This document shows, piece after piece, positions 1 to 64,000 of a stretch of 64,000 nt of DNA. Each line of letters begins with the position of its first letter. The first letter of the stretch is position 1. The translations under genes were made by a program, and so were the position numbers. The stretch covers positions 2,480,001-2,544,000 of the forward strand of contig NZ_CP121699.1 in assembly GCF_029761935.1 (NCBI RefSeq), given 5' to 3'. Below the pieces are notes generated by a model. It was not told the DNA's origin. It worked only from the letters and a program-made list of their open reading frames with translations, and made no database searches. Source of the stretch: Microbacterium testaceum. Its GTDB lineage: Bacteria > Actinomycetota > Actinomycetes > Actinomycetales > Microbacteriaceae.

Positions 1-1166
1 GGCACCTTCACGAGAAGGATGAACACGAGCGAGATGGGGATCAGCAGTCCGGTCGCCGCCTGCAGGAACGGCATGTTCAGCAGATAGCGGGCGTACATGC
101 GCTGGCGCAGCGTCGGCAGCGCCTTCCACTCGCCCTTGCCGAGCACCTGCAGGAAGCCCTGGTTCCAGCGCGTGCGCTGCTTGTACAGCGACTTCAGGGT
201 CGGCGGGGTCTCCTCGCGCGTGACGTACTCGGGGTTGTAGGCGACGACGACCTTCGCGCCGTCGCTGGACAGGCGCACACCGAGCTCGCAGTCCTCGGCG
301 AGGCACTGGTCGTCCCATCCCTTCGACCATGCGAGGCGGTCGCGGGTGACGAACACGGTGTTGCCGCCGAGGGGGATGAACTTGGAGCGGGCGTGGAAGT
401 GCAGGCGCGAGCGGAACCAGAAGTAGTACTCCAGGACATTGCGCAGCGACCACCAGCTGGTCTCGAAGTTCATCAGCTGGACGCCGCCCTGCACGACGTC
501 GGCACCCGTCTCCTGGAACTTCGAGTCCACGACCGTCAGCAGGCCGGGGTGCACCTCGTCCTCGGCGTCGAAGACGCCGACGACGTCACCGGTCGCGATC
601 TGCAGGGCGCGGTTCAGCGCCTTGGGCTTGTTCTTCGGGACGCTGTCATCCACGACGACCTTGATGAGATCGGGATGCCGGGCAGCGGCCTGCCGCACCA
701 CCATCTCGGTGCCGGGGTCGTCGTGGCCGACGATGGCGATGATCTCGAAATCGGGGTGATCCTGCTGCGCGAGGCGGTCAAGCGTCTGCCCCATCACCTC
801 TTCCTCGTGCCGCCCGGGCACGAGCAGCGTGAACCGGTGCCGCGCGGGACGCGGCGAGGAGCTGAACTGCGTGGCGCGCAGATCATCGGCGGAACGCCAG
901 GCGTGGAGCATCCACCACAGCGTCGTCGTCGCGACGACGGTCAGGGCGAGCGCCAGGATGATGATGCCGCTGTAGCCGAGCCACTCGCCGATCGACCAGT
1001 CGGGCAGGAAACCGCCCGACACGGTCGTTCCGGGCTGGGCCGGGAGGGGGACTTCGGTGGTTCCCGTCGACCCCTGCCCGGGGGCGGGAGCGACGGGGGT
1101 GAGGAGCGGTTCGGGTGTGGGACCGGGTGCGGCGGCGGTGAGCGGGGGAACGTGCGGGAACGACAA
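1..1166 (-). CDS. GT2 processive-type glycosyltransferase, C-terminus beyond window
   Basis: Membrane glycosyltransferase of family 2 that would add sugar from a nucleotide-sugar donor to a cell-surface glycan. Reading the minus strand from a TTG at 1166 (GGAGG seven bases upstream) gives an uninterrupted frame to the window edge. A Pro-rich N-terminus is followed by one membrane segment (about residues 66-86, GIIILALALTVV), then the catalytic domain with FTLLVPGRHEEE, the DDS and DAEDEVH aspartates, AEDCELG and the QRTRWNQG acceptor motif, and the start of a second hydrophobic segment at the edge. This order matches cellulose/hyaluronan-synthase-like enzymes. Product unknown. The start codon is a choice based on the ribosome site. 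It is divergent from the ABC transporter, with 243 bp between them in which I see no clear promoter. Confidence 0.85.
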   Translation of the reverse strand, partial: MSFPHVPPLTAAAPGPTPEPLLTPVAPAPGQGSTGTTEVPLPAQPGTTVSGGFLPDWSIGEWLGYSGIIILALALTVVATTTLWWMLHAWRSADDLRATQFSSSPRPARHRFTLLVPGRHEEEVMGQTLDRLAQQDHPDFEIIAIVGHDDPGTEMVVRQAAARHPDLIKVVVDDSVPKNKPKALNRALQIATGDVVGVFDAEDEVHPGLLTVVDSKFQETGADVVQGGVQLMNFETSWWSLRNVLEYYFWFRSRLHFHARSKFIPLGGNTVFVTRDRLAWSKGWDDQCLAEDCELGVRLSSDGAKVVVAYNPEYVTREETPPTLKSLYKQRTRWNQGFLQVLGKGEWKALPTLRQRMYARYLLNMPFLQAATGLLIPISLVFILLVKV

Positions 1167-1409
1167 AAGACAACCTCCAGCGTCCACGTGGACGGTTCGA
1201 GGGCGGTAAGGGGAGATGCGCGACGACCGGGGGTGAAACGTCTCGCACGGGTGATTCGGGGGTGCACGGGGGGAATGGTTTGGATGGCACAGGCGATTGC
1301 CAGGGTTCGCGCTCGTCGGCGTCGTGTTAAGGGGCATCCACCGATCGGGGGATGCCGAGTCCCCCGGGTCGTCGTTCCCGTCGGTGTCGCGCACCACCAG
1401 ACTGAGGGC

Positions 1410-2285
1410 ATGAGCGAGAACGTCGTCGAGGTTCAGGACCTGCGCAAGACCTATCGAGGGGGCCTCGAGGCACTGCGCGGGGTGTCGTTCGACATCCGCC
1501 GGGGCGAGACGTTCGCGCTGCTCGGTCCCAACGGCGCGGGCAAGAGCACGGTCATCGAGATCCTCGAGGGCTACCGCGACCGCACGAGCGGCGAGGTGCG
1601 CGTGCTCGGCATCGACCCGCACCGCGGCGGCCTCGACTGGAAGGCGCGACTCGGCATCGTGCTGCAGAACACCGGCGAAGCGCCCACGGCGAGCGTGCGG
1701 GAGCTGCTGGCGCACTTCGCCTCGTTCTACCCGCGCCCGCGCGACGTCGACGAGGTCATCGCCTCGGTCGGGCTGAGCGAGAAGGCCAAGGTCTCGGTGC
1801 GCAAGCTGTCGGGCGGGCAGCGTCGTCGCGTCGACGTGGCGCTCGGGATCGTCGGTCGACCCGACCTGCTGTTCCTCGATGAGCCGACGACCGGCTTCGA
1901 CCCCGAGGTCAGACGGCACTTCTGGTACCTCATCCGCGACCTGCAGCGCGAGGGCACGACGATCCTGCTGACCACCCACTACCTCGACGAGGCAGCTGAA
2001 CTCGCGGAACGCGCGGCGATCATCGTCGGCGGAGAAGTGGCATCCGTCGGTCGTATCGACGAACTCGGCGGACCGGATGCCCGTGTGCCTCTCGTGCGGT
2101 GGCGCGAGGGCGGTGAGACCCGCGAGCAGCGCACGCAGGATCCCGGAGCGGTGGTCGCCCAGCTCTACGCCCGTGTCGGCGAACCCGAGCGGCTCGAGGT
2201 CGTGCGCCCGAGCCTCGAAGACGTGTACCTCTCGTTCCTTGGCGACGAAGCGCGCCGCACGGCCGCGGCGGGAGGCACCGCGTGA
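1410..2285 (+). CDS. ABC transporter ATP-binding protein (ABC-2 type exporter)
   Basis: Cytoplasmic ATPase of a drug/lipid-type exporter, 291 aa from the ATG at 1410. Visible motifs are Walker A GPNGAGKST at residues 39-47, a Q-loop VLQNTGE, signature LSGGQRRR, Walker B LLFLDEPTTG and the H-loop TTHYLDEA. The C-terminal 70 residues resemble the extension of multidrug (CcmA-type) ATPases. The open frame extends far upstream, but that part is antisense to the glycosyltransferase. The stop overlaps the permease start by 4 nt, so the two are translationally coupled. Substrate unknown; linkage to a NarL-type sensor pair suggests an exporter induced by envelope stress. Confidence 0.93.
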   Translation: MSENVVEVQDLRKTYRGGLEALRGVSFDIRRGETFALLGPNGAGKSTVIEILEGYRDRTSGEVRVLGIDPHRGGLDWKARLGIVLQNTGEAPTASVRELLAHFASFYPRPRDVDEVIASVGLSEKAKVSVRKLSGGQRRRVDVALGIVGRPDLLFLDEPTTGFDPEVRRHFWYLIRDLQREGTTILLTTHYLDEAAELAERAAIIVGGEVASVGRIDELGGPDARVPLVRWREGGETREQRTQDPGAVVAQLYARVGEPERLEVVRPSLEDVYLSFLGDEARRTAAAGGTA

Positions 2286-3085
2286 GCCGCGTGCTGCGGC
2301 TGGGTGCCGCCCGTGTCGCGTTCGAGGTGCGCTCGTACTTCCGCCAGGGCGACTCGGTGTTCTTCACGTTCCTGTTCCCCGTGATGATCCTGCTGATCTT
2401 CGCCGTCGCCTTCGACGCGCAGACCTTCGGCCCGCCCGGAGACGAGGTGGATGCCGCGCAGTTCTACCTCCCCGCGATGCTCGCCGCGGGCGTGCTGCTG
2501 TCGGGCCTGCAGAACATGTCGATCGACATCGCGATGGAGCGCAGCGACGGCACGCTCAAACGCCTCGGCGGAACCCCGCTGAGTCCGGTGTCGTACTTCA
2601 TCGGCAAGCTCGGGCAGGTGCTGGTGACCGGATTCCTGCAGTCGGCGCTGCTCATCGTGGTGGCCGCGGTGTTCTTCGGCGTGCCGCTGCCGACCGACCC
2701 GGAGCGCTGGCTGACCTTCGCGTGGGTGTTCCTCCTGGGCGTCACCACCTGCGCGATCCTCGGGATCGGCCTGTCGGCGCTGCCCCGCACCGGCCGGAGC
2801 GCCACGGGCGTCGTCATTCCGATCGTGCTGCTGCTGCAGTTCATCTCGGGCGTCTACATCAACTTCGCCGCCCTCCCCGAGTGGCTGCAGAACGTCGCGA
2901 GCGTCTTCCCGCTGAAGTGGCTCGCGCAGGGCTTCCGCTCTGTTTTCCTGCCCGAGAGCTTCGCGGCCGGCGAGCCGTCGGGCTCGTGGGACCACCCGCT
3001 GATCCTGCTGGTGACGGGGCTGTGGCTGGTGCTGGGACTCGCGCTCGTGCGGCTGACGTTCCGGTGGATTCGGAAGGACGCGTGA
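2282..3085 (+). CDS. ABC-2 type transporter permease
   Basis: Membrane component paired with the preceding ATPase, 267 aa from a GTG that overlaps the ATPase stop. Six hydrophobic segments are visible: one near residues 22-40, one near 60-80, then three in the middle including LLIVVAAVFFGVPL and VFLLGVTTCAILGIGL, and a last one near 245. The ABC-2 family signature region (SALPRTGRSATGVVIPI) lies before the fifth segment. It ends in a TGATG junction with the sensor kinase, so all four genes probably form one operon. Confidence 0.92.
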   Translation: MSRVLRLGAARVAFEVRSYFRQGDSVFFTFLFPVMILLIFAVAFDAQTFGPPGDEVDAAQFYLPAMLAAGVLLSGLQNMSIDIAMERSDGTLKRLGGTPLSPVSYFIGKLGQVLVTGFLQSALLIVVAAVFFGVPLPTDPERWLTFAWVFLLGVTTCAILGIGLSALPRTGRSATGVVIPIVLLLQFISGVYINFAALPEWLQNVASVFPLKWLAQGFRSVFLPESFAAGEPSGSWDHPLILLVTGLWLVLGLALVRLTFRWIRKDA

Positions 3086-4308
3086 TGTCGCAATTCACCG
3101 CCACCCCGGTCGCCGCCTCGGACGCGGCGGATGTCGGACTCCCCACGACGCGAGGGTGGATCGTCGCCTTCCTCGCGGCGGGAATCCTGGGTGCGGGCAT
3201 CGCTGTGGCATCCGCGGTCGTCGCCGGCATCCCGTGGGCCTCGGCTGTCGCTGCGCTGACGCTTCTCGGGGCCTACACCGTGTTCATCCTGCTCGTGCTG
3301 CCCCGTCTGCTGCGGCGCGAGGCGGGGACGATGGGCGCGCTCGACGTGGTCACCATGGTGGTCACGGTGCTCGCGGTCGCGCTGTTGACCTCCCTCGTGC
3401 CGTGGCTCGCGATGCTGCAGTTCTGGGTCTTCCCGCTGCTGTGGACGCTGGCCGCGTCGACCCGCATCGCGGTGGGCGCGTGCTTCGTCTCGGCCGCGTC
3501 GATCTTCGCCGCGCTGCTGCCCTGGACCGGTGGAGGATCGTGGGCGGTCATGGCCTTCGTACAGGGCGCGTCGTTCGTCTCCGCCGTCGTGCTGGGGCTC
3601 TGGATCAGCGGGATCTCGCGGTACGGCTCCGAACGCGACGCTCTCGTCACCGAGCTGACGGCAGCGCAGAGCGAACTCGCCTCTCTGCATCACGACGCCG
3701 GCGCGATGGCCGAGCGCGAGCGCCTCACCGCCGAGATGCACGACACGATCGCGCAGAGCCTCGCGGGGACGGTCATGCTCGCACAGCGCGCCCGGCGCGA
3801 GTTGGTCGAGGGAGCTCTGTCGCCGTCTACCCTCGAGCTCGTCGAGGAGGCCGCACGGGCAGCACTCGCCGAGACCCGAGAGCTGGTCGCCGGGGGAGCC
3901 CCCGCCTCGGTCGGGGCCGGCGGACTGACTGAAGCGTTGCGCACGGTGGTCGCGCGGGCCGTCCGCGAAACGGGTCTCGACGTCGAGCTCGTGACCTCGG
4001 TCGTACCGCCGCTCGATCGCGAGGCCGAGGTGGCGCTCCTGCGGTGCGCGCAGGAGGGCCTCTCGAACGCGAGACGGCACTCCGGCGCCCGTCGCGTCGA
4101 GGTGACTCTCGCCGAGCGGCACGGCGTCGTGGAGGTCACCGTGCGCGACGACGGCGTCGGTTTCGACGCCACCGCCAGCGCGCACGGCTACGGCATCGAG
4201 GGGCTGCGTGCACGCCTGGGCGCCCTCGGCGGATCGCTCGAGGTCGACGGCACCCCGGGGGCTGCGACGGTACGCGCCGGAGTCCCTGTCAGGGCGGGAC
4301 GCTCGTGA
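3085..4308 (+). CDS. NarL-type sensor histidine kinase
   Basis: Membrane sensor kinase, 407 aa. The ATG at 3085 overlaps the permease stop by one base; the longer open frame upstream is a shadow of the permease. About five hydrophobic segments occupy residues 25-175, with no large extracellular domain. A HisKA_3 dimerisation helix follows, with the phospho-acceptor in ERERLTAEMHDTIAQSL, then an HATPase domain with N-box LSNARRHSGA and G-box RDDGVGFD. The short sensor and linked ABC-2 exporter resemble DesK/LiaS-like systems that detect envelope or drug stress. The signal is inferred only. Confidence 0.92.
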   Translation: MSQFTATPVAASDAADVGLPTTRGWIVAFLAAGILGAGIAVASAVVAGIPWASAVAALTLLGAYTVFILLVLPRLLRREAGTMGALDVVTMVVTVLAVALLTSLVPWLAMLQFWVFPLLWTLAASTRIAVGACFVSAASIFAALLPWTGGGSWAVMAFVQGASFVSAVVLGLWISGISRYGSERDALVTELTAAQSELASLHHDAGAMAERERLTAEMHDTIAQSLAGTVMLAQRARRELVEGALSPSTLELVEEAARAALAETRELVAGGAPASVGAGGLTEALRTVVARAVRETGLDVELVTSVVPPLDREAEVALLRCAQEGLSNARRHSGARRVEVTLAERHGVVEVTVRDDGVGFDATASAHGYGIEGLRARLGALGGSLEVDGTPGAATVRAGVPVRAGRS

Positions 4309-4937
4309 TCCGCGTCGTCGTCGCGGACGACCACCCCATCGTGCGCGCGGGGCTCGTCGGCTTGTTGGACGCCGCAGACGGGATCGACGTGGTCGGAGCG
4401 GCCTCCGACGGGGTGGAGGTCGTGGACCTCGTCGAGAAGGAACGTCCCGACGTGGTGCTGATGGACATGCGGATGCCGCGCCGCGACGGCGACGAGGCGA
4501 CCGCGATGCTGCGCGAGAGCGTGCCCGCGACGCGTGTCATCGTCTTGACGACCTACGAGAGCGACGACGTCATCATGCGCGCGATCGCCGCGGGGGCGAG
4601 CGGGTACCTGTTGAAGGCCGCTCCCGAAGCGGAGTTGATCGCGGGCATCCGCGCGGTCGCAGCCGGCGAGGTGGCTCTCGCGCCGAGCGTCGCCCGGGTG
4701 CTGGTGGGGCAGGCGGGGCGGGCGCCCGACATGCCGACGCTGACCCCTCGAGAGGTCGAGGTGCTCTCGCACGTCGCCGAGGGGCTGAGCAACCGCGAAA
4801 TCGGCGTCCGTCTTCACCTCGGCGAGGCGACGGTCAAGACGCATCTGCTCAAGGCCTTCACAAAACTCGAGGTTGCGGATCGCACGCGCGCCGTCACGCG
4901 GGCGATGGAGCTCGGCATCCTGCGGTCGCCCTCGTGA
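4305..4937 (+). CDS. LuxR/NarL-family response regulator
   Basis: DNA-binding response regulator, 210 aa, GTG start overlapping the kinase stop by 4 nt. The receiver domain shows the acidic pair (VVADDHP), phospho-acceptor Asp in VVLMDMRMP, Thr in VIVLTTYES and Lys in GYLLKAAP. The C-terminal helix-turn-helix is typical of GerE/LuxR (LTPREVEVLSHVAEGLSNRE, then a TVKTHL recognition helix). It probably controls the upstream exporter. The stop codon lies inside the palindrome at 4933-4993. Confidence 0.94.
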   Translation: MIRVVVADDHPIVRAGLVGLLDAADGIDVVGAASDGVEVVDLVEKERPDVVLMDMRMPRRDGDEATAMLRESVPATRVIVLTTYESDDVIMRAIAAGASGYLLKAAPEAELIAGIRAVAAGEVALAPSVARVLVGQAGRAPDMPTLTPREVEVLSHVAEGLSNREIGVRLHLGEATVKTHLLKAFTKLEVADRTRAVTRAMELGILRSPS

Positions 4938-4993
4938 GAGGTCGGAATCGATCGCTTCCGGCGCTTCGCGGCGACACATTCCGACCCCTCACG
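4933..4993. repeat. Diverged copy of the 66-bp palindromic element; supplies the stop of the response regulator
   Basis: A 61-bp inverted repeat. The left arm CGTGAGAGGTCGGAAT pairs with the right arm ATTCCGACCCCTCACG, with one mismatch over 16 bp. The CGTGAG ends and the internal GCGACA match the five better copies in this window, but the stem middle differs on both arms. The TGA at 4935-4937 inside the left arm ends the upstream gene. The hairpin could act as a terminator. Confidence 0.6.
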
Positions 4994-5047
4994 CCGATAT
5001 CCGGATGCCGCGGCCCCGGTGTCGGTGGCCGGGTCTAGCGTGGAGGA

Positions 5048-6061
5048 ATGGTCGCTTATCGCTATCTCGGCAACAGTGGATTCAAGATCTCGGAGATCAC
5101 CCTCGGCAACTGGGTGACCCACGGCTCGCAGGTCGGTGACGACGCGGCGATCGCCACGGTGCACGCCGCCCTCGACGCCGGCATCACGACATTCGACACC
5201 GCCGACGCCTACGCCAACACGGCCGCCGAGACGGTTCTCGGCAAGGCCCTCGAGGGGCAGCGGCGCGAGTCGCTCGAGATCTTCACCAAGGTCTACTTCC
5301 CCACCGGCCCCGCTGGCCCCAACGACACCGGCCTCAGCCGCAAGCACATCATGGACTCCATCAACGGGTCGCTGACGCGCCTGGGCACCGACTACGTCGA
5401 CCTCTACCAGGCGCACCGCTTCGACTACGAGACGCCGCTCGAAGAGACCTTCCAGGCCTTCGCCGACATCGTGCGCCAGGGCAAGGCGCTCTACATCGGC
5501 GTCTCGGAGTGGACGGCAGAGCAATTGCGCGACGGGCACGCGCTCGCGAAGCAGCTCGGCATCCAGCTCATCTCGAACCAGCCGCAGTACTCCATGCTGT
5601 GGCGCGTGATCGAGGGCAAGGTCGTGCCCACCAGCGAAGAGCTCGGCATCTCGCAGATCGTCTGGTCGCCGATGGCCCAGGGCGTGCTGAGCGGCAAGTA
5701 CCTGCCCGGTCAGCCCGTGCCCGAGGGCTCGCGCGCGACCGACGAGAAGAGCGGCGCCACCTTCATCAAGCGGTTCCTCCGCGACGAGACCCTCGAGGCC
5801 GTGCAGCGCCTCAAGCCGATCGCCGAAGAAGCCGGACTCTCGATGCCCCAGCTCGCGATCGCGTGGGTGCTGCAGAATCCGAACATCGCGGCAGCCCTGG
5901 TGGGTGCATCGCGACCCGAACAGCTCGCGGACACCGTGAAGGCGTCGGGAGTCACTCTGGATGCCGACACCCTCGCCGCGATCGACTCGGCCCTCGGCGA
6001 CGCGGTGTACTCCGACCCCGAGAACACCTACGAGGTATCGCCGAAGCAGCGCGTGGCCTGA
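5048..6061 (+). CDS. Aldo/keto reductase (potassium-channel beta-subunit-like)
   Basis: NADPH-dependent oxidoreductase with a TIM-barrel fold, 337 aa. The start MVAYRYLGNSGFKIS matches the YRxLGxSGLKVS opening of the Kv-beta/YghZ-like subfamily. Family residues seen are Asp in DTADAY, Lys in IFTKVYF, and the GVSEWTAEQL and SPMAQGVLSGKY segments, with the coenzyme loop GASRPEQL near the end. Substrate unknown; members reduce small aldehydes. A GGAGGA lies directly before the ATG, which is unusually close. Stands alone. Confidence 0.92.
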   Translation: MVAYRYLGNSGFKISEITLGNWVTHGSQVGDDAAIATVHAALDAGITTFDTADAYANTAAETVLGKALEGQRRESLEIFTKVYFPTGPAGPNDTGLSRKHIMDSINGSLTRLGTDYVDLYQAHRFDYETPLEETFQAFADIVRQGKALYIGVSEWTAEQLRDGHALAKQLGIQLISNQPQYSMLWRVIEGKVVPTSEELGISQIVWSPMAQGVLSGKYLPGQPVPEGSRATDEKSGATFIKRFLRDETLEAVQRLKPIAEEAGLSMPQLAIAWVLQNPNIAAALVGASRPEQLADTVKASGVTLDADTLAAIDSALGDAVYSDPENTYEVSPKQRVA

Positions 6062-6186
6062 CCCGCGGACGACGGTGGGGCGGGGCTTCGGCTCCGCTCC
6101 GCCGCGTTGCGACGCGAAGAGGGGCGCTCGGCTGCGCCTCAGGCGCCGCTCAGGAGAGGGCAGGGTGGGCGTCGTACTCTGTGCGA

Positions 6187-7854
6187 ATGTCCTTTTCCGC
6201 TCACCGGCCGGGCCGCTTCGGCTCCGATGGCCGCATCGAGTTCACAACGGACGAGGAACGCGAGCAGTATCTCGACGACATCCTCGCCGCGCAGAACGCG
6301 GCCCACCGCTCCGCCGGGGCCCAGGACCACACGTCCGAGCCGTGGGGCGCGCCGCCCGCAGACGACGAGCCCGTCGACCCGTTCGTCGTCGACGCGCGCG
6401 ACGCCGAGCCGGTCGAGACCCCCCGCGACGCCGAGCCGGTCGAGACCCCCCGCGACGACGCCCCCGCCGACGACCACGACACCGTGGTGATCGACCGCGC
6501 CCAGCGCTCCCGCGCCGACGACGAGACCGCGGTGATCCCCGACGAGGTGCCCGAGCCCGCGGCATCCGTGGCCGCGGCATCCGAGCCGCGCCAGCCCCGC
6601 CTGCGCCGTCACGATCCTCGACGACCGCGTCTGTCGCTGATCCGCCGGATGGCGGTGCTCGGCGGCGCCGACAACGACGTCCTCGACGAGGTGCCCGAAG
6701 AGGTGCCGCGCTTCGTGCAGATGTTCCTCGTGCTCGCCGGAACCGCTCTGGTCTCGTCGCTGTCGATGATGTTCGCGCTGCTGACGGGAGTGCGCGTGAG
6801 CCTGTGGCTCGCCGTGCCCCTCGCGATCGTGTGGGGCCTCATCATCTTCAACCTCGACCGCTTCCTCACCTCGACGATGCGTTCGACGAAGAACATCTTC
6901 CGCCTGCTCGGCCTGGCCATGCCCCGCGTGATCATGGCGGCACTGATCGGCATCGTCGTCGCCGAGCCGCTCGTGCTGCAGGTGTTCCAGAACGACATCG
7001 TGCGCGAAGTGAACTCCACCAACGTCACACAGGCCCTCACCGACCAGGATGCCGTGACCAGCGGCCCCGAGAAGCAGGCGCTCGACGCCGCGAGCGCGCA
7101 GGTGTCGGCGCTCGAGAACCAGGCGGCGACCGGCATCGTGACCGGAACCTCGTCGACCTCGGCCGAATCCGCCGCGGCTCAGCAGAGCGTCGATCAGCTG
7201 ACGCAGCAGCTCGCCGCGCAGCAGACGGTCATCGACCAGGCGCGCGCGGTGTACCAGTGCGAGCTCACGGGCCAGGGCGCCGGGACGGTTCCGGGCTGTA
7301 CGGGCGTCGCCGGCAACGGCGCGAGTTCCGACGCGGCGCAGGCGCAGCTCGCTCAGGCGCAGTCGGCCTACGACTCGCTGTCGACCCAGCTCGCGCAGGC
7401 GCAATCGACCCTCGCCGCCGCGAACTCCGCCGGGGCCGAGGCCGCCGCCTCGTCGGCCGACCAGAACAAGCAGCAGGCCGAGGACCAGCTGCCCGCCGCG
7501 CGGGCGCAATACGAGTCGGCGCTCGCCGCGTACAACGCGCGGGCGTCGTCCGTCGCCGACGGCAACGCGGGAGCGGTGGGCCTGCTCAGTCAGATCACGG
7601 CCCTCGAACGCCTGTCGGACCGCGAACCGACGCTGCGCTGGGCGCACTACCTGATCGCCGCGCTCTTCTTCATGATCGAGCTGCTGCCCGTGCTCGTGAA
7701 GGTGCTCACCGGGTTCGGTGGTCCCTCTCTGTACGAGAAGGCCGAGAAGATGCGCGGTCAGATCGCCCTCGACCGCGTCTCGGCGCGGACGTTCCGCAAG
7801 CGCGCCGACATCATCGCCGATGAGGCGAACCGCGTGCCGGCCACCGTCACCTGA
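6187..7854 (+). CDS. DUF4407 membrane protein with coiled coil
   Basis: Protein of unknown function, 555 aa from the ATG at 6187. Residues 1-150 are acidic and disordered. Three membrane segments lie at about 176-200, 204-228 and 237-260, followed by LQVFQNDIVREVN. A long Ala/Gln-rich coiled coil (about 297-470) contains two cysteines (QCELTG and PGCTG), and a last membrane segment is at about 486-510 (YLIAALFFMIELLPVLVKV). This order is that of DUF4407 proteins. A perfect 27-bp tandem duplication at 6400-6453 doubles the RDAEPVETP peptide. The stop overlaps the NUDIX start by one base. Confidence 0.85.
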   Translation: MSFSAHRPGRFGSDGRIEFTTDEEREQYLDDILAAQNAAHRSAGAQDHTSEPWGAPPADDEPVDPFVVDARDAEPVETPRDAEPVETPRDDAPADDHDTVVIDRAQRSRADDETAVIPDEVPEPAASVAAASEPRQPRLRRHDPRRPRLSLIRRMAVLGGADNDVLDEVPEEVPRFVQMFLVLAGTALVSSLSMMFALLTGVRVSLWLAVPLAIVWGLIIFNLDRFLTSTMRSTKNIFRLLGLAMPRVIMAALIGIVVAEPLVLQVFQNDIVREVNSTNVTQALTDQDAVTSGPEKQALDAASAQVSALENQAATGIVTGTSSTSAESAAAQQSVDQLTQQLAAQQTVIDQARAVYQCELTGQGAGTVPGCTGVAGNGASSDAAQAQLAQAQSAYDSLSTQLAQAQSTLAAANSAGAEAAASSADQNKQQAEDQLPAARAQYESALAAYNARASSVADGNAGAVGLLSQITALERLSDREPTLRWAHYLIAALFFMIELLPVLVKVLTGFGGPSLYEKAEKMRGQIALDRVSARTFRKRADIIADEANRVPATVT

Positions 7855-8333
7855 TGGTCGTGTGGAGCGCGGGACTGCTGCTGTACCGGCTGACGCCGGA
7901 GCCGCAGGTGTTCATCGCGCACATGGGCGGACCGTTCTGGGCGAAGAAGGACGCCGGTGCCTGGTCGATCCCGAAGGGCGAGTTCGACCCCGAATCCGAG
8001 GGGGCTCTGGATGCCGCGCGCCGCGAGTTCCGCGAAGAGCTCGGCGTCGAGCCGCCCCAGGTCGAGTGGGCGGAGCTCGGCACCTTCGCGTACGCCAGCG
8101 GCAAGAAGGTGGTCGTCTTCGTGGGGGACGGCGCCGGGTTCACGGCATCCGACTTCACGTTCGGCACATTCGAGATGGCGTGGCCGCCCCGCTCCGGGAA
8201 GACGGCCTCGTTCCCCGAGGTCGACCGCGCGGAGTGGATGGCTCCGGATGCCGCGCGCGAAGCGCTCGTGAAGGGCCAGCGCCCGGCGATCGACGCCCTC
8301 GAAGCCGCGCTGGCGGAGCTGCCCGCGTCCTGA
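7854..8333 (+). CDS. NUDIX hydrolase
   Basis: Small pyrophosphohydrolase, 159 aa, of the group acting on nucleoside-diphosphate-linked compounds; substrate not predictable. The Nudix box is intact: a Gly in PKGEFDPESEGAL, then AARREFREELGV with the metal-binding REFREE core. The ATG overlaps the DUF4407 stop by one base, so it is co-translated with it. The N-terminus (SAGLLLYR, then HMGGPFWAKKDAGAWSIPKG) resembles the predicted NTP pyrophosphohydrolases of actinobacteria. Confidence 0.92.
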   Translation: MVVWSAGLLLYRLTPEPQVFIAHMGGPFWAKKDAGAWSIPKGEFDPESEGALDAARREFREELGVEPPQVEWAELGTFAYASGKKVVVFVGDGAGFTASDFTFGTFEMAWPPRSGKTASFPEVDRAEWMAPDAAREALVKGQRPAIDALEAALAELPAS

Positions 8334-8344
8334 CGCGTCTCGGG

Positions 8345-8584
8345 CAGAACGCAGGAGAAACGGCGACGGCCCCGACGCCGACCCGCGGGATTGCGGGTGC
8401 GCCGGGGCCGTTCGCGTGAGAATTTCCGGACTTCTGCACGCGCGGTCTGATCGGGCCTGCAGAGAGGTTCCGCGGCAGGTCGCGTGCAGAACTCCGGAGA
8501 GATGTCGACGGCCCCGACGCCGACCCGCGGGATTGCGGGGGCGCCGGGGCCGTCGGCGTGCGGATCTCAGGAGTTCCGCACGCG
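8345..8584. repeat. Two tandem ~98-bp palindromic repeats filling the gap after the NUDIX gene
   Basis: Copy A (8345-8442) and copy B (8486-8584) lie 142 bp apart. They share a nearly identical 48-bp core (8364-8411 and 8506-8553) that can fold: GGCCCCGACGCC pairs imperfectly with GGCGCCGGGGCC. Copy B is bounded by inverted ends GTGCAGAACTCCGGAGA and TCTCAGGAGTTCCGCAC; copy A has weaker ends. The 310-bp gap between the NUDIX and oxidoreductase genes holds nothing else that I can see. The genes converge here, so a bidirectional terminator role is possible. Confidence 0.7.
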
Positions 8585-8643
8585 AAGCGGGGCGGATCCG
8601 GGCTCGCGGCGCCGCCAGACAGCGGCACTGCGAGCCCGAGACA

Positions 8644-9618
8644 TCACGGACGCAGCAGGATCTTGCCGACGCGGGGAGCGTCGCTCGCGGTGACGGCCTC
8701 GACGATGTCGTCGAGACCGAAGGTGGCCGCGACCGGGAGCGTCAGGGTGCCATCGGCGAGGTAGCGCGACAGCTCGCCGAACAGGGCGCCGCGGGTCTCG
8801 GCATCCATCGTCTTGCTGACGACGCTGCCCCAGAAGCCCTTCACGGTGGCCTGGCGGAAGATGAGGTCTCCGGCGCCGAGTTCGAGTGTGCCGGCGCCCA
8901 TCGATCCGAAGATCACGAGCGTGCCGTTCTCGCTCAGCAGCGACAGCACCTGGCCGGCCGCGGGGCCGCCGACCGAGTCGACGCCCGCGACGACCGTGCC
9001 GTCGCCGACGAGGGCGAGGGCCTGCTCGCGCCAGTCGTCGGCGTCGGTCGACACGACGTTGTCGATGCCCTGGGCGGCGAGCTCCTCGACGGCGCTCTGG
9101 CGGCGCACGAGACCGACGACGTTGACGCCGCGGGCTTTTGCGATCTGCGCGACCATGCGGCCGACGGCACCGTTGGCGGTGTTCTGCACGATCCAGTCGC
9201 CGGCCTTCAGGTCGAGCGAGTGCAGCAGGCTGATGGCACTGAAGGGCATCGAGACGAGCTGCGAGGCGACCTCGTCGCTCAGACCCTCGGCGACGGGGAT
9301 GAGGCCCGCAGCCTTGGCGACGACCTGCTCGGCCCACACTCCGAAGGTGCCGCCGGTGGCGACGCGCTGACCGACGGTCAGGTTCTCGACGCCCTCGCCG
9401 AGCTCCTCGATGACGCCGACCGCTTCGGTGCCGGCGCGGGCGGGGAGCTCGGGCTTGAAGCCGTACGTGCCGCGGATGGTCCACAGGTCGTGATTGTGGA
9501 TCGGCGACATGAGCACGCGCAGGCGCACCTCACCGGGCCCGGGGGTCGGGGTCTCGACCTCTTCGGTTCCGACGACGTCGGCCGGCTCGCCGAACTCGTG
9601 GTGGATGACTGCGCGCAT
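8644..9618 (-). CDS. Zinc-independent quinone oxidoreductase-like medium-chain dehydrogenase
   Basis: NAD(P)H-dependent medium-chain reductase, 324 aa, starting at the ATG at 9618 with AGGAGG upstream. It opens MRAVIHHEFGEPADVV, has the GTEAVGVIEELGEGV core, and a Rossmann segment DWIVQNTANGAVGRMVAQIA. The Cys/Asp/Glu zinc ligands of alcohol dehydrogenases are absent, as in the QOR/2-enoyl thioester reductase group. Divergent from a TetR gene with a shared palindrome (9651-9665), so it is probably that regulator's target and responds to quinones or other electrophiles. A TTGCAT-N16-TATATT promoter reads toward it with the -10 inside the palindrome. Confidence 0.88.
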   Translation of the reverse strand: MRAVIHHEFGEPADVVGTEEVETPTPGPGEVRLRVLMSPIHNHDLWTIRGTYGFKPELPARAGTEAVGVIEELGEGVENLTVGQRVATGGTFGVWAEQVVAKAAGLIPVAEGLSDEVASQLVSMPFSAISLLHSLDLKAGDWIVQNTANGAVGRMVAQIAKARGVNVVGLVRRQSAVEELAAQGIDNVVSTDADDWREQALALVGDGTVVAGVDSVGGPAAGQVLSLLSENGTLVIFGSMGAGTLELGAGDLIFRQATVKGFWGSVVSKTMDAETRGALFGELSRYLADGTLTLPVAATFGLDDIVEAVTASDAPRVGKILLRP

Positions 9619-9650
9619 GGAATGCCTCCTGTGGTTATTTTGTAACGACC

Positions 9651-9665
9651 GGTCTAATATAGACC
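9651..9665. promoter_or_regulatory. Operator palindrome between quinone oxidoreductase and tetR
   Basis: GGTCTAATATAGACC is a perfect inverted repeat (6-bp arms, 3-bp spacer). It overlaps TAATAT on the plus strand and TATATT on the minus strand, the likely -10 boxes of both divergent genes, so one bound regulator could repress both. Confidence 0.65.
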
Positions 9666-9722
9666 TCGGGCCTGCGAATGCAACCCGGAAGACGCTGCAC
9701 AGCCGAAAGACGGAGGAAGAAC

Positions 9723-10307
9723 ATGGGCCGGATGCCGAGCTTCGAGCGCTCCGCCGTCGTCGACGCCGCGCGCGACGTGTTCTGGCGGCGTGGGTACGCC
9801 GAGACGGGTATCGCCGAACTCGAGGACGCCACGGGCCTGACCCGCTCGAGCCTGTACAACGCCTTCGGCAGCAAGCGCGGACTCTTCGACGCCGTCCTCT
9901 CGGCCTACCTCGACGATGTGGTCCGCACGCGCCTGCGCCCACTGGGCGGGGGAGACCCCGGCGCCCTCGAGGCCTATGTCGACGACATGCGTTCGGCCAT
10001 CGAGGCCGACGCCCCGCGCGCTCGCCTGGGGTGCCTGCTGCTCAACGCCGGCTCCTCGCCCCTCGCGAGCGACGACGCCGAGGTGCGCACGCTCGTCTCG
10101 GACTACGCGGCCGAGATGCGCGCCGCGATCCGCTCGGCGGTCGCCGACCGTCGCCCCGGCCTGACCCCGGATGCCGTGGACGCGCTCGCCGCGGTCTGCG
10201 CCTCGCTCGTGGTGGCCGGCCTCACCCTCGCGCGCGCCGATCGCGACGCGGCGCTGGGGACGCTGGCATCCATCCCCTCGACCCTGGAGTCGTGGGGGCG
10301 GAGCTGA
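9723..10307 (+). CDS. TetR-family transcriptional regulator
   Basis: Repressor of 194 aa. The start MGRMPSFERS is chosen because GGAGGAAG precedes the ATG at 9723; an in-frame start at 9678 would lie within the promoter region. The N-terminal helix-turn-helix is typical (VVDAARDVFWRRGYAETGI, then TGLTRSSLYNAFGSKRGLF). The C-terminal part resembles the AcrR/YxaF-like group that controls oxidoreductases. It probably represses itself and the divergent quinone oxidoreductase through the 9651-9665 palindrome. Confidence 0.9.
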   Translation: MGRMPSFERSAVVDAARDVFWRRGYAETGIAELEDATGLTRSSLYNAFGSKRGLFDAVLSAYLDDVVRTRLRPLGGGDPGALEAYVDDMRSAIEADAPRARLGCLLLNAGSSPLASDDAEVRTLVSDYAAEMRAAIRSAVADRRPGLTPDAVDALAAVCASLVVAGLTLARADRDAALGTLASIPSTLESWGRS

Positions 10308-10337
10308 TTCCGCCGCCGCGCCCACTCGGGGGTGTGG

Positions 10338-10652
10338 TCAGCCCAGCTTGACGGCCGTGCCGTAAGCGACGACCTCTTGGAAGTTCTGCGCCACCTCGCT
10401 GGTGTCGAAGCGCATCGCGATCACCGCGTCGGCGCCGACGGCCTGGGCCGCCTCGACGAGACGCTGCTTCGCCTCGTCACGGCTCTCCTGCAGCTGCTGG
10501 GTGAGACCCTGCAGCTCGCCGCCGAAGATCGATTTGAGGCCGGCGCCAAACTGCACCCCGATGTTGCGAGCGCGCACGGTGAGGCCGGTCACTTCGCCAT
10601 ACACTTCGACGATCTGACGGCCGGGGACATCGTTCATGGTCGTGACGAGCAT
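10338..10652 (-). CDS. YbjQ/UPF0145 family protein
   Basis: Small cytoplasmic protein of unknown function, 104 aa, from the ATG at 10652. Family features are VPGRQIVEVYGEVTGLTVRA at the start, the central helix with ESRDEAKQRLVEAA, and AVGADAVIAMRFDTSEV near the end, which together give the YbjQ_1 fold. It converges with the TetR gene, with 30 bp between stops. No ribosome site is obvious; an in-frame ATG five codons downstream is possible. Confidence 0.85.
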   Translation of the reverse strand: MLVTTMNDVPGRQIVEVYGEVTGLTVRARNIGVQFGAGLKSIFGGELQGLTQQLQESRDEAKQRLVEAAQAVGADAVIAMRFDTSEVAQNFQEVVAYGTAVKLG

Positions 10653-10717
10653 GCGCTCAGTGTGGCAGGTGAGGTAGCGGTGCGCGAGGGGGTGCGCGGA
10701 AGCACTTTGTGTATACC

Positions 10718-10771
10718 TAAGACGCATCCAGGAGCGGCATATTCGCCGTATATGGCGTAGATTGCATACAC
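10718..10771. promoter_or_regulatory. Candidate operator region upstream of the GntR-prp operon
   Basis: Contains GTGTATAC near the left end and, about 45 bp on, GCATACAC, an inverted near-copy. Between them is CGCCGTATATGGCG (10744-10757), an imperfect palindrome with perfect CGCC/GGCG ends. FCD-type GntR regulators often bind short GTATAC-like palindromes, so autoregulation by the adjacent gene is likely but inferred. Confidence 0.4.
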
Positions 10772-10797
10772 TGGAGTGATGACGGCGAGGGGGCAGC

Positions 10798-11427
10798 ATG
10801 CGAGCGAGTGAACGCGCATATGCGACGCTCCTCGACGAGATCCAGACGGGGGTGCTTTCGCCGGGCACCGTGTTGGGCGAAGTCGACCAGTCCACCCGGC
10901 TCGGCGTCAGTCGCACCCCGCTTCGCGAGGCGCTGCGCCGGTTGGCATCCGATGGTCTCGTCGCTCACGCCTCGGCCCGCGTCACCGTCGTCGCCGGCAT
11001 CGACGTCGACGACATCCGCTCCCTCTTCGATCTGCGTCGCGCGCTCGAGACCGAGGCGGCACGCCTCGCGGCCCGGCGCGGTGACCGCGGTGTTTTCCTC
11101 GACCTCGCGACCGAGTTCGCCGGCGTCAACACCGCGGACGCCGACGCGTACTACGCCCTCATTGCCCGCTTCGACTCCGCGATCGACGACGCCGTCGACA
11201 ACGCCTACCTCTCCGCCGCGCTCCGGAGCGTCCGCACCCATCTCGTACGGGTGCGACGCATGGCGCGAGACAACCCCCTTCGCCTCTCGGCGTCGACGGG
11301 GGAGCATGAACTGATCGCGCGAGCGATCGGCGCCGGCGACCCCGAACTCGCCGCCCACGCCACCCACGTGCACCTGCACAACGCCCTCACCACCATCCTC
11401 GAAGCCCTCACGGAGGACCCCTCATGA
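10798..11427 (+). CDS. GntR-family (FCD domain) regulator of the methylcitrate operon
   Basis: Transcription regulator of 209 aa. The winged helix shows [11 protein letters not shown], then [21 protein letters not shown], the classic FadR-type recognition region. The helical FCD ligand-binding domain includes [18 protein letters not shown] and the metal-site histidines in [12 protein letters not shown] and [10 protein letters not shown]. Its stop overlaps prpD by 4 nt, so it is the first gene of the propionate operon and probably senses methylcitrate or a related acid (inferred). An alternative start further in is unlikely. Confidence 0.9.
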
Positions 11428-12950
11428 CGATCACCCACCACGTGCGCGTGCACCGCAGCGACGAGAACCTCGCCCGCGAGGGCCAGCTCGCCTGGGCGCT
11501 CGCGCGCGTCGCGGTCGACCCGGTGGCCGTCGACGACGACGTGACCGAGATGATCGTCAACCGCCTCATCGACAACGCCGCGGTCGCCGCAGCCTCGCTG
11601 ACCCGTCAGCCCGTGAGCGCCGCGCGCCAGCAGGCGCTTGATCACGCCGTGTCGATCGGCGGAGCGGGCGCCACGGTGTTCGGCTGCGCGCTCGAGCGGC
11701 ACTCCAGCCCCGAGTGGGCGGCCTGGGCCAACGGCGTGGCCGTACGCGAGCTCGACTATCACGACACCTTCCTCGCCGCGGACTACTCGCACCCCGGCGA
11801 CAACATCCCGCCCGTGCTGGCCGTCGCCCAGCACATCGGTCGCGACGGCGCCGCCCTCGTGCGCGCCCTCGCCACGGCCTACGAGATCCAGATCGACCTC
11901 GTGCGCGCGATCTCGCTGCACAGGCACAAGATCGACCACGTCGCCCACCTGGGTCCCGCCGCCGCAGCCGGCATCGGCACCCTGCTCGATCTCGACCAGG
12001 AGACCATCTACCAGGCCATCGGCCAGGCCCTTCACACCACCACGGCCACGCGCCAGTCGCGCAAGGGCGAGATCTCGACGTGGAAGGCGCACGCCCCCGC
12101 CTTCGCCGGCAAGATGGCGATCGAGGCCGTCGACCGCGCGATGCGCGGCGAGACCAGTCCCTCGCCCATCTACGAAGGGGAGGACGGCGTCATCGCCTGG
12201 ATGCTCGACGGCCCCGACGCCTCGTACGACGTGCCCCTGCCCGCCGAGGGAGAGAGCAAGCGCGGCATCCTCGACTCGTACACGAAGGAGCACTCCGCCG
12301 AGTACCAGGCGCAGGCGTGGATTGACCTCGCCCGACGCCTCGGCACCGAGCGCCCGGAGCTGCGCGACCCCGCCAACGTGGCATCCGTCGTGCTGCACAC
12401 GAGCCACCACACGCACTACGTGATCGGTTCGGGGGCGAACGACCCGCAGAAGTACGACCCGAGCGCGTCGCGCGAGACACTCGACCACTCGATCCCGTAC
12501 ATCTTCGCCGTGGCCCTGCAGGACGGCGCGTGGCACCACGTCGACTCGTACACCCCCGAGCGCGCGGGCCGTGCCGACACCGTCGAGCTGTGGCACAAGG
12601 TCACCACGGCCGAAGACGCCGAGTGGACGCGCCGGTACCACTCCGAAGACCCCAACGAGAAGGCGTTCGGCGGTCGCGTCGTCATCACCCTCACCGATGG
12701 GTCGACCGTGGAGGACGAGATCGCCGTCGCCGACGCCCACCCGCTCGGCGCCCGGCCGTTCGCCCGCGAGGACTACGTGCGCAAGTTCCGCCTGCTCGCC
12801 GAGCCCGTGCTGCAGCCCGACGAGATCGAGCGCTTCCTCGAGCTCGTGCAGCGCCTGCCCGAGCTGACCCCGGCCGAGGTCATGCAGCTCTCGATCGTCG
12901 CGAAGCCGGGCGTGCTGGCCCTGGCACCCGCGCCGAAGGGGCTGTTCTGA
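11424..12950 (+). CDS. prpD: 2-methylcitrate dehydratase (MmgE/PrpD family)
   Basis: Dehydrates 2-methylcitrate to 2-methyl-cis-aconitate in propionyl-CoA breakdown; cytoplasmic. 508 aa, about the length of PrpD. Recognisable segments are [18 protein letters not shown], the [14 protein letters not shown] loop, [32 protein letters not shown] and [20 protein letters not shown]. It overlaps gntR by 4 nt upstream and prpB by 1 nt downstream. Function is strongly supported by the prpB and prpC neighbours. Confidence 0.95.
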
Positions 12951-13849
12951 TGCTCTACGCCCAGACCACCGCGCAGCAGAAGCGTCGCGCGCTGCGCGAG
13001 AAGCTGGCATCCGAAGAACTCGTCCGGATGCCGGGAGCCTTCAACCCGCTCTCGGCTCGACTCATCGAGCGCAAGGGCTTCGAGGGCGTCTACATCTCGG
13101 GCGCGGTCATCTCGGCCGACCTCGGCCTGCCCGACATCGGACTGACCACGCTCACCGAGGTCGCCGGTCGCGGACAGCAGATCGCCCGCATGACGGAGCT
13201 GCCCGCGATCATCGACGCCGACACCGGGTTCGGCGAGCCGATGAACGTCGCGCGCACCATCCAGACCCTCGAAGACGCGGGGCTCGCGGGCACCCACATC
13301 GAAGACCAGGTCAACCCGAAGCGCTGCGGTCACCTCGACGGCAAGAGCGTGGTCGATGCCGACACCGCGATCAAGCGCATCCGCGCGGCGGTCGACGCCC
13401 GGCGCGACCCCGACTTCCTCATCATGGCCCGCACCGACGTGCGCGCCGTCGAGGGGCTCGATGCCGCGATCGACCGCGCGAAGGCCCTGGTCGACGCCGG
13501 CGCCGACGCGATCTTCCCCGAGGCGATGCGCGACCTCGGCGAGTTCGAGGCGATGCGCTCGGCGCTCGAGGTGCCGATCCTCGCGAACATGACCGAGTTC
13601 GGAAAGAGCGAGCTGTTCTCGACGCAGCAGCTGCGCGACGCCGGCGTGAACCTCGTCATCTGGCCGGTCTCGCTGCTGCGCCTCGCGATGGGCGAAGCGG
13701 GTCGGGGCCTCGACGCCCTGGCATCCGAGGGTCATCTGCGAGAGCAGCTCGGACAGATGCAGCACCGCGCCGACCTCTACGACCTCATCGACTACGAGGG
13801 CTACACCCGCTTCGACGCCGACGTGTTCGACTTCACCGTCGAGCGCTGA
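12950..13849 (+). CDS. prpB: Methylisocitrate lyase
   Basis: Cleaves 2-methylisocitrate to pyruvate and succinate, the last step of the methylcitrate cycle. 299 aa. Family marks are PGAFNPLSARLIERKGFEGV, DADTGFGEPMNVARTI, HIEDQVNPKRCGHLDGK with the catalytic Cys in KRCGH, and MARTDVRAVEGLDAAI. The ATG at 12950 overlaps the prpD stop by one base; the open frame upstream is a shadow of prpD. Confidence 0.96.
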   Translation: MLYAQTTAQQKRRALREKLASEELVRMPGAFNPLSARLIERKGFEGVYISGAVISADLGLPDIGLTTLTEVAGRGQQIARMTELPAIIDADTGFGEPMNVARTIQTLEDAGLAGTHIEDQVNPKRCGHLDGKSVVDADTAIKRIRAAVDARRDPDFLIMARTDVRAVEGLDAAIDRAKALVDAGADAIFPEAMRDLGEFEAMRSALEVPILANMTEFGKSELFSTQQLRDAGVNLVIWPVSLLRLAMGEAGRGLDALASEGHLREQLGQMQHRADLYDLIDYEGYTRFDADVFDFTVER

Positions 13850-13874
13850 GGCCCCGCGTGGACAGTGAGGTGAC

Positions 13875-13950
13875 CATGTCCCGAAATGCGCGAACCATGT
13901 CCCAAAAGTGGTCGTCTGGACAGGGCTCAGACAACCGAAATCGGGACATG
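13875..13950. repeat. Dispersed repeat, CATGTCCC family, copy 1
   Basis: A 76-bp element between prpB and prpC. It starts CATGTCCCGAAATGCGC, has a second internal CCATGTCCC, and ends CGAAATCGGGACATG, so the ends are inverted. A second copy in reverse orientation is at 31898-31972. It lengthens the only real gap within the prp operon. Confidence 0.65.
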
Positions 13951-13991
13951 AGCCCCCGTACGAACACCGCACACGACTCAAGGGAGAGACG

Positions 13992-15176
13992 ATGACCGAC
14001 ATCAAGAAGGGCCTCGCCGGCATCACGGTCGACGAGACCGCCGTCAGCAAGGTGAACCCCGACACCAACAGCCTGCTCTACCGCGGATACCCCGTGCAGG
14101 AGCTCGCGGCCACGCAGTCGTTCGAGGCGGTGGCGTACCTGCTGTGGAACGGAGAGCTTCCGGATGCCGCGCAGCTCGCCGACCTGCGACGGGTCGAGCG
14201 AGCGCACCGGGCGGTGGCCGACGACGTCCGCGCCGCGATCGACCTGCTGCCCACGAGCGCCCACCCGATGGACGAGGTGCGCACCGCCGTCAGCGTCATC
14301 GGTGCTCGCGAGACGGCCGGGATCTCGAACGTGATGGATGCCGTGGGCACCCCCGAAGAGAACCTCGAGCGCAGCATCCGCCTGTGGGCGCAGCTTCCGG
14401 CCGTGGTCGCGTACGGCCAGCGCCGCCGCCGCGGCGAAGAGCTCATCGAACCGCGGGACGACCTCGACTACGCGGCGAACTTCCTGTGGATGACGTTCGG
14501 CGAGGAGGCCGACGGGGTCGTCGTCGACGCATTCAATCGCTCGATGATCCTGTACGCCGAGCACTCCTTCAACGCCTCGACCTTCACCGCGCGCGTGATC
14601 GCGTCGACCCTCAGCGACCTCTACTCCGCCGTCGTCGGCGCGATCGGCGCCCTCAAGGGCCCGCTGCATGGCGGCGCGAACGAGGCCGTGCTGCACGTGT
14701 TCACCGAGATCGGATCGGCCGAGAACGTCGGGCCGTGGCTCGACACCGCCCTCGCCGAGAAGCGCAAGATCATGGGCTTCGGCCACCGCGTCTACAAGCG
14801 GGGAGACTCGCGCGTGCCCACGATGAAGGCCGCGCTCGACACCCTGGTGGAGCACTACGACCGCCCCGACGTCGCCGCCCTCTACGACGCCCTCGAGTCG
14901 CAGTTCGTCGAGCGCAAGGGCATCTACCCGAACCTCGACTACCCCTCGGGCCCCGCCTACGACCTGATGGGCTTCGACACGCTGACCTTCACCCCGCTGT
15001 TCGTCGCGGCGCGCGTGACGGGCTGGACCGCGCACATCCGCGAGCAGCAGGCCTCGAACGCGCTGATCCGTCCGCTGTCGGAGTACGTCGGCGCCGACGA
15101 GCGGCACATCGAGGGCTACGTTCCGGATGCCGACGACCTCGAGGCCCAGGAACGCCCCGAGGAAGCCGCGGGCTGA
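13992..15176 (+). CDS. prpC: 2-methylcitrate synthase / citrate synthase
   Basis: Condenses propionyl-CoA with oxaloacetate. 394 aa from the ATG at 13992 with GGGAGAG upstream. The opening KKGLAGITVDETAVSKV and YRGYPVQELA are typical of PrpC. Catalytic residues lie in GALKGPLHGGANE (His), KIMGFGHRVYKRGDSR (His) and, further on, SGPAYDLMGFD (Asp). It follows prpB after a 142-bp gap containing a repeat and overlaps the thiolase by one base. Citrate synthase activity cannot be excluded, but the operon favours methylcitrate. Confidence 0.93.
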   Translation: MTDIKKGLAGITVDETAVSKVNPDTNSLLYRGYPVQELAATQSFEAVAYLLWNGELPDAAQLADLRRVERAHRAVADDVRAAIDLLPTSAHPMDEVRTAVSVIGARETAGISNVMDAVGTPEENLERSIRLWAQLPAVVAYGQRRRRGEELIEPRDDLDYAANFLWMTFGEEADGVVVDAFNRSMILYAEHSFNASTFTARVIASTLSDLYSAVVGAIGALKGPLHGGANEAVLHVFTEIGSAENVGPWLDTALAEKRKIMGFGHRVYKRGDSRVPTMKAALDTLVEHYDRPDVAALYDALESQFVERKGIYPNLDYPSGPAYDLMGFDTLTFTPLFVAARVTGWTAHIREQQASNALIRPLSEYVGADERHIEGYVPDADDLEAQERPEEAAG

Positions 15177-16354
15177 TGTCGGCGCCCAGGATCGTCCTCG
15201 TCTCGGGAGCGCGCACGCCGATCGGGTCGTTCGGCGGAGCCCTGTCGGGCGTCGACGCGTACGAGCTCGGTGCGGTCGCGGTCTCGGAGGCCCTGCGTCG
15301 CGCCGGCGTCGCGAAAGACGACGTCGACGAAGTCGTCATGGGCTGCATCGCCCAGAACGGCCCCGACGCCTACAACGCGCGCCGCGTCGCGCTCGCCGCG
15401 GGGCTGCCCACGCGCGTGCCCGCCTTCACCGTGAACCGTCTCTGCGGCTCGGGCCTGCAGGCGATCTGGTCGGCGGCGCAGGAGCTGCGCTGGGGCGGCA
15501 TCGACGTGGCCGTGGCCGGTGGTGACGAGAGCATGTCGCGCACGCCCTTCCTCGAGTATGGCGCCCGCGGCAACTCGCGCCTCGGCGACCGGACCCTGCT
15601 CGACGGCACGCTCGCGATCCTCACCGACCCCTTCAGCGGCCGACACATGGGAACGACGGCCGAGGTCGTGGCATCCCGATACTCCGTCTCTCGAGAAGAG
15701 CAGGACGCGTTCGCCGTCGAGAGTCAGCGGAGAGCTGCGACGGATGCCGCGCGCGCGGCCTTCTCGGAAGAGATCGTGCCCGTCACCACCAGTGGCCGGA
15801 AGCCCGTCGAGGTGTCGGTCGACGAGCACCCGCGGCCGGGGACGACCATGGAAGCCTTGGCGGGGCTTCGACCCGCGTTCGAGAAGGACGGCTCGGTGAC
15901 CGCCGGCAACTCCTCGGGCATCAACGACGGTGCCGCAGCGACGGTGCTGATGCGCGAGGACGACGTGCGCGAGCGCGGACTGACGGGCCTTGCGACCCTC
16001 GAGGCCGTGACCACCGCGGGCGTCGACCCCGAGATCATGGGCTACGCCCCGGTCGTCGCCCTGCAGCGGCTGTGGGAGCAGACGGGGCTCACCCCCGCCG
16101 ACGTCGACGTGATCGAACTGAACGAGGCCTTCGCCGCTCAAGCGGTCGCGGTGATCCGCGACGGCGGTCTCGACCCGGCAAAGGTGAACCCGTACGGCGG
16201 CGCGATCGCCCTCGGCCACCCGGTCGGGGCGACGGGTGCGATCCTGACGGTGCGCGCGGCCCTCGACCTGCAGCGTCGCGACCTCGAGTACGCGGTCGTA
16301 ACGATGTGCATCGGCGGTGGCCAGGCCCTGGCCGCGCTGTTGCGGCGGTACTGA
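15176..16354 (+). CDS. Acetyl-CoA acetyltransferase (thiolase)
   Basis: Thiolase of 392 aa, start overlapping the prpC stop by one base. Active-site Cys in NRLCGSGLQAIWSA, His in ALGHPVGATGA and second Cys in MCIGGGQALAALL are all present, as is NEAFAAQAVAV. It degrades or forms acetoacetyl-/3-ketoacyl-CoA. As last gene of the methylcitrate operon it may cleave 3-ketoacyl-CoA to give propionyl- or acetyl-CoA. This role is inferred from position. Confidence 0.94.
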   Translation: MSAPRIVLVSGARTPIGSFGGALSGVDAYELGAVAVSEALRRAGVAKDDVDEVVMGCIAQNGPDAYNARRVALAAGLPTRVPAFTVNRLCGSGLQAIWSAAQELRWGGIDVAVAGGDESMSRTPFLEYGARGNSRLGDRTLLDGTLAILTDPFSGRHMGTTAEVVASRYSVSREEQDAFAVESQRRAATDAARAAFSEEIVPVTTSGRKPVEVSVDEHPRPGTTMEALAGLRPAFEKDGSVTAGNSSGINDGAAATVLMREDDVRERGLTGLATLEAVTTAGVDPEIMGYAPVVALQRLWEQTGLTPADVDVIELNEAFAAQAVAVIRDGGLDPAKVNPYGGAIALGHPVGATGAILTVRAALDLQRRDLEYAVVTMCIGGGQALAALLRRY

Positions 16355-16388
16355 GCCGCCCGCCCCGCCCCGCCCCGCCCCGCCCCCG
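16355..16388. repeat. CCCCG short tandem repeat
   Basis: After the thiolase stop the sequence is about five units of CCCCG. It is short and directly abuts a palindromic element; probably slippage-prone filler. Confidence 0.6.
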
Positions 16389-16452
16389 CGCGAGTCGCCA
16401 GAATTTGTCGCCGAGGGGTAGCCCGAAGCGACAATTCTTGGCGACTCACGCG
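16387..16452. repeat. 66-bp palindromic element, copy 1; supplies the stop of the GNAT gene
   Basis: Inverted arms: left CGAGTCGCCAGAATTTGTCG, right GCGACAATTCTTGGCGACTC, within outer CGCG ends. The right arm on the minus strand reads GCGTGAGTCGCC, whose TGA (16448-16446) is the stop codon of the converging GNAT gene. One of five clear copies in this window. Confidence 0.85.
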
Positions 16453-16895
16453 GAGTGGGCGTGTGCGGGGGCTCGGAGAGACAGGAACACGTCGACCTCG
16501 TCTTCGGAGTCGAGGGTGAAGCCGGCGCGCTCGTAGAGGCGGCGGGCGGGGCTGCCCTGCAGCACGTTCAGGCGTGTCGGGCCGTCGTGCGGTTCGGCCA
16601 GCACCTGTCCCAGCACGGCGCCGCCGACGCCGCGGCCTTGGAGAGCGGATGCCAGGTAGAAGTGCTCGATCCAGCGGCTCGCTTCGTCGGGCCGGACCGT
16701 GATGGAGCCGGCATCCGCCCCGTCGACGACGATGATGCGCGTCCACTCCGGGTGGAAGCCGTCGCGCAGGCGCTGGCGCACCCGATGTTCGTCGAAGCGG
16801 TCGAGGCGTTCGAGGTCGGCGCGCAGCACCTCGGCGCGCAGCTCGACGAGCCACTCGATGTCACCGGCGACGGCCGGGCGCAGGCGGAACTCCAC
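16446..16895 (-). CDS. GNAT-family N-acetyltransferase
   Basis: Acetyl-CoA-dependent acetyltransferase, 149 aa, substrate unknown. The opening EFRLRPAVAGDIEWLVELRA is typical. The pantetheine-binding loop is QGRGVGGAVLGQVL, and NVLQGSPARRLYERAGF is the C-terminal beta-alpha-beta. The last codons and the stop run into the palindromic element at 16387-16452, so the original C-terminus may have been replaced. A further copy of that element lies just upstream of its start. Confidence 0.9.
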   Translation of the reverse strand: MEFRLRPAVAGDIEWLVELRAEVLRADLERLDRFDEHRVRQRLRDGFHPEWTRIIVVDGADAGSITVRPDEASRWIEHFYLASALQGRGVGGAVLGQVLAEPHDGPTRLNVLQGSPARRLYERAGFTLDSEDEVDVFLSLRAPAHAHSA

Positions 16896-16911
16896 CCCTG
16901 AAGCCTAGAAC

Positions 16912-16977
16912 CGCGTGAGTCGCCATATTCTGTCGCCGGCGGGCCGGTCGAAGCGACACATTCTGGCGACTCACGCG
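16912..16977. repeat. 66-bp palindromic element, copy 2, in a divergent promoter gap
   Basis: Left arm CGCGTGAGTCGCCATATTCT, right arm ends TTCTGGCGACTCACGCG. It occupies most of the 108-bp gap between the divergent GNAT and S51 genes, so it cannot be acting as a terminator for either of them. Confidence 0.85.
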
Positions 16978-17003
16978 CGGCGCGGCCCCGGGATACTGGT
17001 CGT

Positions 17004-17720
17004 ATGAGCGTGTTCCTTCTGGGCGGCGGGCGCGATGTCGCGCGCTGCGGCGAGCTTCTGCGTCCTTTCGTCGCCGAGGCGCGAGAGCGAGCCGCGGATC
17101 GCGCGCCCGAGATCGCGCTGCTGCTCGTGCTCGAAGCCGACGACGATTCGTCGGTCGCGCGCTTCACGGCGATGCTCGAGAGCGCGGGCGCGGCAGCGGC
17201 GGAGATCCGCGTCGAGTCGATCGTCGAGGGTGAGGTCTTCGCGGCCGCGGCGCTCGAGGCCGATGCTCTGATCGTGGGCGGCGGCCTGACCCCGGCGTAC
17301 CTGGACGCATTCAAAAAGATCCGGGATGCCGTGACCGACCGCGTCCGCGAGGGAGTCCCGTACGCGGGGTTCTCGGCCGGATCGGCGATCGCCGCCGGGC
17401 CCGCGCTCGTCGGCGGATACCGCGTGCGCGGCGTCGAGGTCGGCTCAGAGGATGCGGCCGAAGAGCTCGAGGAGGTCGAGGTGCGCCCGGGCCTGGGGCT
17501 TCTGGACTTCGCCGTCGACGTGCACGCCGCCCAGTGGGGGACCCTGTCGCGTCTCGTGGCCGTGATCGACGCGGGGCTCGTCGCCGAGGGCGTGGCGATC
17601 GACGAGCACACGGCCCTGGTGATGTCGGCGCAGGCGGCCCCGGCCGTCCGGGGCAGTGGGCAGGTCTGGCGCGTCGAGTCCGCGGCATCCGGAGTCCGTA
17701 TCCAGGTGCTCCGCGCCTGA
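17004..17720 (+). CDS. Peptidase S51 family (cyanophycinase/dipeptidase E-like)
   Basis: Serine hydrolase with a class-I glutamine-amidotransferase-like fold, 238 aa. The start MSVFLLGGGRDVARCGELL is typical. ALIVGGGLTPAYLDAF precedes the nucleophile elbow GFSAGSAIAAG (Ser), followed by a His in FAVDVHAAQWGTLSRL. No signal peptide. Substrate unknown; relatives cleave Asp-X dipeptides or cyanophycin. A palindromic element lies on each side of the gene. Confidence 0.88.
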   Translation: MSVFLLGGGRDVARCGELLRPFVAEARERAADRAPEIALLLVLEADDDSSVARFTAMLESAGAAAAEIRVESIVEGEVFAAAALEADALIVGGGLTPAYLDAFKKIRDAVTDRVREGVPYAGFSAGSAIAAGPALVGGYRVRGVEVGSEDAAEELEEVEVRPGLGLLDFAVDVHAAQWGTLSRLVAVIDAGLVAEGVAIDEHTALVMSAQAAPAVRGSGQVWRVESAASGVRIQVLRA

Positions 17721-17730
17721 CCGGAGCTGC

Positions 17731-17796
17731 CGCGTGAGTCGCCAGATTCTGTCGCTTGCGCGGGGACCGAAGCGACAGAATCTGGCGACTCGCGCG
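17731..17796. repeat. 66-bp palindromic element, copy 3
   Basis: Left CGCGTGAGTCGCCAGATTCT, inner TGTCGC; right GCGACAGAATCTGGCGACTC then GCGCG. The stem is almost perfect over 24 bp. Sits 10 bp after the S51 stop. Confidence 0.88.
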
Positions 17797-17802
17797 ACGG
17801 GA

Positions 17803-17834
17803 AACGGCCCCCACCCGGAGGGGTGAGGGCCGTT
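17803..17834. terminator. Bidirectional hairpin between S51 gene and 5'-nucleotidase
   Basis: AACGGCCCCCACC and GGTGAGGGCCGTT pair (one bulge) around a 6-nt loop, between two converging genes. No long T run, as is usual in high-GC actinobacteria. Confidence 0.65.
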
Positions 17835-17847
17835 CCGCTGCCCAGCG

Positions 17848-20800
17848 TCAGACCGTGCGGCGGCGGCGCAGTGCGAAGGCGAGACCGCCCGCGACCACGA
17901 GCATGCCGCCCGAGAGGGCGATGCCCCAGGGGCCCTGTGCCCCGGTCGCGGCGAGAGTGCCCTTGCGGGCGACCTGGATCGCGAGCGCGGGGAGCACGGT
18001 GCCGTCGGCGCGCGCGATGACGACCGTGTGCGCGCCGGGCTCGAGAGCCGCGGGTACGCTCACCCGGAAGGTCACCGTGCCCGAGGCATCGGCGGCCGGG
18101 ATGCCGGTGATGATGATCGGCGTGCTGTTCAGCGTGGCCGTCAGCTGCTCGCCCGCGTTCAGCCCCGAGACGGTGACCGTGAACGATCCGCCCTGCTCGA
18201 CGCGGGTCGCGCTCGCGCTCACCGTGACCGAGGTCGACGGCGACGACGTCGGTGCGCCGCCGGGCTGACCCGTGGGGCTCGTCGTCGGGGTCGGGGTCGG
18301 CGTCGGCGTGGCAGTTCCCTCGTCGACGGGCTTCGTGCCGGTCAGGTAGGCCCGACCCAGCGGCGACGGGGCGATGCTTTTCTTCGCGGTGAAGAAGTCG
18401 ACGGTGGCCTGCAGGTCGATCTGACCGGAGTCGGCCTTGCTCGTGCCCTGGGCGAAGGCGGTGAAGTTGTCGCCGCCGGCCGCCAGGAACGAGTTGGTCA
18501 CGACGCGGTAGGACGCCTTTTCGTCGATCGCCTTTCCGTTCAGCTGGACTGATCTGATGTGCGAGCCGGCGGCGGCGTTCGGGTCGTACTCGAAGGTGAA
18601 GCCCTTCGAGACGCCGAGCGCGAGCACCGGTCGCGCGGCACCCGAGGGCTGCCACTGCTGCTCGAGCACCTGCTTCAGCTGGGCCCCCGTGAGCGAGAGC
18701 GTCACCAGGGTGTTGCCGAAGGGCTGCACGTTCGCCGCCTCGCGGTACGACACCGAACCGTTGTCGGAACCGTACAGCAGGTCGGCGCGCAGGCCGCCGG
18801 GGTTCATGAACGCGATCTGTGCGTCCTGTCCGTTGAACGAGGGGTTCTCGCTCGCGGCCCAGAGGTAGACGTCGGCCACGGTGTTGCCGAGGGTGGAGTA
18901 CGCCCCGCGGTCCTCACCACCCGTGCTGTTCTTGGCGCGGGTGATATCGGCGGTGATCGTGCCGACCTCGACCTTGCCCTTCGTGTCGGCGGTGGACTTG
19001 GCCTCGGCCACGATCTTCGCCGTCGCCGCCTGCGGATAGGCGATGTACTGCGTCACCGCGGGGTCGAGCAGCGCGCGCACACCCGGCGTGATCGAGGCGA
19101 GCGTGCCGTTCGCGTTCAGGTCGATGTCGAGCGTGCCGAGGTTCGTGCCGTACGAGCCGGTCTGGATGACCGAGCGACCGCCGATGGTGCACGAGTACTT
19201 CTGGTGCGTGTGCGCCGAGACGATCGCGTTCACATCGGCCGAGGCGCCGCGGACGACGGCGCCGAAGTCGGTCGTCTCGGTCGCGATCGTGGTGCAGTTG
19301 GTGCTCTCGGAGCCGTCGTGGACGAGGACGATGACGATGTCGGCACCCGCCGCGCGGGCGTTCTTCGCCTCGCGGTTGATGGCCTCGGTCTCGTCGCCGA
19401 ACTCGATCGTGGTGATCTTCGACGGGTCGACCATGCCCGCGGTCTGGGGCGTCACGGTGCCGACGAACGCGACCTTCGTGTTGCCGACCTGCTTGATCGT
19501 GTACGGCTTCAGAGCGGGGGTCTTCGTGCCCTTGTTGTAGACGTTGGCCCCGAGGGCGAAGTCGCTGAGGGCTCCCGAGTTGTTGCCGTAAGCCGGGATG
19601 ACCCGGCCGGTGAGGTCGGCGAAGCCGCGGTCGAACTCGTGGTTGCCCACCGCGCTGACATCGAGCGTCGCGGCCTTCAGTGCCTTGATCGTCGGGGTGT
19701 CCTGGTCGATGAACGACTCGAAGGCGCTCGCGCCGATGTTGTCACCCGCCGACACGAACAGCGTGTTCGGGTTCTGCTGGCGGTACTTCTCGACCGCCCC
19801 CGCGAGCACGCCGGCGCCCGCGACGCCCCCGGTCTCCTGGAGCAGGCGGCCGTGGAAGTCATTGATCGTGAGGATCTGCAGGTCGGGCGTCTTCGGCTGC
19901 GTCGGGCGGACCTCGAACACGGTGGTGGTGCCCGAGACCTCGTTGCCGGTGACCAGCAGCGGCACGCCGGTCGGCGAACGCAGGGCCGATACGAAGGCGA
20001 TGCCCTCGGGGCCGAGGTCTCCGGCGGCGGCCGTCTTGACGTCGGCTGCGGCGTTGCGGTTATTGACGTAGGTGACGTACGTCGCCTTGGTCGGGTCGGT
20101 GATGTCGTAGACCATCACGCCGCCCGCGCGCTCGAGGCCGATGAAGGCGTAGGTGCGACCGTCGACCACGCCGATCGTGACGTTCTCGGGCTCGGGGCCC
20201 TTGTCGTCGCTGCGGTCGTCGACGGTGTTGTTGTCGTTCGAGACGTTGAACAGCTGCGGGGCGACCTCTTTGAGCTTCTGCTCGAACTGGTCGCCCGAGT
20301 CGAAGACGAGGGCACCCTTGGTGTCCCAGATCGAGAACGAGCGGCCGCCGTAGGCGTACAGCTCGCTGTAGCAGCCGTCGGCGGTCTTGCCGAGGTCGGT
20401 CACGACCTTCAGCCGACCGAGGTCGGTGTCGGCCGAGCGGCCGGCCAGCGGTGAGGTGGCGCAGACCGCGCCGAGGCCGTTCTTGCCGAGGTCCTTGATG
20501 CGGGCCTCGTCGGTGAACGTGCCCCACTCGCGGCCGTCGCCCTCGTTCGCGGTGACGAGGTACGTCGCCGCCTTGCCGTTGGTGGTCGCCGAGTACGACG
20601 CGATCCCGTCCGGCATGTACAGGCCCTTCAGGCCGGCGACGGTGCGGATGTTCGCGCCGTCCTTATCGCTCGGGTCGAGTCCGACGGTGCCCCAGTCCTT
20701 GTAGCCGAGGGGCAGGATGCCGGTCACCTCGGCCTTCGTGAGATCCACCGTCGCGACGGCGTTGTTCTCCTGCAGGGTGACGTAGGCCACGGTGCCGTCG

Positions 20801-21582
20801 GTCGTGATGTACTCCGGCTCGAGGTTGCGCGAGACGCGGTTGGTCGACAGGGGCTCGGCACCTTGGTTCGGGGCGGCGACGTCGGGGCCGAACACGCGAA
20901 CCTTGGAGTCGAGCGTCTTGCTCCCGCCGGGCTCGAAGGCGCGGAAGCCCGCCGTCTTGACGGCGCTCTGCGCGGGGGCCGACAGCGCGGACGACAGCGC
21001 GATGACGCTGACCGAGCCCTCGGGGTCGACCGAGAAGTTCGCCGCCGGCTCGCCCTCGTTGGCGACGACGGCGTAGGAGCCGTCCTTCGAGAAGGTCACC
21101 ATGTCGGGAAGAGCGCCGACGGTGACCTCGCCGAGCTTCGCGCTCGCGGCATCCGTCTTGTTGGCGTCGAAGAAGACGAGGTGACCGGGGTCGGTCTTCG
21201 TGGTGGCTTCGAAGGCGATGACGCCGAGGCCGTCGTCGCGGACCGCGACCGAGTTGGCGACACCGTTCGAGGAGATGTCGAACAGCTTGACCGGCTTCTT
21301 GGGGTCGCTGTTGTCGAGCACCGTCACGGTACCGGCCTGCGCGTTGACGACGAAGAGGCGGTCGCGGTAGGCCTGGACGATCTCGGCCGCGGATTCCTTG
21401 TAGACGCCGGTGTCGTAGGAGCCGACCGGAGTGACCGACAGGGCGGCACCGGCGGCGCTGTTCGAGACGGGCTGGGGGACGATCGCGGCGGAGGCCGCGG
21501 TGGCGCTCGACAGGGCGAGCGCGCACACCGCCGCGGTCGTCGCGGTGAACGCGGCGGCGCGGCGGAGGAAGGTCGAAGGCAT
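17848..21582 (-). CDS. Cell-wall anchored choice-of-anchor-I / 5'-nucleotidase fusion
   Basis: Secreted enzyme of 1244 aa. A signal peptide is at 1-33 (ALALSSATAASA). Residues about 45-560 form the beta-propeller choice-of-anchor-I domain (HGLVFFDANK-type repeats). From about 568 comes a UshA/CpdB-type 5'-nucleotidase: LTINDFHGR, VSAGDNIGASAF, VGNHEFDRG, AIVSAHTHQ, then the C-terminal substrate domain with LRADLLYGSDNGSVSY. A Pro/Thr linker, an Ig-like domain, a LAATG sortase motif at 1210-1214, a membrane helix and RRRR end it. It would release phosphate and nucleosides from nucleotides at the surface. The ATG at 21582 is chosen for the signal peptide. Confidence 0.9.
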   Translation of the reverse strand: MPSTFLRRAAAFTATTAAVCALALSSATAASAAIVPQPVSNSAAGAALSVTPVGSYDTGVYKESAAEIVQAYRDRLFVVNAQAGTVTVLDNSDPKKPVKLFDISSNGVANSVAVRDDGLGVIAFEATTKTDPGHLVFFDANKTDAASAKLGEVTVGALPDMVTFSKDGSYAVVANEGEPAANFSVDPEGSVSVIALSSALSAPAQSAVKTAGFRAFEPGGSKTLDSKVRVFGPDVAAPNQGAEPLSTNRVSRNLEPEYITTDGTVAYVTLQENNAVATVDLTKAEVTGILPLGYKDWGTVGLDPSDKDGANIRTVAGLKGLYMPDGIASYSATTNGKAATYLVTANEGDGREWGTFTDEARIKDLGKNGLGAVCATSPLAGRSADTDLGRLKVVTDLGKTADGCYSELYAYGGRSFSIWDTKGALVFDSGDQFEQKLKEVAPQLFNVSNDNNTVDDRSDDKGPEPENVTIGVVDGRTYAFIGLERAGGVMVYDITDPTKATYVTYVNNRNAAADVKTAAAGDLGPEGIAFVSALRSPTGVPLLVTGNEVSGTTTVFEVRPTQPKTPDLQILTINDFHGRLLQETGGVAGAGVLAGAVEKYRQQNPNTLFVSAGDNIGASAFESFIDQDTPTIKALKAATLDVSAVGNHEFDRGFADLTGRVIPAYGNNSGALSDFALGANVYNKGTKTPALKPYTIKQVGNTKVAFVGTVTPQTAGMVDPSKITTIEFGDETEAINREAKNARAAGADIVIVLVHDGSESTNCTTIATETTDFGAVVRGASADVNAIVSAHTHQKYSCTIGGRSVIQTGSYGTNLGTLDIDLNANGTLASITPGVRALLDPAVTQYIAYPQAATAKIVAEAKSTADTKGKVEVGTITADITRAKNSTGGEDRGAYSTLGNTVADVYLWAASENPSFNGQDAQIAFMNPGGLRADLLYGSDNGSVSYREAANVQPFGNTLVTLSLTGAQLKQVLEQQWQPSGAARPVLALGVSKGFTFEYDPNAAAGSHIRSVQLNGKAIDEKASYRVVTNSFLAAGGDNFTAFAQGTSKADSGQIDLQATVDFFTAKKSIAPSPLGRAYLTGTKPVDEGTATPTPTPTPTTSPTGQPGGAPTSSPSTSVTVSASATRVEQGGSFTVTVSGLNAGEQLTATLNSTPIIITGIPAADASGTVTFRVSVPAALEPGAHTVVIARADGTVLPALAIQVARKGTLAATGAQGPWGIALSGGMLVVAGGLAFALRRRRTV

Positions 21583-21732
21583 GGCTGTGTCCTCGGGTTC
21601 GGGTGGGGGAGCGACCCGCGCGGGCGGCGCGATCTTGTGGATTTTGCCTGCAGTTCGTGACGACCCGGTGAACGGGGAGGGAACGCGCCGGCGTCGGTCC
21701 CCGATGCCTCCGGGCGGTCTTACGCTCGTCCC

Positions 21733-22467
21733 ATGAATGAGAACGTCTCGGCGGCCGCCCCCGGCGCGCACCCCGATGAGCCCCACCGCCAGGGACTCTC
21801 CCAACGACTCAACTGGCTGCGCGCCGGCGTGCTCGGCGCCAACGACGGCATCGTCTCGACCGCCGCGGTCGTGGTCGGTGTCGCGGGCGCCACCAGCGAC
21901 ACCGGTCCGGTGCTCGTCGCGGGTCTCGCCGCCCTCGTCGGTGGCGCCATCTCGATGGCACTCGGTGAGTACGTCTCCGTGTCGAGCCAGCGCGACAGCG
22001 AGCACGCCCTCATCCAGAAGGAGAAGCGCGAGCTCGCCGAAGATCCCGAGGCCGAGCTCGCCGAGCTCGTGGGCATGTACGAGGCGCAGGGTCTGTCGCG
22101 CGACACCGCGACGCGCGTGGCGAACGAGCTCACGGCATCCGACGCCCTCAAGGCCCACCTCTCGGTCGAGCTGAACATCGACGCCGAAGACGTCGTGAGC
22201 CCGTGGGCCGCGGCCTTCGCCTCGGCGGTCGCCTTCACCATCGGCGCCCTCTTGCCGCTCGCGACGATCCTGCTCGCGCCGGTCGAGATCCGCGTTCCGC
22301 TCACCTTCGTCGCCGTGCTCATCGCGCTCGCGATCACGGGCTACGTCGCCGCCGTGCTCGGTGGGGCGCGGCGCGGGCGGGCGGTGCTGCGCACGGTGAT
22401 CGGCGGGGCGCTCGCGCTCGCCGCGACCTACGCGGTCGGTGCGTTGTTCGGGGTCTCCGCCTCGTAG
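21733..22467 (+). CDS. VIT1/CCC1-family iron/manganese transporter
   Basis: Integral membrane metal transporter, 244 aa. The first helix WLRAGVLGANDGIVSTAAVV and AISMALGEYVSVSSQRDSE are the family signatures. An acidic cytoplasmic helix with ELAEDPEAELAELV is the metal-collecting segment, followed by three C-terminal helices. It probably exports or sequesters Fe2+/Mn2+. Divergent from the 5'-nucleotidase across 150 bp. Confidence 0.93.
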   Translation: MNENVSAAAPGAHPDEPHRQGLSQRLNWLRAGVLGANDGIVSTAAVVVGVAGATSDTGPVLVAGLAALVGGAISMALGEYVSVSSQRDSEHALIQKEKRELAEDPEAELAELVGMYEAQGLSRDTATRVANELTASDALKAHLSVELNIDAEDVVSPWAAAFASAVAFTIGALLPLATILLAPVEIRVPLTFVAVLIALAITGYVAAVLGGARRGRAVLRTVIGGALALAATYAVGALFGVSAS

Positions 22468-22482
22468 TCGGTACCTCTATCA

Positions 22483-22504
22483 ATTAGTAGGACGTCCAGC
22501 TAAT
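22483..22504. promoter_or_regulatory. 22-bp palindrome upstream of the acyl-CoA dehydrogenase
   Basis: Arms ATTAG...GGACGTCC...CTAAT around a central ACGT; only two symmetric pairs mismatch. It lies 44 bp before the start and is the likely operator of a fatty-acid or amino-acid catabolic repressor. The nearby MarR gene is a candidate, unproven. Confidence 0.55.
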
Positions 22505-22547
22505 CTGAGGGGAGCGACGACGCCGTCGCCTTCCGAAGGAGAGCCGC

Positions 22548-23726
22548 ATGGACACCACCCCTGCTCCCGCGCTCGACGCCCCGTCGACCGGCACCCTGAG
22601 TTCCGACGAGCGCGACGCCATCCTCGACGCCGTGCGCGACTTCGCCGCGACCGAGTTCGCCCCGCACACCCTCGAATGGGATGCCGAGAAGCATTTCCCC
22701 CGCGACGTGCTGCGCCGCGCGGGGGAGCTGGGTCTCGGCGGCGTCTACGTCAACGACGACGTGGGCGGCGCCGGGCTGTCGCGTGCCGACGCGGTGGCGA
22801 TCTTCGACGAGCTCGCCTACGGCGATCCGACGGTCACGGCCTACATCACGATCCACAACATGGTGGCGTGGATGATCGACACGTACGGCACCGCCGCGCA
22901 GCGCGAGCGGTGGCTGCCGTCGCTGGTGGCCATGGAAGACCTCGGCGCCTACTGCCTCACCGAACCGGGTGCCGGGTCGGATGCCGCGGCCATCACCACC
23001 TCGGCCATCCGGCACGGCGAGACCTACGTGCTGACGGGGGTCAAGCAGTTCATCTCGGGCGCCGGCGAGGCGTCGGTCTACGTCGTCATGGCGCGGACCG
23101 GGGAGCCCGGAGCACGCGGGATCAGCGCCTTCATCGTTCCCGCCGACGCCGAGGGGCTGTCGTTCGGACCGAACGAGAAGAAGATGGGGTGGAACGCTCA
23201 GCCCACGCGCCCCGTGATCCTCGATGAGGTGCGCGTTCCCGCCGAGAATCTGCTCGGCGGTGAGGGGCGCGGCTTCTCGATCGCGATGAACGCCCTCAAC
23301 GGCGGCCGCCTCAACATCGCCACGTGCTCGATCGGCGGGGCGCGCTGGGCGCTCGACCGTGCGATCTCGTACGTGCACGAGCGCTTCACGTTCGGCGAAG
23401 CCCTCGCCGAGAAGCAATCGGTCGTGTTCGCGGTGGCCGACATGGCGACCGAGCTCGAAGCCGCGCGACTGCTCGTGCGCGATGCGGCGACCGCGCTCGA
23501 TGCGAAGGCTCCGGATGCCGCGACCCGGTGCGCCATGGCGAAGAGGTTCGCGACCGACGTCGGCTTCCGCGTCGCCAACGAATCGCTGCAGCTGCACGGC
23601 GGCTACGGCTACCTGCAGGACTACGGCATCGAGAAGGTCGTGCGCGATCTGCGCGTGCACCAGATCCTCGAGGGGACCAACGAGATCATGCGGCTCATCG
23701 TCGGCCGCAGCGTCCTCGCCGCGTGA
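22548..23726 (+). CDS. Acyl-CoA dehydrogenase (isobutyryl-CoA dehydrogenase-like)
   Basis: FAD enzyme that oxidises short or branched acyl-CoA and passes electrons to ETF. 392 aa, GAAGGAGAG before the ATG. FAD-binding segments are [15 protein letters not shown] and [36 protein letters not shown] and the catalytic Glu375 in [10 protein letters not shown] sit at the end. The pattern is closest to isobutyryl-CoA dehydrogenases (valine degradation). An enoyl-CoA hydratase follows and etfBA are 2 kb on. Confidence 0.93.
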
Positions 23727-23727
23727 G

Positions 23728-23813
23728 GTGCGCTTTTCTCGTTTTGGGGCGAATTCCGTCACTCGGGGCGTGAATTTCTCGCCTCAAACTGCAGAATGCG
23801 CCCCGAACCGGTC
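23728..23813. repeat. Imperfect 86-bp palindrome between acyl-CoA dehydrogenase and enoyl-CoA hydratase
   Basis: GTGCGCTTTTCTCGTTTTGG and the inverted GGGCGCATTCTGCAGTTTGA share ends and the GTTTnnGGCGA step around a centre near 23770. It has the layout of the other palindromes in this window, but no second copy is seen here. The rest of the 217-bp gap shows nothing further. Confidence 0.45.
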
Positions 23814-23943
23814 CGGTATTGCCGCGAAGAGCGCTGGCGCCGACGCGCCGCGGCAAGACCCCCGATCGATGTCGGTGGGGCGTGCGAGCATTCGAGGGCG
23901 GGCGAAACCGCCGCGACCATCACTCGAGACGACGGGAGTCACC

Positions 23944-24732
23944 ATGACCGAGCCGGATGCCGGATACGAGACGATCCGCGTCGAGCAGCGGGGCCGCGTG
24001 GGGTGGATCTTCCTCGACCGGCCCGAGGCGCTGAACGCCCTCAACACGCAGTCGATGCGCGACGTGGTCGCCGCCGCCGAGGCCTTCGATTCCGACGAGG
24101 GCATCGGGGCGATCGTGGTGACCGGCAGCGAGAAGGCCTTCGCCGCGGGCGCCGACATCAAAGAGATGGAGCAGAAGTCGGGTCTCGACATGATGCTCAC
24201 CGACCACTTCGGCGCGTGGGCGCGGTTCGCCGCCGTGCGCACTCCGGTGATCGCGGCGGTGTCGGGGTACGCCCTCGGCGGCGGATGCGAGCTCGCCCTC
24301 ATGTGCGACGTGATCCTGGCCTCCGACCGGGCGAGGTTCGGGCAGCCCGAGGTGCAGCTGGGCGTGATCCCGGGCATGGGCGGAACGCAGCGGCTCGTGC
24401 GTGCCCTGGGGTACTACAAGGCGGCCGAGCTCGTGCTGACCGGACGCATGATCGACGCCGCCGAGGCCGAGCGTGCGGGTCTCGTCTCGCGCATCGTGCC
24501 GTCGGCCGACCTGCTCGATGAGGCCGAGAAGGTCGCGCAGACGATCGCCGAGAAGCCGCTGCCCGCGCTGTACGCGGCGAAGGCGGCGCTCGACGTCGCG
24601 CTGGAGTCGACCCTCGCCGAGGGCGTGCGGTTCGAGCGTCAGGCCTTCGCGGCCCTGTTCGACACGGCCGATCAGAAAGAGGGGATGGCGGCGTTCCGCG
24701 AGAAGCGCGCGCCGTCGTTCACGCACCGATGA
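23944..24732 (+). CDS. Enoyl-CoA hydratase
   Basis: Hydrates trans-2-enoyl-CoA to 3-hydroxyacyl-CoA. 262 aa from the ATG at 23944. Oxyanion-hole segments are [12 protein letters not shown] and [13 protein letters not shown]. The two catalytic glutamates lie in GGGCELAL and [18 protein letters not shown], so hydratase activity is expected. The C-terminal [20 protein letters not shown] is typical. Same direction as the acyl-CoA dehydrogenase, 217 bp apart across a palindrome. Confidence 0.94.
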
Positions 24733-24841
24733 GCGGGCGCGGGTGGTGGGAGCGAGTCGCGGGTGAGAACGCCCGCGGCGGTGCGCTGTCGTCCGCCCGC
24801 CCGCGCGCATCGCGGAGCGCGGCGCCAGGGATCGTGCCGGC

Positions 24842-25369
24842 TCAGAGCGGATCGGGCACGGGAGCCGGGTCGGCGAAGTCGCCCGCACCCTTGCGGAAGC
24901 GCGCGATGATCCGCACGAGCGCCGTCGCGTCGTCGTCGTCGAGGCCGAGGTCGGCGAACACGATGTTGAGCGCGTCCGTGGCCTCATCGACTCGATTCCG
25001 CCCCTCCTCGGTCAGCGCGAGCAACGCCGCGCGGCCGTCGGTCGGATGCGGCTCGCGCGTCACGTACCCGTCGCGCGCGAGGCGCTCGACCGTGTTCGTG
25101 ACGCTCGTCGGATGCACCTGCAGGCGCGCGATGGCGCTGGCCATCGGCATCCGCCCCTCTCGCGTGAAGGCGAGCAGCCGCAGCATCTCGAAGCGCGAGA
25201 ACGACAGGTCGAAGGGCTTGAGCGCGCGGTCGATCGCCGCCATGAACAGCTGGTGCGCGCGGATCACCGAGGTCACCACGGTCATGCCGTCGGCGGCGTC
25301 GTCCCAGCCGTGCGCGAGCCACTGGCGCTTCGCCTCGGCGATCGGGTCGACAGGCAGTCGTCGCGTCAT
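24842..25369 (-). CDS. MarR-family transcriptional regulator
   Basis: Regulator of 175 aa from the ATG at 25369, preceded by GGAGGA. The winged helix includes LSFSRFEMLRLLAFTREGRM, LQVHPTSVTNTVERLARDGY and the wing REPHPTDGRAALLALTEEG. It stands between the catabolic genes and etfBA, divergent from etfB, so it may regulate that block. The effector is unknown; acyl-CoA is plausible. Confidence 0.9.
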   Translation of the reverse strand: MTRRLPVDPIAEAKRQWLAHGWDDAADGMTVVTSVIRAHQLFMAAIDRALKPFDLSFSRFEMLRLLAFTREGRMPMASAIARLQVHPTSVTNTVERLARDGYVTREPHPTDGRAALLALTEEGRNRVDEATDALNIVFADLGLDDDDATALVRIIARFRKGAGDFADPAPVPDPL

Positions 25370-25418
25370 CGGTCCTCCTCGCGATTCACGGTACCGCTCG
25401 CGCGGCTCGGGTACGCGG

Positions 25419-25537
25419 CATCCGGTCGCTTCGACGGGCTCGAGGACCTGGTCTGCGCGGTGGAGTCTCTCCGAACTCCCGCGCGTCATCCCGGTCCCGT
25501 CGACGGGCTCAGGGACCTGGCGTTCGCGGCTGGAGTC
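25419..25537. repeat. Two ~50-bp direct repeats in the marR-etfB gap
   Basis: Unit 1 (25419-25467) and unit 2 (25487-25537) share TCGACGGGCTC, AGGACCTGG/GGGACCTGG, CGCGG and GGAGTC in the same order, 68 bp apart. They fill about half of the divergent 246-bp gap, upstream of both genes. Confidence 0.65.
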
Positions 25538-25615
25538 ACCGACCACTATGCGCCCTGAACTCTCCCGTTGCTGCGAGGTCGCGGCATCCGCCCCCTCACC
25601 GAAGGAGCCCCGTCG

Positions 25616-26392
25616 ATGAAGATCGTGGTCCTGGTCAAAGAAGTGCCCGACACCTGGGGTGAGCGCCGGCTCGACCTCGAGACCGGGCTCACCGACCGCG
25701 CGGGCGCTGCCGCCGTGCTCGACGAGATCGACGAGCGGGCCGTCGAGGCCGCCCTCGCCTACGCCGACGGATACACTGGCACCGAGGTCGTGGTGGTCAC
25801 CATGGCGCCGGCCACCGCGACGGCGACCGTGCGCAAGGCCCTCGCGATGGGGGCGACCTCGGCCGTGCACGTGGCGGACGACACCCTGCGTGGGGCCGAC
25901 CTCGTGCTCACCGCCGAGGTGCTCGCCGCGGCCATCCGGCGCACCGGATTCGATCTTGTCATCGCGGGCAACCTGTCGACCGACGGGGGAGGGGGCGTGC
26001 TGCCGGCGATGGTCGCGGAGATGCTGGGCGTGGCGCAGCTCACGGCCCTGTCGAGTCTCGACGTCTCCGACACCGCAGTGTCGGGCGATCGCGTGAGCGA
26101 CGCCGGCACCATGCGAGTGTCCGCCGAACTTCCGGCCGTCGTGTCGATCACCGAGGCGATGCCCGAGGGGCGCTTCACGACCTTCAAGGGAATCATGGCG
26201 GCCAAGAAGAAGCCGTACGAGACCGTGGATGCCGCCGAACTCGGCGTCGAGGTCGAGGATTCCGCGGTCGCGCGGTACATCATGCTCTCCGTCGCCGAGA
26301 GGCCGCCGCGCGCGTCCGGCACGAAGATCGTGGACGAGGGAGATGCGGGCGAGAGACTCGCGGCCTTCCTCGTGGCCGAGGGGGTGGCGTGA
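25616..26392 (+). CDS. etfB: Electron transfer flavoprotein beta subunit
   Basis: With EtfA it carries electrons from acyl-CoA dehydrogenases to the respiratory chain; cytoplasmic, binds AMP. 258 aa from the ATG at 25616 with GAAGGAGCC upstream. MKIVVLVKEVPDT, the ALAYADG...VVVVTMAP core, NLSTDGGGGVLPAMVAEMLG, and FTTFKGIMAAKKKPYE are family segments. The stop overlaps etfA. Confidence 0.95.
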   Translation: MKIVVLVKEVPDTWGERRLDLETGLTDRAGAAAVLDEIDERAVEAALAYADGYTGTEVVVVTMAPATATATVRKALAMGATSAVHVADDTLRGADLVLTAEVLAAAIRRTGFDLVIAGNLSTDGGGGVLPAMVAEMLGVAQLTALSSLDVSDTAVSGDRVSDAGTMRVSAELPAVVSITEAMPEGRFTTFKGIMAAKKKPYETVDAAELGVEVEDSAVARYIMLSVAERPPRASGTKIVDEGDAGERLAAFLVAEGVA

Positions 26393-27369
26393 TGGCCACC
26401 GCTCTCGTGCTGCTCGAGGTGCTGCCTGGCGGAGCGCTGGCCGCCTCCGCTCCGGGCTTGCTCGCCGCCGCAGCGACCGTTGGAGACCCCGTCGCTCTGG
26501 TCGCCTCGACCGCCGGCTCCCTCGAGAAGGCGTCGTCCGAGGCGGCCGCGCTCGGCGCGACGCGCGTGCTCACCGCCGTCACCGACGCCGACGCCCTGAC
26601 CGGTCCGGTCGTCGACGCGCTCGCCGCGGCGGTGGCGAGAGAGAATCCCGATCTGGTGCTCGCCTCGCACGCCGTCGAGTCGCGTGACGCGCTCGCGCGC
26701 CTGGCCGCGCGCCTGCGCATGCCCCTCGCCACCGACGTCGTCGGCGTCGGCCGCGACGACCTCGGTGTCGTCGCCCATCACGCGGCCTTCGGTGGGGCCT
26801 TCACCGTCGACGGGGCTCCCACCTTCGGCCCCCTCGCCGCCACGCTCCGCCCCGGCTCCGTCGAGGCACGTCTCGACGCGCGACCGCTCGTGGTCGAGAG
26901 CCTCGAGGTCGTGGCATCCGGAACTCCCCACGCCCGCGTCGAAGGGTTCGCCGAGACCGCCGTCGCCTCGTCGCGTCCCGAACTCCGCGGGGCCGCGGCG
27001 GTCGTCGCCGGCGGTCGAGGCGTGGGTTCGCGCGAGGACTTCGCGCTCGTCGAGCAGCTTGCTGACGCTCTCGGTGCCGCGGTCGGCGCCTCGCGGGCCG
27101 CGGTCGACGCGGGCTACGTGCCCGCCGCCGCCCAGGTCGGGCAGACCGGGGTCACGGTGTCGCCGCGGTTGTACGTCGCGCTCGGCATCTCGGGGGCCAT
27201 CCAGCACCGCGCGGGCATGCAGACCGCGCGCACGATCGTCGCGATCGACAAGAACCCGGAAGCCCCCATCTTCGAGATCGCCGACTTCGGTATCGTCGGA
27301 GACCTGTTCACCGTCGTCCCGCAGCTCATCAGCGCGCTCGACGCCCAGAAGAAGTCCTCCCGAGAGTAG
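26392..27369 (+). CDS. etfA: Electron transfer flavoprotein alpha subunit
   Basis: FAD-carrying partner of EtfB, 325 aa. The ATG at 26392 overlaps the etfB stop; a GTG one codon earlier is also possible. The C-terminal FAD domain is complete: VVAGGRGVGSREDFALVEQL, GASRAAVDAGYVP, QVGQTGVTVSPRLYVALGIS, GAIQHRAGM and IVAIDKNPEAPIFEIADFGI. The following membrane cytochrome starts at the very next base, so all three are one unit. Confidence 0.95.
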   Translation: MATALVLLEVLPGGALAASAPGLLAAAATVGDPVALVASTAGSLEKASSEAAALGATRVLTAVTDADALTGPVVDALAAAVARENPDLVLASHAVESRDALARLAARLRMPLATDVVGVGRDDLGVVAHHAAFGGAFTVDGAPTFGPLAATLRPGSVEARLDARPLVVESLEVVASGTPHARVEGFAETAVASSRPELRGAAAVVAGGRGVGSREDFALVEQLADALGAAVGASRAAVDAGYVPAAAQVGQTGVTVSPRLYVALGISGAIQHRAGMQTARTIVAIDKNPEAPIFEIADFGIVGDLFTVVPQLISALDAQKKSSRE

Positions 27370-29340
27370 ATGGCGTCCACACCCCGCACCCCGCGACGCG
27401 GGCTGCCGCGCACCCCCGGTGGGGAGCCCTGGCCGCCCGCGGCCTCGGACGCGCCCGCAGGCGGCGACGGGGCCGAGGGCACGGATGCGGGTCCGCGCGA
27501 CGGATCCGCCCCCGAGGCGCCCGTGGGTGCGCATCCGGTGCAGCCGTCCGAAGCCCCTGCCTCTGCGCCGGCCACTCCTGCCTCGCCCGAGGCCGAGGCG
27601 TCGCCCGCTCCCGGGTCGCCGGCGGCCGAGGCGCCAACCGCACCTGAGCCGGCCGCGGCGGATACTCCGGCGGGCAGTGTGCGCCGCGGGCTGCCGCGCG
27701 AGCCCGGCGGGGAGCCATGGCCGCCGGCATCCGCCGTTCCGCCCATCGCAGCACATCCTGGTGCCGCATCAGCATCGGAGAAGCGCGCCGGGACAGGATC
27801 GACCGACACCGCACGCCCGATCCCGGTGAGTGGATCCGATTCGAGCGCGGATGCCGGCAACCCGGCGCCCGCGATGGCGAGCGGATCCGGCCCCGAGGCC
27901 CGGAATGCCCACGCGTCCGCTCCTGGGTCGGATGCCGCGACCCCGGTGGGCGAGGAGTCGACCGGCGTGCGTCGGGGACTCCCGCGCGAGCCCGGCGGAG
28001 CGCCCTGGCCGCAGGCATCCGCCGTTCCGCCCCCCTCCGCGCAGCCCGCCGCTGCCGAAGAGAAGAATCGCGCCGGAATCGAAGACGTCGAGCCCGCTCG
28101 TGCGATGTCGGTGAGCGCACCCGATTCCGGAGCGGATGCCGAGACACCGGCGCCCGCGACGGTGAACGGAACCGACTCCGGCGTGCAAGCCGGGACGGCG
28201 GCGCGTTCCGGCGAGACGGTGGCGGCGTCCGCCGCTTCGATCGACGCCCACGAGGTGAGCCCCGCCGCGTCGGCGACGGACGCCGTGGCATCCCCGCGCC
28301 CGCCCCTCACCGTTCCGCGAACGGTGTGGCCGGGAGCCGCGGCCCGCAACCGCGCGACGCCGCCCGCCCTCGCGCAGAAGCGTCCGACCGCCCCGCCGCG
28401 TGCCGAGGCGCAGACGCGGCTCGCCGACTTCTCACCCGTGCAGCTGCTCGGCTCGACCGCGGTGCTCGGTGTCTTCGCGCTGGCTCTCGTCGGCATCGCC
28501 GTGCTGATCGCGCGCTTCGTGCTCGCGATCGGGCCCGGGCGGGAGTTCCTCGCGGCATTCCCCGGCGAGTACCACCTGCCCGCGTCGGCGCCCGTGGGTC
28601 TTCCGGCCTGGCTGAACTGGTCGCACTTCCTCAACAGCTTCTTCCTGCTGCTGATCATCCGCACCGGGTGGCAGGTGCGGCGCGAGAAGCGACCGGCGGC
28701 GTTCTGGTCGCCGCGGAACAACAAGAAGCGGCGGATCAGCCTGGCGCTGTGGTTCCACCAGGCGCTCGACATCCTGTGGATCGCCAATGGCGTGGTCTTC
28801 GTCGTGCTGCTGTTCGTGACGGGGCAGTGGATGCGGATCGTGCCGACGTCGTGGGAGGTCTTCCCCAACGCGCTGTCGGCCGCCCTGCAGTACGCCTCTC
28901 TCGACTGGCCGACCGAGAACGGGTGGGTGAACTACAACAGCCTGCAGCAGTTGTCGTACTTCGCGATCACCTTCGTCGCCGCGCCCCTCGCGATCATCAG
29001 CGGTGTGCGCCTGTCGGGGGTGTGGCCCAAGGACGCCGAGCGGCTCAATAAGCTGTACCCGGCCGAGTGGGCGCGCAAGGTGCACTTCCCCACGATGCTC
29101 TTCTTCGTCGCGTTCATCGTCGTGCACGTCGCGCTCGTGCTGGCCACCGGGGCGCTGCGCAACCTCAACCACATGTACGCCGCGCGCGGATCGGAGGACC
29201 CCACCGCGTACACGAGCGACCCGACCGGATTGCTGATCTTCGCCGCCTCGCTCGTCGTGATGGCCGCGGCCTGGGTGGCGGCGCGGCCGGCGGTGCTCGT
29301 GCCGATCGCGCGCCTGTTCGGCGAGGTCAAGCAGCGCTGA
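27370..29340 (+). CDS. Cytochrome b/b6-domain membrane protein with N-terminal 96-aa repeats
   Basis: 656 aa, beginning directly after the etfA stop. Residues 1-350 are Pro/Ala-rich and look disordered. RRGLPR-PGG-PWP recurs at residues 9, 105 and 201, exactly 96 apart. Six membrane helices follow at about 357, 414, 461, 528, 573 and 621, with possible haem-ligand histidines in NWSHFLN, WFHQALD and IVVHVAL, as in cytochrome b561/formate-dehydrogenase gamma proteins. It may pass electrons from ETF to quinone; this is inferred only from the gene order. No signal peptide. Confidence 0.8.
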   Translation: MASTPRTPRRGLPRTPGGEPWPPAASDAPAGGDGAEGTDAGPRDGSAPEAPVGAHPVQPSEAPASAPATPASPEAEASPAPGSPAAEAPTAPEPAAADTPAGSVRRGLPREPGGEPWPPASAVPPIAAHPGAASASEKRAGTGSTDTARPIPVSGSDSSADAGNPAPAMASGSGPEARNAHASAPGSDAATPVGEESTGVRRGLPREPGGAPWPQASAVPPPSAQPAAAEEKNRAGIEDVEPARAMSVSAPDSGADAETPAPATVNGTDSGVQAGTAARSGETVAASAASIDAHEVSPAASATDAVASPRPPLTVPRTVWPGAAARNRATPPALAQKRPTAPPRAEAQTRLADFSPVQLLGSTAVLGVFALALVGIAVLIARFVLAIGPGREFLAAFPGEYHLPASAPVGLPAWLNWSHFLNSFFLLLIIRTGWQVRREKRPAAFWSPRNNKKRRISLALWFHQALDILWIANGVVFVVLLFVTGQWMRIVPTSWEVFPNALSAALQYASLDWPTENGWVNYNSLQQLSYFAITFVAAPLAIISGVRLSGVWPKDAERLNKLYPAEWARKVHFPTMLFFVAFIVVHVALVLATGALRNLNHMYAARGSEDPTAYTSDPTGLLIFAASLVVMAAAWVAARPAVLVPIARLFGEVKQR

Positions 29341-29374
29341 GGCCGTCGCGGGTCGAGACCGCAGGGCCGCCGCG

Positions 29375-29929
29375 TCAGACGCGTCCGCGCGCCCGCAACC
29401 CCGCGGCGATGAGGTCCAGCCCCGAGGCGAAGTCGTCGTCGGCGAGTCCGCCCGCCGCGCCCGCGCGAGCCCCTGCGCTGTCGTACTGCAGGCGCTGCTG
29501 CTCGTGCCATACGAAGCCGAGTACGTAGTGCAGCACCGTGGTGGCGACCCGTCGGGCGGTCTCGTCGTCGAAGCCCTCGGCGGTCACGGTCGCCGCGAGT
29601 CGGTCGTGCGGCAGCGATGACCCCAGTCCCATGGCCAACGTGCTCGAGACCACTTCGGCGCCGTCGCGGTAGGCCAGGAGGGCCTCGCGCAGGGCGCGGG
29701 CCTCTGCCACGAGGTCGACGGAGGGGCCGGATGCCATGCGCCCGACGATCCGGTCGGACAGTTCCGCGAGCAGGGACTGCTTGTTCGGGAAGTGCCAGTA
29801 GAGGGCGCTCGCCTGCACATCGAGGGCGGTCGCGAGACGTCTCATCGTGAGGTCGGGCAGGCCGTGGTCGTCGAGGATCTGCAGCGCGGTGCGCGCGACG
29901 TCGTCAGCCGTATGCCCTCGGGGTGCCAT
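29375..29929 (-). CDS. bioQ: TetR-family regulator, BioQ-like
   Basis: 184 aa repressor, divergent from bioYMN with 53 bp between. The helix-turn-helix is LTMRRLATALDVQASALYWHF and the C-terminal half is the TetR_C type. Two TGAAC-N3-GTTCA sites lie in the gap; the known BioQ box in corynebacteria is TGAAC-N3-GTTAC, so biotin-dependent control of the transporter is very likely. A TATACT box ends 7 bp before the ATG, so the message is probably leaderless. Confidence 0.82.
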   Translation of the reverse strand: MAPRGHTADDVARTALQILDDHGLPDLTMRRLATALDVQASALYWHFPNKQSLLAELSDRIVGRMASGPSVDLVAEARALREALLAYRDGAEVVSSTLAMGLGSSLPHDRLAATVTAEGFDDETARRVATTVLHYVLGFVWHEQQRLQYDSAGARAGAAGGLADDDFASGLDLIAAGLRARGRV

Positions 29930-29936
29930 GCGAATG

Positions 29937-29970
29937 AGTATAGTGAACGCCGTTCAGTGAACACCGTTCA
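29937..29970. promoter_or_regulatory. Tandem BioQ-type operators and overlapping divergent -10 boxes
   Basis: TGAACGCCGTTCA (29944-29956) and TGAACACCGTTCA (29958-29970) are both 5-3-5 inverted repeats, 14 bp apart centre to centre. TATAGT (29939-29944) reads toward bioY and TATACT (29942-29937, minus strand) toward bioQ. Bound repressor would cover both start sites. Confidence 0.75.
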
Positions 29971-29982
29971 GGAAGGTCCCTC

Positions 29983-30585
29983 ATGACTCGCACCCTCGAC
30001 GCCACCGACCTCGCCCGCGTCGCCGTCTTCGCCGCGCTCATCGCCGTGCTGGGGCTGCCCGGTAGCTTCCCGGTCTTCGGGGGCGTGCCGATCACGGCGC
30101 AGACGCTGGGCGTGATGCTCGCAGGGGCCGTGCTCGGGCCGTGGCTCGGCGCGCTCTCGGTCACCGTGCTGCTCGCGCTCGTCGCCGTGGGCCTGCCACT
30201 GCTCGCGGGCGGCCGCGGCGGGTTCGGCGTCTTTGTCGGGCCGACCGCAGGCTACGCGCTGGGATGGATCCTCGGCGCCGCTGTCATCGGTCTGATCGTG
30301 CACGCGGGCGGCCGCCGCCCGGTCGTCTGGCGCACGGCGCTGGCCATGATCACCGGGGGCGTGGTGGCGATCTACGCGATCGGCATCCCGGTTCAGAGTC
30401 TCGTGACGCGACTTCCGCTCGGCGAGACGGCCCTGTCGAGCCTCATCTTCGTTCCGGGTGACCTGCTGAAGGCCGCCATCGCGACCCTCGTCGTGATCAC
30501 GCTGGTGCGCGCCTACCCGCGCGGGTTCCGCCGAACGTGGCGTGACGTCTCGCTCGAGCGGGATCGGGTCGGCGTCGCGGCGTGA
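29983..30585 (+). CDS. bioY: Biotin transporter substrate-binding component BioY
   Basis: S-component of an ECF-type biotin importer, 200 aa, six hydrophobic segments. Family marks are ARVAVFAALIAVLGLPGSFPVFGGVPITAQTLGVMLAGAVLG and, later, GRGGFGVFVGPTAGYALGWI, followed by the helix VPGDLLKAAIATLV. Preceded by GGAAGG and two BioQ-type operators. It is followed, with a 4-nt overlap, by the ATPase. Confidence 0.94.
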   Translation: MTRTLDATDLARVAVFAALIAVLGLPGSFPVFGGVPITAQTLGVMLAGAVLGPWLGALSVTVLLALVAVGLPLLAGGRGGFGVFVGPTAGYALGWILGAAVIGLIVHAGGRRPVVWRTALAMITGGVVAIYAIGIPVQSLVTRLPLGETALSSLIFVPGDLLKAAIATLVVITLVRAYPRGFRRTWRDVSLERDRVGVAA

Positions 30586-31268
30586 GCGTGATCCGCTGCG
30601 AGCGGCTGGACGTCCGCCTCGGCGGACGCCAGGTGCTGCGCGACGTGTCGCTCGACCTGTCGGCGCGCACGATCGCCTTGATCGGTGACAACGGCTCGGG
30701 CAAGTCGACGCTCGCTCGCCTGTTCGCCGGACTCGCGCGGCGCACGGAGGGAGACCTGCGCGTGCTGGGGTGCGACCCCGACCGAGAACCCGCGGCGCTG
30801 CGCTCGAAGGTCGCGCTGGTGCTCAGCAATCCCGACGCGCAGATCATGATGCCCACCGTCGCCGAAGACGTCGCGCTGTCGTTGCGCTCGGACCGTCTCC
30901 CGCGGGCCGAGCGCGATGCCCGCGTCGCCGCCGCTCTCGGCCGATTCGGGCTCGACGGGCTCGGCGATCGCCCCGCGCACGACCTGTCGGGCGGCCAGAA
31001 GCAACTGCTCGCCCTCTGCGGCGTCTTCGTGCGCGAGCCCGCCCTGGTGATCGCCGACGAGCCGACCGCGTTCCTCGACGGGCGCAATGCGCGTCGCGTG
31101 GCCGATCACCTGCTCGCCGACTCCGGTCACGCGCTCGTGCTCGTCACGCACGACCTCGCCCTTGCCCGACGCTGCGAGAGCGCGGTGCTGATGGCGGACG
31201 GCCGGGTCTCGGCATCCGGAGCCTCTTCCGAGGTCGTGGACGCCTATGAGGAAGCGTTGGCGTGCTGA
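30582..31268 (+). CDS. bioM: Biotin ECF transporter ATPase BioM
   Basis: Energy-coupling ATPase, 228 aa, GTG start overlapping bioY. Walker A GDNGSGKST, Q-loop VLSNPDAQI, signature LSGGQKQLLALC, Walker B LVIADEPTAFLD and LVTHDLALA are all intact. The NPDxQ form of the Q-loop is typical of ECF ATPases. It works with BioN and BioY at the membrane. Confidence 0.94.
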   Translation: MSVIRCERLDVRLGGRQVLRDVSLDLSARTIALIGDNGSGKSTLARLFAGLARRTEGDLRVLGCDPDREPAALRSKVALVLSNPDAQIMMPTVAEDVALSLRSDRLPRAERDARVAAALGRFGLDGLGDRPAHDLSGGQKQLLALCGVFVREPALVIADEPTAFLDGRNARRVADHLLADSGHALVLVTHDLALARRCESAVLMADGRVSASGASSEVVDAYEEALAC

Positions 31269-31867
31269 GTCTGTACGTTCCGGCGACCGGATGGCTGCAC
31301 CGGATGCCGGCGGGTCCGAAGCTCGCGATGCTCGCGGTGGTCGCGGTGGCGGTGGCGGCGCTGCCGTCGACCTGGGTAACCGCGCTCGTGCTGCTGGTGC
31401 CGGTCGTGCTGTATGCCGGGAGCGGTATGGGGGTCGGACGGGGCCTCGGCGTTCTGGCGGAGGCGACGTGGGGGCTGCGGTGGGTCATCGTCGTCACCGC
31501 CGCTGGCCAGCTGCTCTTCCTCGGCCGTGAGCCCGCGGTGGCGAACACGAGCCGCGTGGTGGCGGCGCTGCTGATCGCGGGCCTCGTGCCGGTGAGCACA
31601 CCGGTCTCGGCGCTGCTCGACGCGCTCGAACGCGGGCTCTCCCCGCTCGCACGGTTCGGCGTCGACCCCGGCCGCGCGGCGCTGTTGCTCACGCTGACGA
31701 TCACCACGATCCCCGTTCTCGCGCGGCTCGCGTCCGAGGTGCGCGATGCCCAGCGGGCGCGTGGGCTGCGCCCGTCGCTGCTGCGGGGAGCGTTGCCGCT
31801 GCTGGTGTCGGCTCTTCGTCACGCCGACGACCTCGGCGAGGGTCTCGCCGCTCGCGGCATCCGCTGA
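31262..31867 (+). CDS. bioN: Biotin ECF transporter T component BioN
   Basis: Transmembrane T component, 201 aa, with a GTG start 7 nt inside bioM. It has four to five hydrophobic segments. The coupling helices appear as LASEVRDAQRARGLRP and LRHADDLGEGLAARGIR, carrying the two Ala-Arg-Gly signatures that contact the ATPase. Last gene of the bioYMN operon. Confidence 0.93.
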   Translation: MLSLYVPATGWLHRMPAGPKLAMLAVVAVAVAALPSTWVTALVLLVPVVLYAGSGMGVGRGLGVLAEATWGLRWVIVVTAAGQLLFLGREPAVANTSRVVAALLIAGLVPVSTPVSALLDALERGLSPLARFGVDPGRAALLLTLTITTIPVLARLASEVRDAQRARGLRPSLLRGALPLLVSALRHADDLGEGLAARGIR

Positions 31868-31897
31868 CCGCCCCCCCAGACCGCTCGCGGCGCGAGC

Positions 31898-31972
31898 ATG
31901 TCCCACTTTCGGCTGCGTCGAAGGGCTCCAGCCAGCCAGAATCGGGACACGGTCTGCGCATTTCGGGACATG
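31898..31972. repeat. Dispersed repeat, CATGTCCC family, copy 2 (reverse orientation)
   Basis: 75 bp starting CATGTCCCACTTTCGG, with internal AATCGGGACACG, and ending GCGCATTTCGGGACATG. Reverse complemented, it aligns with 13875-13950. Located between bioN and the converging F420 ligase gene. Confidence 0.65.
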
Positions 31973-32039
31973 GTTCCGTCCGCCCGGCCCGCGATGGCGA
32001 GGCGCCAGGCAGTCTGACGCGCGACGGCAGCCCGCGCGC

Positions 32040-32816
32040 TCAGCCCGCGGCGGCCCGCCCCGCGGCGAAGCCCTCGGCGTACGCCTCGTCGGCGCCCTGG
32101 CGGAACATGTCGCGCGCGGGGTCGCGCACGATCGAGCGGGCGCCGGGCAGGTCGAGGTCGCCCACGAGGTCGGCGCGTCCGCGCACGATCGCGACCGGTC
32201 GGCGCGCGGCCTTGCCCTTGACGAGGTCGGTGGCGGCGGCGATCTCGTCGGCGACGCAGGGCAGGGTCACCACGAGGGGGCGGCCCTCGGCATCCGTCGT
32301 CCCGCGGAGGTCTTCGAACACGTGGATGCCGCCGGCTCCGATCGCGTGATCGGTCTGGCCTTCGCGCCACGCGCGCCCGAGCGTGTCGGTGACGATCACG
32401 CCCACGTGCGCTCCGGTCGCGGCCCGTAGCCCCGTGGCGAGGGCGCGGGCCGAGGCGTCGGGGTCGACCGGCAGCAGCAGCACGGTGCCTTCGGGGGTGT
32501 TGCTCGCGTCGACCCCGGCGGCGGCCGAGACGATGCCGAGCGGGTTCTCGACGATCCGCGTGACGTGCCCGGTGGGGGAGGTGCGGGATGCCACGAGACG
32601 CACGGTCTCGCGCGTGATGGCGTCTTCGCGGTCGTCGGCGCGGATGATGCGTCCCTCGGCCTTCGAGACGACCTTGCTGGTGACCACGACGATGTCGCCG
32701 TCGCGCAGGGCGCCGTCGTCGTCCGCGCGGGCAGAGACGGCATCCACGATCACCCGGACGAGGTCATCGCCCGGAGTGATCTCGCGGATGCCGTCGAGGG
32801 CCCAGATCTGCAGCAC
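32040..32816 (-). CDS. cofE: Coenzyme F420-0:L-glutamate ligase
   Basis: Adds glutamate to F420-0 with GTP, maturing the deazaflavin cofactor. 258 aa. A GTG at 32816, one base after the stop of the upstream GNAT gene, is chosen as start. Family segments are [62 protein letters not shown] and [16 protein letters not shown]. No other F420 gene is in the window, so cofactor use is supported by this gene alone. The long frame upstream is a shadow. Confidence 0.92.
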
Positions 32817-32817
32817 G

Positions 32818-33324
32818 TCAGCGGACGAAGCGCACCTCGGTGAGCTCCTCACCGAGGAAGGGTTCGGTGTGCGAGGCACCGTCGAGGGCGAAACCGTTGC
32901 GCTGGTAGAACCGGTGCGCGCGCGGGTTGTCGTCGGCGACCCACAGGTACGCGCCCTCGCCGCCGTCGATCGCGGCATCGAACAGCTGCTGGCCGATGCC
33001 GGTGCCGTGGTACGCGTCGAGCAGGTAGATGAAGTACAGCTCGCGCTCGCGGGGAGCGTCGTCGTCGCGGGCCGGACCCGAGCCGACGAAGCCGACGATC
33101 TCACCGTCGACGAGGGCCGCGTGCATGCGATAATCCTCGCCTTGGGCGGCCCAGTGGGTCCAGAGCTCGGCCATGCGACGAGGCGAGACGGCCTCGAGGG
33201 CGGCTTTGCTGATCAGGTGGTCGTAGGTCTCGTGCCAGCAGGTGGCGTGCACGCGACCGAGGGCCTCGGCATCCACATCTCTTACCGGACGGACGACGAT
33301 GTCGGTTCGGGCTTCCGCAGTCAT
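32818..33324 (-). CDS. GNAT-family N-acetyltransferase
   Basis: 168 aa acetyltransferase of unknown substrate. Features are [24 protein letters not shown] at the start, the acetyl-CoA loop [15 protein letters not shown], and [21 protein letters not shown], as in RimI-like proteins. Ends one base before cofE, so the two are probably co-transcribed; no functional link is evident. Confidence 0.92.
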
Positions 33325-33466
33325 GGCGCGACTCTACGCGGGGCGTCGGCGCGGGTGAAATCGGGGCGGATCGGCCATCGGATGCGCTATGCGCCGCCGG
33401 GCCGGAGTTGTCGATGACGCACAACGACATCGCCGTTCCGTGGTCGAATCGCTACGCTCGCCCCTC

Positions 33467-34027
33467 GTGAACGTCCTCTGGCGCACCCTGCTGGTGCTCG
33501 CTCGTGCCCGCCGTCGCCTTCGTCGTGAAGGCCCCCTCGACCCCAACACCGTCGCGCGGATGTCCATCCGGGTGCTGCCCACCGACATCGACCTGCTGCG
33601 GCACATGAACAACGGCCGCTACCTGTCGCTCTTCGACCTCGGGCGCTGGGACCTGCTGACCCGCACGGGGCTCCTCGCGGCGATGACGAAGCAGGGCTGG
33701 TACGCGGTGGTCGCCGCCGAGACGATCACGTTCCGCCGCTCCCTCGAGCTGGGGCAGCGCTTCGAGCTCGAGACGCGGCTGATCGGCCACGACGACCGGG
33801 CGGTGTACCTCGAGCACCGCGCGCTGGTGAACGGCGAGATCTTCGCGCGCGCGATGATCCGCGCGCGCATCCTCCGTCGCACGGGCGGCACGGTCCCGCA
33901 CGACGAGCTGTTCGCCGCGGTCGGGCGTCCCGAGGGCCTGCCCGACATCGAGCCGTGGGTGCACGACTGGGCGGCGGGCTCGGCCCTCCCGTCGACGAAG
34001 CGCCCGGCGCCCAGCGTCTGGGAGTGA
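33467..34027 (+). CDS. Acyl-CoA thioesterase (hotdog fold, Them6-like)
   Basis: 186 aa, taken from a GTG at 33467. The open frame begins earlier, but residues before this look non-coding. The hotdog helix and active-site Asp lie in LLRHMNNGRYLSLFDLGRWDL, preceded by VLPTDIDL; YAVVAAETITFRRSLELGQ and IARAMIRARIL follow. It resembles 4-hydroxybenzoyl-CoA thioesterase/Them6 relatives. An N-terminal hydrophobic stretch (MNVLWRTLLVLARARRRL) may peg it to the membrane. Confidence 0.85.
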   Translation: MNVLWRTLLVLARARRRLRREGPLDPNTVARMSIRVLPTDIDLLRHMNNGRYLSLFDLGRWDLLTRTGLLAAMTKQGWYAVVAAETITFRRSLELGQRFELETRLIGHDDRAVYLEHRALVNGEIFARAMIRARILRRTGGTVPHDELFAAVGRPEGLPDIEPWVHDWAAGSALPSTKRPAPSVWE

Positions 34028-34040
34028 CGCGGGCTCGCCA

Positions 34041-35018
34041 TCACATGCCGAAGCGGGCGTCGAGCCAGGCCACCTGCTTCATCCAGTGGCGGTGCCCGCC
34101 GCCCTCGTGGCCGTTGTAGGGGTACTCCTCGATGGCCGCATCGTCCGACGCGAGGGCGTGGAACGCGGCGAAGACGCCCGACGGCAGCACGACGTCGTCC
34201 ATGAACGCCACCGAGAAGAACGCGGGCTGGGTGATGCGTCGGGCGAGGATCGCGCCGTCGACGTACGACAGGGTGCGCAGCACGCTCGCCGTGTCGTCGC
34301 GATGCACCGCGAGATAGCGCGTGATCTCGGTGAACGGTGCCGAGGGCGTGCGCGTGATGGCGTTGGGGAAGTCGCACAGGAAGGGCACGTCGGGCAGGAC
34401 CGCCGCGACCGCGTCGCCCGCGAGGGCCGCCGCGGCGATCGAGAGCCCGCCGCCCTGGCTGCCGCCGGTGACGGCGACCCGCGAGGGATCGACCCCGGGG
34501 AGCTCGCGCACCACGTCCACCAGGCGCACGGCGTCGGTGAACAGGCGGCGGTAGTAGTAGTCGTGCGGATCCCGGATGCCGCGCGTCATGACGCCGGGGA
34601 AAGCGGCCGCGGAGCCGTGCGGGTCGGGGGTGTCGCCGACGCTCCACGTCGATCCCTGGCCGCGGGTGTCCATGATGACGTGCACGTAGCCGGCGGTCGC
34701 CCAGTTCAGACGCTCTCCCGGCAGGCCGCGGCCGCCGCCGTAACCGATGTACTCGATGACGGCGGGCAGGAGCGCGTCGCCGTGCGGGCGCACGACCCAG
34801 CCGCGGATCTCGTCGCCGTCGAAGCCGGTGAAGGTGAGGTCGGAGACGCTCAGGGCGCGCACGGGGGCGTCGATCGGGGTCAGGGTGGCGGGCCGAGCCG
34901 CAGCGCGCGCCTCGGCGATCGTGGTCTCCCAGAACGCCTCGAGATCGGCCGGTGCCTCGAGGGCGGGCCGATAGGCCCGCAGAAGCTCGATCGACATGTC
35001 GGTGAAGGTGACGGCCAT
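34041..35018 (-). CDS. Acetyl xylan esterase / cephalosporin-C deacetylase (CE7)
   Basis: Cytoplasmic alpha/beta-hydrolase that removes acetyl groups from xylo-oligosaccharides, 325 aa. RGQGSTWSVGDTPDPHGS, the nucleophile GGSQGGGLS, PDVPFLCDFPNAI and the C-terminal His in GHEGGGHRHW are the CE7 marks. No signal peptide, so it acts on imported oligosaccharides. Divergent from the GH43-GH51 gene with lac-operator-like sites between them, suggesting joint control. GGAGGA precedes the ATG. Confidence 0.93.
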   Translation of the reverse strand: MAVTFTDMSIELLRAYRPALEAPADLEAFWETTIAEARAAARPATLTPIDAPVRALSVSDLTFTGFDGDEIRGWVVRPHGDALLPAVIEYIGYGGGRGLPGERLNWATAGYVHVIMDTRGQGSTWSVGDTPDPHGSAAAFPGVMTRGIRDPHDYYYRRLFTDAVRLVDVVRELPGVDPSRVAVTGGSQGGGLSIAAAALAGDAVAAVLPDVPFLCDFPNAITRTPSAPFTEITRYLAVHRDDTASVLRTLSYVDGAILARRITQPAFFSVAFMDDVVLPSGVFAAFHALASDDAAIEEYPYNGHEGGGHRHWMKQVAWLDARFGM

Positions 35019-35121
35019 GGTTCCTCCTGGTGTCCGGGGCGAACCGACAGTAGCAACGGGTGGCGTCGCCGGGGGCGGCGGCCCCCGCTCAGCGCGCGGG
35101 GATTCCGCGTCGACGGCAACA

Positions 35122-35139
35122 AATGTGAGGCTTCACATT
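35122..35139. promoter_or_regulatory. LacI-type operator, distal site
   Basis: AATGTGAGGCTTCACATT has perfect 7-bp inverted arms with a 4-bp spacer. Its half site TGTGA is that of lac-like operators. It lies 104 bp upstream of the esterase start and 88 bp (centre to centre) from the second site. Confidence 0.7.
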
Positions 35140-35175
35140 CTCGCCGCCTCTCCGGTTCAACGTTGCTATATATGC

Positions 35176-35204
35176 TTGACAGCATTCCCAGCCGCCTCCA
35201 ATAT
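35176..35204 (+). promoter_or_regulatory. Promoter of the GH43-GH51 gene
   Basis: Consensus -35 TTGACA at 35176-35181 and a weak -10 (CAATAT, 35199-35204) at 17-bp spacing. The expected start site falls at the left edge of the operator at 35213. Confidence 0.55.
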
Positions 35205-35212
35205 TGCGGATA

Positions 35213-35224
35213 GTGAGCGCTCAC
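35213..35224. promoter_or_regulatory. LacI-type operator, proximal site
   Basis: GTGAGCGCTCAC is a perfect 12-bp palindrome, identical to the core of the symmetrical lac operator. It sits where transcription should start, so binding would block initiation. No lacI-type gene is in this window. Confidence 0.75.
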
Positions 35225-35283
35225 ATTGAGATGCTCGCGTCGCGCCGGCCCCCGCCGGACACCCATCGTCGAGGAGGACGAGC

Positions 35284-38200
35284 ATGGTGCTGTCACGACC
35301 TGTTTCCGAGGACCGGAGCCGGAGGGGAATCGTGCGACGCGCGGGCTCGCTCGTCGCGGCTGCGGCCGTCGTCCTGAGCGGCCTGGTCCCCGCCGTCGCC
35401 GCCTCGGCGGCGCCGCTGCCCACGCCGCTGGCGTCGTACGACTTCGCCGCGACGACCGGAACCACGGTCCCCGACTCCTCGGGGCACGGACACGACGCGG
35501 TCATCCGCGGCACCGGCTCGAGCGTCGACGGAGACGCCCTCTCGCTGCCGGGCGGAGCCTCGGGCTCCTCGGCCGCCTACGTCGAACTGCCCACGGGTCT
35601 CTTCGACGGCAAGAGCACCGTCACCGTCTCGGCCTGGCTGCAGGACCGCACCGGAGCGGGCAACCAGGCGGCGATGTTCTTCGGCACCACAGAGAACCTC
35701 CCCCAGCAGTACTGGCTGCTCAATCCCGCCAACCCGGCCGGTCAGGTCAAGTCGGTGCTGACGGACGGACCACGGATCGCGCAGCCCTGGACCCTCGAGC
35801 GGGGGATCGCGCCGACGGACGGAGCCCGCGGCATCCCGGGTCCCTCCGCCACCTCCGAGTGGGCGCTGTACACCACCGTGATCACCCCCACCTCGATCAC
35901 CGCCTACCTCGGCGGCACCAAGATCGGCACGGTCGCCACCTCGCGATCGGTCGCCGAGTTCGGCTCGGGCCTGGTCGCCTACATCGGGCGCTCCTCGTAC
36001 CCCGACCGCGTGTGGAAGGGCGGCGTCCGCGACGTCGCCGTCTTCGACAGCGCGCTCAGCGACGACGACGTCAAGGCGCTCGTCGCACAGGGCACCCCCA
36101 CGAACCAGCAGGACGTGGACACCGCCGCGCAGGCCCTCTCGATCCCGGATGCCGATGACGTGCGCGGCAACGTGACGCTGCCCGCGACCGGGACGAACGG
36201 GACGACGGTGACCTGGTCGTCGTCGAACGCGCAGGTCGTGACCCCCACGGGCGAGGTCACCCGGCCCGCCACGGGATCCGCCGCCGTGACCGTGAAACTG
36301 ACCGCCACGATCGCGAAGGGCTCCAGCCAGACCACTCGCGAGATCGAGCTCATCGTGCAGCCGAAGCCGGCGGCGCAGAAGCTCGAGGGCTACTTCTTCC
36401 CCTTCTTCACGGGCGAGAGCACCACCACCGACGAGGAGATCTCGTTCGCCACGAGCCGCGGGGACGACCCGAAGAACTGGCTCACCCTCAACGACGGCAA
36501 GCCCGTCCTCACGTCGGACCAGGGGGAGAAGGGCATCCGCGACCCGTTCGTCATGCGCTCGCCCGACGGGGACCGCTTCTACATGCTCTCCACCGACCTG
36601 AACATGTTCGACCTCTACAACGGCGACTTCGGCCGCGCGCAAGAGGTCGGCAGCCGCAAGCTCAACGTCTGGCAGTCCGACGACCTCACGACGTGGAGCC
36701 CCCTGCGCCAGATCACCGTCTCGAGCGAGTTCGCGGGCAACACCTGGGCGCCGGAGGCCACGTGGGACGCCGATCGCGGGGAGTACGTCGTCTACTGGGC
36801 CTCGAACCTCTACCCGAGCGCGTCCACCACGGGTCGCAAGGCGGCCGACACCTACAACCGCATGATGATGGTCACCACTCGCGACTTCGTCACCTTCAGC
36901 GAGCCGCAGCCCTGGGTCGACGTCAAGCGCGGCGCGGGCAAGGGCACCATCGACGCCACCGTCGTGCGCGACGGCGACACCTACTACCGCTTCATCAAGG
37001 ACGAGGCGTCGATGACCGTGCGTCAGGAGCGCTCGAGCACGCTCACCGCCACGGTCACCGGATCGCTTCCGACCACGACGTCGACCCCCGGCTGGCAGCT
37101 CGTGAAGGAGCAGATCGGCGTCGGACAGCCCAACCCCTGGGGCGGCACGTTCACCAACGGCGAGGGTCCCACGGTGTTCGCCGACAACGCCGAGGCCGGT
37201 CACTGGTACATGCTCATCGACCAGCCGAGCTACCACGGCGGTCAGGGCTACATGATGTTCGAGACCCGCGACATCGCGTCGGGGAACTGGACCTCGGTTC
37301 TGGATGCCACCCTCCCGGCGCGCCCGCGCCACGGAACCGTCCTGCCGATCAGCGCGGCCGAGCAGCAGAGACTGCTCGCGGCGTATCCGACCGATGAGAC
37401 CGCGGACTACTCGATCACTGCCGACCCGTCGAAGGACGGTGCCGCGATCGACGACGCGATGTACGGGGTGTTCTTCGAGGACATCAACAACGCCGCCGAC
37501 GGCGGTCTGTACGCCGAGCTCGTGCGCAACCGCTCGTTCGAGTTCCTGCCCGTCGACAACCGGGGCTTCACGGGGATGACCGCGTGGACGCCGGTGGCCC
37601 TCGGCGGCGGCGCGGGCTCGGCGCAGCCGGTCAACGACGACAAGCGCATGAACGAACGCAACCGCACGTACCTGCAGCTCGACCTCCGCAACGGGGCCGG
37701 GACCTACGGCGTCGAGAACGCCGGCTTCGACACGGGTGTGGCCCTCACGAAAGACGAGACCTACGACGTGTCGTTCTGGGCGCGGACCACGGCGACCGGC
37801 GGAACCCCCGTCTCGCTCGTGCTGCGTTCGGCCGACGGCACCGCGCTGTCGAACCCGTTCACGGCGACCGTGGGCGGCGACGGCTGGGTGAAGTACCGCG
37901 GCTCCGTGACGGCGACGGCCACGACCGACGCGGCCCGCGTGCTCGTCCAGGCCGCCGGCACCGGGACGCTGCGCCTCGACGAGGTCTCGGTCTTCCCGCG
38001 CGACACCTTCATGGGCCGGACCAACGGTCTGCGCAAGGACGTCGCTCAGAAGATCGCCGACCTGCACCCGAAGTTCGTCCGCTTCCCGGGCGGGTGCATC
38101 GTCAACGTCAACAGCCACGCCGACTACTCGGCGGGCTCCAACTACGAGCGTGCGCGCTCGTACCAGTGGAAGGACAGCGTCGGCCCGGTCGAGACCCGTG

Positions 38201-40791
38201 CCACCAACGCCAACTTCTGGGGGTACAACCAGTCCCTCGGCCTCGGGTACTACGAGTACTTCCAGTTCGCCGAGGACATCGGCGCCACACCCGTCCCCGA
38301 CGTCCCCGCGCTCCTGAACGGGTGCGGACAGGCGCTGCAGGCGACCGATCCGGCGCAGCTGCAGCGGCACATCCAGGACACGCTCGACCTCATCGAGTTC
38401 GCCAAGGGCGACGTGACCACGACCTGGGGGAAGCTTCGTGCCGACATGGGGCACCCCGCTCCCTTCGCCCTCGATCGCATCGAGATCGGCAACGAAGAGA
38501 ACTACCCCGAGGCCTTCATGGCGAACTTCGTGAAGTTCCGGGATGCCATCGCCGCCAAGTACCCGGACATGATCCTGATCAGCAACTCGGGCCCGGACGA
38601 CACCGGGGCGGTGTTCGATCAGCACTGGGCGCAGAACCGGGCCCAGAAGGTCGATATGGTCGACGAGCACTACTACAACGACCCGTCGTGGTTCCTCTCG
38701 AACAACCACCGGTACGACTCCTACGACCGTCAGGGTCCGAAGGTCTGGATCGGTGAGTACGCCTCGCTCGACAACCGCTTCGCCAACGCGCTGTCGGAGG
38801 CGGCGTACATGACCGGCCTGGAGCGCAACGCCGACGTGGTCAAGATGGCCTCGTACGCGCCGCTGCTCGCCGACACGAGCAGCACGCAGTGGCGGCCCGA
38901 CCTGATCTGGTTCGATCGCGACCAGGTGTGGGGCTCGGCGAACTACGAGGTGCAGAAGCTCTTCATGAGCAACGTCGGCGACCGGGTCTTTCCGACCACG
39001 GCGGGCGGGGATCTGGCATCCACCGATCTCGCCGGCGCCGTCGGCCTGTCGACGTGGAGCACCTCGGCCCGGTACGACGACGTGAAGGTGACGACGCCCG
39101 ACGGGAAGACGCTCTTCTCCGACGACTTCGCCGACAAGAACGACGACGGGTGGTCGAAGGTCTCGGGCGCCGGATCGTGGTCGGCCGCCGACGGCAGCTA
39201 CGTGCAGTCCTCGACGACGGCGAACAACACGCTCGTCGCAGGCCCCGCACTGACCGCCACCGACTACGACGTCTCGCTCAAGGCCACGAAGCTCGCCGGC
39301 GCCGAGGGCTTCCTCGTCGGCTTCGGCGTGAAGGGGTCGGCCGACTACCTGTGGTGGAACCTCGGCGGGTGGGGCAACACCCGCAGCGTCGTGGAGAAGG
39401 CCGTGGGTGGGGCGAAGTCGATTGTCGCCGACACGGGCACCCCCCGCGTCGAGACCGGTCGGACCTACGACCTGCGCATCCAGGTGCGCGGCGCCCGGGT
39501 GACCCTCTTCGCCGACGGCGTGCAGCAGGGGCAGTTCACCAACACGGCGGTCGAACCGTTCGCGCAGGTCATGACGACGGACGACACCAACGGAGACGTG
39601 ATCCTCAAGGTCGTCAACGCCCAGGCCAAGGCCGCGGTGACCACGGTGGATCTCGGTGGGCTCACCGTGCTCCCGACCGCGGACGTGACGACCCTGCAGG
39701 CGGCCCCGACGGCGCTGAACACGGCGACATCGACGCCCGTCGCGCCGAAGACCTCGCAGATGCCGGTCTCGAGCACCTTCACCCACTCGTTCGAGCCGTA
39801 CTCGGTGACGTTCGTGCGGATGCACACGCGTCCGGCCGACACGACGGCGCCCACGGTGGCCGTGAAGACCGATCCGGTCTCGCCCGATGGAGCCGAGGGG
39901 TGGTACGTGTCCCCGCCGACGATCACGGCCACGGCGACCGACGACATCGACCAGGCACCGCGCCTCGAGGTCAGCGCCGACGGGGGGAACACCTGGGCGA
40001 TGTACACCGGCGCGGTGACCCCGGCGGAGGGGACGTCGAACGTGACCTTCAAGGCCACTGACGCCTCGGGGAACGTCTCGCCCTTCGTCGCGGCGACGGT
40101 GAAGGTCGACCGCACGGCCCCGACGACGACCACGACGGTGGATGCCGCAGCCCGCACGGTCACGCTCGCCGCGAGCGACAGCGGGTCGGGAGTGGCGCGC
40201 CTGGAGTACCGCGTCGGCGACGCGGCGACCTGGACGACCGCGTCCGGAGGGCAGGCCGTTGTGAGCGTCGGTGCGGGCGCGACCACCGTGTCGTACCGGG
40301 CGGTCGATGTGGCTGGCAACATCAGCGGGACGGGATCGACCGCGGTCGGCGCGACCGCGGGAGACCCGACCCTGTCGGTCTCGGGCGACCTCGTCGCCGG
40401 GGGCGTCGTGACGGTGTCGGGAACGGGCTGGCCCGCGAACGCCGACGGGGAGCTCGAACTGCGCTCCACTCCGGTGCAGCTGGGCGCGGTCCGCACCGAT
40501 GCCGGTGGGGCGTTCCTCGTGAACGTCATCCTCCCCGCGGACACCCCCGCGGGCGCGCACCGGGTGATCGCGCGTATCGGCGGGGTCGAGGCAGCGGTGG
40601 GTATCGAGGTCCGGGCCGCCGCGGGTGGCGCCGCCCCCGTCGTTCCCGCGGCTCCGAGTGCGCCGGCCGGTTCGACCCCGTCGCCGCTGGCGGTGACCGG
40701 TGGCGTGGTCTCGGGTGCGGCCCTCGCCCTCGGACTGCTCGCGGTGCTGGTCGGGGCGGCCCTGAAGCGCCGCCGCCGGGCGATCGGCTGA
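35284..40791 (+). CDS. Surface-anchored GH43-GH51 arabinofuranosidase, multidomain
   Basis: Extracellular arabinan/arabinoxylan enzyme of 1835 aa. A signal peptide is at about 1-42 (ending AVAASAAP). LamG-like domain 45-270; bacterial Ig-like domain 280-360; GH43 about 369-700 (IRDPFVMRSPDG, WAPEATWD, TIDATVVRDGD). GH51 about 715-1270 with an inserted carbohydrate-binding-like domain, RFPGGCIVN, acid/base Glu1071 in EIGNEENYP and nucleophile Glu1158 in WIGEYASLD. A DUF1080/laminin-like domain starts near 1278, then Ig-like domains. It ends with LAVTGG (1802-1807), a membrane helix and KRRRR. Both catalytic domains look intact. GGAGGA precedes the ATG. Confidence 0.93.
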   Translation: MVLSRPVSEDRSRRGIVRRAGSLVAAAAVVLSGLVPAVAASAAPLPTPLASYDFAATTGTTVPDSSGHGHDAVIRGTGSSVDGDALSLPGGASGSSAAYVELPTGLFDGKSTVTVSAWLQDRTGAGNQAAMFFGTTENLPQQYWLLNPANPAGQVKSVLTDGPRIAQPWTLERGIAPTDGARGIPGPSATSEWALYTTVITPTSITAYLGGTKIGTVATSRSVAEFGSGLVAYIGRSSYPDRVWKGGVRDVAVFDSALSDDDVKALVAQGTPTNQQDVDTAAQALSIPDADDVRGNVTLPATGTNGTTVTWSSSNAQVVTPTGEVTRPATGSAAVTVKLTATIAKGSSQTTREIELIVQPKPAAQKLEGYFFPFFTGESTTTDEEISFATSRGDDPKNWLTLNDGKPVLTSDQGEKGIRDPFVMRSPDGDRFYMLSTDLNMFDLYNGDFGRAQEVGSRKLNVWQSDDLTTWSPLRQITVSSEFAGNTWAPEATWDADRGEYVVYWASNLYPSASTTGRKAADTYNRMMMVTTRDFVTFSEPQPWVDVKRGAGKGTIDATVVRDGDTYYRFIKDEASMTVRQERSSTLTATVTGSLPTTTSTPGWQLVKEQIGVGQPNPWGGTFTNGEGPTVFADNAEAGHWYMLIDQPSYHGGQGYMMFETRDIASGNWTSVLDATLPARPRHGTVLPISAAEQQRLLAAYPTDETADYSITADPSKDGAAIDDAMYGVFFEDINNAADGGLYAELVRNRSFEFLPVDNRGFTGMTAWTPVALGGGAGSAQPVNDDKRMNERNRTYLQLDLRNGAGTYGVENAGFDTGVALTKDETYDVSFWARTTATGGTPVSLVLRSADGTALSNPFTATVGGDGWVKYRGSVTATATTDAARVLVQAAGTGTLRLDEVSVFPRDTFMGRTNGLRKDVAQKIADLHPKFVRFPGGCIVNVNSHADYSAGSNYERARSYQWKDSVGPVETRATNANFWGYNQSLGLGYYEYFQFAEDIGATPVPDVPALLNGCGQALQATDPAQLQRHIQDTLDLIEFAKGDVTTTWGKLRADMGHPAPFALDRIEIGNEENYPEAFMANFVKFRDAIAAKYPDMILISNSGPDDTGAVFDQHWAQNRAQKVDMVDEHYYNDPSWFLSNNHRYDSYDRQGPKVWIGEYASLDNRFANALSEAAYMTGLERNADVVKMASYAPLLADTSSTQWRPDLIWFDRDQVWGSANYEVQKLFMSNVGDRVFPTTAGGDLASTDLAGAVGLSTWSTSARYDDVKVTTPDGKTLFSDDFADKNDDGWSKVSGAGSWSAADGSYVQSSTTANNTLVAGPALTATDYDVSLKATKLAGAEGFLVGFGVKGSADYLWWNLGGWGNTRSVVEKAVGGAKSIVADTGTPRVETGRTYDLRIQVRGARVTLFADGVQQGQFTNTAVEPFAQVMTTDDTNGDVILKVVNAQAKAAVTTVDLGGLTVLPTADVTTLQAAPTALNTATSTPVAPKTSQMPVSSTFTHSFEPYSVTFVRMHTRPADTTAPTVAVKTDPVSPDGAEGWYVSPPTITATATDDIDQAPRLEVSADGGNTWAMYTGAVTPAEGTSNVTFKATDASGNVSPFVAATVKVDRTAPTTTTTVDAAARTVTLAASDSGSGVARLEYRVGDAATWTTASGGQAVVSVGAGATTVSYRAVDVAGNISGTGSTAVGATAGDPTLSVSGDLVAGGVVTVSGTGWPANADGELELRSTPVQLGAVRTDAGGAFLVNVILPADTPAGAHRVIARIGGVEAAVGIEVRAAAGGAAPVVPAAPSAPAGSTPSPLAVTGGVVSGAALALGLLAVLVGAALKRRRRAIG

Positions 40792-40796
40792 CGCCG

Positions 40797-40835
40797 GGGG
40801 ATGCCCCGGTCGCCACGAGCGGCCGGGGCATCCCC
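40797..40835. terminator. Strong hairpin after the GH43-GH51 gene
   Basis: GGGGATGCCCCGG and CCGGGGCATCCCC form a perfect 13-bp stem with a 13-nt loop, 6 bp after the stop. Confidence 0.8.
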
Positions 40836-41005
40836 TCGCGGAGAGGATGAAGCCACCTCATGCTCTGTGAGTGGCGCCCGGTGATCAGATTGATGGCCAT
40901 GGTGATCGCGAACGTGCCGAAGAAGACCGAGACGAGCGCGTGGCCCATGGCGATCCGGCGCGACGGCCTGGAGGAGTGTGTGGTGTCGTTCGCGCTGTGG
41001 GCCAT
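40836..41005 (-). other. Possible small membrane protein or gene remnant
   Basis: On the minus strand an ATG at 41005 opens MAHSANDTTHSSRPSRRIA, followed by one convincing membrane segment (ALVSVFFGTFAITMAINLIT). The frame then runs on through the terminator and antisense into the glycosidase gene, so the true end is unclear; a TGA in the +1 frame near 40862 would end it neatly. It could be a short membrane protein with a frameshift or a remnant trimmed when the neighbouring lower-GC gene arrived. Not recognised. Confidence 0.3.
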
Positions 41006-41119
41006 CCCGATCGTCAGGCGGCGAATGCGGAGTCGCTGTAGGCCGGGTCTTCGTCCTGGTCAAAGTCGAAGAGATGGGCGCTGCAGCGCGTGTCGAACGT
41101 GACCGTTAGGTTGCTGAGT

Positions 41120-43026
41120 GTGACCGGCGCCGATGAAGTTGATAGCGAGTTTGCGGATCGATGGCGAGCCGCACTGGACGACCTAGAACGCTCCGGTGTC
41201 TTCCGAGTGACTCCGGCTGATGATGAGGAACGGATTCCCTCCTTATGGTTTCGGCTCCAAGAGGCTCGAGACGCCGGAGGGTCCGATGACGTTGTGGAGC
41301 TGGCGAGCCTGCTGAGCCAAGTCGCCTCGTTCAGCCCGCGAGCCGATGACTGGGGGCCCCATACGAGCCGATGCTCAACTTGAGTGAGGGCCGCACCGCG
41401 ATGCCGAGCGATCTAATTGACTCACAGATCGACGTTCTCGTGGTCGTCTCGGGTGTGCTGCCTGACGCCTTGTTTCGTGCGCGTGTGTTTGACGTGCTGG
41501 CCATACGAAGCACGACGGGCGCAGATCGCGCGCGTTGGTATCAGGCCGAATTGAATGCTGTCATCGAAGCAACGGTCGAGGCCGGGAGGTGGCATCGGGA
41601 TCGCGACATATGGGATCGAGCACTCCTGGTGGGTCGTCGCGGTGGGAAGCCGATGGCTGCCAGCCTCGACGTTCTGGCGCGAGCCCTGACCGATCATGCG
41701 TTGAGCGCAGACCTCTCTGAGTTCCCCGGTTCGGTTGCGGATCTGCTCGACAAGCACAACCTCGCGCGCGATAGGGCGGACGCGTTAGCGGAGCGAATGC
41801 GCGAACTTGCTTCGTTCGCCGAAACGGAGGCAGCGCGGGGCTATCGCGACCGCGCTGCGAGGTGGCACGAGGTAGCTGGGAACCCCGATGAAGTCTCGGT
41901 TGACCGTCTGGCAGTTGTGACCAGCCTGATCACGGAGGCTGAGGGTCTCGATGTTGGAGCGGATGCCGGTTCGCACCCGCGCTCAGGGTACCTGTACGAA
42001 CGAGCGATGAAGACGCTCCGCATGATTCCTCGGAAGCGGCGGGAGACGCTTGGGGTATCCGAGCTGACGACCGAGCTGGGCAGACGCATACGGGCGGCCG
42101 GCGCAGCAACACTGGGAACGATGGGGGTGTTCGAGTCAGAGTCGGTTGACCTATCAGAGGCGCGAGACCACAGTATTGAGGCCGTGAGTGGAAAAGAAGC
42201 TCTCGAAGCGCTGAGGGCGTTCGTCAACCTCTCGTCCTTCAGCTCTCTGCAGGACGAGCGCGACCGAGCCGAGCGACTGCTCGCGGAGCATCCGCTCCAA
42301 ACTCTTTTCTCGAATGTTCACTTCGCGCGCGACGGCCGAGTGATACACCGATCGGGCGGGCGGGGCGGTGAGCCAATTTATGGCGAGGACCCGGCGACCT
42401 GGCGGCAGATGATCCAGGCGTACGAGATCAGGGTTTCTTTAACGGTTCAGGGAATGCTCGCGCCTGCGTGGATGGCGCTCAGCAACGAGCACCGTTTGAT
42501 GCTCGGAGACTTTGTCGCGATCACGCGTGGAAGCTCGATTGTTCCGTCGGATAGGGAGCGGCTCATAGCGCAGGCGTTGTACTACGGATACGACGGCGAC
42601 TTCCTCACCGCCGCGCAGCTACTCGCCCCGCAGGTCGAGAACATCGTGAGGCTGCACCTACGCAATGCCGGACAGCAGACGAGCACTATGGATCGAGGCG
42701 TGGAGCAAGAGATTGGCCTATCCGCCTTGATGGGCCGAGATGCCGTACCCGAGATTTTCGGGGAGGACATCGCGTTCGAGATCCGGGCGTTGTTCTGTGG
42801 CCCTATCGGACCGAATCTGCGGAACGACTTCGCGCACGGGCTCGTGAGCGACGCCTCGGTTGGCTCTGTGCACGCGCTCTATTGCTGGTGGTTCGTTCTC
42901 CGCCTGGCCTTCGTCCCGTTCTGGAATCGGATACACGACACACGGACCGCCGACAGCCACGAGCCTGCGGAACGCGACCGACAGCCTGCGCACGAAAATG
43001 AGGCGGAGAGCGAGCCAGGTCTCTGA
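41120..43026 (+). pseudogene. DUF7380/DUF4209 protein split by one frameshift
   Basis: Two frames form one gene. The first (GTG at 41120, or 41090, to 41383) gives the N-terminal DUF7380-like part ending ASFSPRADDWG. The second continues from about 41356 as APYEPMLNLSEGRTAMPSDL, the expected sequel, and runs to 43026. Restoring one base in the run G5C4 at 41352-41360 joins them into about 635 aa. The C-terminal DUF4209 part has FGEDIAFEIRALFCGPIGPN then LRNDFAHGL, where RNDFAH (42820-42837) is an R-x4-H motif as in HEPN RNases. Function unknown. Hand-counted GC in sample lines is 55-57% against 72% next door, suggesting transfer. Sequencing error or programmed slippage are alternatives. Confidence 0.75.
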
Positions 43027-43123
43027 TGTTCTCAGGCTCCTCGTTAGCCAGGACCTGTGCGAGCAGGAACAACGCCCTGGTTGCCGAGAGGTGACCGGGG
43101 CGTCCGTGCTCAGACGACAAGAA

Positions 43124-43157
43124 CGTTGCCCGGCCGCCGCAAGGCGACCGGGCAACG
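43124..43157. terminator. Terminator hairpin of the secreted protease gene
   Basis: CGTTGCCCGG and CCGGGCAACG form a perfect 10-bp stem, with an inner GCC/GGC pair in the loop. Lies 20 bp after the protease stop and could also stop transcription from the DUF4209 gene. Confidence 0.75.
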
Positions 43158-43176
43158 GGGTACACCCGGAGGGGGA

Positions 43177-44301
43177 TCAGCTCGTGAGCAGGCGCAGGCC
43201 GTAGGTCTGCAGGATCTCGTTCACGGGCTGGAAGTACGTCGTTCCGCCGGTCGAGCAGTTGCCCGAGCCTCCGGAGGTGACGCCCTGGGCCTGGTTGCCC
43301 GCGAGGAGCGAACCGCCGGAGTCGCCCGGCTCAGCGCAGACGTTCGTGCGGATCAGGCCCGAGACCGACCCCTCGGCGTAGCGCACCGTGGAGTTGAAGC
43401 CCTGGATCTGGCCGCAGTGCCAGCCGGTGGTGGAGCCCGAGCGGCAGACGGTCGCGCCGACCGCGGCCGCGGTCGAGCCCTTCACGGCGACGCTGCCACC
43501 CGCGTAGTTGGACACCGATCCGACCGGGGTGTGGTTGGGCGTGCTCACCCAGGCGTAGTCGTTGCCGGGGAACGACGAACCCTGGAAGGTGCCGTAGGTG
43601 GTGCTGTCGCCCGCGACGCCGCAGTGGCCGGCGGTGACGAACCCGCCCTGCACCGCGAAGCCCACGGAGCAGCGGCTCTGGTTGTTGATGTTGTAGGCGA
43701 CACCGCCCTGGATCGTCGCGAACGTCTCGGGGGCTTGGGCTCCGGTCTCGAGACGGACGGCGCCCGCGGGGGCGTCGAGCGTGGCGACGAAGTCGGCGGC
43801 GGCCTGATCGCCGCCGGCGACCACATCGACGACGAGGTCGTTCGCCTCGACGTCAATCCACCACGAGGGGATGACGTCGGGCACGGGGCTCGACTCGATC
43901 TTCGCGGCGATCGCCTCGAGATCGTCGAGGGAGTGCTCCGCGGCGACGGGCACGGCGCCCGCATCGGCGGCGGCGGCGCGAGCGGCGTCGGTGGTCGCCG
44001 CGGCGTACACCGTGCGCGTGGACTCATCGAGCCACGTGCCCGCGAAGGCGTCGCCCGAGACGGCGGCGACCTCGTCTGCCGTGCCGACGGCATCGGCCTG
44101 GAAACGCAGGACGTCCTGCGCGCCGGCGACGTCAGTGCCGAGGTCGGCGGCCATCGCCTCGAGCAGCTGCGCGTCGACTCCGTCGACGGCCGCGTCGGGC
44201 GACGACGTGGGGGTCTGCGCCAGCGCGGGGGCGGTGGCGGCGGTGGTCAGGAACAGGCCGAGGGCGGCTGCGCCCACGACGGTTTTCGATATGCGGTTCA
44301 C
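43177..44301 (-). CDS. Secreted S1 serine protease (streptogrisin/alpha-lytic type)
   Basis: Exported protease of 374 aa. The GTG at 44301 is preferred over the ATG at 44319 because GGAAGG lies 10 bp before it and the peptide then starts as a signal sequence (VNRISKTVVGAAALGLFLTT, cut after APALAQ). A pro-domain of about 150 residues follows. The mature enzyme starts near IQGGVAYNIN and has the triad His in VTAGHCG, Asp in GNDYAWV and Ser in PGDSGGS, with six cysteines as in streptogrisins. The pro-domain would fold and then be cleaved. Confidence 0.93.
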   Translation of the reverse strand: MNRISKTVVGAAALGLFLTTAATAPALAQTPTSSPDAAVDGVDAQLLEAMAADLGTDVAGAQDVLRFQADAVGTADEVAAVSGDAFAGTWLDESTRTVYAAATTDAARAAAADAGAVPVAAEHSLDDLEAIAAKIESSPVPDVIPSWWIDVEANDLVVDVVAGGDQAAADFVATLDAPAGAVRLETGAQAPETFATIQGGVAYNINNQSRCSVGFAVQGGFVTAGHCGVAGDSTTYGTFQGSSFPGNDYAWVSTPNHTPVGSVSNYAGGSVAVKGSTAAAVGATVCRSGSTTGWHCGQIQGFNSTVRYAEGSVSGLIRTNVCAEPGDSGGSLLAGNQAQGVTSGGSGNCSTGGTTYFQPVNEILQTYGLRLLTS

Positions 44302-44331
44302 GTTGGAGTGACCTTCCATCCAGGGGGATAA

Positions 44332-44353
44332 ATGGCGGGGTACCCACCGCCAT
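44332..44353. promoter_or_regulatory. Palindrome in the leader of the protease gene
   Basis: ATGGCGG...CCGCCAT arms (7 bp, perfect) enclose an inner GGTACC-type symmetry. It is 31 bp upstream of the protease start, in the 182-bp divergent gap. Could be an operator or an mRNA hairpin. Confidence 0.45.
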
Positions 44354-44483
44354 ACAAACACGACCCGGACGAAAAGCGAAGGAATTGCTATGAATATCTG
44401 ATCGAAGTCCAACAAAAACGCTGACAGGCGCGGGCGGCCGATCCTCGGGTTGCGCGGCGGGCCGCCGAGGTGCCACGCGCGCG

Positions 44484-47400
44484 GTGTTTAGGCTGACGGG
44501 CATGAGCACGAACGACTCCGGCACCCCCGTTCCCGCGCTCTCCACGGACCGCCCCGGCCGTGCCGCTCGCATCGCCGGGACTCTCTCGCGCCGAACGCGG
44601 CCGACCGACTCGTCTCGCCGCGGCGCGCTGCCCACGGACCCCTCCGCGGCGGACTTCCTGGCCGCTGCTATCGACGGGATCTCGCGCCCGGAGTCCCTCA
44701 CCTCGGCGGCCTCCGCGCTGCACCGCCTCGTCGACGATCTGCCGACGTCGCTCAACTGGTTCGTCCGCGGCGCTCTGCAGGTGGGCGGTGCCGTCGCCCC
44801 CGTCCTGCCCAGTCCCGCCGTGCCGATCGCGCGTCGGGCTCTGCGCGATCTCGTCTCGGCCCTCGTCCTCGACGCGCGGCCCGAGCGCCTCGGGCCGTCC
44901 CTCGAAGCTCTCGAGTCCCCGGTCGAGGTGCGCCTGGTCGGCCCCGCGGTGGTCGGCGATGCCGGGGCGCGACGCCGGCTCGACGGCATCCGATCGCTGC
45001 TCGCTCGTGAGGACGTGGGACGGATTTCGCTCGCGATCTCCGACGTCGTGGTCGCGCCGTCGCCGTGGGCCTTCGACGCCGAAGTCGAACACGCCGCCGA
45101 GCGCCTGCTGCCGGTGTTCCTCGACGCGGTCGCCGCGCGCACGCACGTGACCCTCGTCGCCGAGGGGCGCGATGACCTCGATCTCACCGTCGCCGTTCTC
45201 ACCCGCGTTCTCGAGGAGCCCCGTCTGACCGGTCTGCGGGCCGGCATCCAGGTGCCGATCGCCGTCGCCGAGACGGCCGCCGCGGTCCGCGAACTGTCGG
45301 CGTGGGCGCGCGTTCGCACCTCGGCGGGCGGTGCCCGCCTGACGGTGCGGCTGAGCGACGCCGTCATCGAGACCCCGGATGCCGTGTCGGCGGCGCGTCA
45401 CGGGTGGCCCGCCCCCTCGGTCACGGCGCGCGACGACGTGGACGCCGCGCTCGTGCGCGGCCTGCGCGAGGCGCTGAGCGCGCGCGGGCAGGAGGGGTTC
45501 GCGGTCGAGGTCGCCACCGCCGACCCCGAGCGCGCCGCCCTGGCGCTCGCCCTCGCGGCGGAGGCCGAGACCGAGGTCGTGCTGGCGCTGCCGCACACCA
45601 CCGCCTGGCTGCCGGGGGACGGGTACGTGCAGACGGCCCCCGCCGCGCATCCCGATGACCTCGACGCCGTCGTCGCCGGCCTCGCCGCCGGATACGCGCG
45701 AGCCGTGGCCGGAGCGCCCGACCTCCCCCTCGCCGTGCCCGATCCGCCCGCCGGCGCAGACGAAGCGGACGCCGACCCCCCGGGTGCCGACGATGCACCC
45801 GAAACCGCGTCGATCGCGGCCCGGGTGCGTCGCGCTCTCGCCGCCGCCGAGCTCCCCGGGCCCGCCGCGCGCGTCGCACGGCGCGGAGTCGAGGGCGATC
45901 CGGCGATCCTGCGGGAACGCGTGGGCGACGACGCCGCCGACCCCGGGCTCACGCAGGCGGTGCTGGGCATCGCGCGAGAGGCTGCGGCATCCGGAGACAC
46001 CTCCGCGCTGGGACCGGACGTGCAGCAGATGCTCTTCGGCGGCCAGTCGTTCGTCGACACGGCCGTGTTCTCGGCCCGCGAGAGCGCCGAGCTCGCCGGA
46101 GGCGCCCCCGGGTTCCGCAACGTCGCCGACACCGATCCGACCGTGCCCGCCGACCGCGCCTGGGCGGTCGCCGTCCTGGGCCGCGTGTCCGACTCGACCG
46201 CCGGCGACGCCACCGCCGCCGCCGGGCGCGTCGACGACGAGGCGGGACTCGACGCGGTGATCGACCGCGTGCGCACCGCCGCCGAGCCGTGGGGTGCGCT
46301 CGCCGCCGCGGACCGCGCCGCCGTCCTGCAGTCGGCCGCGCGCAGCCTCGAGCAGCGCCGCGCCGAGGTGATCGAAGTGCTCGCCTCGGAGGGAGGGGCG
46401 TTGCTCTCCGAAGCCGACGCCGAAGTGAGCCAGGCGGTGGATGCCGCCGCCTATTACGCGGCGACGGCGAAAGAACTCGACCGCGTCCCCGGGGCGGTGT
46501 TCGTGCCCGATCGGGTGAGCGTGGTCGCCCCCCGATGGAACGCCCCCGTCGGCCTCTGCGCCGCCGAGACGCTGGCCGCTCTCGTCGCGGGGTCCGGAGT
46601 GGTGCTGACGCCCTCGCCGCGCGCTCGTCGTGCCGGAGCCGTCGTGGCCGAGGCGCTGTGGGCCGCGGGAGTACCGCGCGACCTGCTCGCCTACGTCGAC
46701 CTCAACGAAGACGCGTCCGGGCGGGCCCTGATCGCGCACCCCGGCGTCGACCGTGTGCTGCTCGCCGGCGCGCGCACCACCGCCGAACGCTTCGCCGCGT
46801 GGCGCCCCGCGCTGCCCGTGCAGGCGTTCACGGCCGGACGGAACGTCGCGATCGTCGCCCCCTCGGCCGACCTCGACGCCGCCGTGACCGACATCGTGAG
46901 CGGCGCCTTCGCGCGCGCCGGTCAGGCCGCCACGGCCGTGTCGCTCGTGATCCTCGTGGGCGCCGTCGGGCGGTCCTCGCGCTTCACCGAGCAGCTGAAG
47001 GATGCCGTCTCGTCGCTGCGCGTGGGGCCGTCCGACGACCCGCTGTCCGACATCGGCCCGCTCGTCGAAGAACCCGCGGGAGAGGTGCGGCGCGCCCTGA
47101 CCGTCCTCGGTGACGGCGAGCGGTGGCTCGTGGAGCCGCGAGAGCTCGACCTCGGGCCCGAGACGGCCGGCCGGTTCTGGTCGCCCGGCGTCCGCACGGG
47201 CGTCACCGCCGGCTCCCACCTGACCCGGGCCGCGGTCGCGGCGCCGGTGCTCGGCATCCTGCACGCTCCCACCGTCACCCGCGCGATCGAGTTGCAGAAC
47301 GCGATCGGATCGGGGTTCGTGGCGGGCCTCCATACCCGCGATGAGGCCGACCTCGACCTCTGGCTCGACAGCGTCGAGGCGGCCGTCCTGCGGGTGAACC

Positions 47401-48215
47401 GCCCCTCGACCGGAGCGGTGATCCAGCGCGAGCCGCTCGGCGGCTGGGGCGAGGCGTCCGCCGGCGACGGCGCCATGTCGGGCGGGCCGAACCGCCTCGT
47501 GACCCTCGGCTCGTGGCGCCCCTCGACGGGCGGGGCGTCGTCGTCGACCCTGCACCTGCGCGGCCTCGACTCGCGGATCACGGCGCTCATCGAGGCGGCC
47601 CAGCCCACCCTGTCGTACGAGGCGTTCGACTGGCTCCGTCGCGGAGCGCTCGCCGACGCCGTCGCGTGGGACCGCGAGTTCGGTCGCGTGCGAGACGTCT
47701 CGCGCCTGGGCGTCGAGCGCAACCTCCGTCGCTACCGGCCGGTCGACGTGGCCGTGCGTGCGACCGCCGACGCCGCGTGGCAGGCGGTCCTGCGCGTCCT
47801 CGTCGCCGCCGTCCGGTCGGGGTCGACCTTCAGCCTCAGTACGCCGGTGGGTCTGCCCGCGGCGGTCCGGCACCTGCTGGGCGAGAGCGGTGTCGCCGTG
47901 TCGGTCGAGAGCGATGCCGAGTGGCTGCAGCGCCTGGCGGGTGGCATCCCGGATGCCGCCGCCGACGACGCCGACACCCTCGTCACGGCCCCGCGACCGG
48001 GTCGCCTGCGCCTGGTCGGACCGGCCGACACGGTCGCCGCCCTGCGCACGGCCGTCGCCGAGACGGTCGGCGGGGACGTCTCGCTCACCGTGTACGCGAA
48101 CGAGGTGACCACCGCGGGTCGCCTCGAGCTGCTGCCGTTCCTGCGGGAGCAGGCGGTGTCGATCGGGGCGTTCCGCTTCGGCGCGGTCGACGCGTGGAGT
48201 GCCGCGGTCATCTGA
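44484..48215 (+). CDS. PutA-like protein with both active sites lost
   Basis: 1243 aa with the overall length and layout of bifunctional proline dehydrogenase/P5C dehydrogenase. Recognisable family stretches include SAWARVRTSAGGARLTVRL, HGWPAPSV, VAPRWNAPVGLCAAETLAAL and SLVILVGAVGRSSRF. Key residues differ. The dehydrogenase Cys (GQ-x-C-S-A in the family) is GQAATA at 813-818; the Glu before GGKN is replaced in FTAGRN (782-787); the proline-site VKGA segment reads LSDAV (290-294); and the LDMEEYRD segment reads LVAEGRDD. It is probably a non-catalytic paralogue, perhaps regulatory. The frame is intact and codon use is normal, so it is not simply decaying. Ordinary putA must lie elsewhere. 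Confidence 0.8.
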   Translation: MFRLTGMSTNDSGTPVPALSTDRPGRAARIAGTLSRRTRPTDSSRRGALPTDPSAADFLAAAIDGISRPESLTSAASALHRLVDDLPTSLNWFVRGALQVGGAVAPVLPSPAVPIARRALRDLVSALVLDARPERLGPSLEALESPVEVRLVGPAVVGDAGARRRLDGIRSLLAREDVGRISLAISDVVVAPSPWAFDAEVEHAAERLLPVFLDAVAARTHVTLVAEGRDDLDLTVAVLTRVLEEPRLTGLRAGIQVPIAVAETAAAVRELSAWARVRTSAGGARLTVRLSDAVIETPDAVSAARHGWPAPSVTARDDVDAALVRGLREALSARGQEGFAVEVATADPERAALALALAAEAETEVVLALPHTTAWLPGDGYVQTAPAAHPDDLDAVVAGLAAGYARAVAGAPDLPLAVPDPPAGADEADADPPGADDAPETASIAARVRRALAAAELPGPAARVARRGVEGDPAILRERVGDDAADPGLTQAVLGIAREAAASGDTSALGPDVQQMLFGGQSFVDTAVFSARESAELAGGAPGFRNVADTDPTVPADRAWAVAVLGRVSDSTAGDATAAAGRVDDEAGLDAVIDRVRTAAEPWGALAAADRAAVLQSAARSLEQRRAEVIEVLASEGGALLSEADAEVSQAVDAAAYYAATAKELDRVPGAVFVPDRVSVVAPRWNAPVGLCAAETLAALVAGSGVVLTPSPRARRAGAVVAEALWAAGVPRDLLAYVDLNEDASGRALIAHPGVDRVLLAGARTTAERFAAWRPALPVQAFTAGRNVAIVAPSADLDAAVTDIVSGAFARAGQAATAVSLVILVGAVGRSSRFTEQLKDAVSSLRVGPSDDPLSDIGPLVEEPAGEVRRALTVLGDGERWLVEPRELDLGPETAGRFWSPGVRTGVTAGSHLTRAAVAAPVLGILHAPTVTRAIELQNAIGSGFVAGLHTRDEADLDLWLDSVEAAVLRVNRPSTGAVIQREPLGGWGEASAGDGAMSGGPNRLVTLGSWRPSTGGASSSTLHLRGLDSRITALIEAAQPTLSYEAFDWLRRGALADAVAWDREFGRVRDVSRLGVERNLRRYRPVDVAVRATADAAWQAVLRVLVAAVRSGSTFSLSTPVGLPAAVRHLLGESGVAVSVESDAEWLQRLAGGIPDAAADDADTLVTAPRPGRLRLVGPADTVAALRTAVAETVGGDVSLTVYANEVTTAGRLELLPFLREQAVSIGAFRFGAVDAWSAAVI

Positions 48216-48273
48216 GCGGTGTCCCGTCCTCGGCGCCGCCCGGCCCGGCCGGTGCCCAGGACGCACTCGTTCG

Positions 48274-48334
48274 CCGAGGACGCACGTGATCGGTGCCCGT
48301 TCCGTGCGGCTTCGCCGAAGGGATGCGTCCTCGG
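48274..48334. repeat. 61-bp palindrome between the PutA-like gene and abfA
   Basis: CCGAGGACGCA and TGCGTCCTCGG are perfect 11-bp inverted arms. AGGACGCAC also occurs directly upstream at 48258, so a third partial arm is present. Same design as the other intergenic palindromes but a different sequence. Confidence 0.6.
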
Positions 48335-48347
48335 CCGCCTGCACCGG

Positions 48348-48363
48348 GTTTCGAAAACGTTTA
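48348..48363. promoter_or_regulatory. LacI-family operator upstream of abfA
   Basis: GTTTCGAAAACGTTTA contains AAACGTTT with a central CG, the usual LacI/GalR core. It lies 50 bp before the arabinofuranosidase start and differs from the sites at 35 kb, so a different regulator is implied. Confidence 0.6.
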
Positions 48364-48412
48364 GCGTGACGCCCGCGCCGGGGTAGCGTCGTCGCAACCC
48401 CGAGGAGCACCG

Positions 48413-49927
48413 ATGACCGCTGCCCACCTGACCGTCGACCCCCGCTTCGCGATCGGCACCGTGCGCCGACGTTTGTTCGGCGGGTTCGTCGAGCACCTCG
48501 GTCGTCACGTCTACGACGGCATCTACGAGCCGGGCCACCCGGCGGCGGATGAGCAGGGGTTCCGCACCGACGTGCTCGAGCTCGTGCGCGAGCTGGGCGT
48601 GTCGATGATCCGCTACCCCGGTGGCAACTTCGTGTCGGGGTTCCGCTGGGAGGACAGCGTCGGCCCGCGCGCGCAGCGCCCCCGCCGTCTCGACCTCGCG
48701 TGGCACTCGACCGAGACGAACGAGGTCGGCCTGCACGAGTTCGCCGACTGGCTCGACAAGGCCGGCAGCGAGCTCATGCTGGCCGTCAACCTCGGTACGC
48801 GCGGCGTTCTCGAGGCGCTCGACCTGCTCGAGTACAGCAACGTGCCCGGTGGCACCGCGCTGTCGCAGCGGAGGATCGACAACGGCCGCGCCGAGCCGTT
48901 CGACGTGCGCGTGTGGTGCCTCGGCAACGAGATGGACGGACCGTGGCAGCTCGGTCACCGCTCCGCCGACGACTACGGCACGCTCGCGGCGCAGACCGCC
49001 CGGGGCATGCGGCAGATGGACCCCTCGATCGAACTGGTCGTGTGCGGGTCGTCGGGGGCCGCGATGCCCACGTTCGGGGAGTGGGAGCGCGAGGTGCTCA
49101 CCCACACCTACGACGACGTCGACATGATCTCGTGCCACGCGTACTACCAAGAGCACGACGGCGACGCGGCCTCGTTCCTCGCCTCGGCCGTCGACATGGA
49201 CCGCTTCATCGAGGGGGTCGTCGCCACCGCCGACCACGTCGGCGCCGCCCGCGGCAGCGGCAAGAAGATCGACATCTCGTTCGACGAGTGGAACGTCTGG
49301 TACATCGACCGCGTCGACGCCGTGAAGCCCACTGCGATCGACGACTGGCCCATCGCGCCGCGCCTGCTCGAAGACGTGTATTCGGTCCTGGATGCCGTCG
49401 TCTTCGGCAGTCTCCTGATCTCGCTGTTGAAACACGCCGATCGCGTCGCTTCGGCCTCGCTCGCACAGCTCGTGAACGTGATCGCCCCGATCATGACCGA
49501 GCCCGGCGGCCCCGCGTGGCGCCAGACGACGTTCTTCCCCTTCGCCCTCACCTCGCACCTCGCGCGGGGCGAGGCGGTGCGTCTGCGGGTCGAGGCGCCC
49601 ACGATCGACACGGCGCGGTACGGAACGGTCTCCGCGGTGGATGCCGTGGCCACCGTCGACGACGCAGCGGAAGCCGTCGCGGTGTTCCTCGTCCACCGCG
49701 GCCTCGAGCGACCGGTGGACCTCGAGATCGACGTGAGCGCCTTCGGCGAGGTCGAGGTGGTCGAGACGCACCTGCTGCACGACGACGACCCCGGGGCGTC
49801 CAACACTCTCGACGACCCCGAACGCGTGCGGCCGCGAACGGTGCAGACGCGCCTGGGGAGCGGCATCCTGTATCTGACTCTGCCGCCGGTCGCGTGGGCT
49901 GCGGTGTCGCTGCGCCGGGTCGGCTGA
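48413..49927 (+). CDS. abfA: Alpha-L-arabinofuranosidase, GH51
   Basis: Cytoplasmic retaining glycosidase releasing arabinose from arabino-oligosaccharides, 504 aa. IGTVRRRLFGGFVEHLGRHV and GIYEPGHP open the barrel. YPGGNFVSGFRWEDSVGP follows, then the acid/base Glu in WCLGNEMDGPW and the nucleophile Glu in ISFDEWNVWY. No signal peptide, so it should act on oligosaccharides released by the surface GH43-GH51 enzyme. CGAGGAGC precedes the ATG, with a LacI-type operator upstream. Confidence 0.95.
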   Translation: MTAAHLTVDPRFAIGTVRRRLFGGFVEHLGRHVYDGIYEPGHPAADEQGFRTDVLELVRELGVSMIRYPGGNFVSGFRWEDSVGPRAQRPRRLDLAWHSTETNEVGLHEFADWLDKAGSELMLAVNLGTRGVLEALDLLEYSNVPGGTALSQRRIDNGRAEPFDVRVWCLGNEMDGPWQLGHRSADDYGTLAAQTARGMRQMDPSIELVVCGSSGAAMPTFGEWEREVLTHTYDDVDMISCHAYYQEHDGDAASFLASAVDMDRFIEGVVATADHVGAARGSGKKIDISFDEWNVWYIDRVDAVKPTAIDDWPIAPRLLEDVYSVLDAVVFGSLLISLLKHADRVASASLAQLVNVIAPIMTEPGGPAWRQTTFFPFALTSHLARGEAVRLRVEAPTIDTARYGTVSAVDAVATVDDAAEAVAVFLVHRGLERPVDLEIDVSAFGEVEVVETHLLHDDDPGASNTLDDPERVRPRTVQTRLGSGILYLTLPPVAWAAVSLRRVG

Positions 49928-49944
49928 GTCGCGCGTCAGCGGTC

Positions 49945-49978
49945 GTTGCCCTTCGCGGGCGTCTCCGTGAAGGGCGAC
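49945..49978. terminator. Hairpin after abfA
   Basis: GTTGCCCTTC and GAAGGGCGAC pair over 10 bp (one G-U) around a 14-nt loop, 18 bp after the stop. The remaining 190 bp before the next gene shows nothing definite. Confidence 0.6.
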
Positions 49979-50168
49979 CCCCTTCGCAGCGGACCGCCGC
50001 GCCGCGCCGCTCGCTCTCGCGTGCGGGCGCGTGCGAGAATGGCACCGGCGTGCTCGGACCGACCTTTCCCCGCACGGCGCCACATCGATCCGATGAGCGC
50101 CGCACGGGTTCGAAGGGCCACCGGGCCCCAGGACAGCGTCCGCCGCACCTTTCCTCCGAGGAGCAGAG

Positions 50169-51053
50169 ATGTCCGCTACCCCCACCGCCACCGCCGCCGA
50201 GTCCTCGACGGGCGCGCGCGTGCAGCAGCACCGCCGGTACCTCATGTGCCGCCCCGAGCACTTCACGGTGAGCTACAGCATCAACCCGTGGATGGAGCCC
50301 TCGCGGCCCACCGACACGAACCTCGCCGTGCAGCAGTGGCAGGCGCTCTACGACACCTACGTCTCGCTCGGGCATGAGATCGAGCTCATCGACCCGCTCG
50401 AGGGTCTGCCCGACATGGTCTACACGGCCAACGGCGGCTTCGTGATCGACGGCATCGCGTACGGCCCGAAGTTCCGCTTCCGCGAGCGTGCCGCCGAGGC
50501 CCCCGCGTTCATCGACTGGTTCGCGGCGAACGGCTTCGAGGTCGCCGAGCCCGTCGAGGTCAACGAGGGCGAGGGTGACTTCCTCCTCGTGGGAGACACG
50601 ATCCTCGCCGGCACCGGCTTCCGCTCGACCGGTGACAGCCACCGCGAGGTCGGCGAGGTCTTCTCGCGCGAGGTCGTGTCGCTGACGCTCACCGACCCGC
50701 GGTTCTACCACCTCGACACCGCGATCTCGGTGCTCGACCCCGTCGAGGGCCCGGGCGGCGTCGAGAAGGCGAACATCGCCTACCTCCCCACCGCGTTCGA
50801 CGAGAAGAGTCAGGCGATCCTCCGCGAGCGCTACCCCGACGCCATCCGGGTGGCGGATGCCGATGGCGCGGTCTTCGGCCTCAACTCGGCCAGCGACGGC
50901 AAGAACGTGATCATCTCGCCGCGCGCCGTCGGCTTCGAGGCGCAGCTGCGCGAGCGCGGCTACACCCCCGTCATGGTCGACCTCTCCGAGCTGCTGCTCG
51001 GCGGCGGCGGCATCAAGTGCTGCACCCTCGAACTGCGAGGCGGATCCCGATGA
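50169..51053 (+). CDS. DDAH-like guanidine hydrolase (arginine/dimethylarginine)
   Basis: Amidinohydrolase of the dimethylarginine dimethylaminohydrolase fold, 294 aa. RRYLMCRPEHFTVSYSINPWM, LPDMVYTANGGFV, GEGDFLLVGDTILAGTGFRS, catalytic His in FYHLDTAIS (about 180) and Cys in GGGIKCCTLEL (284/285) are visible. It overlaps rocD by 4 nt. DDAH would give citrulline, which RocD does not use; arginine dihydrolases (ArgZ type) share this fold and give ornithine directly, which fits the partner better. That assignment is inferred. Confidence 0.88.
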   Translation: MSATPTATAAESSTGARVQQHRRYLMCRPEHFTVSYSINPWMEPSRPTDTNLAVQQWQALYDTYVSLGHEIELIDPLEGLPDMVYTANGGFVIDGIAYGPKFRFRERAAEAPAFIDWFAANGFEVAEPVEVNEGEGDFLLVGDTILAGTGFRSTGDSHREVGEVFSREVVSLTLTDPRFYHLDTAISVLDPVEGPGGVEKANIAYLPTAFDEKSQAILRERYPDAIRVADADGAVFGLNSASDGKNVIISPRAVGFEAQLRERGYTPVMVDLSELLLGGGGIKCCTLELRGGSR

Positions 51054-52267
51054 GCACCGCCGTCGACGACCTCGGCGCCCGTCTCATCGCCGAAGAGGGC
51101 GCGCACCTTGCCCACAACTACCACCCGCTGCCGGTCGTCGTCTCGCGCGCCGAGGGCGTGTGGGTCACCGACGTCGAGGGCAAGCGCTACCTCGACCTGC
51201 TCTCGGCGTACTCCGCGCTGAACTTCGGCCACGGCCACCCGGCGATCCTCGCGGCCGCGCGCGAGCAGCTCGACCGCTTGACGCTCACCAGCCGCGCGTA
51301 CCATAACGACCGTCTCGGGCCCTTCGCCACGGCGCTCGCGCAGCTCTGCGGCAAAGACACCGTGCTGCCGATGAACACCGGTGCCGAGGCCGTCGAGACC
51401 GGCATCAAGGTCGCACGCGCGTGGGGCTACCGCACCAAGGGCATCGCCCCGGATGCCGCGACCATCATCGTCGCGAACGGCAACTTCCACGGCCGCACGA
51501 CCACGATCGTCGGCTTCAGCGACGACCCCACGGCACACGACGACTTCGGTCCGTACGCTCCGGGCTTCGTGCACGTGCCGTACGGTGACGCGGATGCCAT
51601 CGCCGCCGCGATCGATGAGAACACCGCCGCGGTGCTGCTCGAGCCCATCCAGGGCGAGGCCGGCGTCGTCATCCCGCCCGAGGGGTTCCTGCAGCGTGTG
51701 CGCGAGATCTGCACGGCGAACAACGTGCTGTTCATCGCCGACGAGATCCAGTCGGGCCTCGGACGCGTGGGCGAGACCTTCGCCTGCGACCGCGAGGGCG
51801 TCGTGCCCGACGTGTACCTGCTCGGCAAGGCGCTGGGCGGCGGCATCCTGCCCGTGTCGGCCGTCGTCGCGGACGACGACGTGCTCGGCGTCATCCACGC
51901 CGGTGAGCACGGGTCGACCTTCGGGGGAAACCCGCTGGCTGCGGCCGTGGGTCTGCGGGTCGTCGAGATGCTGGCATCCGGAGAATTCCAGACCCGCGCG
52001 AAGGCGCTGGGGGCGCACCTCGAGGCGTCTCTGCAGACGCTCGTCGGCCACGGCGTCACCGCCGTGCGCATAGCGGGTCTGTGGGCCGGCGTCGACATCG
52101 ACCCGTCGTACGGCACGGGTCGCGAGGTCGCCGAGAAGCTGCTTACTCGCGGCGTGCTCGTGAAGGACACGCACGGTCAGACCATCCGCATCGCCCCACC
52201 GCTGACGATCCGCGCGACCGAGCTCGACTGGGCCGTCGAGCAGATCCGGCACGTGCTCGCGGGCTGA
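51050..52267 (+). CDS. rocD: Ornithine--oxo-acid transaminase
   Basis: PLP enzyme that converts ornithine to glutamate semialdehyde, feeding proline/glutamate. 405 aa from the ATG at 51050. AHNYHPLPVVVSRAEG, the MNTGAEAVETGIKVARAWGY segment, NFHGRTTTIVGFS, IQGEAGVVIPPEG, FIADEIQSGLGR (PLP Asp), the PLP Lys in LLGKALGGGILPVSAV, and GEHGSTFGGNPLA are all typical. It forms a two-gene unit with the DDAH-like hydrolase. Confidence 0.95.
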   Translation: MSTAVDDLGARLIAEEGAHLAHNYHPLPVVVSRAEGVWVTDVEGKRYLDLLSAYSALNFGHGHPAILAAAREQLDRLTLTSRAYHNDRLGPFATALAQLCGKDTVLPMNTGAEAVETGIKVARAWGYRTKGIAPDAATIIVANGNFHGRTTTIVGFSDDPTAHDDFGPYAPGFVHVPYGDADAIAAAIDENTAAVLLEPIQGEAGVVIPPEGFLQRVREICTANNVLFIADEIQSGLGRVGETFACDREGVVPDVYLLGKALGGGILPVSAVVADDDVLGVIHAGEHGSTFGGNPLAAAVGLRVVEMLASGEFQTRAKALGAHLEASLQTLVGHGVTAVRIAGLWAGVDIDPSYGTGREVAEKLLTRGVLVKDTHGQTIRIAPPLTIRATELDWAVEQIRHVLAG

Positions 52268-52286
52268 GCGCTCCCCGCTCCACACC

Positions 52287-52352
52287 CGCGTGAGGTGCCA
52301 AGAATTGTCGCTTCGGAGACGACCCAAGCGACAAAATTTGGCACCTCACGCG
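52287..52352. repeat. 66-bp palindromic element, copy 4 (stem variant)
   Basis: Left CGCGTGAGGTGCCAAGAATT then GTCGC; right GCGACAAAATTTGGCACCTC then ACGCG. Where other copies have GAGTCGCCA/TGGCGACTC this one has GAGGTGCCA/TGGCACCTC, so both arms changed together. Lies between converging genes. Confidence 0.85.
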
Positions 52353-52359
52353 AGGGGGC

Positions 52360-53898
52360 TCAGGCCACCGACACCGTGCGCTGATCCCAGCCCGTCGCGC
52401 CGTCGGGGGCGGGGGCCGCGGTCGCGCTCGTCTGGGTCTCGCCGGTGGCCGACACCGCGCGGCAGCGGATGACGTGCGAGCCGCTCTCGGCGTTCCACGG
52501 CAGGCTCCACTGCACCCACGTGTCAGCCGAGATCGCCGTCGCGATCGTCGCCTTCTGCCAGGGCCCGTCGTCGACCTGCACCTCGACACCCGAGACGCCG
52601 ACGTGGGTCTGCCACGCGACCCCGGCGATGACCGTGTCGCCCGCGGCGACCTGCGCGCCCGAGCGGGGCACGTCGATGCGCGACTGCAGCTTCACGGGTC
52701 CGCGCTCCGACCAGCCGCGCGAGGTCCAGTAGCCCTCGGCGCGGTCGAAACGGGTGACCTCGAGCTCGCTGACCCACTTGGTCGCCGAGACGTAGCCGTA
52801 CAGACCGGGCACCACCATGCGCACGGGGAAGCCGTGCTCGATCGGCAGCGGTTCGCCGTTCATGCCGATCGCGAGGAGCGCGTCGCGGTCGTCGGTGAGG
52901 GCCTCGAGGGGGCTGGATGCCGTGAACCCGTCGACCGAGCGCGAGAGCACCATGTCGGCCTCGGCGGTCGGTTTCGCGCGGACGAGGATGTCGCGGATGG
53001 GCACGCCGAGCCAGCGCGCGGTGCCGATGAGGGAGCCGCCCACCTCGTTCGAGACGCACACGAGGGTCGCGACGGTCTCCTGCTGGGGGAGGGCGACCAG
53101 GTCGTCCCACCGCAGCACGACCTCCTGCTCGACGAGACCGTGCACGCGCAGGGTCCAGGTCGAGGGGTCCACCTGGGGCACGACGAGCGCGGTGTCGATG
53201 CGGTAGAAGTCCGAGGCGGGCGTGATCACCGACGCGAGCCCGTCGATGCCGAGGTCGGCGGCGGCGGGAACCGTCGTCGTGGTGGCCGGCGTGGGCAGAC
53301 GCAGCGCCGCTCGGATCGCGCTCACCGCTCGCGCACCCCCGCTCAGCGCGAAGGACCCGGCGGTGGCCATCACCCCGGCCAGCACGGCCACGCCCGAGAG
53401 GGCGAGCACACTGCGGCGCGAGACGCCGTCGTCGGCGGGGGACTGCGCGGAACGCCGGCGGAGCCGGGCGACCAACAGCCCGGTCACCAGAGCGGCTGCC
53501 ACCCCCGCCACGAGCGAGGGCAGGGGCGACAGCGTCCCGGCATCCGCCCGCGTCATCGAGACGATCGCGCCGATCACACCCAGTGCGACGAGGACGACTC
53601 GTCCCCACGGGGCTTTCCGGCGCTCGAGCACGCCGGCGACCCCGGCGATGATCAGCAGCAGGACCGCGATCCCGACGAGCAGGGCGGCCTTGTCGCCCGT
53701 GCCGAACAGGTCGATCGCCAGGTTCTTGGCCCAGGCCGGAGCGAGGTCGATCATGCCGCCGCCGATGACCGCGAAGGGGCTCGCTGTGGGCGACACGATC
53801 GCCGCGGCGAGCTCGCCGAGGCCGGCGCCGAACACGGTGGCGGCGATCGACGCGACGATCGCCGCGAGGTCGCGGCGGCGGGAAGATGCGGGGGTCAC
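52360..53898 (-). CDS. Membrane molybdopterin-dependent oxidoreductase (sulfite oxidase family)
   Basis: 512 aa. Four to five membrane helices occupy residues 1-190, then the sulfite-oxidase Mo-cofactor fold with the molybdenum-ligand Cys in TLVCVSNEVGGSLIG, RWLGVPIRDIL and FPVRMVVPGLYGYVSATKWV. The C-terminal Ig-like dimerisation domain (VAWQTHVGVSGVEVQVDDGP) is present. The catalytic part faces outward. No haem domain. Substrate unknown. The stop lies 8 bp from a palindromic element. Confidence 0.92.
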   Translation of the reverse strand: MTPASSRRRDLAAIVASIAATVFGAGLGELAAAIVSPTASPFAVIGGGMIDLAPAWAKNLAIDLFGTGDKAALLVGIAVLLLIIAGVAGVLERRKAPWGRVVLVALGVIGAIVSMTRADAGTLSPLPSLVAGVAAALVTGLLVARLRRRSAQSPADDGVSRRSVLALSGVAVLAGVMATAGSFALSGGARAVSAIRAALRLPTPATTTTVPAAADLGIDGLASVITPASDFYRIDTALVVPQVDPSTWTLRVHGLVEQEVVLRWDDLVALPQQETVATLVCVSNEVGGSLIGTARWLGVPIRDILVRAKPTAEADMVLSRSVDGFTASSPLEALTDDRDALLAIGMNGEPLPIEHGFPVRMVVPGLYGYVSATKWVSELEVTRFDRAEGYWTSRGWSERGPVKLQSRIDVPRSGAQVAAGDTVIAGVAWQTHVGVSGVEVQVDDGPWQKATIATAISADTWVQWSLPWNAESGSHVIRCRAVSATGETQTSATAAPAPDGATGWDQRTVSVA

Positions 53899-53985
53899 GA
53901 AGGGAGCCTAGAGAGCGCCGGGCGCTCGGGCGCCGGGCGCGCGGTATTCACAGCCAACCGGCATCCGTCGCTCCGCTTGTGCGGG

Positions 53986-55089
53986 ATGGACCCCCGTGTC
54001 AAGGATCTGTCGGTTTCTTCCCGTCGTCCGCACGCTGTCGCGGTGAACCACCGCGGCCAGCCGGCATCCCCCCTCCTTCTGTCTGACGACGCCCCCTGTC
54101 TTGATGAGGTCCGTGCGGCTCTCCGGCGGATGGATGCCGACGGTGCCTCCGCCACCGACGTCGCTGCCACACTCGCCTGGGCGACGAGCCTCGTCCCGCC
54201 GCGTTCGCTCGGTGCGACCTGGGAGCTGCTCGCGTCGGTCGCTGCGCGCGATGTCGCGGTCGCCCGCGTGCTCGAGCCGCACCTCGACGCCCTGTCGATC
54301 CTCGCCGAAGCCACCCGCGAGGGGATCGACGTCGACCTCGAACCGGGTGGGTCGTGGGGTGTCTTCGCCGCGGAGGGATCGGGCATGCGCCTCGAGGCAC
54401 GGCACCACGACGGCGTCTGGATGCTGCACGGCTCCAAGCCCTGGTGCTCCCTCGCCGCCGACCTGGACCGCGCTCTCGTAACCGCGTGGGTCGATGACGA
54501 ACGCCGGCAGCTCTTCGCGCTCGACCTGCGAGACCCGGCCGTGAGGGTGCGGACCGGTCCCTGGCACGCGCGCGGGCTCGAGCGGGTCGTCAGTGCCCCG
54601 ATCGACGTCGATGGAGCGGTCGCGGTCCCCGTGGGCGAGCCCGGCTGGTATCTCCGTCGACCCGGCTTCGCGCACGGTGGGGTCGGGGTGGCCGCGTGCT
54701 GGTGGGGCGGAGCCCTGCCGCTCCGCGGCGCGCTGCGCGAGGCCGCCGCGTCCGACCGAGCGGACCAGCTTTCGCGCGTGCACCTCGCTCGCGCCGACAC
54801 CGCGCTCTGGGTCGCCCGCACCGTGTTGCGCGAGACGGCGGCGGTCTTCGGTGCGGGGGGTTCGGCATCCGAGGGTCTGCGTGCCACCCGCGCCCGCACG
54901 GTCGTCGCGAAGGCCGTCGAGACGACCCTCGCCGAAGCCGCGCACGCCCTCGGGCCGCTGCCCCTCGTCGCGGATGAGGCGCACGCGCGACGCGTCGCCG
55001 ATCTGCAGATCTACCTGCGCCAGCACCACGGCGAGCGCGATATCGCGAGAATCGGCGCCGACATCGCGACGGGAGCGGGCACGTGGTGA
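53986..55089 (+). CDS. Acyl-CoA dehydrogenase-like protein of a glycolipid-type cluster
   Basis: About 367 aa. The ATG at 53986 is used; a GTG at 54043 is equally possible as no clear ribosome site is seen. It has the acyl-CoA dehydrogenase frame (LVPPRSLGATWELLASVAARD, GSWGVFAAEGSGM, GSKPWCSLAADLDRALVTAW) and helical C-terminus, but is short, and I cannot find the usual catalytic Glu motif. It overlaps the PIG-L/methyltransferase gene by 7 nt, so they act together. Reaction unknown. Confidence 0.75.
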   Translation: MDPRVKDLSVSSRRPHAVAVNHRGQPASPLLLSDDAPCLDEVRAALRRMDADGASATDVAATLAWATSLVPPRSLGATWELLASVAARDVAVARVLEPHLDALSILAEATREGIDVDLEPGGSWGVFAAEGSGMRLEARHHDGVWMLHGSKPWCSLAADLDRALVTAWVDDERRQLFALDLRDPAVRVRTGPWHARGLERVVSAPIDVDGAVAVPVGEPGWYLRRPGFAHGGVGVAACWWGGALPLRGALREAAASDRADQLSRVHLARADTALWVARTVLRETAAVFGAGGSASEGLRATRARTVVAKAVETTLAEAAHALGPLPLVADEAHARRVADLQIYLRQHHGERDIARIGADIATGAGTW

Positions 55090-56450
55090 GCTTCGACCAT
55101 CGCGAACCCGGGACCGACGAGCGCGTCTGGGCGGACGCCCTCCGCCGCGACTCGCCATCTCTCGATCTGGACGTCGACCACCTGATCGTTGTCGCCGCGC
55201 ACCCCGACGACGAGAGCCTGGGAGCGGCGGGGCTGATCACGACCGCGGTCGCACGCGGCATCCGGATCGACCTCCTCGTCGTCACCGACGGCGAAGGCTC
55301 TCACCCCGAGTCGCCGACGCACAGCCCCGCCACTCTCGCCCTGCTCCGCCGCCGAGAACTCGTCGACGCCGCACGCATCGTGGGGCTGGTGGCCGACCCG
55401 GTCTTCCTCGGTCTGCCCGACGGCGGGACGGACGAGCATCGGGATGCCATCGCCGAGGCGCTCCGCGAAGCGATCGACGCCGCGGCGGGCCGGCGCGTGC
55501 TGGTGGTGTCGCCCTGGCGAGGAGACGGGCACCGCGACCACCGGGTCGTCGGAGAGATCGTCGAGCAGGTCTGCGCCGCGCGCGGCGTGCGATCGCGCGC
55601 CTTCCCGATCTGGCTGTGGCACTGGGGCGGCCCCGACGACGTGCCGTGGGATCGCGTCGAGCACCTCGCCCTCGAGCCTCGTGCGCGCGCCCTCAAGACC
55701 CGCGCTCTCCACGCGCATCGCAGTCAGCTCGAGCCGCTGTCGGCCGCTCCGGGCGACGAAGCCATGATCCACGCGCGCGTGCACGCCCACTTCGTCCGCG
55801 ATGAGGAGGTCTTCATCGCTCCGGAGGAGCCCTCGACCCCGGCGGGCAGCGTCGGCCGCGAGTACTTCGACGACATGTACGCCCGGCACGAGGACCCCTG
55901 GGGCTTCGACTCGCGCTGGTACGAAGAGCGCAAGCGCGCCGTCCTCCTCGCGGCTCTCCCGAGGCGCACGTATCGCTCGACGCTCGAGGCCGGGTGCTCC
56001 ACGGGTGCTCTGACCGCGCAGCTGGCCGACCGGAGCGACCGGGTGCTCGCCGTCGACCTCGCGCCCGCCGCCCTCGATCGCGCGCGGGCGCGGCTCGCGG
56101 GGCGCGAGAACGTCGAGTTCCGCCTCGCGACGCTGCCCGCGGCGTGGCCCGAGGGGGAGTTCGAGCTGGTGGTGGTGTCGGAGGTGGCGTACTACTGGGC
56201 GGGGGCAGACCTGGATCGCGGGCTCACGGCGGCCGTCGCCTCGCTGAGCGCCGGCGGCCACCTGGTCGCGTGCCATTGGCGGCATCCCGTCGCCGAGTAC
56301 CCGCGCACCGGCGACGAGGTGCACGACGCGCTCGCCGCGCGACCCGACCTGGTGCGCCTCGCGCGGCACGAGGAGCAGGACTTCGTGCTCGAGGTGTACG
56401 CGCATCCGGGCGCTCTTTCGGTGGCGGCCGAGTCGGGGCTCGTCCCGTGA
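55083..56450 (+). CDS. Bifunctional PIG-L deacetylase / SAM methyltransferase
   Basis: 455 aa from a GTG overlapping the previous gene. Residues 1-245 are a PIG-L/LmbE deacetylase with zinc site AHPDDESLGAAG and GDGHRDHRVVG. Residues 255-455 are a NodS-type methyltransferase: YFDDMYARHEDPWGFDSRWY, the SAM loop LEAGCSTGALTAQLA and VVVSEVAYYW. NodS methylates the amine freed by deacetylation in Nod factors, so the fusion could deacetylate then N-methylate an amino sugar. The substrate is inferred only. Confidence 0.9.
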   Translation: MVSFDHREPGTDERVWADALRRDSPSLDLDVDHLIVVAAHPDDESLGAAGLITTAVARGIRIDLLVVTDGEGSHPESPTHSPATLALLRRRELVDAARIVGLVADPVFLGLPDGGTDEHRDAIAEALREAIDAAAGRRVLVVSPWRGDGHRDHRVVGEIVEQVCAARGVRSRAFPIWLWHWGGPDDVPWDRVEHLALEPRARALKTRALHAHRSQLEPLSAAPGDEAMIHARVHAHFVRDEEVFIAPEEPSTPAGSVGREYFDDMYARHEDPWGFDSRWYEERKRAVLLAALPRRTYRSTLEAGCSTGALTAQLADRSDRVLAVDLAPAALDRARARLAGRENVEFRLATLPAAWPEGEFELVVVSEVAYYWAGADLDRGLTAAVASLSAGGHLVACHWRHPVAEYPRTGDEVHDALAARPDLVRLARHEEQDFVLEVYAHPGALSVAAESGLVP

Positions 56451-57166
56451 GGGCCCTGGCCGTGGTCATTCCGGCGCACGACGAGGAGGCTCTGATCGGT
56501 CGATGCCTGGCATCGGTCACCCGGGCGGTGTCGCTCGCGCGCGAGAGCGAACCCGACCTCGACATCGCGGTCGTCGTCGTGCTCGACGCGTGCGGCGACA
56601 CCACCGCCACCCAGGTTCGGCGCTGGCCCGTCGAGGCGGTCGAGATCGCGGCACGTCGCGTGGGCACCGCCCGTCGGATCGGCGTCGCGCACGCGCTGAG
56701 GCGGCTCACCGCCGGTGCCGACGACACGTGGATCGCGATGACGGATGCCGACACCGTTGTGCCCCCGAACTGGATCACGCACCAACTCGACCTCGCCGAC
56801 GCCGGGGTCGACCTCGTGCTGGGAACGGTCCGCCCCGACTTCGCCGACCTCAGCGCCCGACACGTCGCGTACTGGCGTGCCACCCATCACCGGGGCAGAC
56901 CTCCCGGAAACGTCCACGGAGCCAATCTGGGCGTGCGGGCGAGCACGTACGCCCGGGCGGGTGGCATCCCGGATCTCGTCGAGCACGAGGACGTGGCCCT
57001 CGTCCGCGCGGCACGCACCCTCGGTGCGCGGGAGCGGGCGAGCGACGTGCACGAGGTCGAGACCTCGGGCCGTTTCACCGGCCGCACGCCCGCGGGATAC
57101 GCCGCGTTCCTCGCGCGCGTGCACGCCTGGGTCGACGCTCCACCGCTGGCGGCTCCCGGCGCCTGA
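56447..57166 (+). CDS. GT2-family glycosyltransferase
   Basis: 239 aa from a GTG overlapping the PIG-L gene by 4 nt. RALAVVIPAHDEEALIGRCL, ARRVGTARRIGVAHAL, the DxD motif in AMTDADTVVPPNW, and GNVHGANLGVRASTY with EHEDVALV as the base region show a complete GT-A domain without membrane helices. Last gene of the three-gene cluster; it probably attaches or builds the sugar that the deacetylase/methyltransferase modifies. Confidence 0.9.
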   Translation: MRALAVVIPAHDEEALIGRCLASVTRAVSLARESEPDLDIAVVVVLDACGDTTATQVRRWPVEAVEIAARRVGTARRIGVAHALRRLTAGADDTWIAMTDADTVVPPNWITHQLDLADAGVDLVLGTVRPDFADLSARHVAYWRATHHRGRPPGNVHGANLGVRASTYARAGGIPDLVEHEDVALVRAARTLGARERASDVHEVETSGRFTGRTPAGYAAFLARVHAWVDAPPLAAPGA

Positions 57167-57252
57167 CCCACCGGGTGGGGGTTCGTCAACCACCTCCGCC
57201 GCTCCGCACCTTCGCCGCAGACTAGCCATCCCCCGGAACGAGAGGCATCACC

Positions 57253-58434
57253 ATGAAGGCACTGACCTGGCAGGGCAAGCGCAACGTGAGCGTCGAGGAG
57301 GTTCCCGACCCCGAGATCCTCGAGCCCACCGACGCGATCGTGAAGATCACCTCGACGGCGATCTGCGGCTCCGACCTGCACCTCTACGAACTGTTCGGAC
57401 CGTTCATCGACAAGGGCGACGTGCTCGGCCACGAGCCGATGGGCGTGGTCGTCGAGGTCGGCTCGGCCGTGACGAACCTCGCCGTCGGCGACCGGATCGT
57501 CGTGCCCTTCAACATCTCGTGCGGCCACTGCTTCATGTGCCGCCGCGGACTGCAGTCGCAGTGCGAGACGACGCAGGTGCGCGAGTACGGCAGCGGTGCC
57601 GCGCTGTTCGGTTACACCAAGCTCTACGGGCAGGTGCCGGGCGGGCAGGCCGAGTACCTCCGCGTGCCGCTGGCCGACTACAACCACATCCGCGTCGGCG
57701 ACGACCTGCCCGACGACCGCTACCTCTTCCTCAGCGACATCGTGCCCACCGCCTGGCAGGGCGTGCAATACGCGAACGTGCCCGAGGGTGGGACGCTCGC
57801 CGTCATGGGCCTCGGCCCCGTCGGGCAGTTTGCGGCCCGCATCGGCGTGCACCTCGGCTACCGGGTCCTCGCGATCGAGCCCGAGCCCGAGCGCCGCGCG
57901 ATGGCCGAGCGCCACGGCGTGCTCACCTACGACCTGACCGACACGGTGGTCGACGAACTCGTCGATCTCACCGAGGGGCGCGGGGCGGATGGAGTGGTGG
58001 ATGCCGTGGGCATGGAAGCCCACGGGAACGGCGGCATCAAGCTGGCTCAGAACGCCGTCGGGCTGCTCCCCGACGCCCTCGCGCAGAAGCTCATGGACAA
58101 GGCCGGACTCGACCGCCTCGCCGCTGTCTACGCCTCGATCGACCTCGTCCGCCGCGGCGGCACCGTCTCGCTCAGCGGTGTGTACGCCGGCGAGGCTGAC
58201 GTGCTGCCGATGAAGACGATGTTCGACAAGCAGCTGAATCTGCGCATGGGCCAGTGCAACGTCAAGCGCTGGATCGACGACCTGCTGCCGCTCGTCGAAG
58301 ACTCCGCCGACCCGCTCGGCGTGATGGACCTGGTCACGCACCACGCCCCCCTCGAAGACGCCCCCGGCCTGTACGAGACCTTCCAGAAGAAGGAAGACGG
58401 CTGCATCAAGGTCGTGCTGCGCCCCGGCGCCTGA
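57253..58434 (+). CDS. Zinc-dependent alcohol/formaldehyde dehydrogenase family protein
   Basis: 393 aa medium-chain dehydrogenase. Catalytic zinc ligands lie in TAICGSDLHLYE and GHEPMGVVVEVG, the structural zinc cysteines in ISCGHCFMCRRGLQSQCE, and the cofactor loop is MGLGPVGQFAARIG. MKALTWQGKRNVSVEEVPDP and the KLMDKAGLDRL insert are typical of glutathione-independent formaldehyde dehydrogenase relatives. Substrate unproven. Monocistronic, followed by a palindromic element. Confidence 0.93.
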   Translation: MKALTWQGKRNVSVEEVPDPEILEPTDAIVKITSTAICGSDLHLYELFGPFIDKGDVLGHEPMGVVVEVGSAVTNLAVGDRIVVPFNISCGHCFMCRRGLQSQCETTQVREYGSGAALFGYTKLYGQVPGGQAEYLRVPLADYNHIRVGDDLPDDRYLFLSDIVPTAWQGVQYANVPEGGTLAVMGLGPVGQFAARIGVHLGYRVLAIEPEPERRAMAERHGVLTYDLTDTVVDELVDLTEGRGADGVVDAVGMEAHGNGGIKLAQNAVGLLPDALAQKLMDKAGLDRLAAVYASIDLVRRGGTVSLSGVYAGEADVLPMKTMFDKQLNLRMGQCNVKRWIDDLLPLVEDSADPLGVMDLVTHHAPLEDAPGLYETFQKKEDGCIKVVLRPGA

Positions 58435-58447
58435 GCCGCGCCGCACC

Positions 58448-58512
58448 CGCGTGAGTCGCCAAGATCTGTCGCCAGGGGACCCGCCCAAGCGACGAATTCT
58501 GGCGACTCACGC
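58448..58512. repeat. 66-bp palindromic element, copy 5
   Basis: Left CGCGTGAGTCGCCAAGATCT then GTCGC; right GCGACGAATTCTGGCGACTC then ACGC. It lies between two genes in the same direction, about 54 bp before the next start. Confidence 0.85.
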
Positions 58513-58565
58513 AAGACGGAGGCGGGGAAACGTGTCCGCAACACGGTGCTGGGTAAAGTCGTCGC

Positions 58566-60296
58566 ATGGGTGACCTGTTCGACGGTTACGGCTCCACGCT
58601 GGCGCCGCGCAAGACCGCATCCGGCATCCCGGCGTTCGACGAGATGTTCGGCGTTCCGGCGAGTCCCGGAGAAGCCGCCCCCTCGCGCGAGGCGTACCGG
58701 GAGCTGTACCAAACGCTCGCGCAGATGACGCAGGAGGAACTGCGCGGGCGCACCGAGTCGCTCGCGAGTTCGTACCTCGCGCAGGGCGTGACCTTCGACT
58801 TCGCGGGGGAGGAACGTCCCTTCCCCCTGGATGCCGTCCCCCGGGTCATCGCGTACGACGAGTGGTCGCGCATCGAGGCCGGCGTGAAGCAGCGGGTCAA
58901 GGCGCTCGAGGCGTTCCTCGACGACGCCTACGGCAATCAGCACTGCGTGCGCGACGGCATCCTGCCCGCGGGGCTCATCTCGTCGTCGCAGTACTTCTAC
59001 CGCCAGGCGGCCGGCATCCGCAGCGCGAACGGCGTGCGCATCCAGGTGTCGGGCATCGACCTGATCCGCGACGAGCACGGCGAGATGCGCGTGCTCGAAG
59101 ACAACGTGCGCGTGCCCTCGGGCGTCTCGTACGTCATCTCGAACCGCCGCGTCATGGCGCAGACGCTGCCCGAACTGTTCGTGTCGATGCGCGTGCGCCC
59201 CGTCGGGGACTACCCGAACAAGCTGCTCGCCGCGCTCAAGGCGTCGGCCCCGCCCGGGATCGACGAGCCCAACATCGTCGTGCTCACCCCCGGCGTCTAC
59301 AACTCCGCGTACTTCGAGCACACGCTGCTCGCGCGTCTGATGGGCGTCGAGCTCGTCGAGGGGCGCGACCTGCTGTGCATCGGCGGCAAGGTGTTCATGC
59401 GCACGACCCGCGGCCCGCAGCGCGTCGATGTGATCTACCGCCGCGTCGACGACGACTTCCTCGACCCGCTGCAGTTCCGCGCCGACTCGATGCTCGGGGC
59501 GCCCGGGCTCATGCTCGCCGCACGCCTGGGCAACGTCACCATCGCCAACGCGGTGGGCAACGGCGTCGCCGACGACAAGCTGCTGTACACGTACGTGCCC
59601 GACCTCATCCGGTACTACCTCGCCGAAGAGCCGATCCTCAAGAACGTCGACACCTGGCGTCTCGAGGATCCCGGTGCCCTCGAAGAAGTGCTCGACCGTC
59701 TGCCCGAGCTCGTGGTGAAGCCGGTCGACGGCTCGGGCGGCAAGGGGCTCGTCGTGGGTCCCGATGCCTCGCCCGCCGAGCTCGATGCGCTGCGCAAGCG
59801 TCTCACGGCCGACCCGCGCGGCTGGATCGCCCAGCCCGTGGTCATGCTCTCGACCATCCCGACGCTCGTCGAAGACGGCATGCGTCCGCGTCACGCCGAC
59901 CTCCGCCCCTTCGCGGTCAACGACGGCGACGACATCTGGGTGCTGCCTGGTGGCCTGACCCGCGTGGCGCTGCCGGAGGGCCAGCTCGTGGTCAACTCCA
60001 GCCAGGGCGGCGGCTCGAAGGACACGTGGATCGTCGGCGGCTCGGCCCCCTCGCACGTCGAGTACGGCCAGGGCAACGGCGTCTCGGGACTCGTCGCCGA
60101 CCAGGCCGCGGTCACCGAGTCGATCCCGATCATCTACGACGGACAGCCCGCTCCCTCGACCTCACCGCGCGATCCGCGCCCGGGCGGAGGGCCCTCGGGC
60201 AAGGAGCAGCAGGAGCAACAGCAGCAGGATGCCGCCGTGCAGCACGGTCCGCAGGCCGAGCAGCAGCAGCAGGCGCGGGAGACGGGGCCATGCTGA
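58566..60296 (+). CDS. Circularly permuted ATP-grasp protein
   Basis: 576 aa, of the type always found with alpha-E and transglutaminase genes; predicted peptide-bond-forming enzyme of unknown product. Segments: RVIAYDEWSRIEAGVKQRV, RIQVSGIDLIRDEHGEMRVL, EDNVRVPSGVSYVISNR, VVLTPGVYNSAYFEH, VVKPVDGSGGKGLVVG and VNSSQGGGSKDTWIV. After residue 520 there is a Gln-rich tail (EQQEQQQQ, QAEQQQQAR) not usual for the core family. It overlaps the alpha-E gene by 7 nt. Confidence 0.92.
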   Translation: MGDLFDGYGSTLAPRKTASGIPAFDEMFGVPASPGEAAPSREAYRELYQTLAQMTQEELRGRTESLASSYLAQGVTFDFAGEERPFPLDAVPRVIAYDEWSRIEAGVKQRVKALEAFLDDAYGNQHCVRDGILPAGLISSSQYFYRQAAGIRSANGVRIQVSGIDLIRDEHGEMRVLEDNVRVPSGVSYVISNRRVMAQTLPELFVSMRVRPVGDYPNKLLAALKASAPPGIDEPNIVVLTPGVYNSAYFEHTLLARLMGVELVEGRDLLCIGGKVFMRTTRGPQRVDVIYRRVDDDFLDPLQFRADSMLGAPGLMLAARLGNVTIANAVGNGVADDKLLYTYVPDLIRYYLAEEPILKNVDTWRLEDPGALEEVLDRLPELVVKPVDGSGGKGLVVGPDASPAELDALRKRLTADPRGWIAQPVVMLSTIPTLVEDGMRPRHADLRPFAVNDGDDIWVLPGGLTRVALPEGQLVVNSSQGGGSKDTWIVGGSAPSHVEYGQGNGVSGLVADQAAVTESIPIIYDGQPAPSTSPRDPRPGGGPSGKEQQEQQQQDAAVQHGPQAEQQQQARETGPC

Positions 60297-61222
60297 GCCG
60301 CATCGCAGAATCGCTGTTCTGGATCGGCCGCTACATCGAGCGCAGCGACGGCACCGCCCGCATCCTCGACGTGCACCTCCAGCTGCTGCTGGAGGACCCG
60401 TGGATCGACGAGGACACCGCGTGCCGCTCGCTGCTCAGCGTCATGGGGTCGGCGTGGCCCGAGAACGTCGACACCGTCCGCCGCGACGACGTGCTCGCTC
60501 GCCTCGCGGTGGATCGGATGAACCCGTCGAGCATCGCGTACTCGATCACCGCGGCTCGCGAGAACGCCCGGCGCGCTCGCGAGATCGTGTCGACGGAACT
60601 GTGGGAGATCCTCAACACCACGAACGCCCGGATGCCGCGGCGCCTGCAGACCGACAAGGTCCACGAGTTCTTCCAGTGGACGCGCGAGCGGGCGGCGCTG
60701 GCCATCGGCATCGTCGATTCATCGACCAACCGCGACGAGGCCTGGCAGTTCTTCACCCTCGGTCGGAGCATCGAGCGCACGGACATGACCGCGCGACTGC
60801 TGGCCACCCGCTCGCTCACCGAGGTGTCGGGCCCGTCGTGGACGACGATCCTGCGTTCGTGCGGCGCGTACGAGGCCTACCTGCGCACCTATCGCGGCAT
60901 GCCGAGCGCCCGTAACGCGGCGGAGTTCCTGTTGCTCGACCGCCTCTTTCCGCGCTCGATCATCTACTCGATCCAACGCGCCGAGGACTGCATGAGCGCG
61001 ATCGACCCCCGCGCCGATCGCGTCGGGCACTCGAACACGGTGCTGCGGGCTCTCGGTCAGATCCGCAACGATCTGGAGTACCGCCCGGTCAGCGACATCC
61101 TGGCCGAGCTGCCCGAGCACATGCAGCGGGTGCAGACGGTCACACGCGAGGCGTCGGAAGCGATCCGCTCGCGCTTCTTCCCCACACAGGCCGAACCGTC
61201 GTGGATCGGAGAGATCTCATGA
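60290..61222 (+). CDS. Alpha-E domain protein
   Basis: 310 aa all-helical protein partner of the ATP-grasp enzyme. MLSRIAESLFWIGRYIERSD is the family opening; the ENARRAREIVSTELWEILN and QFFTLGRSIERTDMTARLL repeats follow. The ATG at 60290 lies inside the end of the preceding gene. Function unknown. Confidence 0.92.
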   Translation: MLSRIAESLFWIGRYIERSDGTARILDVHLQLLLEDPWIDEDTACRSLLSVMGSAWPENVDTVRRDDVLARLAVDRMNPSSIAYSITAARENARRAREIVSTELWEILNTTNARMPRRLQTDKVHEFFQWTRERAALAIGIVDSSTNRDEAWQFFTLGRSIERTDMTARLLATRSLTEVSGPSWTTILRSCGAYEAYLRTYRGMPSARNAAEFLLLDRLFPRSIIYSIQRAEDCMSAIDPRADRVGHSNTVLRALGQIRNDLEYRPVSDILAELPEHMQRVQTVTREASEAIRSRFFPTQAEPSWIGEIS

Positions 61223-61272
61223 CGGATGCCGTGACCGCCGTCCGTGCGAAGACCTCGGGAGGTCGGCGATGA
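61219..61272 (+). other. 17-codon linker ORF between alpha-E and transglutaminase genes
   Basis: An ATG overlapping the alpha-E stop (ATGA) starts MTDAVTAVRAKTSGGRR, whose TGA overlaps the transglutaminase ATG (ATGA). It would let ribosomes re-initiate twice and couple the two genes. Too short to judge as a protein. Confidence 0.35.
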
Positions 61273-62114
61273 AACGCCTGCGCATCGAGCACCAGACCGG
61301 GTTCGTCTACCCCGGCGACGTCGTCGCCTCGTACAACGAAGCCCGCATGCTGCCGCATTCGACCGACAGCCAGTTCGTGCTGAGCTCGTCGCTCGACATC
61401 GAGCCGTCGACCTCGGTCAATCAGTACGTCGACTACTTCGGCACGCGCGTGGCGGCCTTCGACGTGTTGTCGCCGCACGGCGCGCTGACCATCACCGCGC
61501 GTTCGCTGGTCGAGGTGCGCCCGCGGCCCATCGAGCACGCCGACATCACCTGGGAGCAGCTCGCGGCGGAGGCGGCGCGGTCGATCTCGACGGTCGAGCA
61601 GCTGACCCAGACGCGGCGCACGACCCCGCACGCCGAGGTCGCCGAGCTCGCGCGCGCGATCGCCGCCCAGCACGACCGGCCCGGGCCCGCGGCGCACGCG
61701 ATCGCCGAGGCCATCGGGAACGCGATCGACTACATGCAGGGAGTGACCGGCGTGCACTCCACGGCGGTCGACGCCTGGGAAGCGCGAAAGGGCGTGTGCC
61801 AGGACATCGCGCACATCGCGATCGGGGCCCTGCGCGAAGTCGGCATCCCGGCCCGCTACGTGTCGGGGTACCTGCACCCGAAGCCCTCCGCCGAGGTCGG
61901 CGAAGCGGTGACCGGGGAGTCCCACGCCTGGGTGGAGTGGTTCGCCGGTGACTGGCAGGGGTTCGACCCGACGAACAACATCGAGATCGGCGACCGTCAC
62001 GTGCTGGTCGGTCGCGGCCGCGACTACAACGACGTCCCGCCGCTGCGCGGCGTGTACGCCGGTCCCGGCAAGAGCAACCTCAAGGTGAAGGTCACGATCA
62101 CGCGCGAGACCTGA
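61269..62114 (+). CDS. Transglutaminase-like cysteine protease family protein
   Basis: 281 aa. An N-terminal beta-rich domain (KRLRIEHQTGFVYPG) is followed by the papain-like core with Cys in RKGVCQDIAHIAIGAL, His in GESHAWVEWF and Asp in GFDPTNNIEIGDRHV. Third member of the ATP-grasp/alpha-E/transglutaminase set. It probably cleaves or transfers the peptide made by the ATP-grasp enzyme (inferred). Ribosome site GGGAGG. Confidence 0.93.
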   Translation: MKRLRIEHQTGFVYPGDVVASYNEARMLPHSTDSQFVLSSSLDIEPSTSVNQYVDYFGTRVAAFDVLSPHGALTITARSLVEVRPRPIEHADITWEQLAAEAARSISTVEQLTQTRRTTPHAEVAELARAIAAQHDRPGPAAHAIAEAIGNAIDYMQGVTGVHSTAVDAWEARKGVCQDIAHIAIGALREVGIPARYVSGYLHPKPSAEVGEAVTGESHAWVEWFAGDWQGFDPTNNIEIGDRHVLVGRGRDYNDVPPLRGVYAGPGKSNLKVKVTITRET

Positions 62115-62271
62115 CTCCGGTCAGTCGGATGCCGCGGCGCCCGGCCTTCTTCGTCGCGTCGTGCCTCTCGCTCGCGGTGATCGTGTGTCGGGAGTGGAAC
62201 GCCCGAGCAGTCGACGACATCGAAGGATGCCGGCGCACTGACCCTGGTCGTGGGGCCCTCTCGAGCGTACG

Positions 62272-62288
62272 ATGTGGTCAGACCACAT
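62272..62288. promoter_or_regulatory. LldR/FCD-GntR-type operator before lldD
   Basis: ATGTGGTCAGACCACAT is a perfect 17-bp inverted repeat (8-1-8). TGGTCAGACCA is the form bound by lactate-responsive GntR regulators. It ends 16 bp before the chosen start. Confidence 0.75.
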
Positions 62289-62304
62289 GAAAGAGAGATC
62301 CCCC

Positions 62305-63561
62305 ATGGTTCAGCGTCAGCTGCCGAAGGTCGGCGAGCTCCTCGAGCTCATGCAGTTCAAGAAGCCCGAGCTCGACGCGCGCAAGCGCCGCCTCGACGCC
62401 GCGCTCACGATCGCGGACCTCCGCACGATCGCCAAGCGCCGCACGCCCAAGGCCGCGTTCGACTACACCGACGGCGCCGCCGAGGGCGAACTGTCGCTCG
62501 ACCGCGCCCGCCGCGCGTTCGAAGACGTCGAGTTCCACCCCGACATCCTGCGCCCCGCCGCCGACGTCGACACCTCGTGCCAGATCCTCGGCGGTCCCTC
62601 GGCCCTGCCCTTCGGCATCGCGCCCACGGGTTTCACGCGTCTCATGCAGACCGAGGGTGAAACGGCCGGTGCCTCCGCGGCCGCGGCCGCCGGCATCCCG
62701 TTCACGCTCTCGACCCTCGGCACCACCTCGATCGAGGGCGTGAAGGCCGCGAACCCCGTCGGTCGCAATTGGTTCCAGCTCTACGTCATGAAGGACCGCT
62801 CGATCTCGTACGGGCTCGTCGAGCGCGCGGCGAAGGCGGGCTTCGACACCCTGCAGTTCACCGTCGACACCCCCATCGCCGGCGCGCGCCTGCGCGACAA
62901 GCGCAACGGCTTCTCGATCCCGCCGCAGCTGACGGTCGGCACGATCGTCAACGCGATCCCGCGCCCCTGGTGGTGGATCGACTTCCTCACCACCCCCAAG
63001 CTCGAGTTCGCCTCGCTCAGCACCACCGGCGGCACCGTCGGCGAGCTGCTGAACGCCGCGATGGACCCCACGATCAGCTACGACGACCTCGACGTGATCC
63101 GCGGCATGTGGCCCGGCAAGATCGTCGTCAAGGGCGTGCAGAACGTGACGGATGCCGCACGCTTGGTCGACCAGGGCGTCGACGGCATCGTGCTCTCCAA
63201 CCACGGCGGGCGCCAGCTCGACCGCGCGCCCATTCCCTTCCACCTGCTGCCGAAGGTCGTGCGCGAGGTCGGCAAGGACGCCACGGTCATGGTCGACACC
63301 GGCATCATGAACGGCGCCGACATCGTGGCATCCATCGCCCTCGGCGCGACCTTCACCCTCATCGGCCGTGCCTACCTCTACGGCCTCATGGCCGGCGGGC
63401 GGCAGGGCGTCGACCGCACGATCGCGATCCTGCGCAGCGAGATCGAGCGCACGATGACCCTGCTGGGCGTCTCGTCGCTCGACGAGCTCGAGCCCCGCCA
63501 CGTCACGCAGCTCACGCGGCTCGTACCGGTGACCGATCAGGCGGTCGACGTGCGGGTGTGA
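62305..63561 (+). CDS. lldD: L-lactate dehydrogenase (FMN, quinone-dependent)
   Basis: Oxidises L-lactate to pyruvate at the membrane, 418 aa from the ATG at 62305 (AGAGAG upstream). An earlier in-frame ATG at 62272 lies within the operator and is not used. FMN enzyme segments are [47 protein letters not shown] and [20 protein letters not shown]; the catalytic His lies in [13 protein letters not shown] and the phosphate loop in [21 protein letters not shown] related alpha-hydroxy acid could be the substrate, but the operator supports lactate. Confidence 0.93.
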
Positions 63562-63665
63562 CGCCCGCTGCGCACCCTCGGTGGTCCGCGCATCCTCAGC
63601 CGAAGAGGGCGGGATGCCGCTGAGGTCGTGCGGATCGCTGAAGATCTGCGAGGGCGAGACCCCCG

Positions 63666-64000
63666 TCACCGACAGAACGGCCGTCCGAATCCGAACAGCA
63701 CGCCGCCGACGGCGACGCCCTCGTCCGACTCCGTCGACCACTGTTCGCCCACGTTCGTGCGTACGGTCACCCGATCTGTGCGGAACAGCGAGTACGACCC
63801 GTCGGCGGGCACCCTCGCGGCCCGGAACCGCGGGGGGATGTCGGCGATCACGACGCGTCCGTCGACCAGCAGGTCGAAGCTGCGGGGCTCCCACCCCTCG
63901 TACGCCCAGGTCACCACCGCTCCGCCGTCGTTGTCGCAGCCGAGCGCCGACGGGCCGGTGACACGGCCGGCGGTGACGGTTCCGGATGCCGCGGACTCCT
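63666..64000 (-). CDS. Hypothetical protein, N-terminus beyond window
   Basis: Minus-strand frame open to the window edge, ending at 63666; about 111 residues are visible. Contains SALGCDNDGGAVVTWAYEGW, SFDLLVDGRVVIADIPPRFR and ends GFGRPFCR. Two cysteines and a beta-rich pattern suggest a secreted or surface domain, but the start and any signal peptide are outside. Not recognised. Convergent with lldD across 104 bp that hold nothing obvious. Confidence 0.6.
   Translation of the reverse strand, partial: ESAASGTVTAGRVTGPSALGCDNDGGAVVTWAYEGWEPRSFDLLVDGRVVIADIPPRFRAARVPADGSYSLFRTDRVTVRTNVGEQWSTESDEGVAVGGVLFGFGRPFCR

Follow-up and report, generated by a model that had tools for sequence, protein, structure and literature searches.

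PutA has served as a model of substrate channelling between two active sites, as described in the available part of PMC6017737, and ALDH pseudoenzymes are already known. The vertebrate protein ALDH16A1 is an ALDH pseudoenzyme without a catalytic triad that is thought to work through protein interactions (accessible part of PMC10650815), and the second AldDH of GRM1 microcompartment loci, whose Cys is replaced by Ser or Pro, has been proposed as a scaffold or regulator (accessible part of PMC4207490). In the literature searched, which was mostly without subscription papers, no PutA pseudoenzyme was found. As far as the available text of these sources describes the two systems, the protein studied here resembles ALDH16A1 in having an ALDH fold without the catalytic triad and the second GRM1 AldDH in being a bacterial inactive ALDH paralogue beside another AldDH. 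For the GRM1 protein, that text reports a change of the catalytic Cys, whereas the present protein is a bifunctional PutA in which both sites and the cofactor contacts have been lost. By sequence, its best solved structure is PutA of Corynebacterium freiburgense (PDB 5ux5), which retains motifs such as ETSGKN and GQKCSA, whereas the protein described here is changed in both active sites and in its cofactor contacts.

The window is a 64,000-nucleotide stretch of the genome of Microbacterium testaceum. Its features are given below, with residues of the window protein (Q) counted from position 44484. PutA-I denotes the active type of Microbacterium PutA that lies closest to the window gene, and PutA-II the intact paralogue of the same genome; homologues were sorted as dead when the PRODH Asp and the ALDH Cys were missing together.

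44455..44501, + strand: upstream region, with a GC-rich element and then TAGGCT
44502..48215, + strand: pseudo-PutA gene, with a probable product of 1237 residues
44904..45734, + strand: degenerate PRODH barrel, Q141-417, with the catalytic Asp, Lys, His and Arg-Arg gone
45939..46118, + strand: linker, Q486-545, with the motif LTQAVLGIAR...DVQQMLFGGQ.FVDTAVF, near-invariant among the dead clade
46164..47513, + strand: inactive ALDH (P5CDH) module, Q561-1010, with other fixed residues in the old active site
47514..48212, + strand: C-terminal domain, Q1011-1243, which aligns with the C-terminal part of C. freiburgense PutA
48413..49927, + strand: arabinosylfuranosidase ArfA, which separates the dead gene from ddaH (context only)
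50169..51053, + strand: dimethylargininase ddaH, a neighbour of many PutA-I genes
51017..52267, + strand: ornithine aminotransferase rocD, likewise a neighbour of many PutA-I genes

The initial annotation had proposed 1243 open codons with normal codon use at 44484-48215 (+). The frame was open as described, and its codon usage correlated with that of active putA (0.93), but the start is probably ATG 44502 rather than GTG 44484, which would give a product of 1237 residues, equal in length to the homologue P0001. The GC content by codon position was 0.80/0.57/0.91 overall, and this order was unchanged in every block. M. testaceum StLB037 carries a 98% identical copy of the protein, and a sequencing error or spurious frame was ruled out by this independent copy, the codon-position GC and dN/dS. 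An antisense ORF of 1340 residues (44388-48410) was regarded as a GC-rich shadow frame. Pfam matched Aldedh (1.5e-62) and, weakly, Pro_dh (3.2e-7), and the PRODH barrel, ALDH domain and C-terminal domain lie in one chain, as in bifunctional PutA. No N-terminal ribbon-helix-helix domain was detected by Pfam at E up to 1, where Aldedh and Pro_dh were the only matches, so the protein does not have the make-up of a trifunctional PutA. The Pro_dh domain also separates it from the ALDH16 architecture; ALDH16A1 is not known to have a PRODH barrel and belongs to another branch of the ALDH superfamily.

The same annotation described a PutA-like protein that had lost both active sites, and the ORF, the Pfam matches and an alignment with the intact PutA of the same genome bear this out; all four strings that it cited (GQAATA, FTAGRN, LSDAV and LVAEGRDD) are present. 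The roles of the inspected residues are those which we take to be established for PutA and ALDH. In PRODH, the alignment showed Asp replaced by Val225, Lys by Asp292 (the D of LSDAV), His by Ala346 and Arg-Arg by Ala402-Gly403; the Tyr-x-x-Arg-Arg element is described in the available part of PMC6017737. In the ALDH domain, the P5CDH Cys is Ala816 (GQAATA) and the general-base Glu is Phe782 (FTAGRN), and in the NAD and nicotinamide motifs the NAD-contacting Lys is Thr709, Glu is Ala917 and Phe is Ala919. The ALDH Asn (N686) is the sole survivor among the main catalytic residues inspected. Thus, while its architecture is that of a bifunctional PutA, the protein lacks the PRODH catalytic set and the P5CDH Cys and Glu, and its predicted FAD and NAD contacts, whose roles are presumed in part, are altered alongside both active sites.

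These losses were common to 62 of the best 120 of 479 hits. Among the remaining homologues, 56 were intact at 12/12 inspected sites and two were changed otherwise (P0097 by one residue; P0109 degenerate). The PRODH Lys and His were missing in 62/62 dead homologues, one of which is gapped there, and the Arg pair was intact in none. The ALDH Glu was replaced by Leu (34), Phe (21), Val (4) or Ile (3), and the Cys by Ala (56), Pro (5) or Ser (1). The NAD Lys was Thr in all 62, the Glu and Phe of the E-[YF]-F-G-P motif were mostly Ala, and the PRODH Gln of IVLQAY was a fixed Pro. Because the losses are common to the clade and the StLB037 copy is 98% identical, they reflect neither chance nor sequencing error. 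The window protein is an enzyme homologue that lacks the catalytic residues and is kept across a lineage, as expected of a pseudoenzyme.

The host genome (3.38 Mb, one contig) has one other PF01619 match, the true putA that the initial annotation had suggested looking for: a 1151-aa PutA-II beginning at G000:C1:2888219, with canonical motifs. Presence and absence were scored in 39 genomes of the genus and 60 of the family. Among the matches listed, a dead copy was present in 8 of the 39 and a PutA-I-type copy in 28; 3 had neither of the two, and no genome carried both. PutA-II-type copies, again among the matches listed, were present in 8/8 genomes with the dead gene (all intact at the 12 inspected sites), 12/28 with PutA-I and 3/3 others. 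PutA-I itself kept 12/12 inspected residues in 26 of 27 loci and 11 in L064. All dead-clade members with a genus name belong to Microbacterium, including M. testaceum StLB037, and a few come from more vaguely named metagenome assemblies. Across 59 genomes from other genera, full-length matches reached 47% identity at best, and therefore no dead-clade member was seen there.

In a tree of 89 sequences, the dead sequences (37 rows for 32 distinct loci) grouped as a single clade with support 1.0 and a stem of 0.687, which adjoined 27 Microbacterium PutA-I sequences (0.742) apart from PutA-II. A 35-sequence IQ-TREE grouped dead and Microbacterium PutA-I sequences at 100 as printed, with 76 for the dead node and 40 for PutA-I monophyly, labels that may shift on re-rooting; by this topology the dead clade could be nested within PutA-I. 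Both ddaH and rocD lay downstream on the same strand at 20/27 PutA-I loci and at 8/32 distinct dead loci, including the window, with ArfA in between; some flanks end early, and in others the two genes lie out of reach. Orthology was not accepted from this synteny alone, because so few dead loci show both genes in their flanks and because the Amnibacterium locus L050, which is closer to PutA-II, also lies upstream of ddaH-rocD. The orthology argument is therefore carried by the tree and the promoter box.

In the window, the element CGGCGGGCC lies at 44455-44463, 47 nt before the ATG, and a -10-like TAGGCT lies 7 nt before ATG 44502; from this spacing, the transcript is probably leaderless. TAGGCT was found 5-9 nt before the ATG in 31/31 dead loci examined (L049 left out), the ATG being the protein start in 29 and set from the box itself in L048 and L037. 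The box was present at 16/27 PutA-I loci and at 0/17 PutA-II loci (the upstream region of L090 is cut by a contig end). The GC-rich element (CGGCGGGCC or one G more) began 46-48 nt before the ATG in 24/26 dead loci and in none of the 16 PutA-I loci with a TAGGCT box; the rate expected by chance, taken for a nearby slot, was 0.0056 per random 110-mer. The simplest reading of the tree, the common TAGGCT box and, to some extent, the ddaH-rocD neighbours is that the dead gene represents the former PutA-I, still with its promoter, in genomes where PutA-II occurs as well.

Selection was assessed by NG86 dN/dS, which is approximate for GC-rich genes. In 12 close dead pairs, the values were 0.03-0.12 for ALDH, 0.04-0.23 for the C-terminal domain, 0.15-0.27 for PRODH, 0.13-0.32 for the N-terminal part and 0.17-0.30 for the linker region 418-560. 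The median over all dead pairs (0.285; 30 sequences, 435 pairs) was close to that of PutA-I (0.270; 22 of 27 sequences, 231 pairs) and about twice that of PutA-II from 7 of the 8 dead-gene genomes (0.130; 21 pairs), where the dead gene exceeded PutA-II in 21/21 matched genome pairs. From these comparisons, the gene is constrained yet faster-evolving than PutA-II of the same genomes. No internal break was found in the stretch covered in 30/32 distinct dead loci, which reach down to ~67-68% identity (L034 and L049 end at contig ends). An apparent frameshift was present in L079 and in L041, whose C-terminal part stops aligning; these are draft or single assemblies, and the breaks may reflect either assembly errors or a true loss of the gene. 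The 30-sequence dead set excludes L079 and L049 but includes L041, with its C-terminal part out of frame, and this inclusion lowers rather than raises the conservation of the clade. As judged from these substitution patterns, this is not plain decay, and the gene appears to be mostly under purifying selection. The earlier view of a retained dead bifunctional enzyme thus held up, with clade-wide losses, dN/dS well below 1, a conserved promoter box and an intact PutA elsewhere in the genome.

Where the constraint falls has shifted. Mean pairwise identity was near-equal overall in the dead set (30 sequences, 0.76) and the PutA-I set (27 sequences, 0.75), and a comparison by domain is therefore fair. 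Identity in dead versus PutA-I was 0.63 versus 0.82 for PRODH, 0.89 versus 0.54 for the linker 486-545, 0.85 versus 0.79 for ALDH and 0.80 versus 0.68 for the C-terminal domain. Microbacterium PutA-I, which is ~50% identical to the dead protein, has a similar length and the same linker region, but there the linker is variable: 11/60 positions were at least 95% conserved in PutA-I versus 42/60 in the dead clade, and the motif was absent from the PutA-II sequences compared. Among sites invariant in both active groups and lost in the dead clade, 36 PRODH sites became variable and 13 took another fixed residue, versus 16 and 27, respectively, in ALDH (p=0.0007). The fixed ALDH swaps, including P684R, G694A, K709T, S784A, K786R, K815A, E917A, F919A, G920A and Y970R, fell at 19/67 sites in seven active-site motif stretches picked by the analyst before counting, versus 8/105 elsewhere (p=0.0004); both p-values are a guide only, because the sites share phylogeny and are not independent. 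The PRODH site thus looks abandoned and the ALDH site re-specified. In a first AF2 model, the PRODH barrel was mostly of high confidence and the linker (pLDDT <50) was not placed; a second model, of linker, ALDH and C-terminal domain, was poor (pLDDT 46.6).

On balance, we lean towards a neofunctionalised, non-catalytic pseudo-PutA that acts by putative binding and derives from an ancestral active PutA-I. The sequences support that this ancestor was inactivated at both catalytic sites on the stem leading to a single Microbacterium clade, in whose sampled members an intact second enzyme, PutA-II, is found as well, and that the full-length dead protein has persisted ever since, largely under purifying selection and with the inherited TAGGCT box. 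The working surface may consist of the ALDH module, the C-terminal domain and the near-invariant linker, with the old ALDH pocket re-specified to take another ligand or partner and the PRODH barrel serving mainly to preserve the architecture. Loss, ancestry, retention and the shift of constraint are supported by the data; from them we infer a binding role, probably that of a scaffold or a regulator acting in proline/ornithine-glutamate semialdehyde metabolism. This putative metabolic link is based on ancestry and locus, since the neighbouring rocD product, ornithine aminotransferase, produces glutamate semialdehyde. The new role suggested by the initial annotation, with regulation, scaffolding and ligand sensing as candidates, thus gains indirect support from the shifted constraint, but simple FAD or NAD sensing looks unlikely because these contacts have also changed.

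Other readings were weighed against the same data; the first two below are the main rivals. The protein might be a regulatory or stabilising subunit that forms specific mixed oligomers with active PutA-II through its ALDH and C-terminal surfaces. These are the most constrained folded parts, and an intact PutA-II accompanies the dead gene in 8/8 sampled genomes; yet the protein is just 48% (Q540-1234) and 34% (Q35-360) identical to its own PutA-II, 15/31 other genus genomes have PutA-II-type copies without the dead gene (among the matches listed), and the PutA-II sequences compared lack the linker motif, which leaves this subunit role rather unlikely. We hold it distinctly unlikely that the ALDH fold has gained a different catalysis from new fixed residues (e.g. 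R684, C692, R970) around the retained Asn686: the 27 fixed swaps, with 19 in active-site motif stretches, would suit such a change, but many are to small residues, the NAD contacts are lost to Thr and mostly Ala, and we discern no new set of acid-base or nucleophile residues.

A functionless gene in slow decay, kept by chance alone, would account for evolution faster than that of PutA-II and for the two apparent frameshifts. It is improbable given the unbroken frames at ~67-68% identity, the low ALDH dN/dS, the conserved promoter box, and a linker and ALDH module conserved more than in active PutA-I. A PutA that is still active through catalytic residues elsewhere in the chain is highly improbable: the conserved fold speaks for it and nothing further, whereas the inspected motifs align without catalytic residues, and the replacements differ from one member to another in PRODH, whereas in ALDH most of them are fixed.

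Full-length degenerate PutA copies were also found in other genera of Microbacteriaceae. Twenty genomes had two PutA-like matches with E of 1e-100 or lower; both copies were read in all 20, and at least one was intact at 12 sites in each (L171, the intact copy of G055, was checked by motif only). In eight of the 20, one full-length copy lacked the ALDH Cys and the other PutA was intact, as in the genome that contains the window. PRODH residues were lost as well in L121, L142, L147 and L125, and of six inspected PRODH sites L113 kept six, L123 and L143 five, and L149 four; L134 and L115 lacked the ALDH Glu and kept the Cys. Among 18 sequences compared, these copies were closest to relatives other than those of the window protein (window protein to L074, L113 and L143 to L109, L123 to L128), which argues against a single ancestral dead PutA behind all cases. 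Several independent losses are therefore probable from these sequence matches, and their number is an estimate because long-branch groupings in the tree of these copies are unreliable.

We raise, as a tentative idea with less than even likelihood, that bacterial PutA repeatedly gives rise to large pseudoenzymes. In the presence of another PutA, the older copy would first lose ALDH and then PRODH catalysis, yet remain full length and turn into a binding protein; in Microbacterium, the re-specified ALDH pocket and invariant linker would make up a novel platform for sensing or docking, and this platform would control the flux at glutamate semialdehyde, which lies between the catabolism of proline and that of arginine/ornithine. 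A clade in which the complete PutA architecture persists without either catalytic site, next to an active paralogue, offers a natural experiment on other uses of the fold, and this bacterial pseudoenzyme can be compared directly with its intact living relatives. The source names of the listed homologues include proline dehydrogenase, proline-regulon repressor and trifunctional PutA with an RHH repressor domain; applied to dead proteins, names such as the first two would mislead metabolic models. One listed homologue, P0044, has just 826 residues.

Upstream of the dead gene, a GC-rich element, CGGCGGGCC (window 44455-44463), lies 47 nt before the ATG. An equivalent position holds this element in 24 of 26 dead loci, compared with none of the 16 active-type PutA-I loci that carry the TAGGCT box, a -10-like promoter element. 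The element is a possible site for a regulator.

In the window and many relatives, the dead gene lies close to arabinan-related genes and adjoins a secreted protease-like ORF. In the window, these neighbors are as follows:

35284-40791, arabinan-related, alpha-arabinofuranosidase-like protein of 1835 aa
43177-44415, divergent secreted protease-like ORF with a GDSGGS motif
48413-49927, arabinan-related, arabinosylfuranosidase ArfA

The ORF at 43177-44415 had no NCBIfam match, and its placement in a protease family, going by the GDSGGS motif, is presumptive.

Two dead copies appeared to be broken. In genome G007, the copy at L079 (7822-11620) was divided into two ORFs of 933 and 416 aa, apparently by a frameshift, and was set apart from the other dead copies. 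In Microbacterium sp. B19 (L041), the C-terminal part fell out of the alignment from about 13126 onward, which also appears to reflect a frameshift; this sequence was kept unaltered. Among the listed homologs, P0044, whose contig is as long as that of this genome, has only 826 aa, corresponding to approximately the last two thirds of the product of window 44484-48215, and its shortness is probably due to a wrong start in the public gene call.

Degenerate PutA copies were also observed outside this clade. The ALDH Cys was missing from full-length PutA-like copies in genomes from eight other Microbacteriaceae genera (L121, L142, L147, L125, L113, L123, L143, and L149), and each of these genomes also contained an intact PutA. 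Because most PRODH residues were still present in L113, L123, and L143, these copies look as if ALDH catalysis had been lost first. In P0109, a PutA homolog with 54% identity to the window protein, several PRODH and ALDH sites were degenerate, in a pattern different from that of the window clade. Furthermore, genome G034 carried an additional PutA-II-like copy (L086) that was fragmented into ORFs of 521 and 347 aa, with Ala at the PRODH Lys position.
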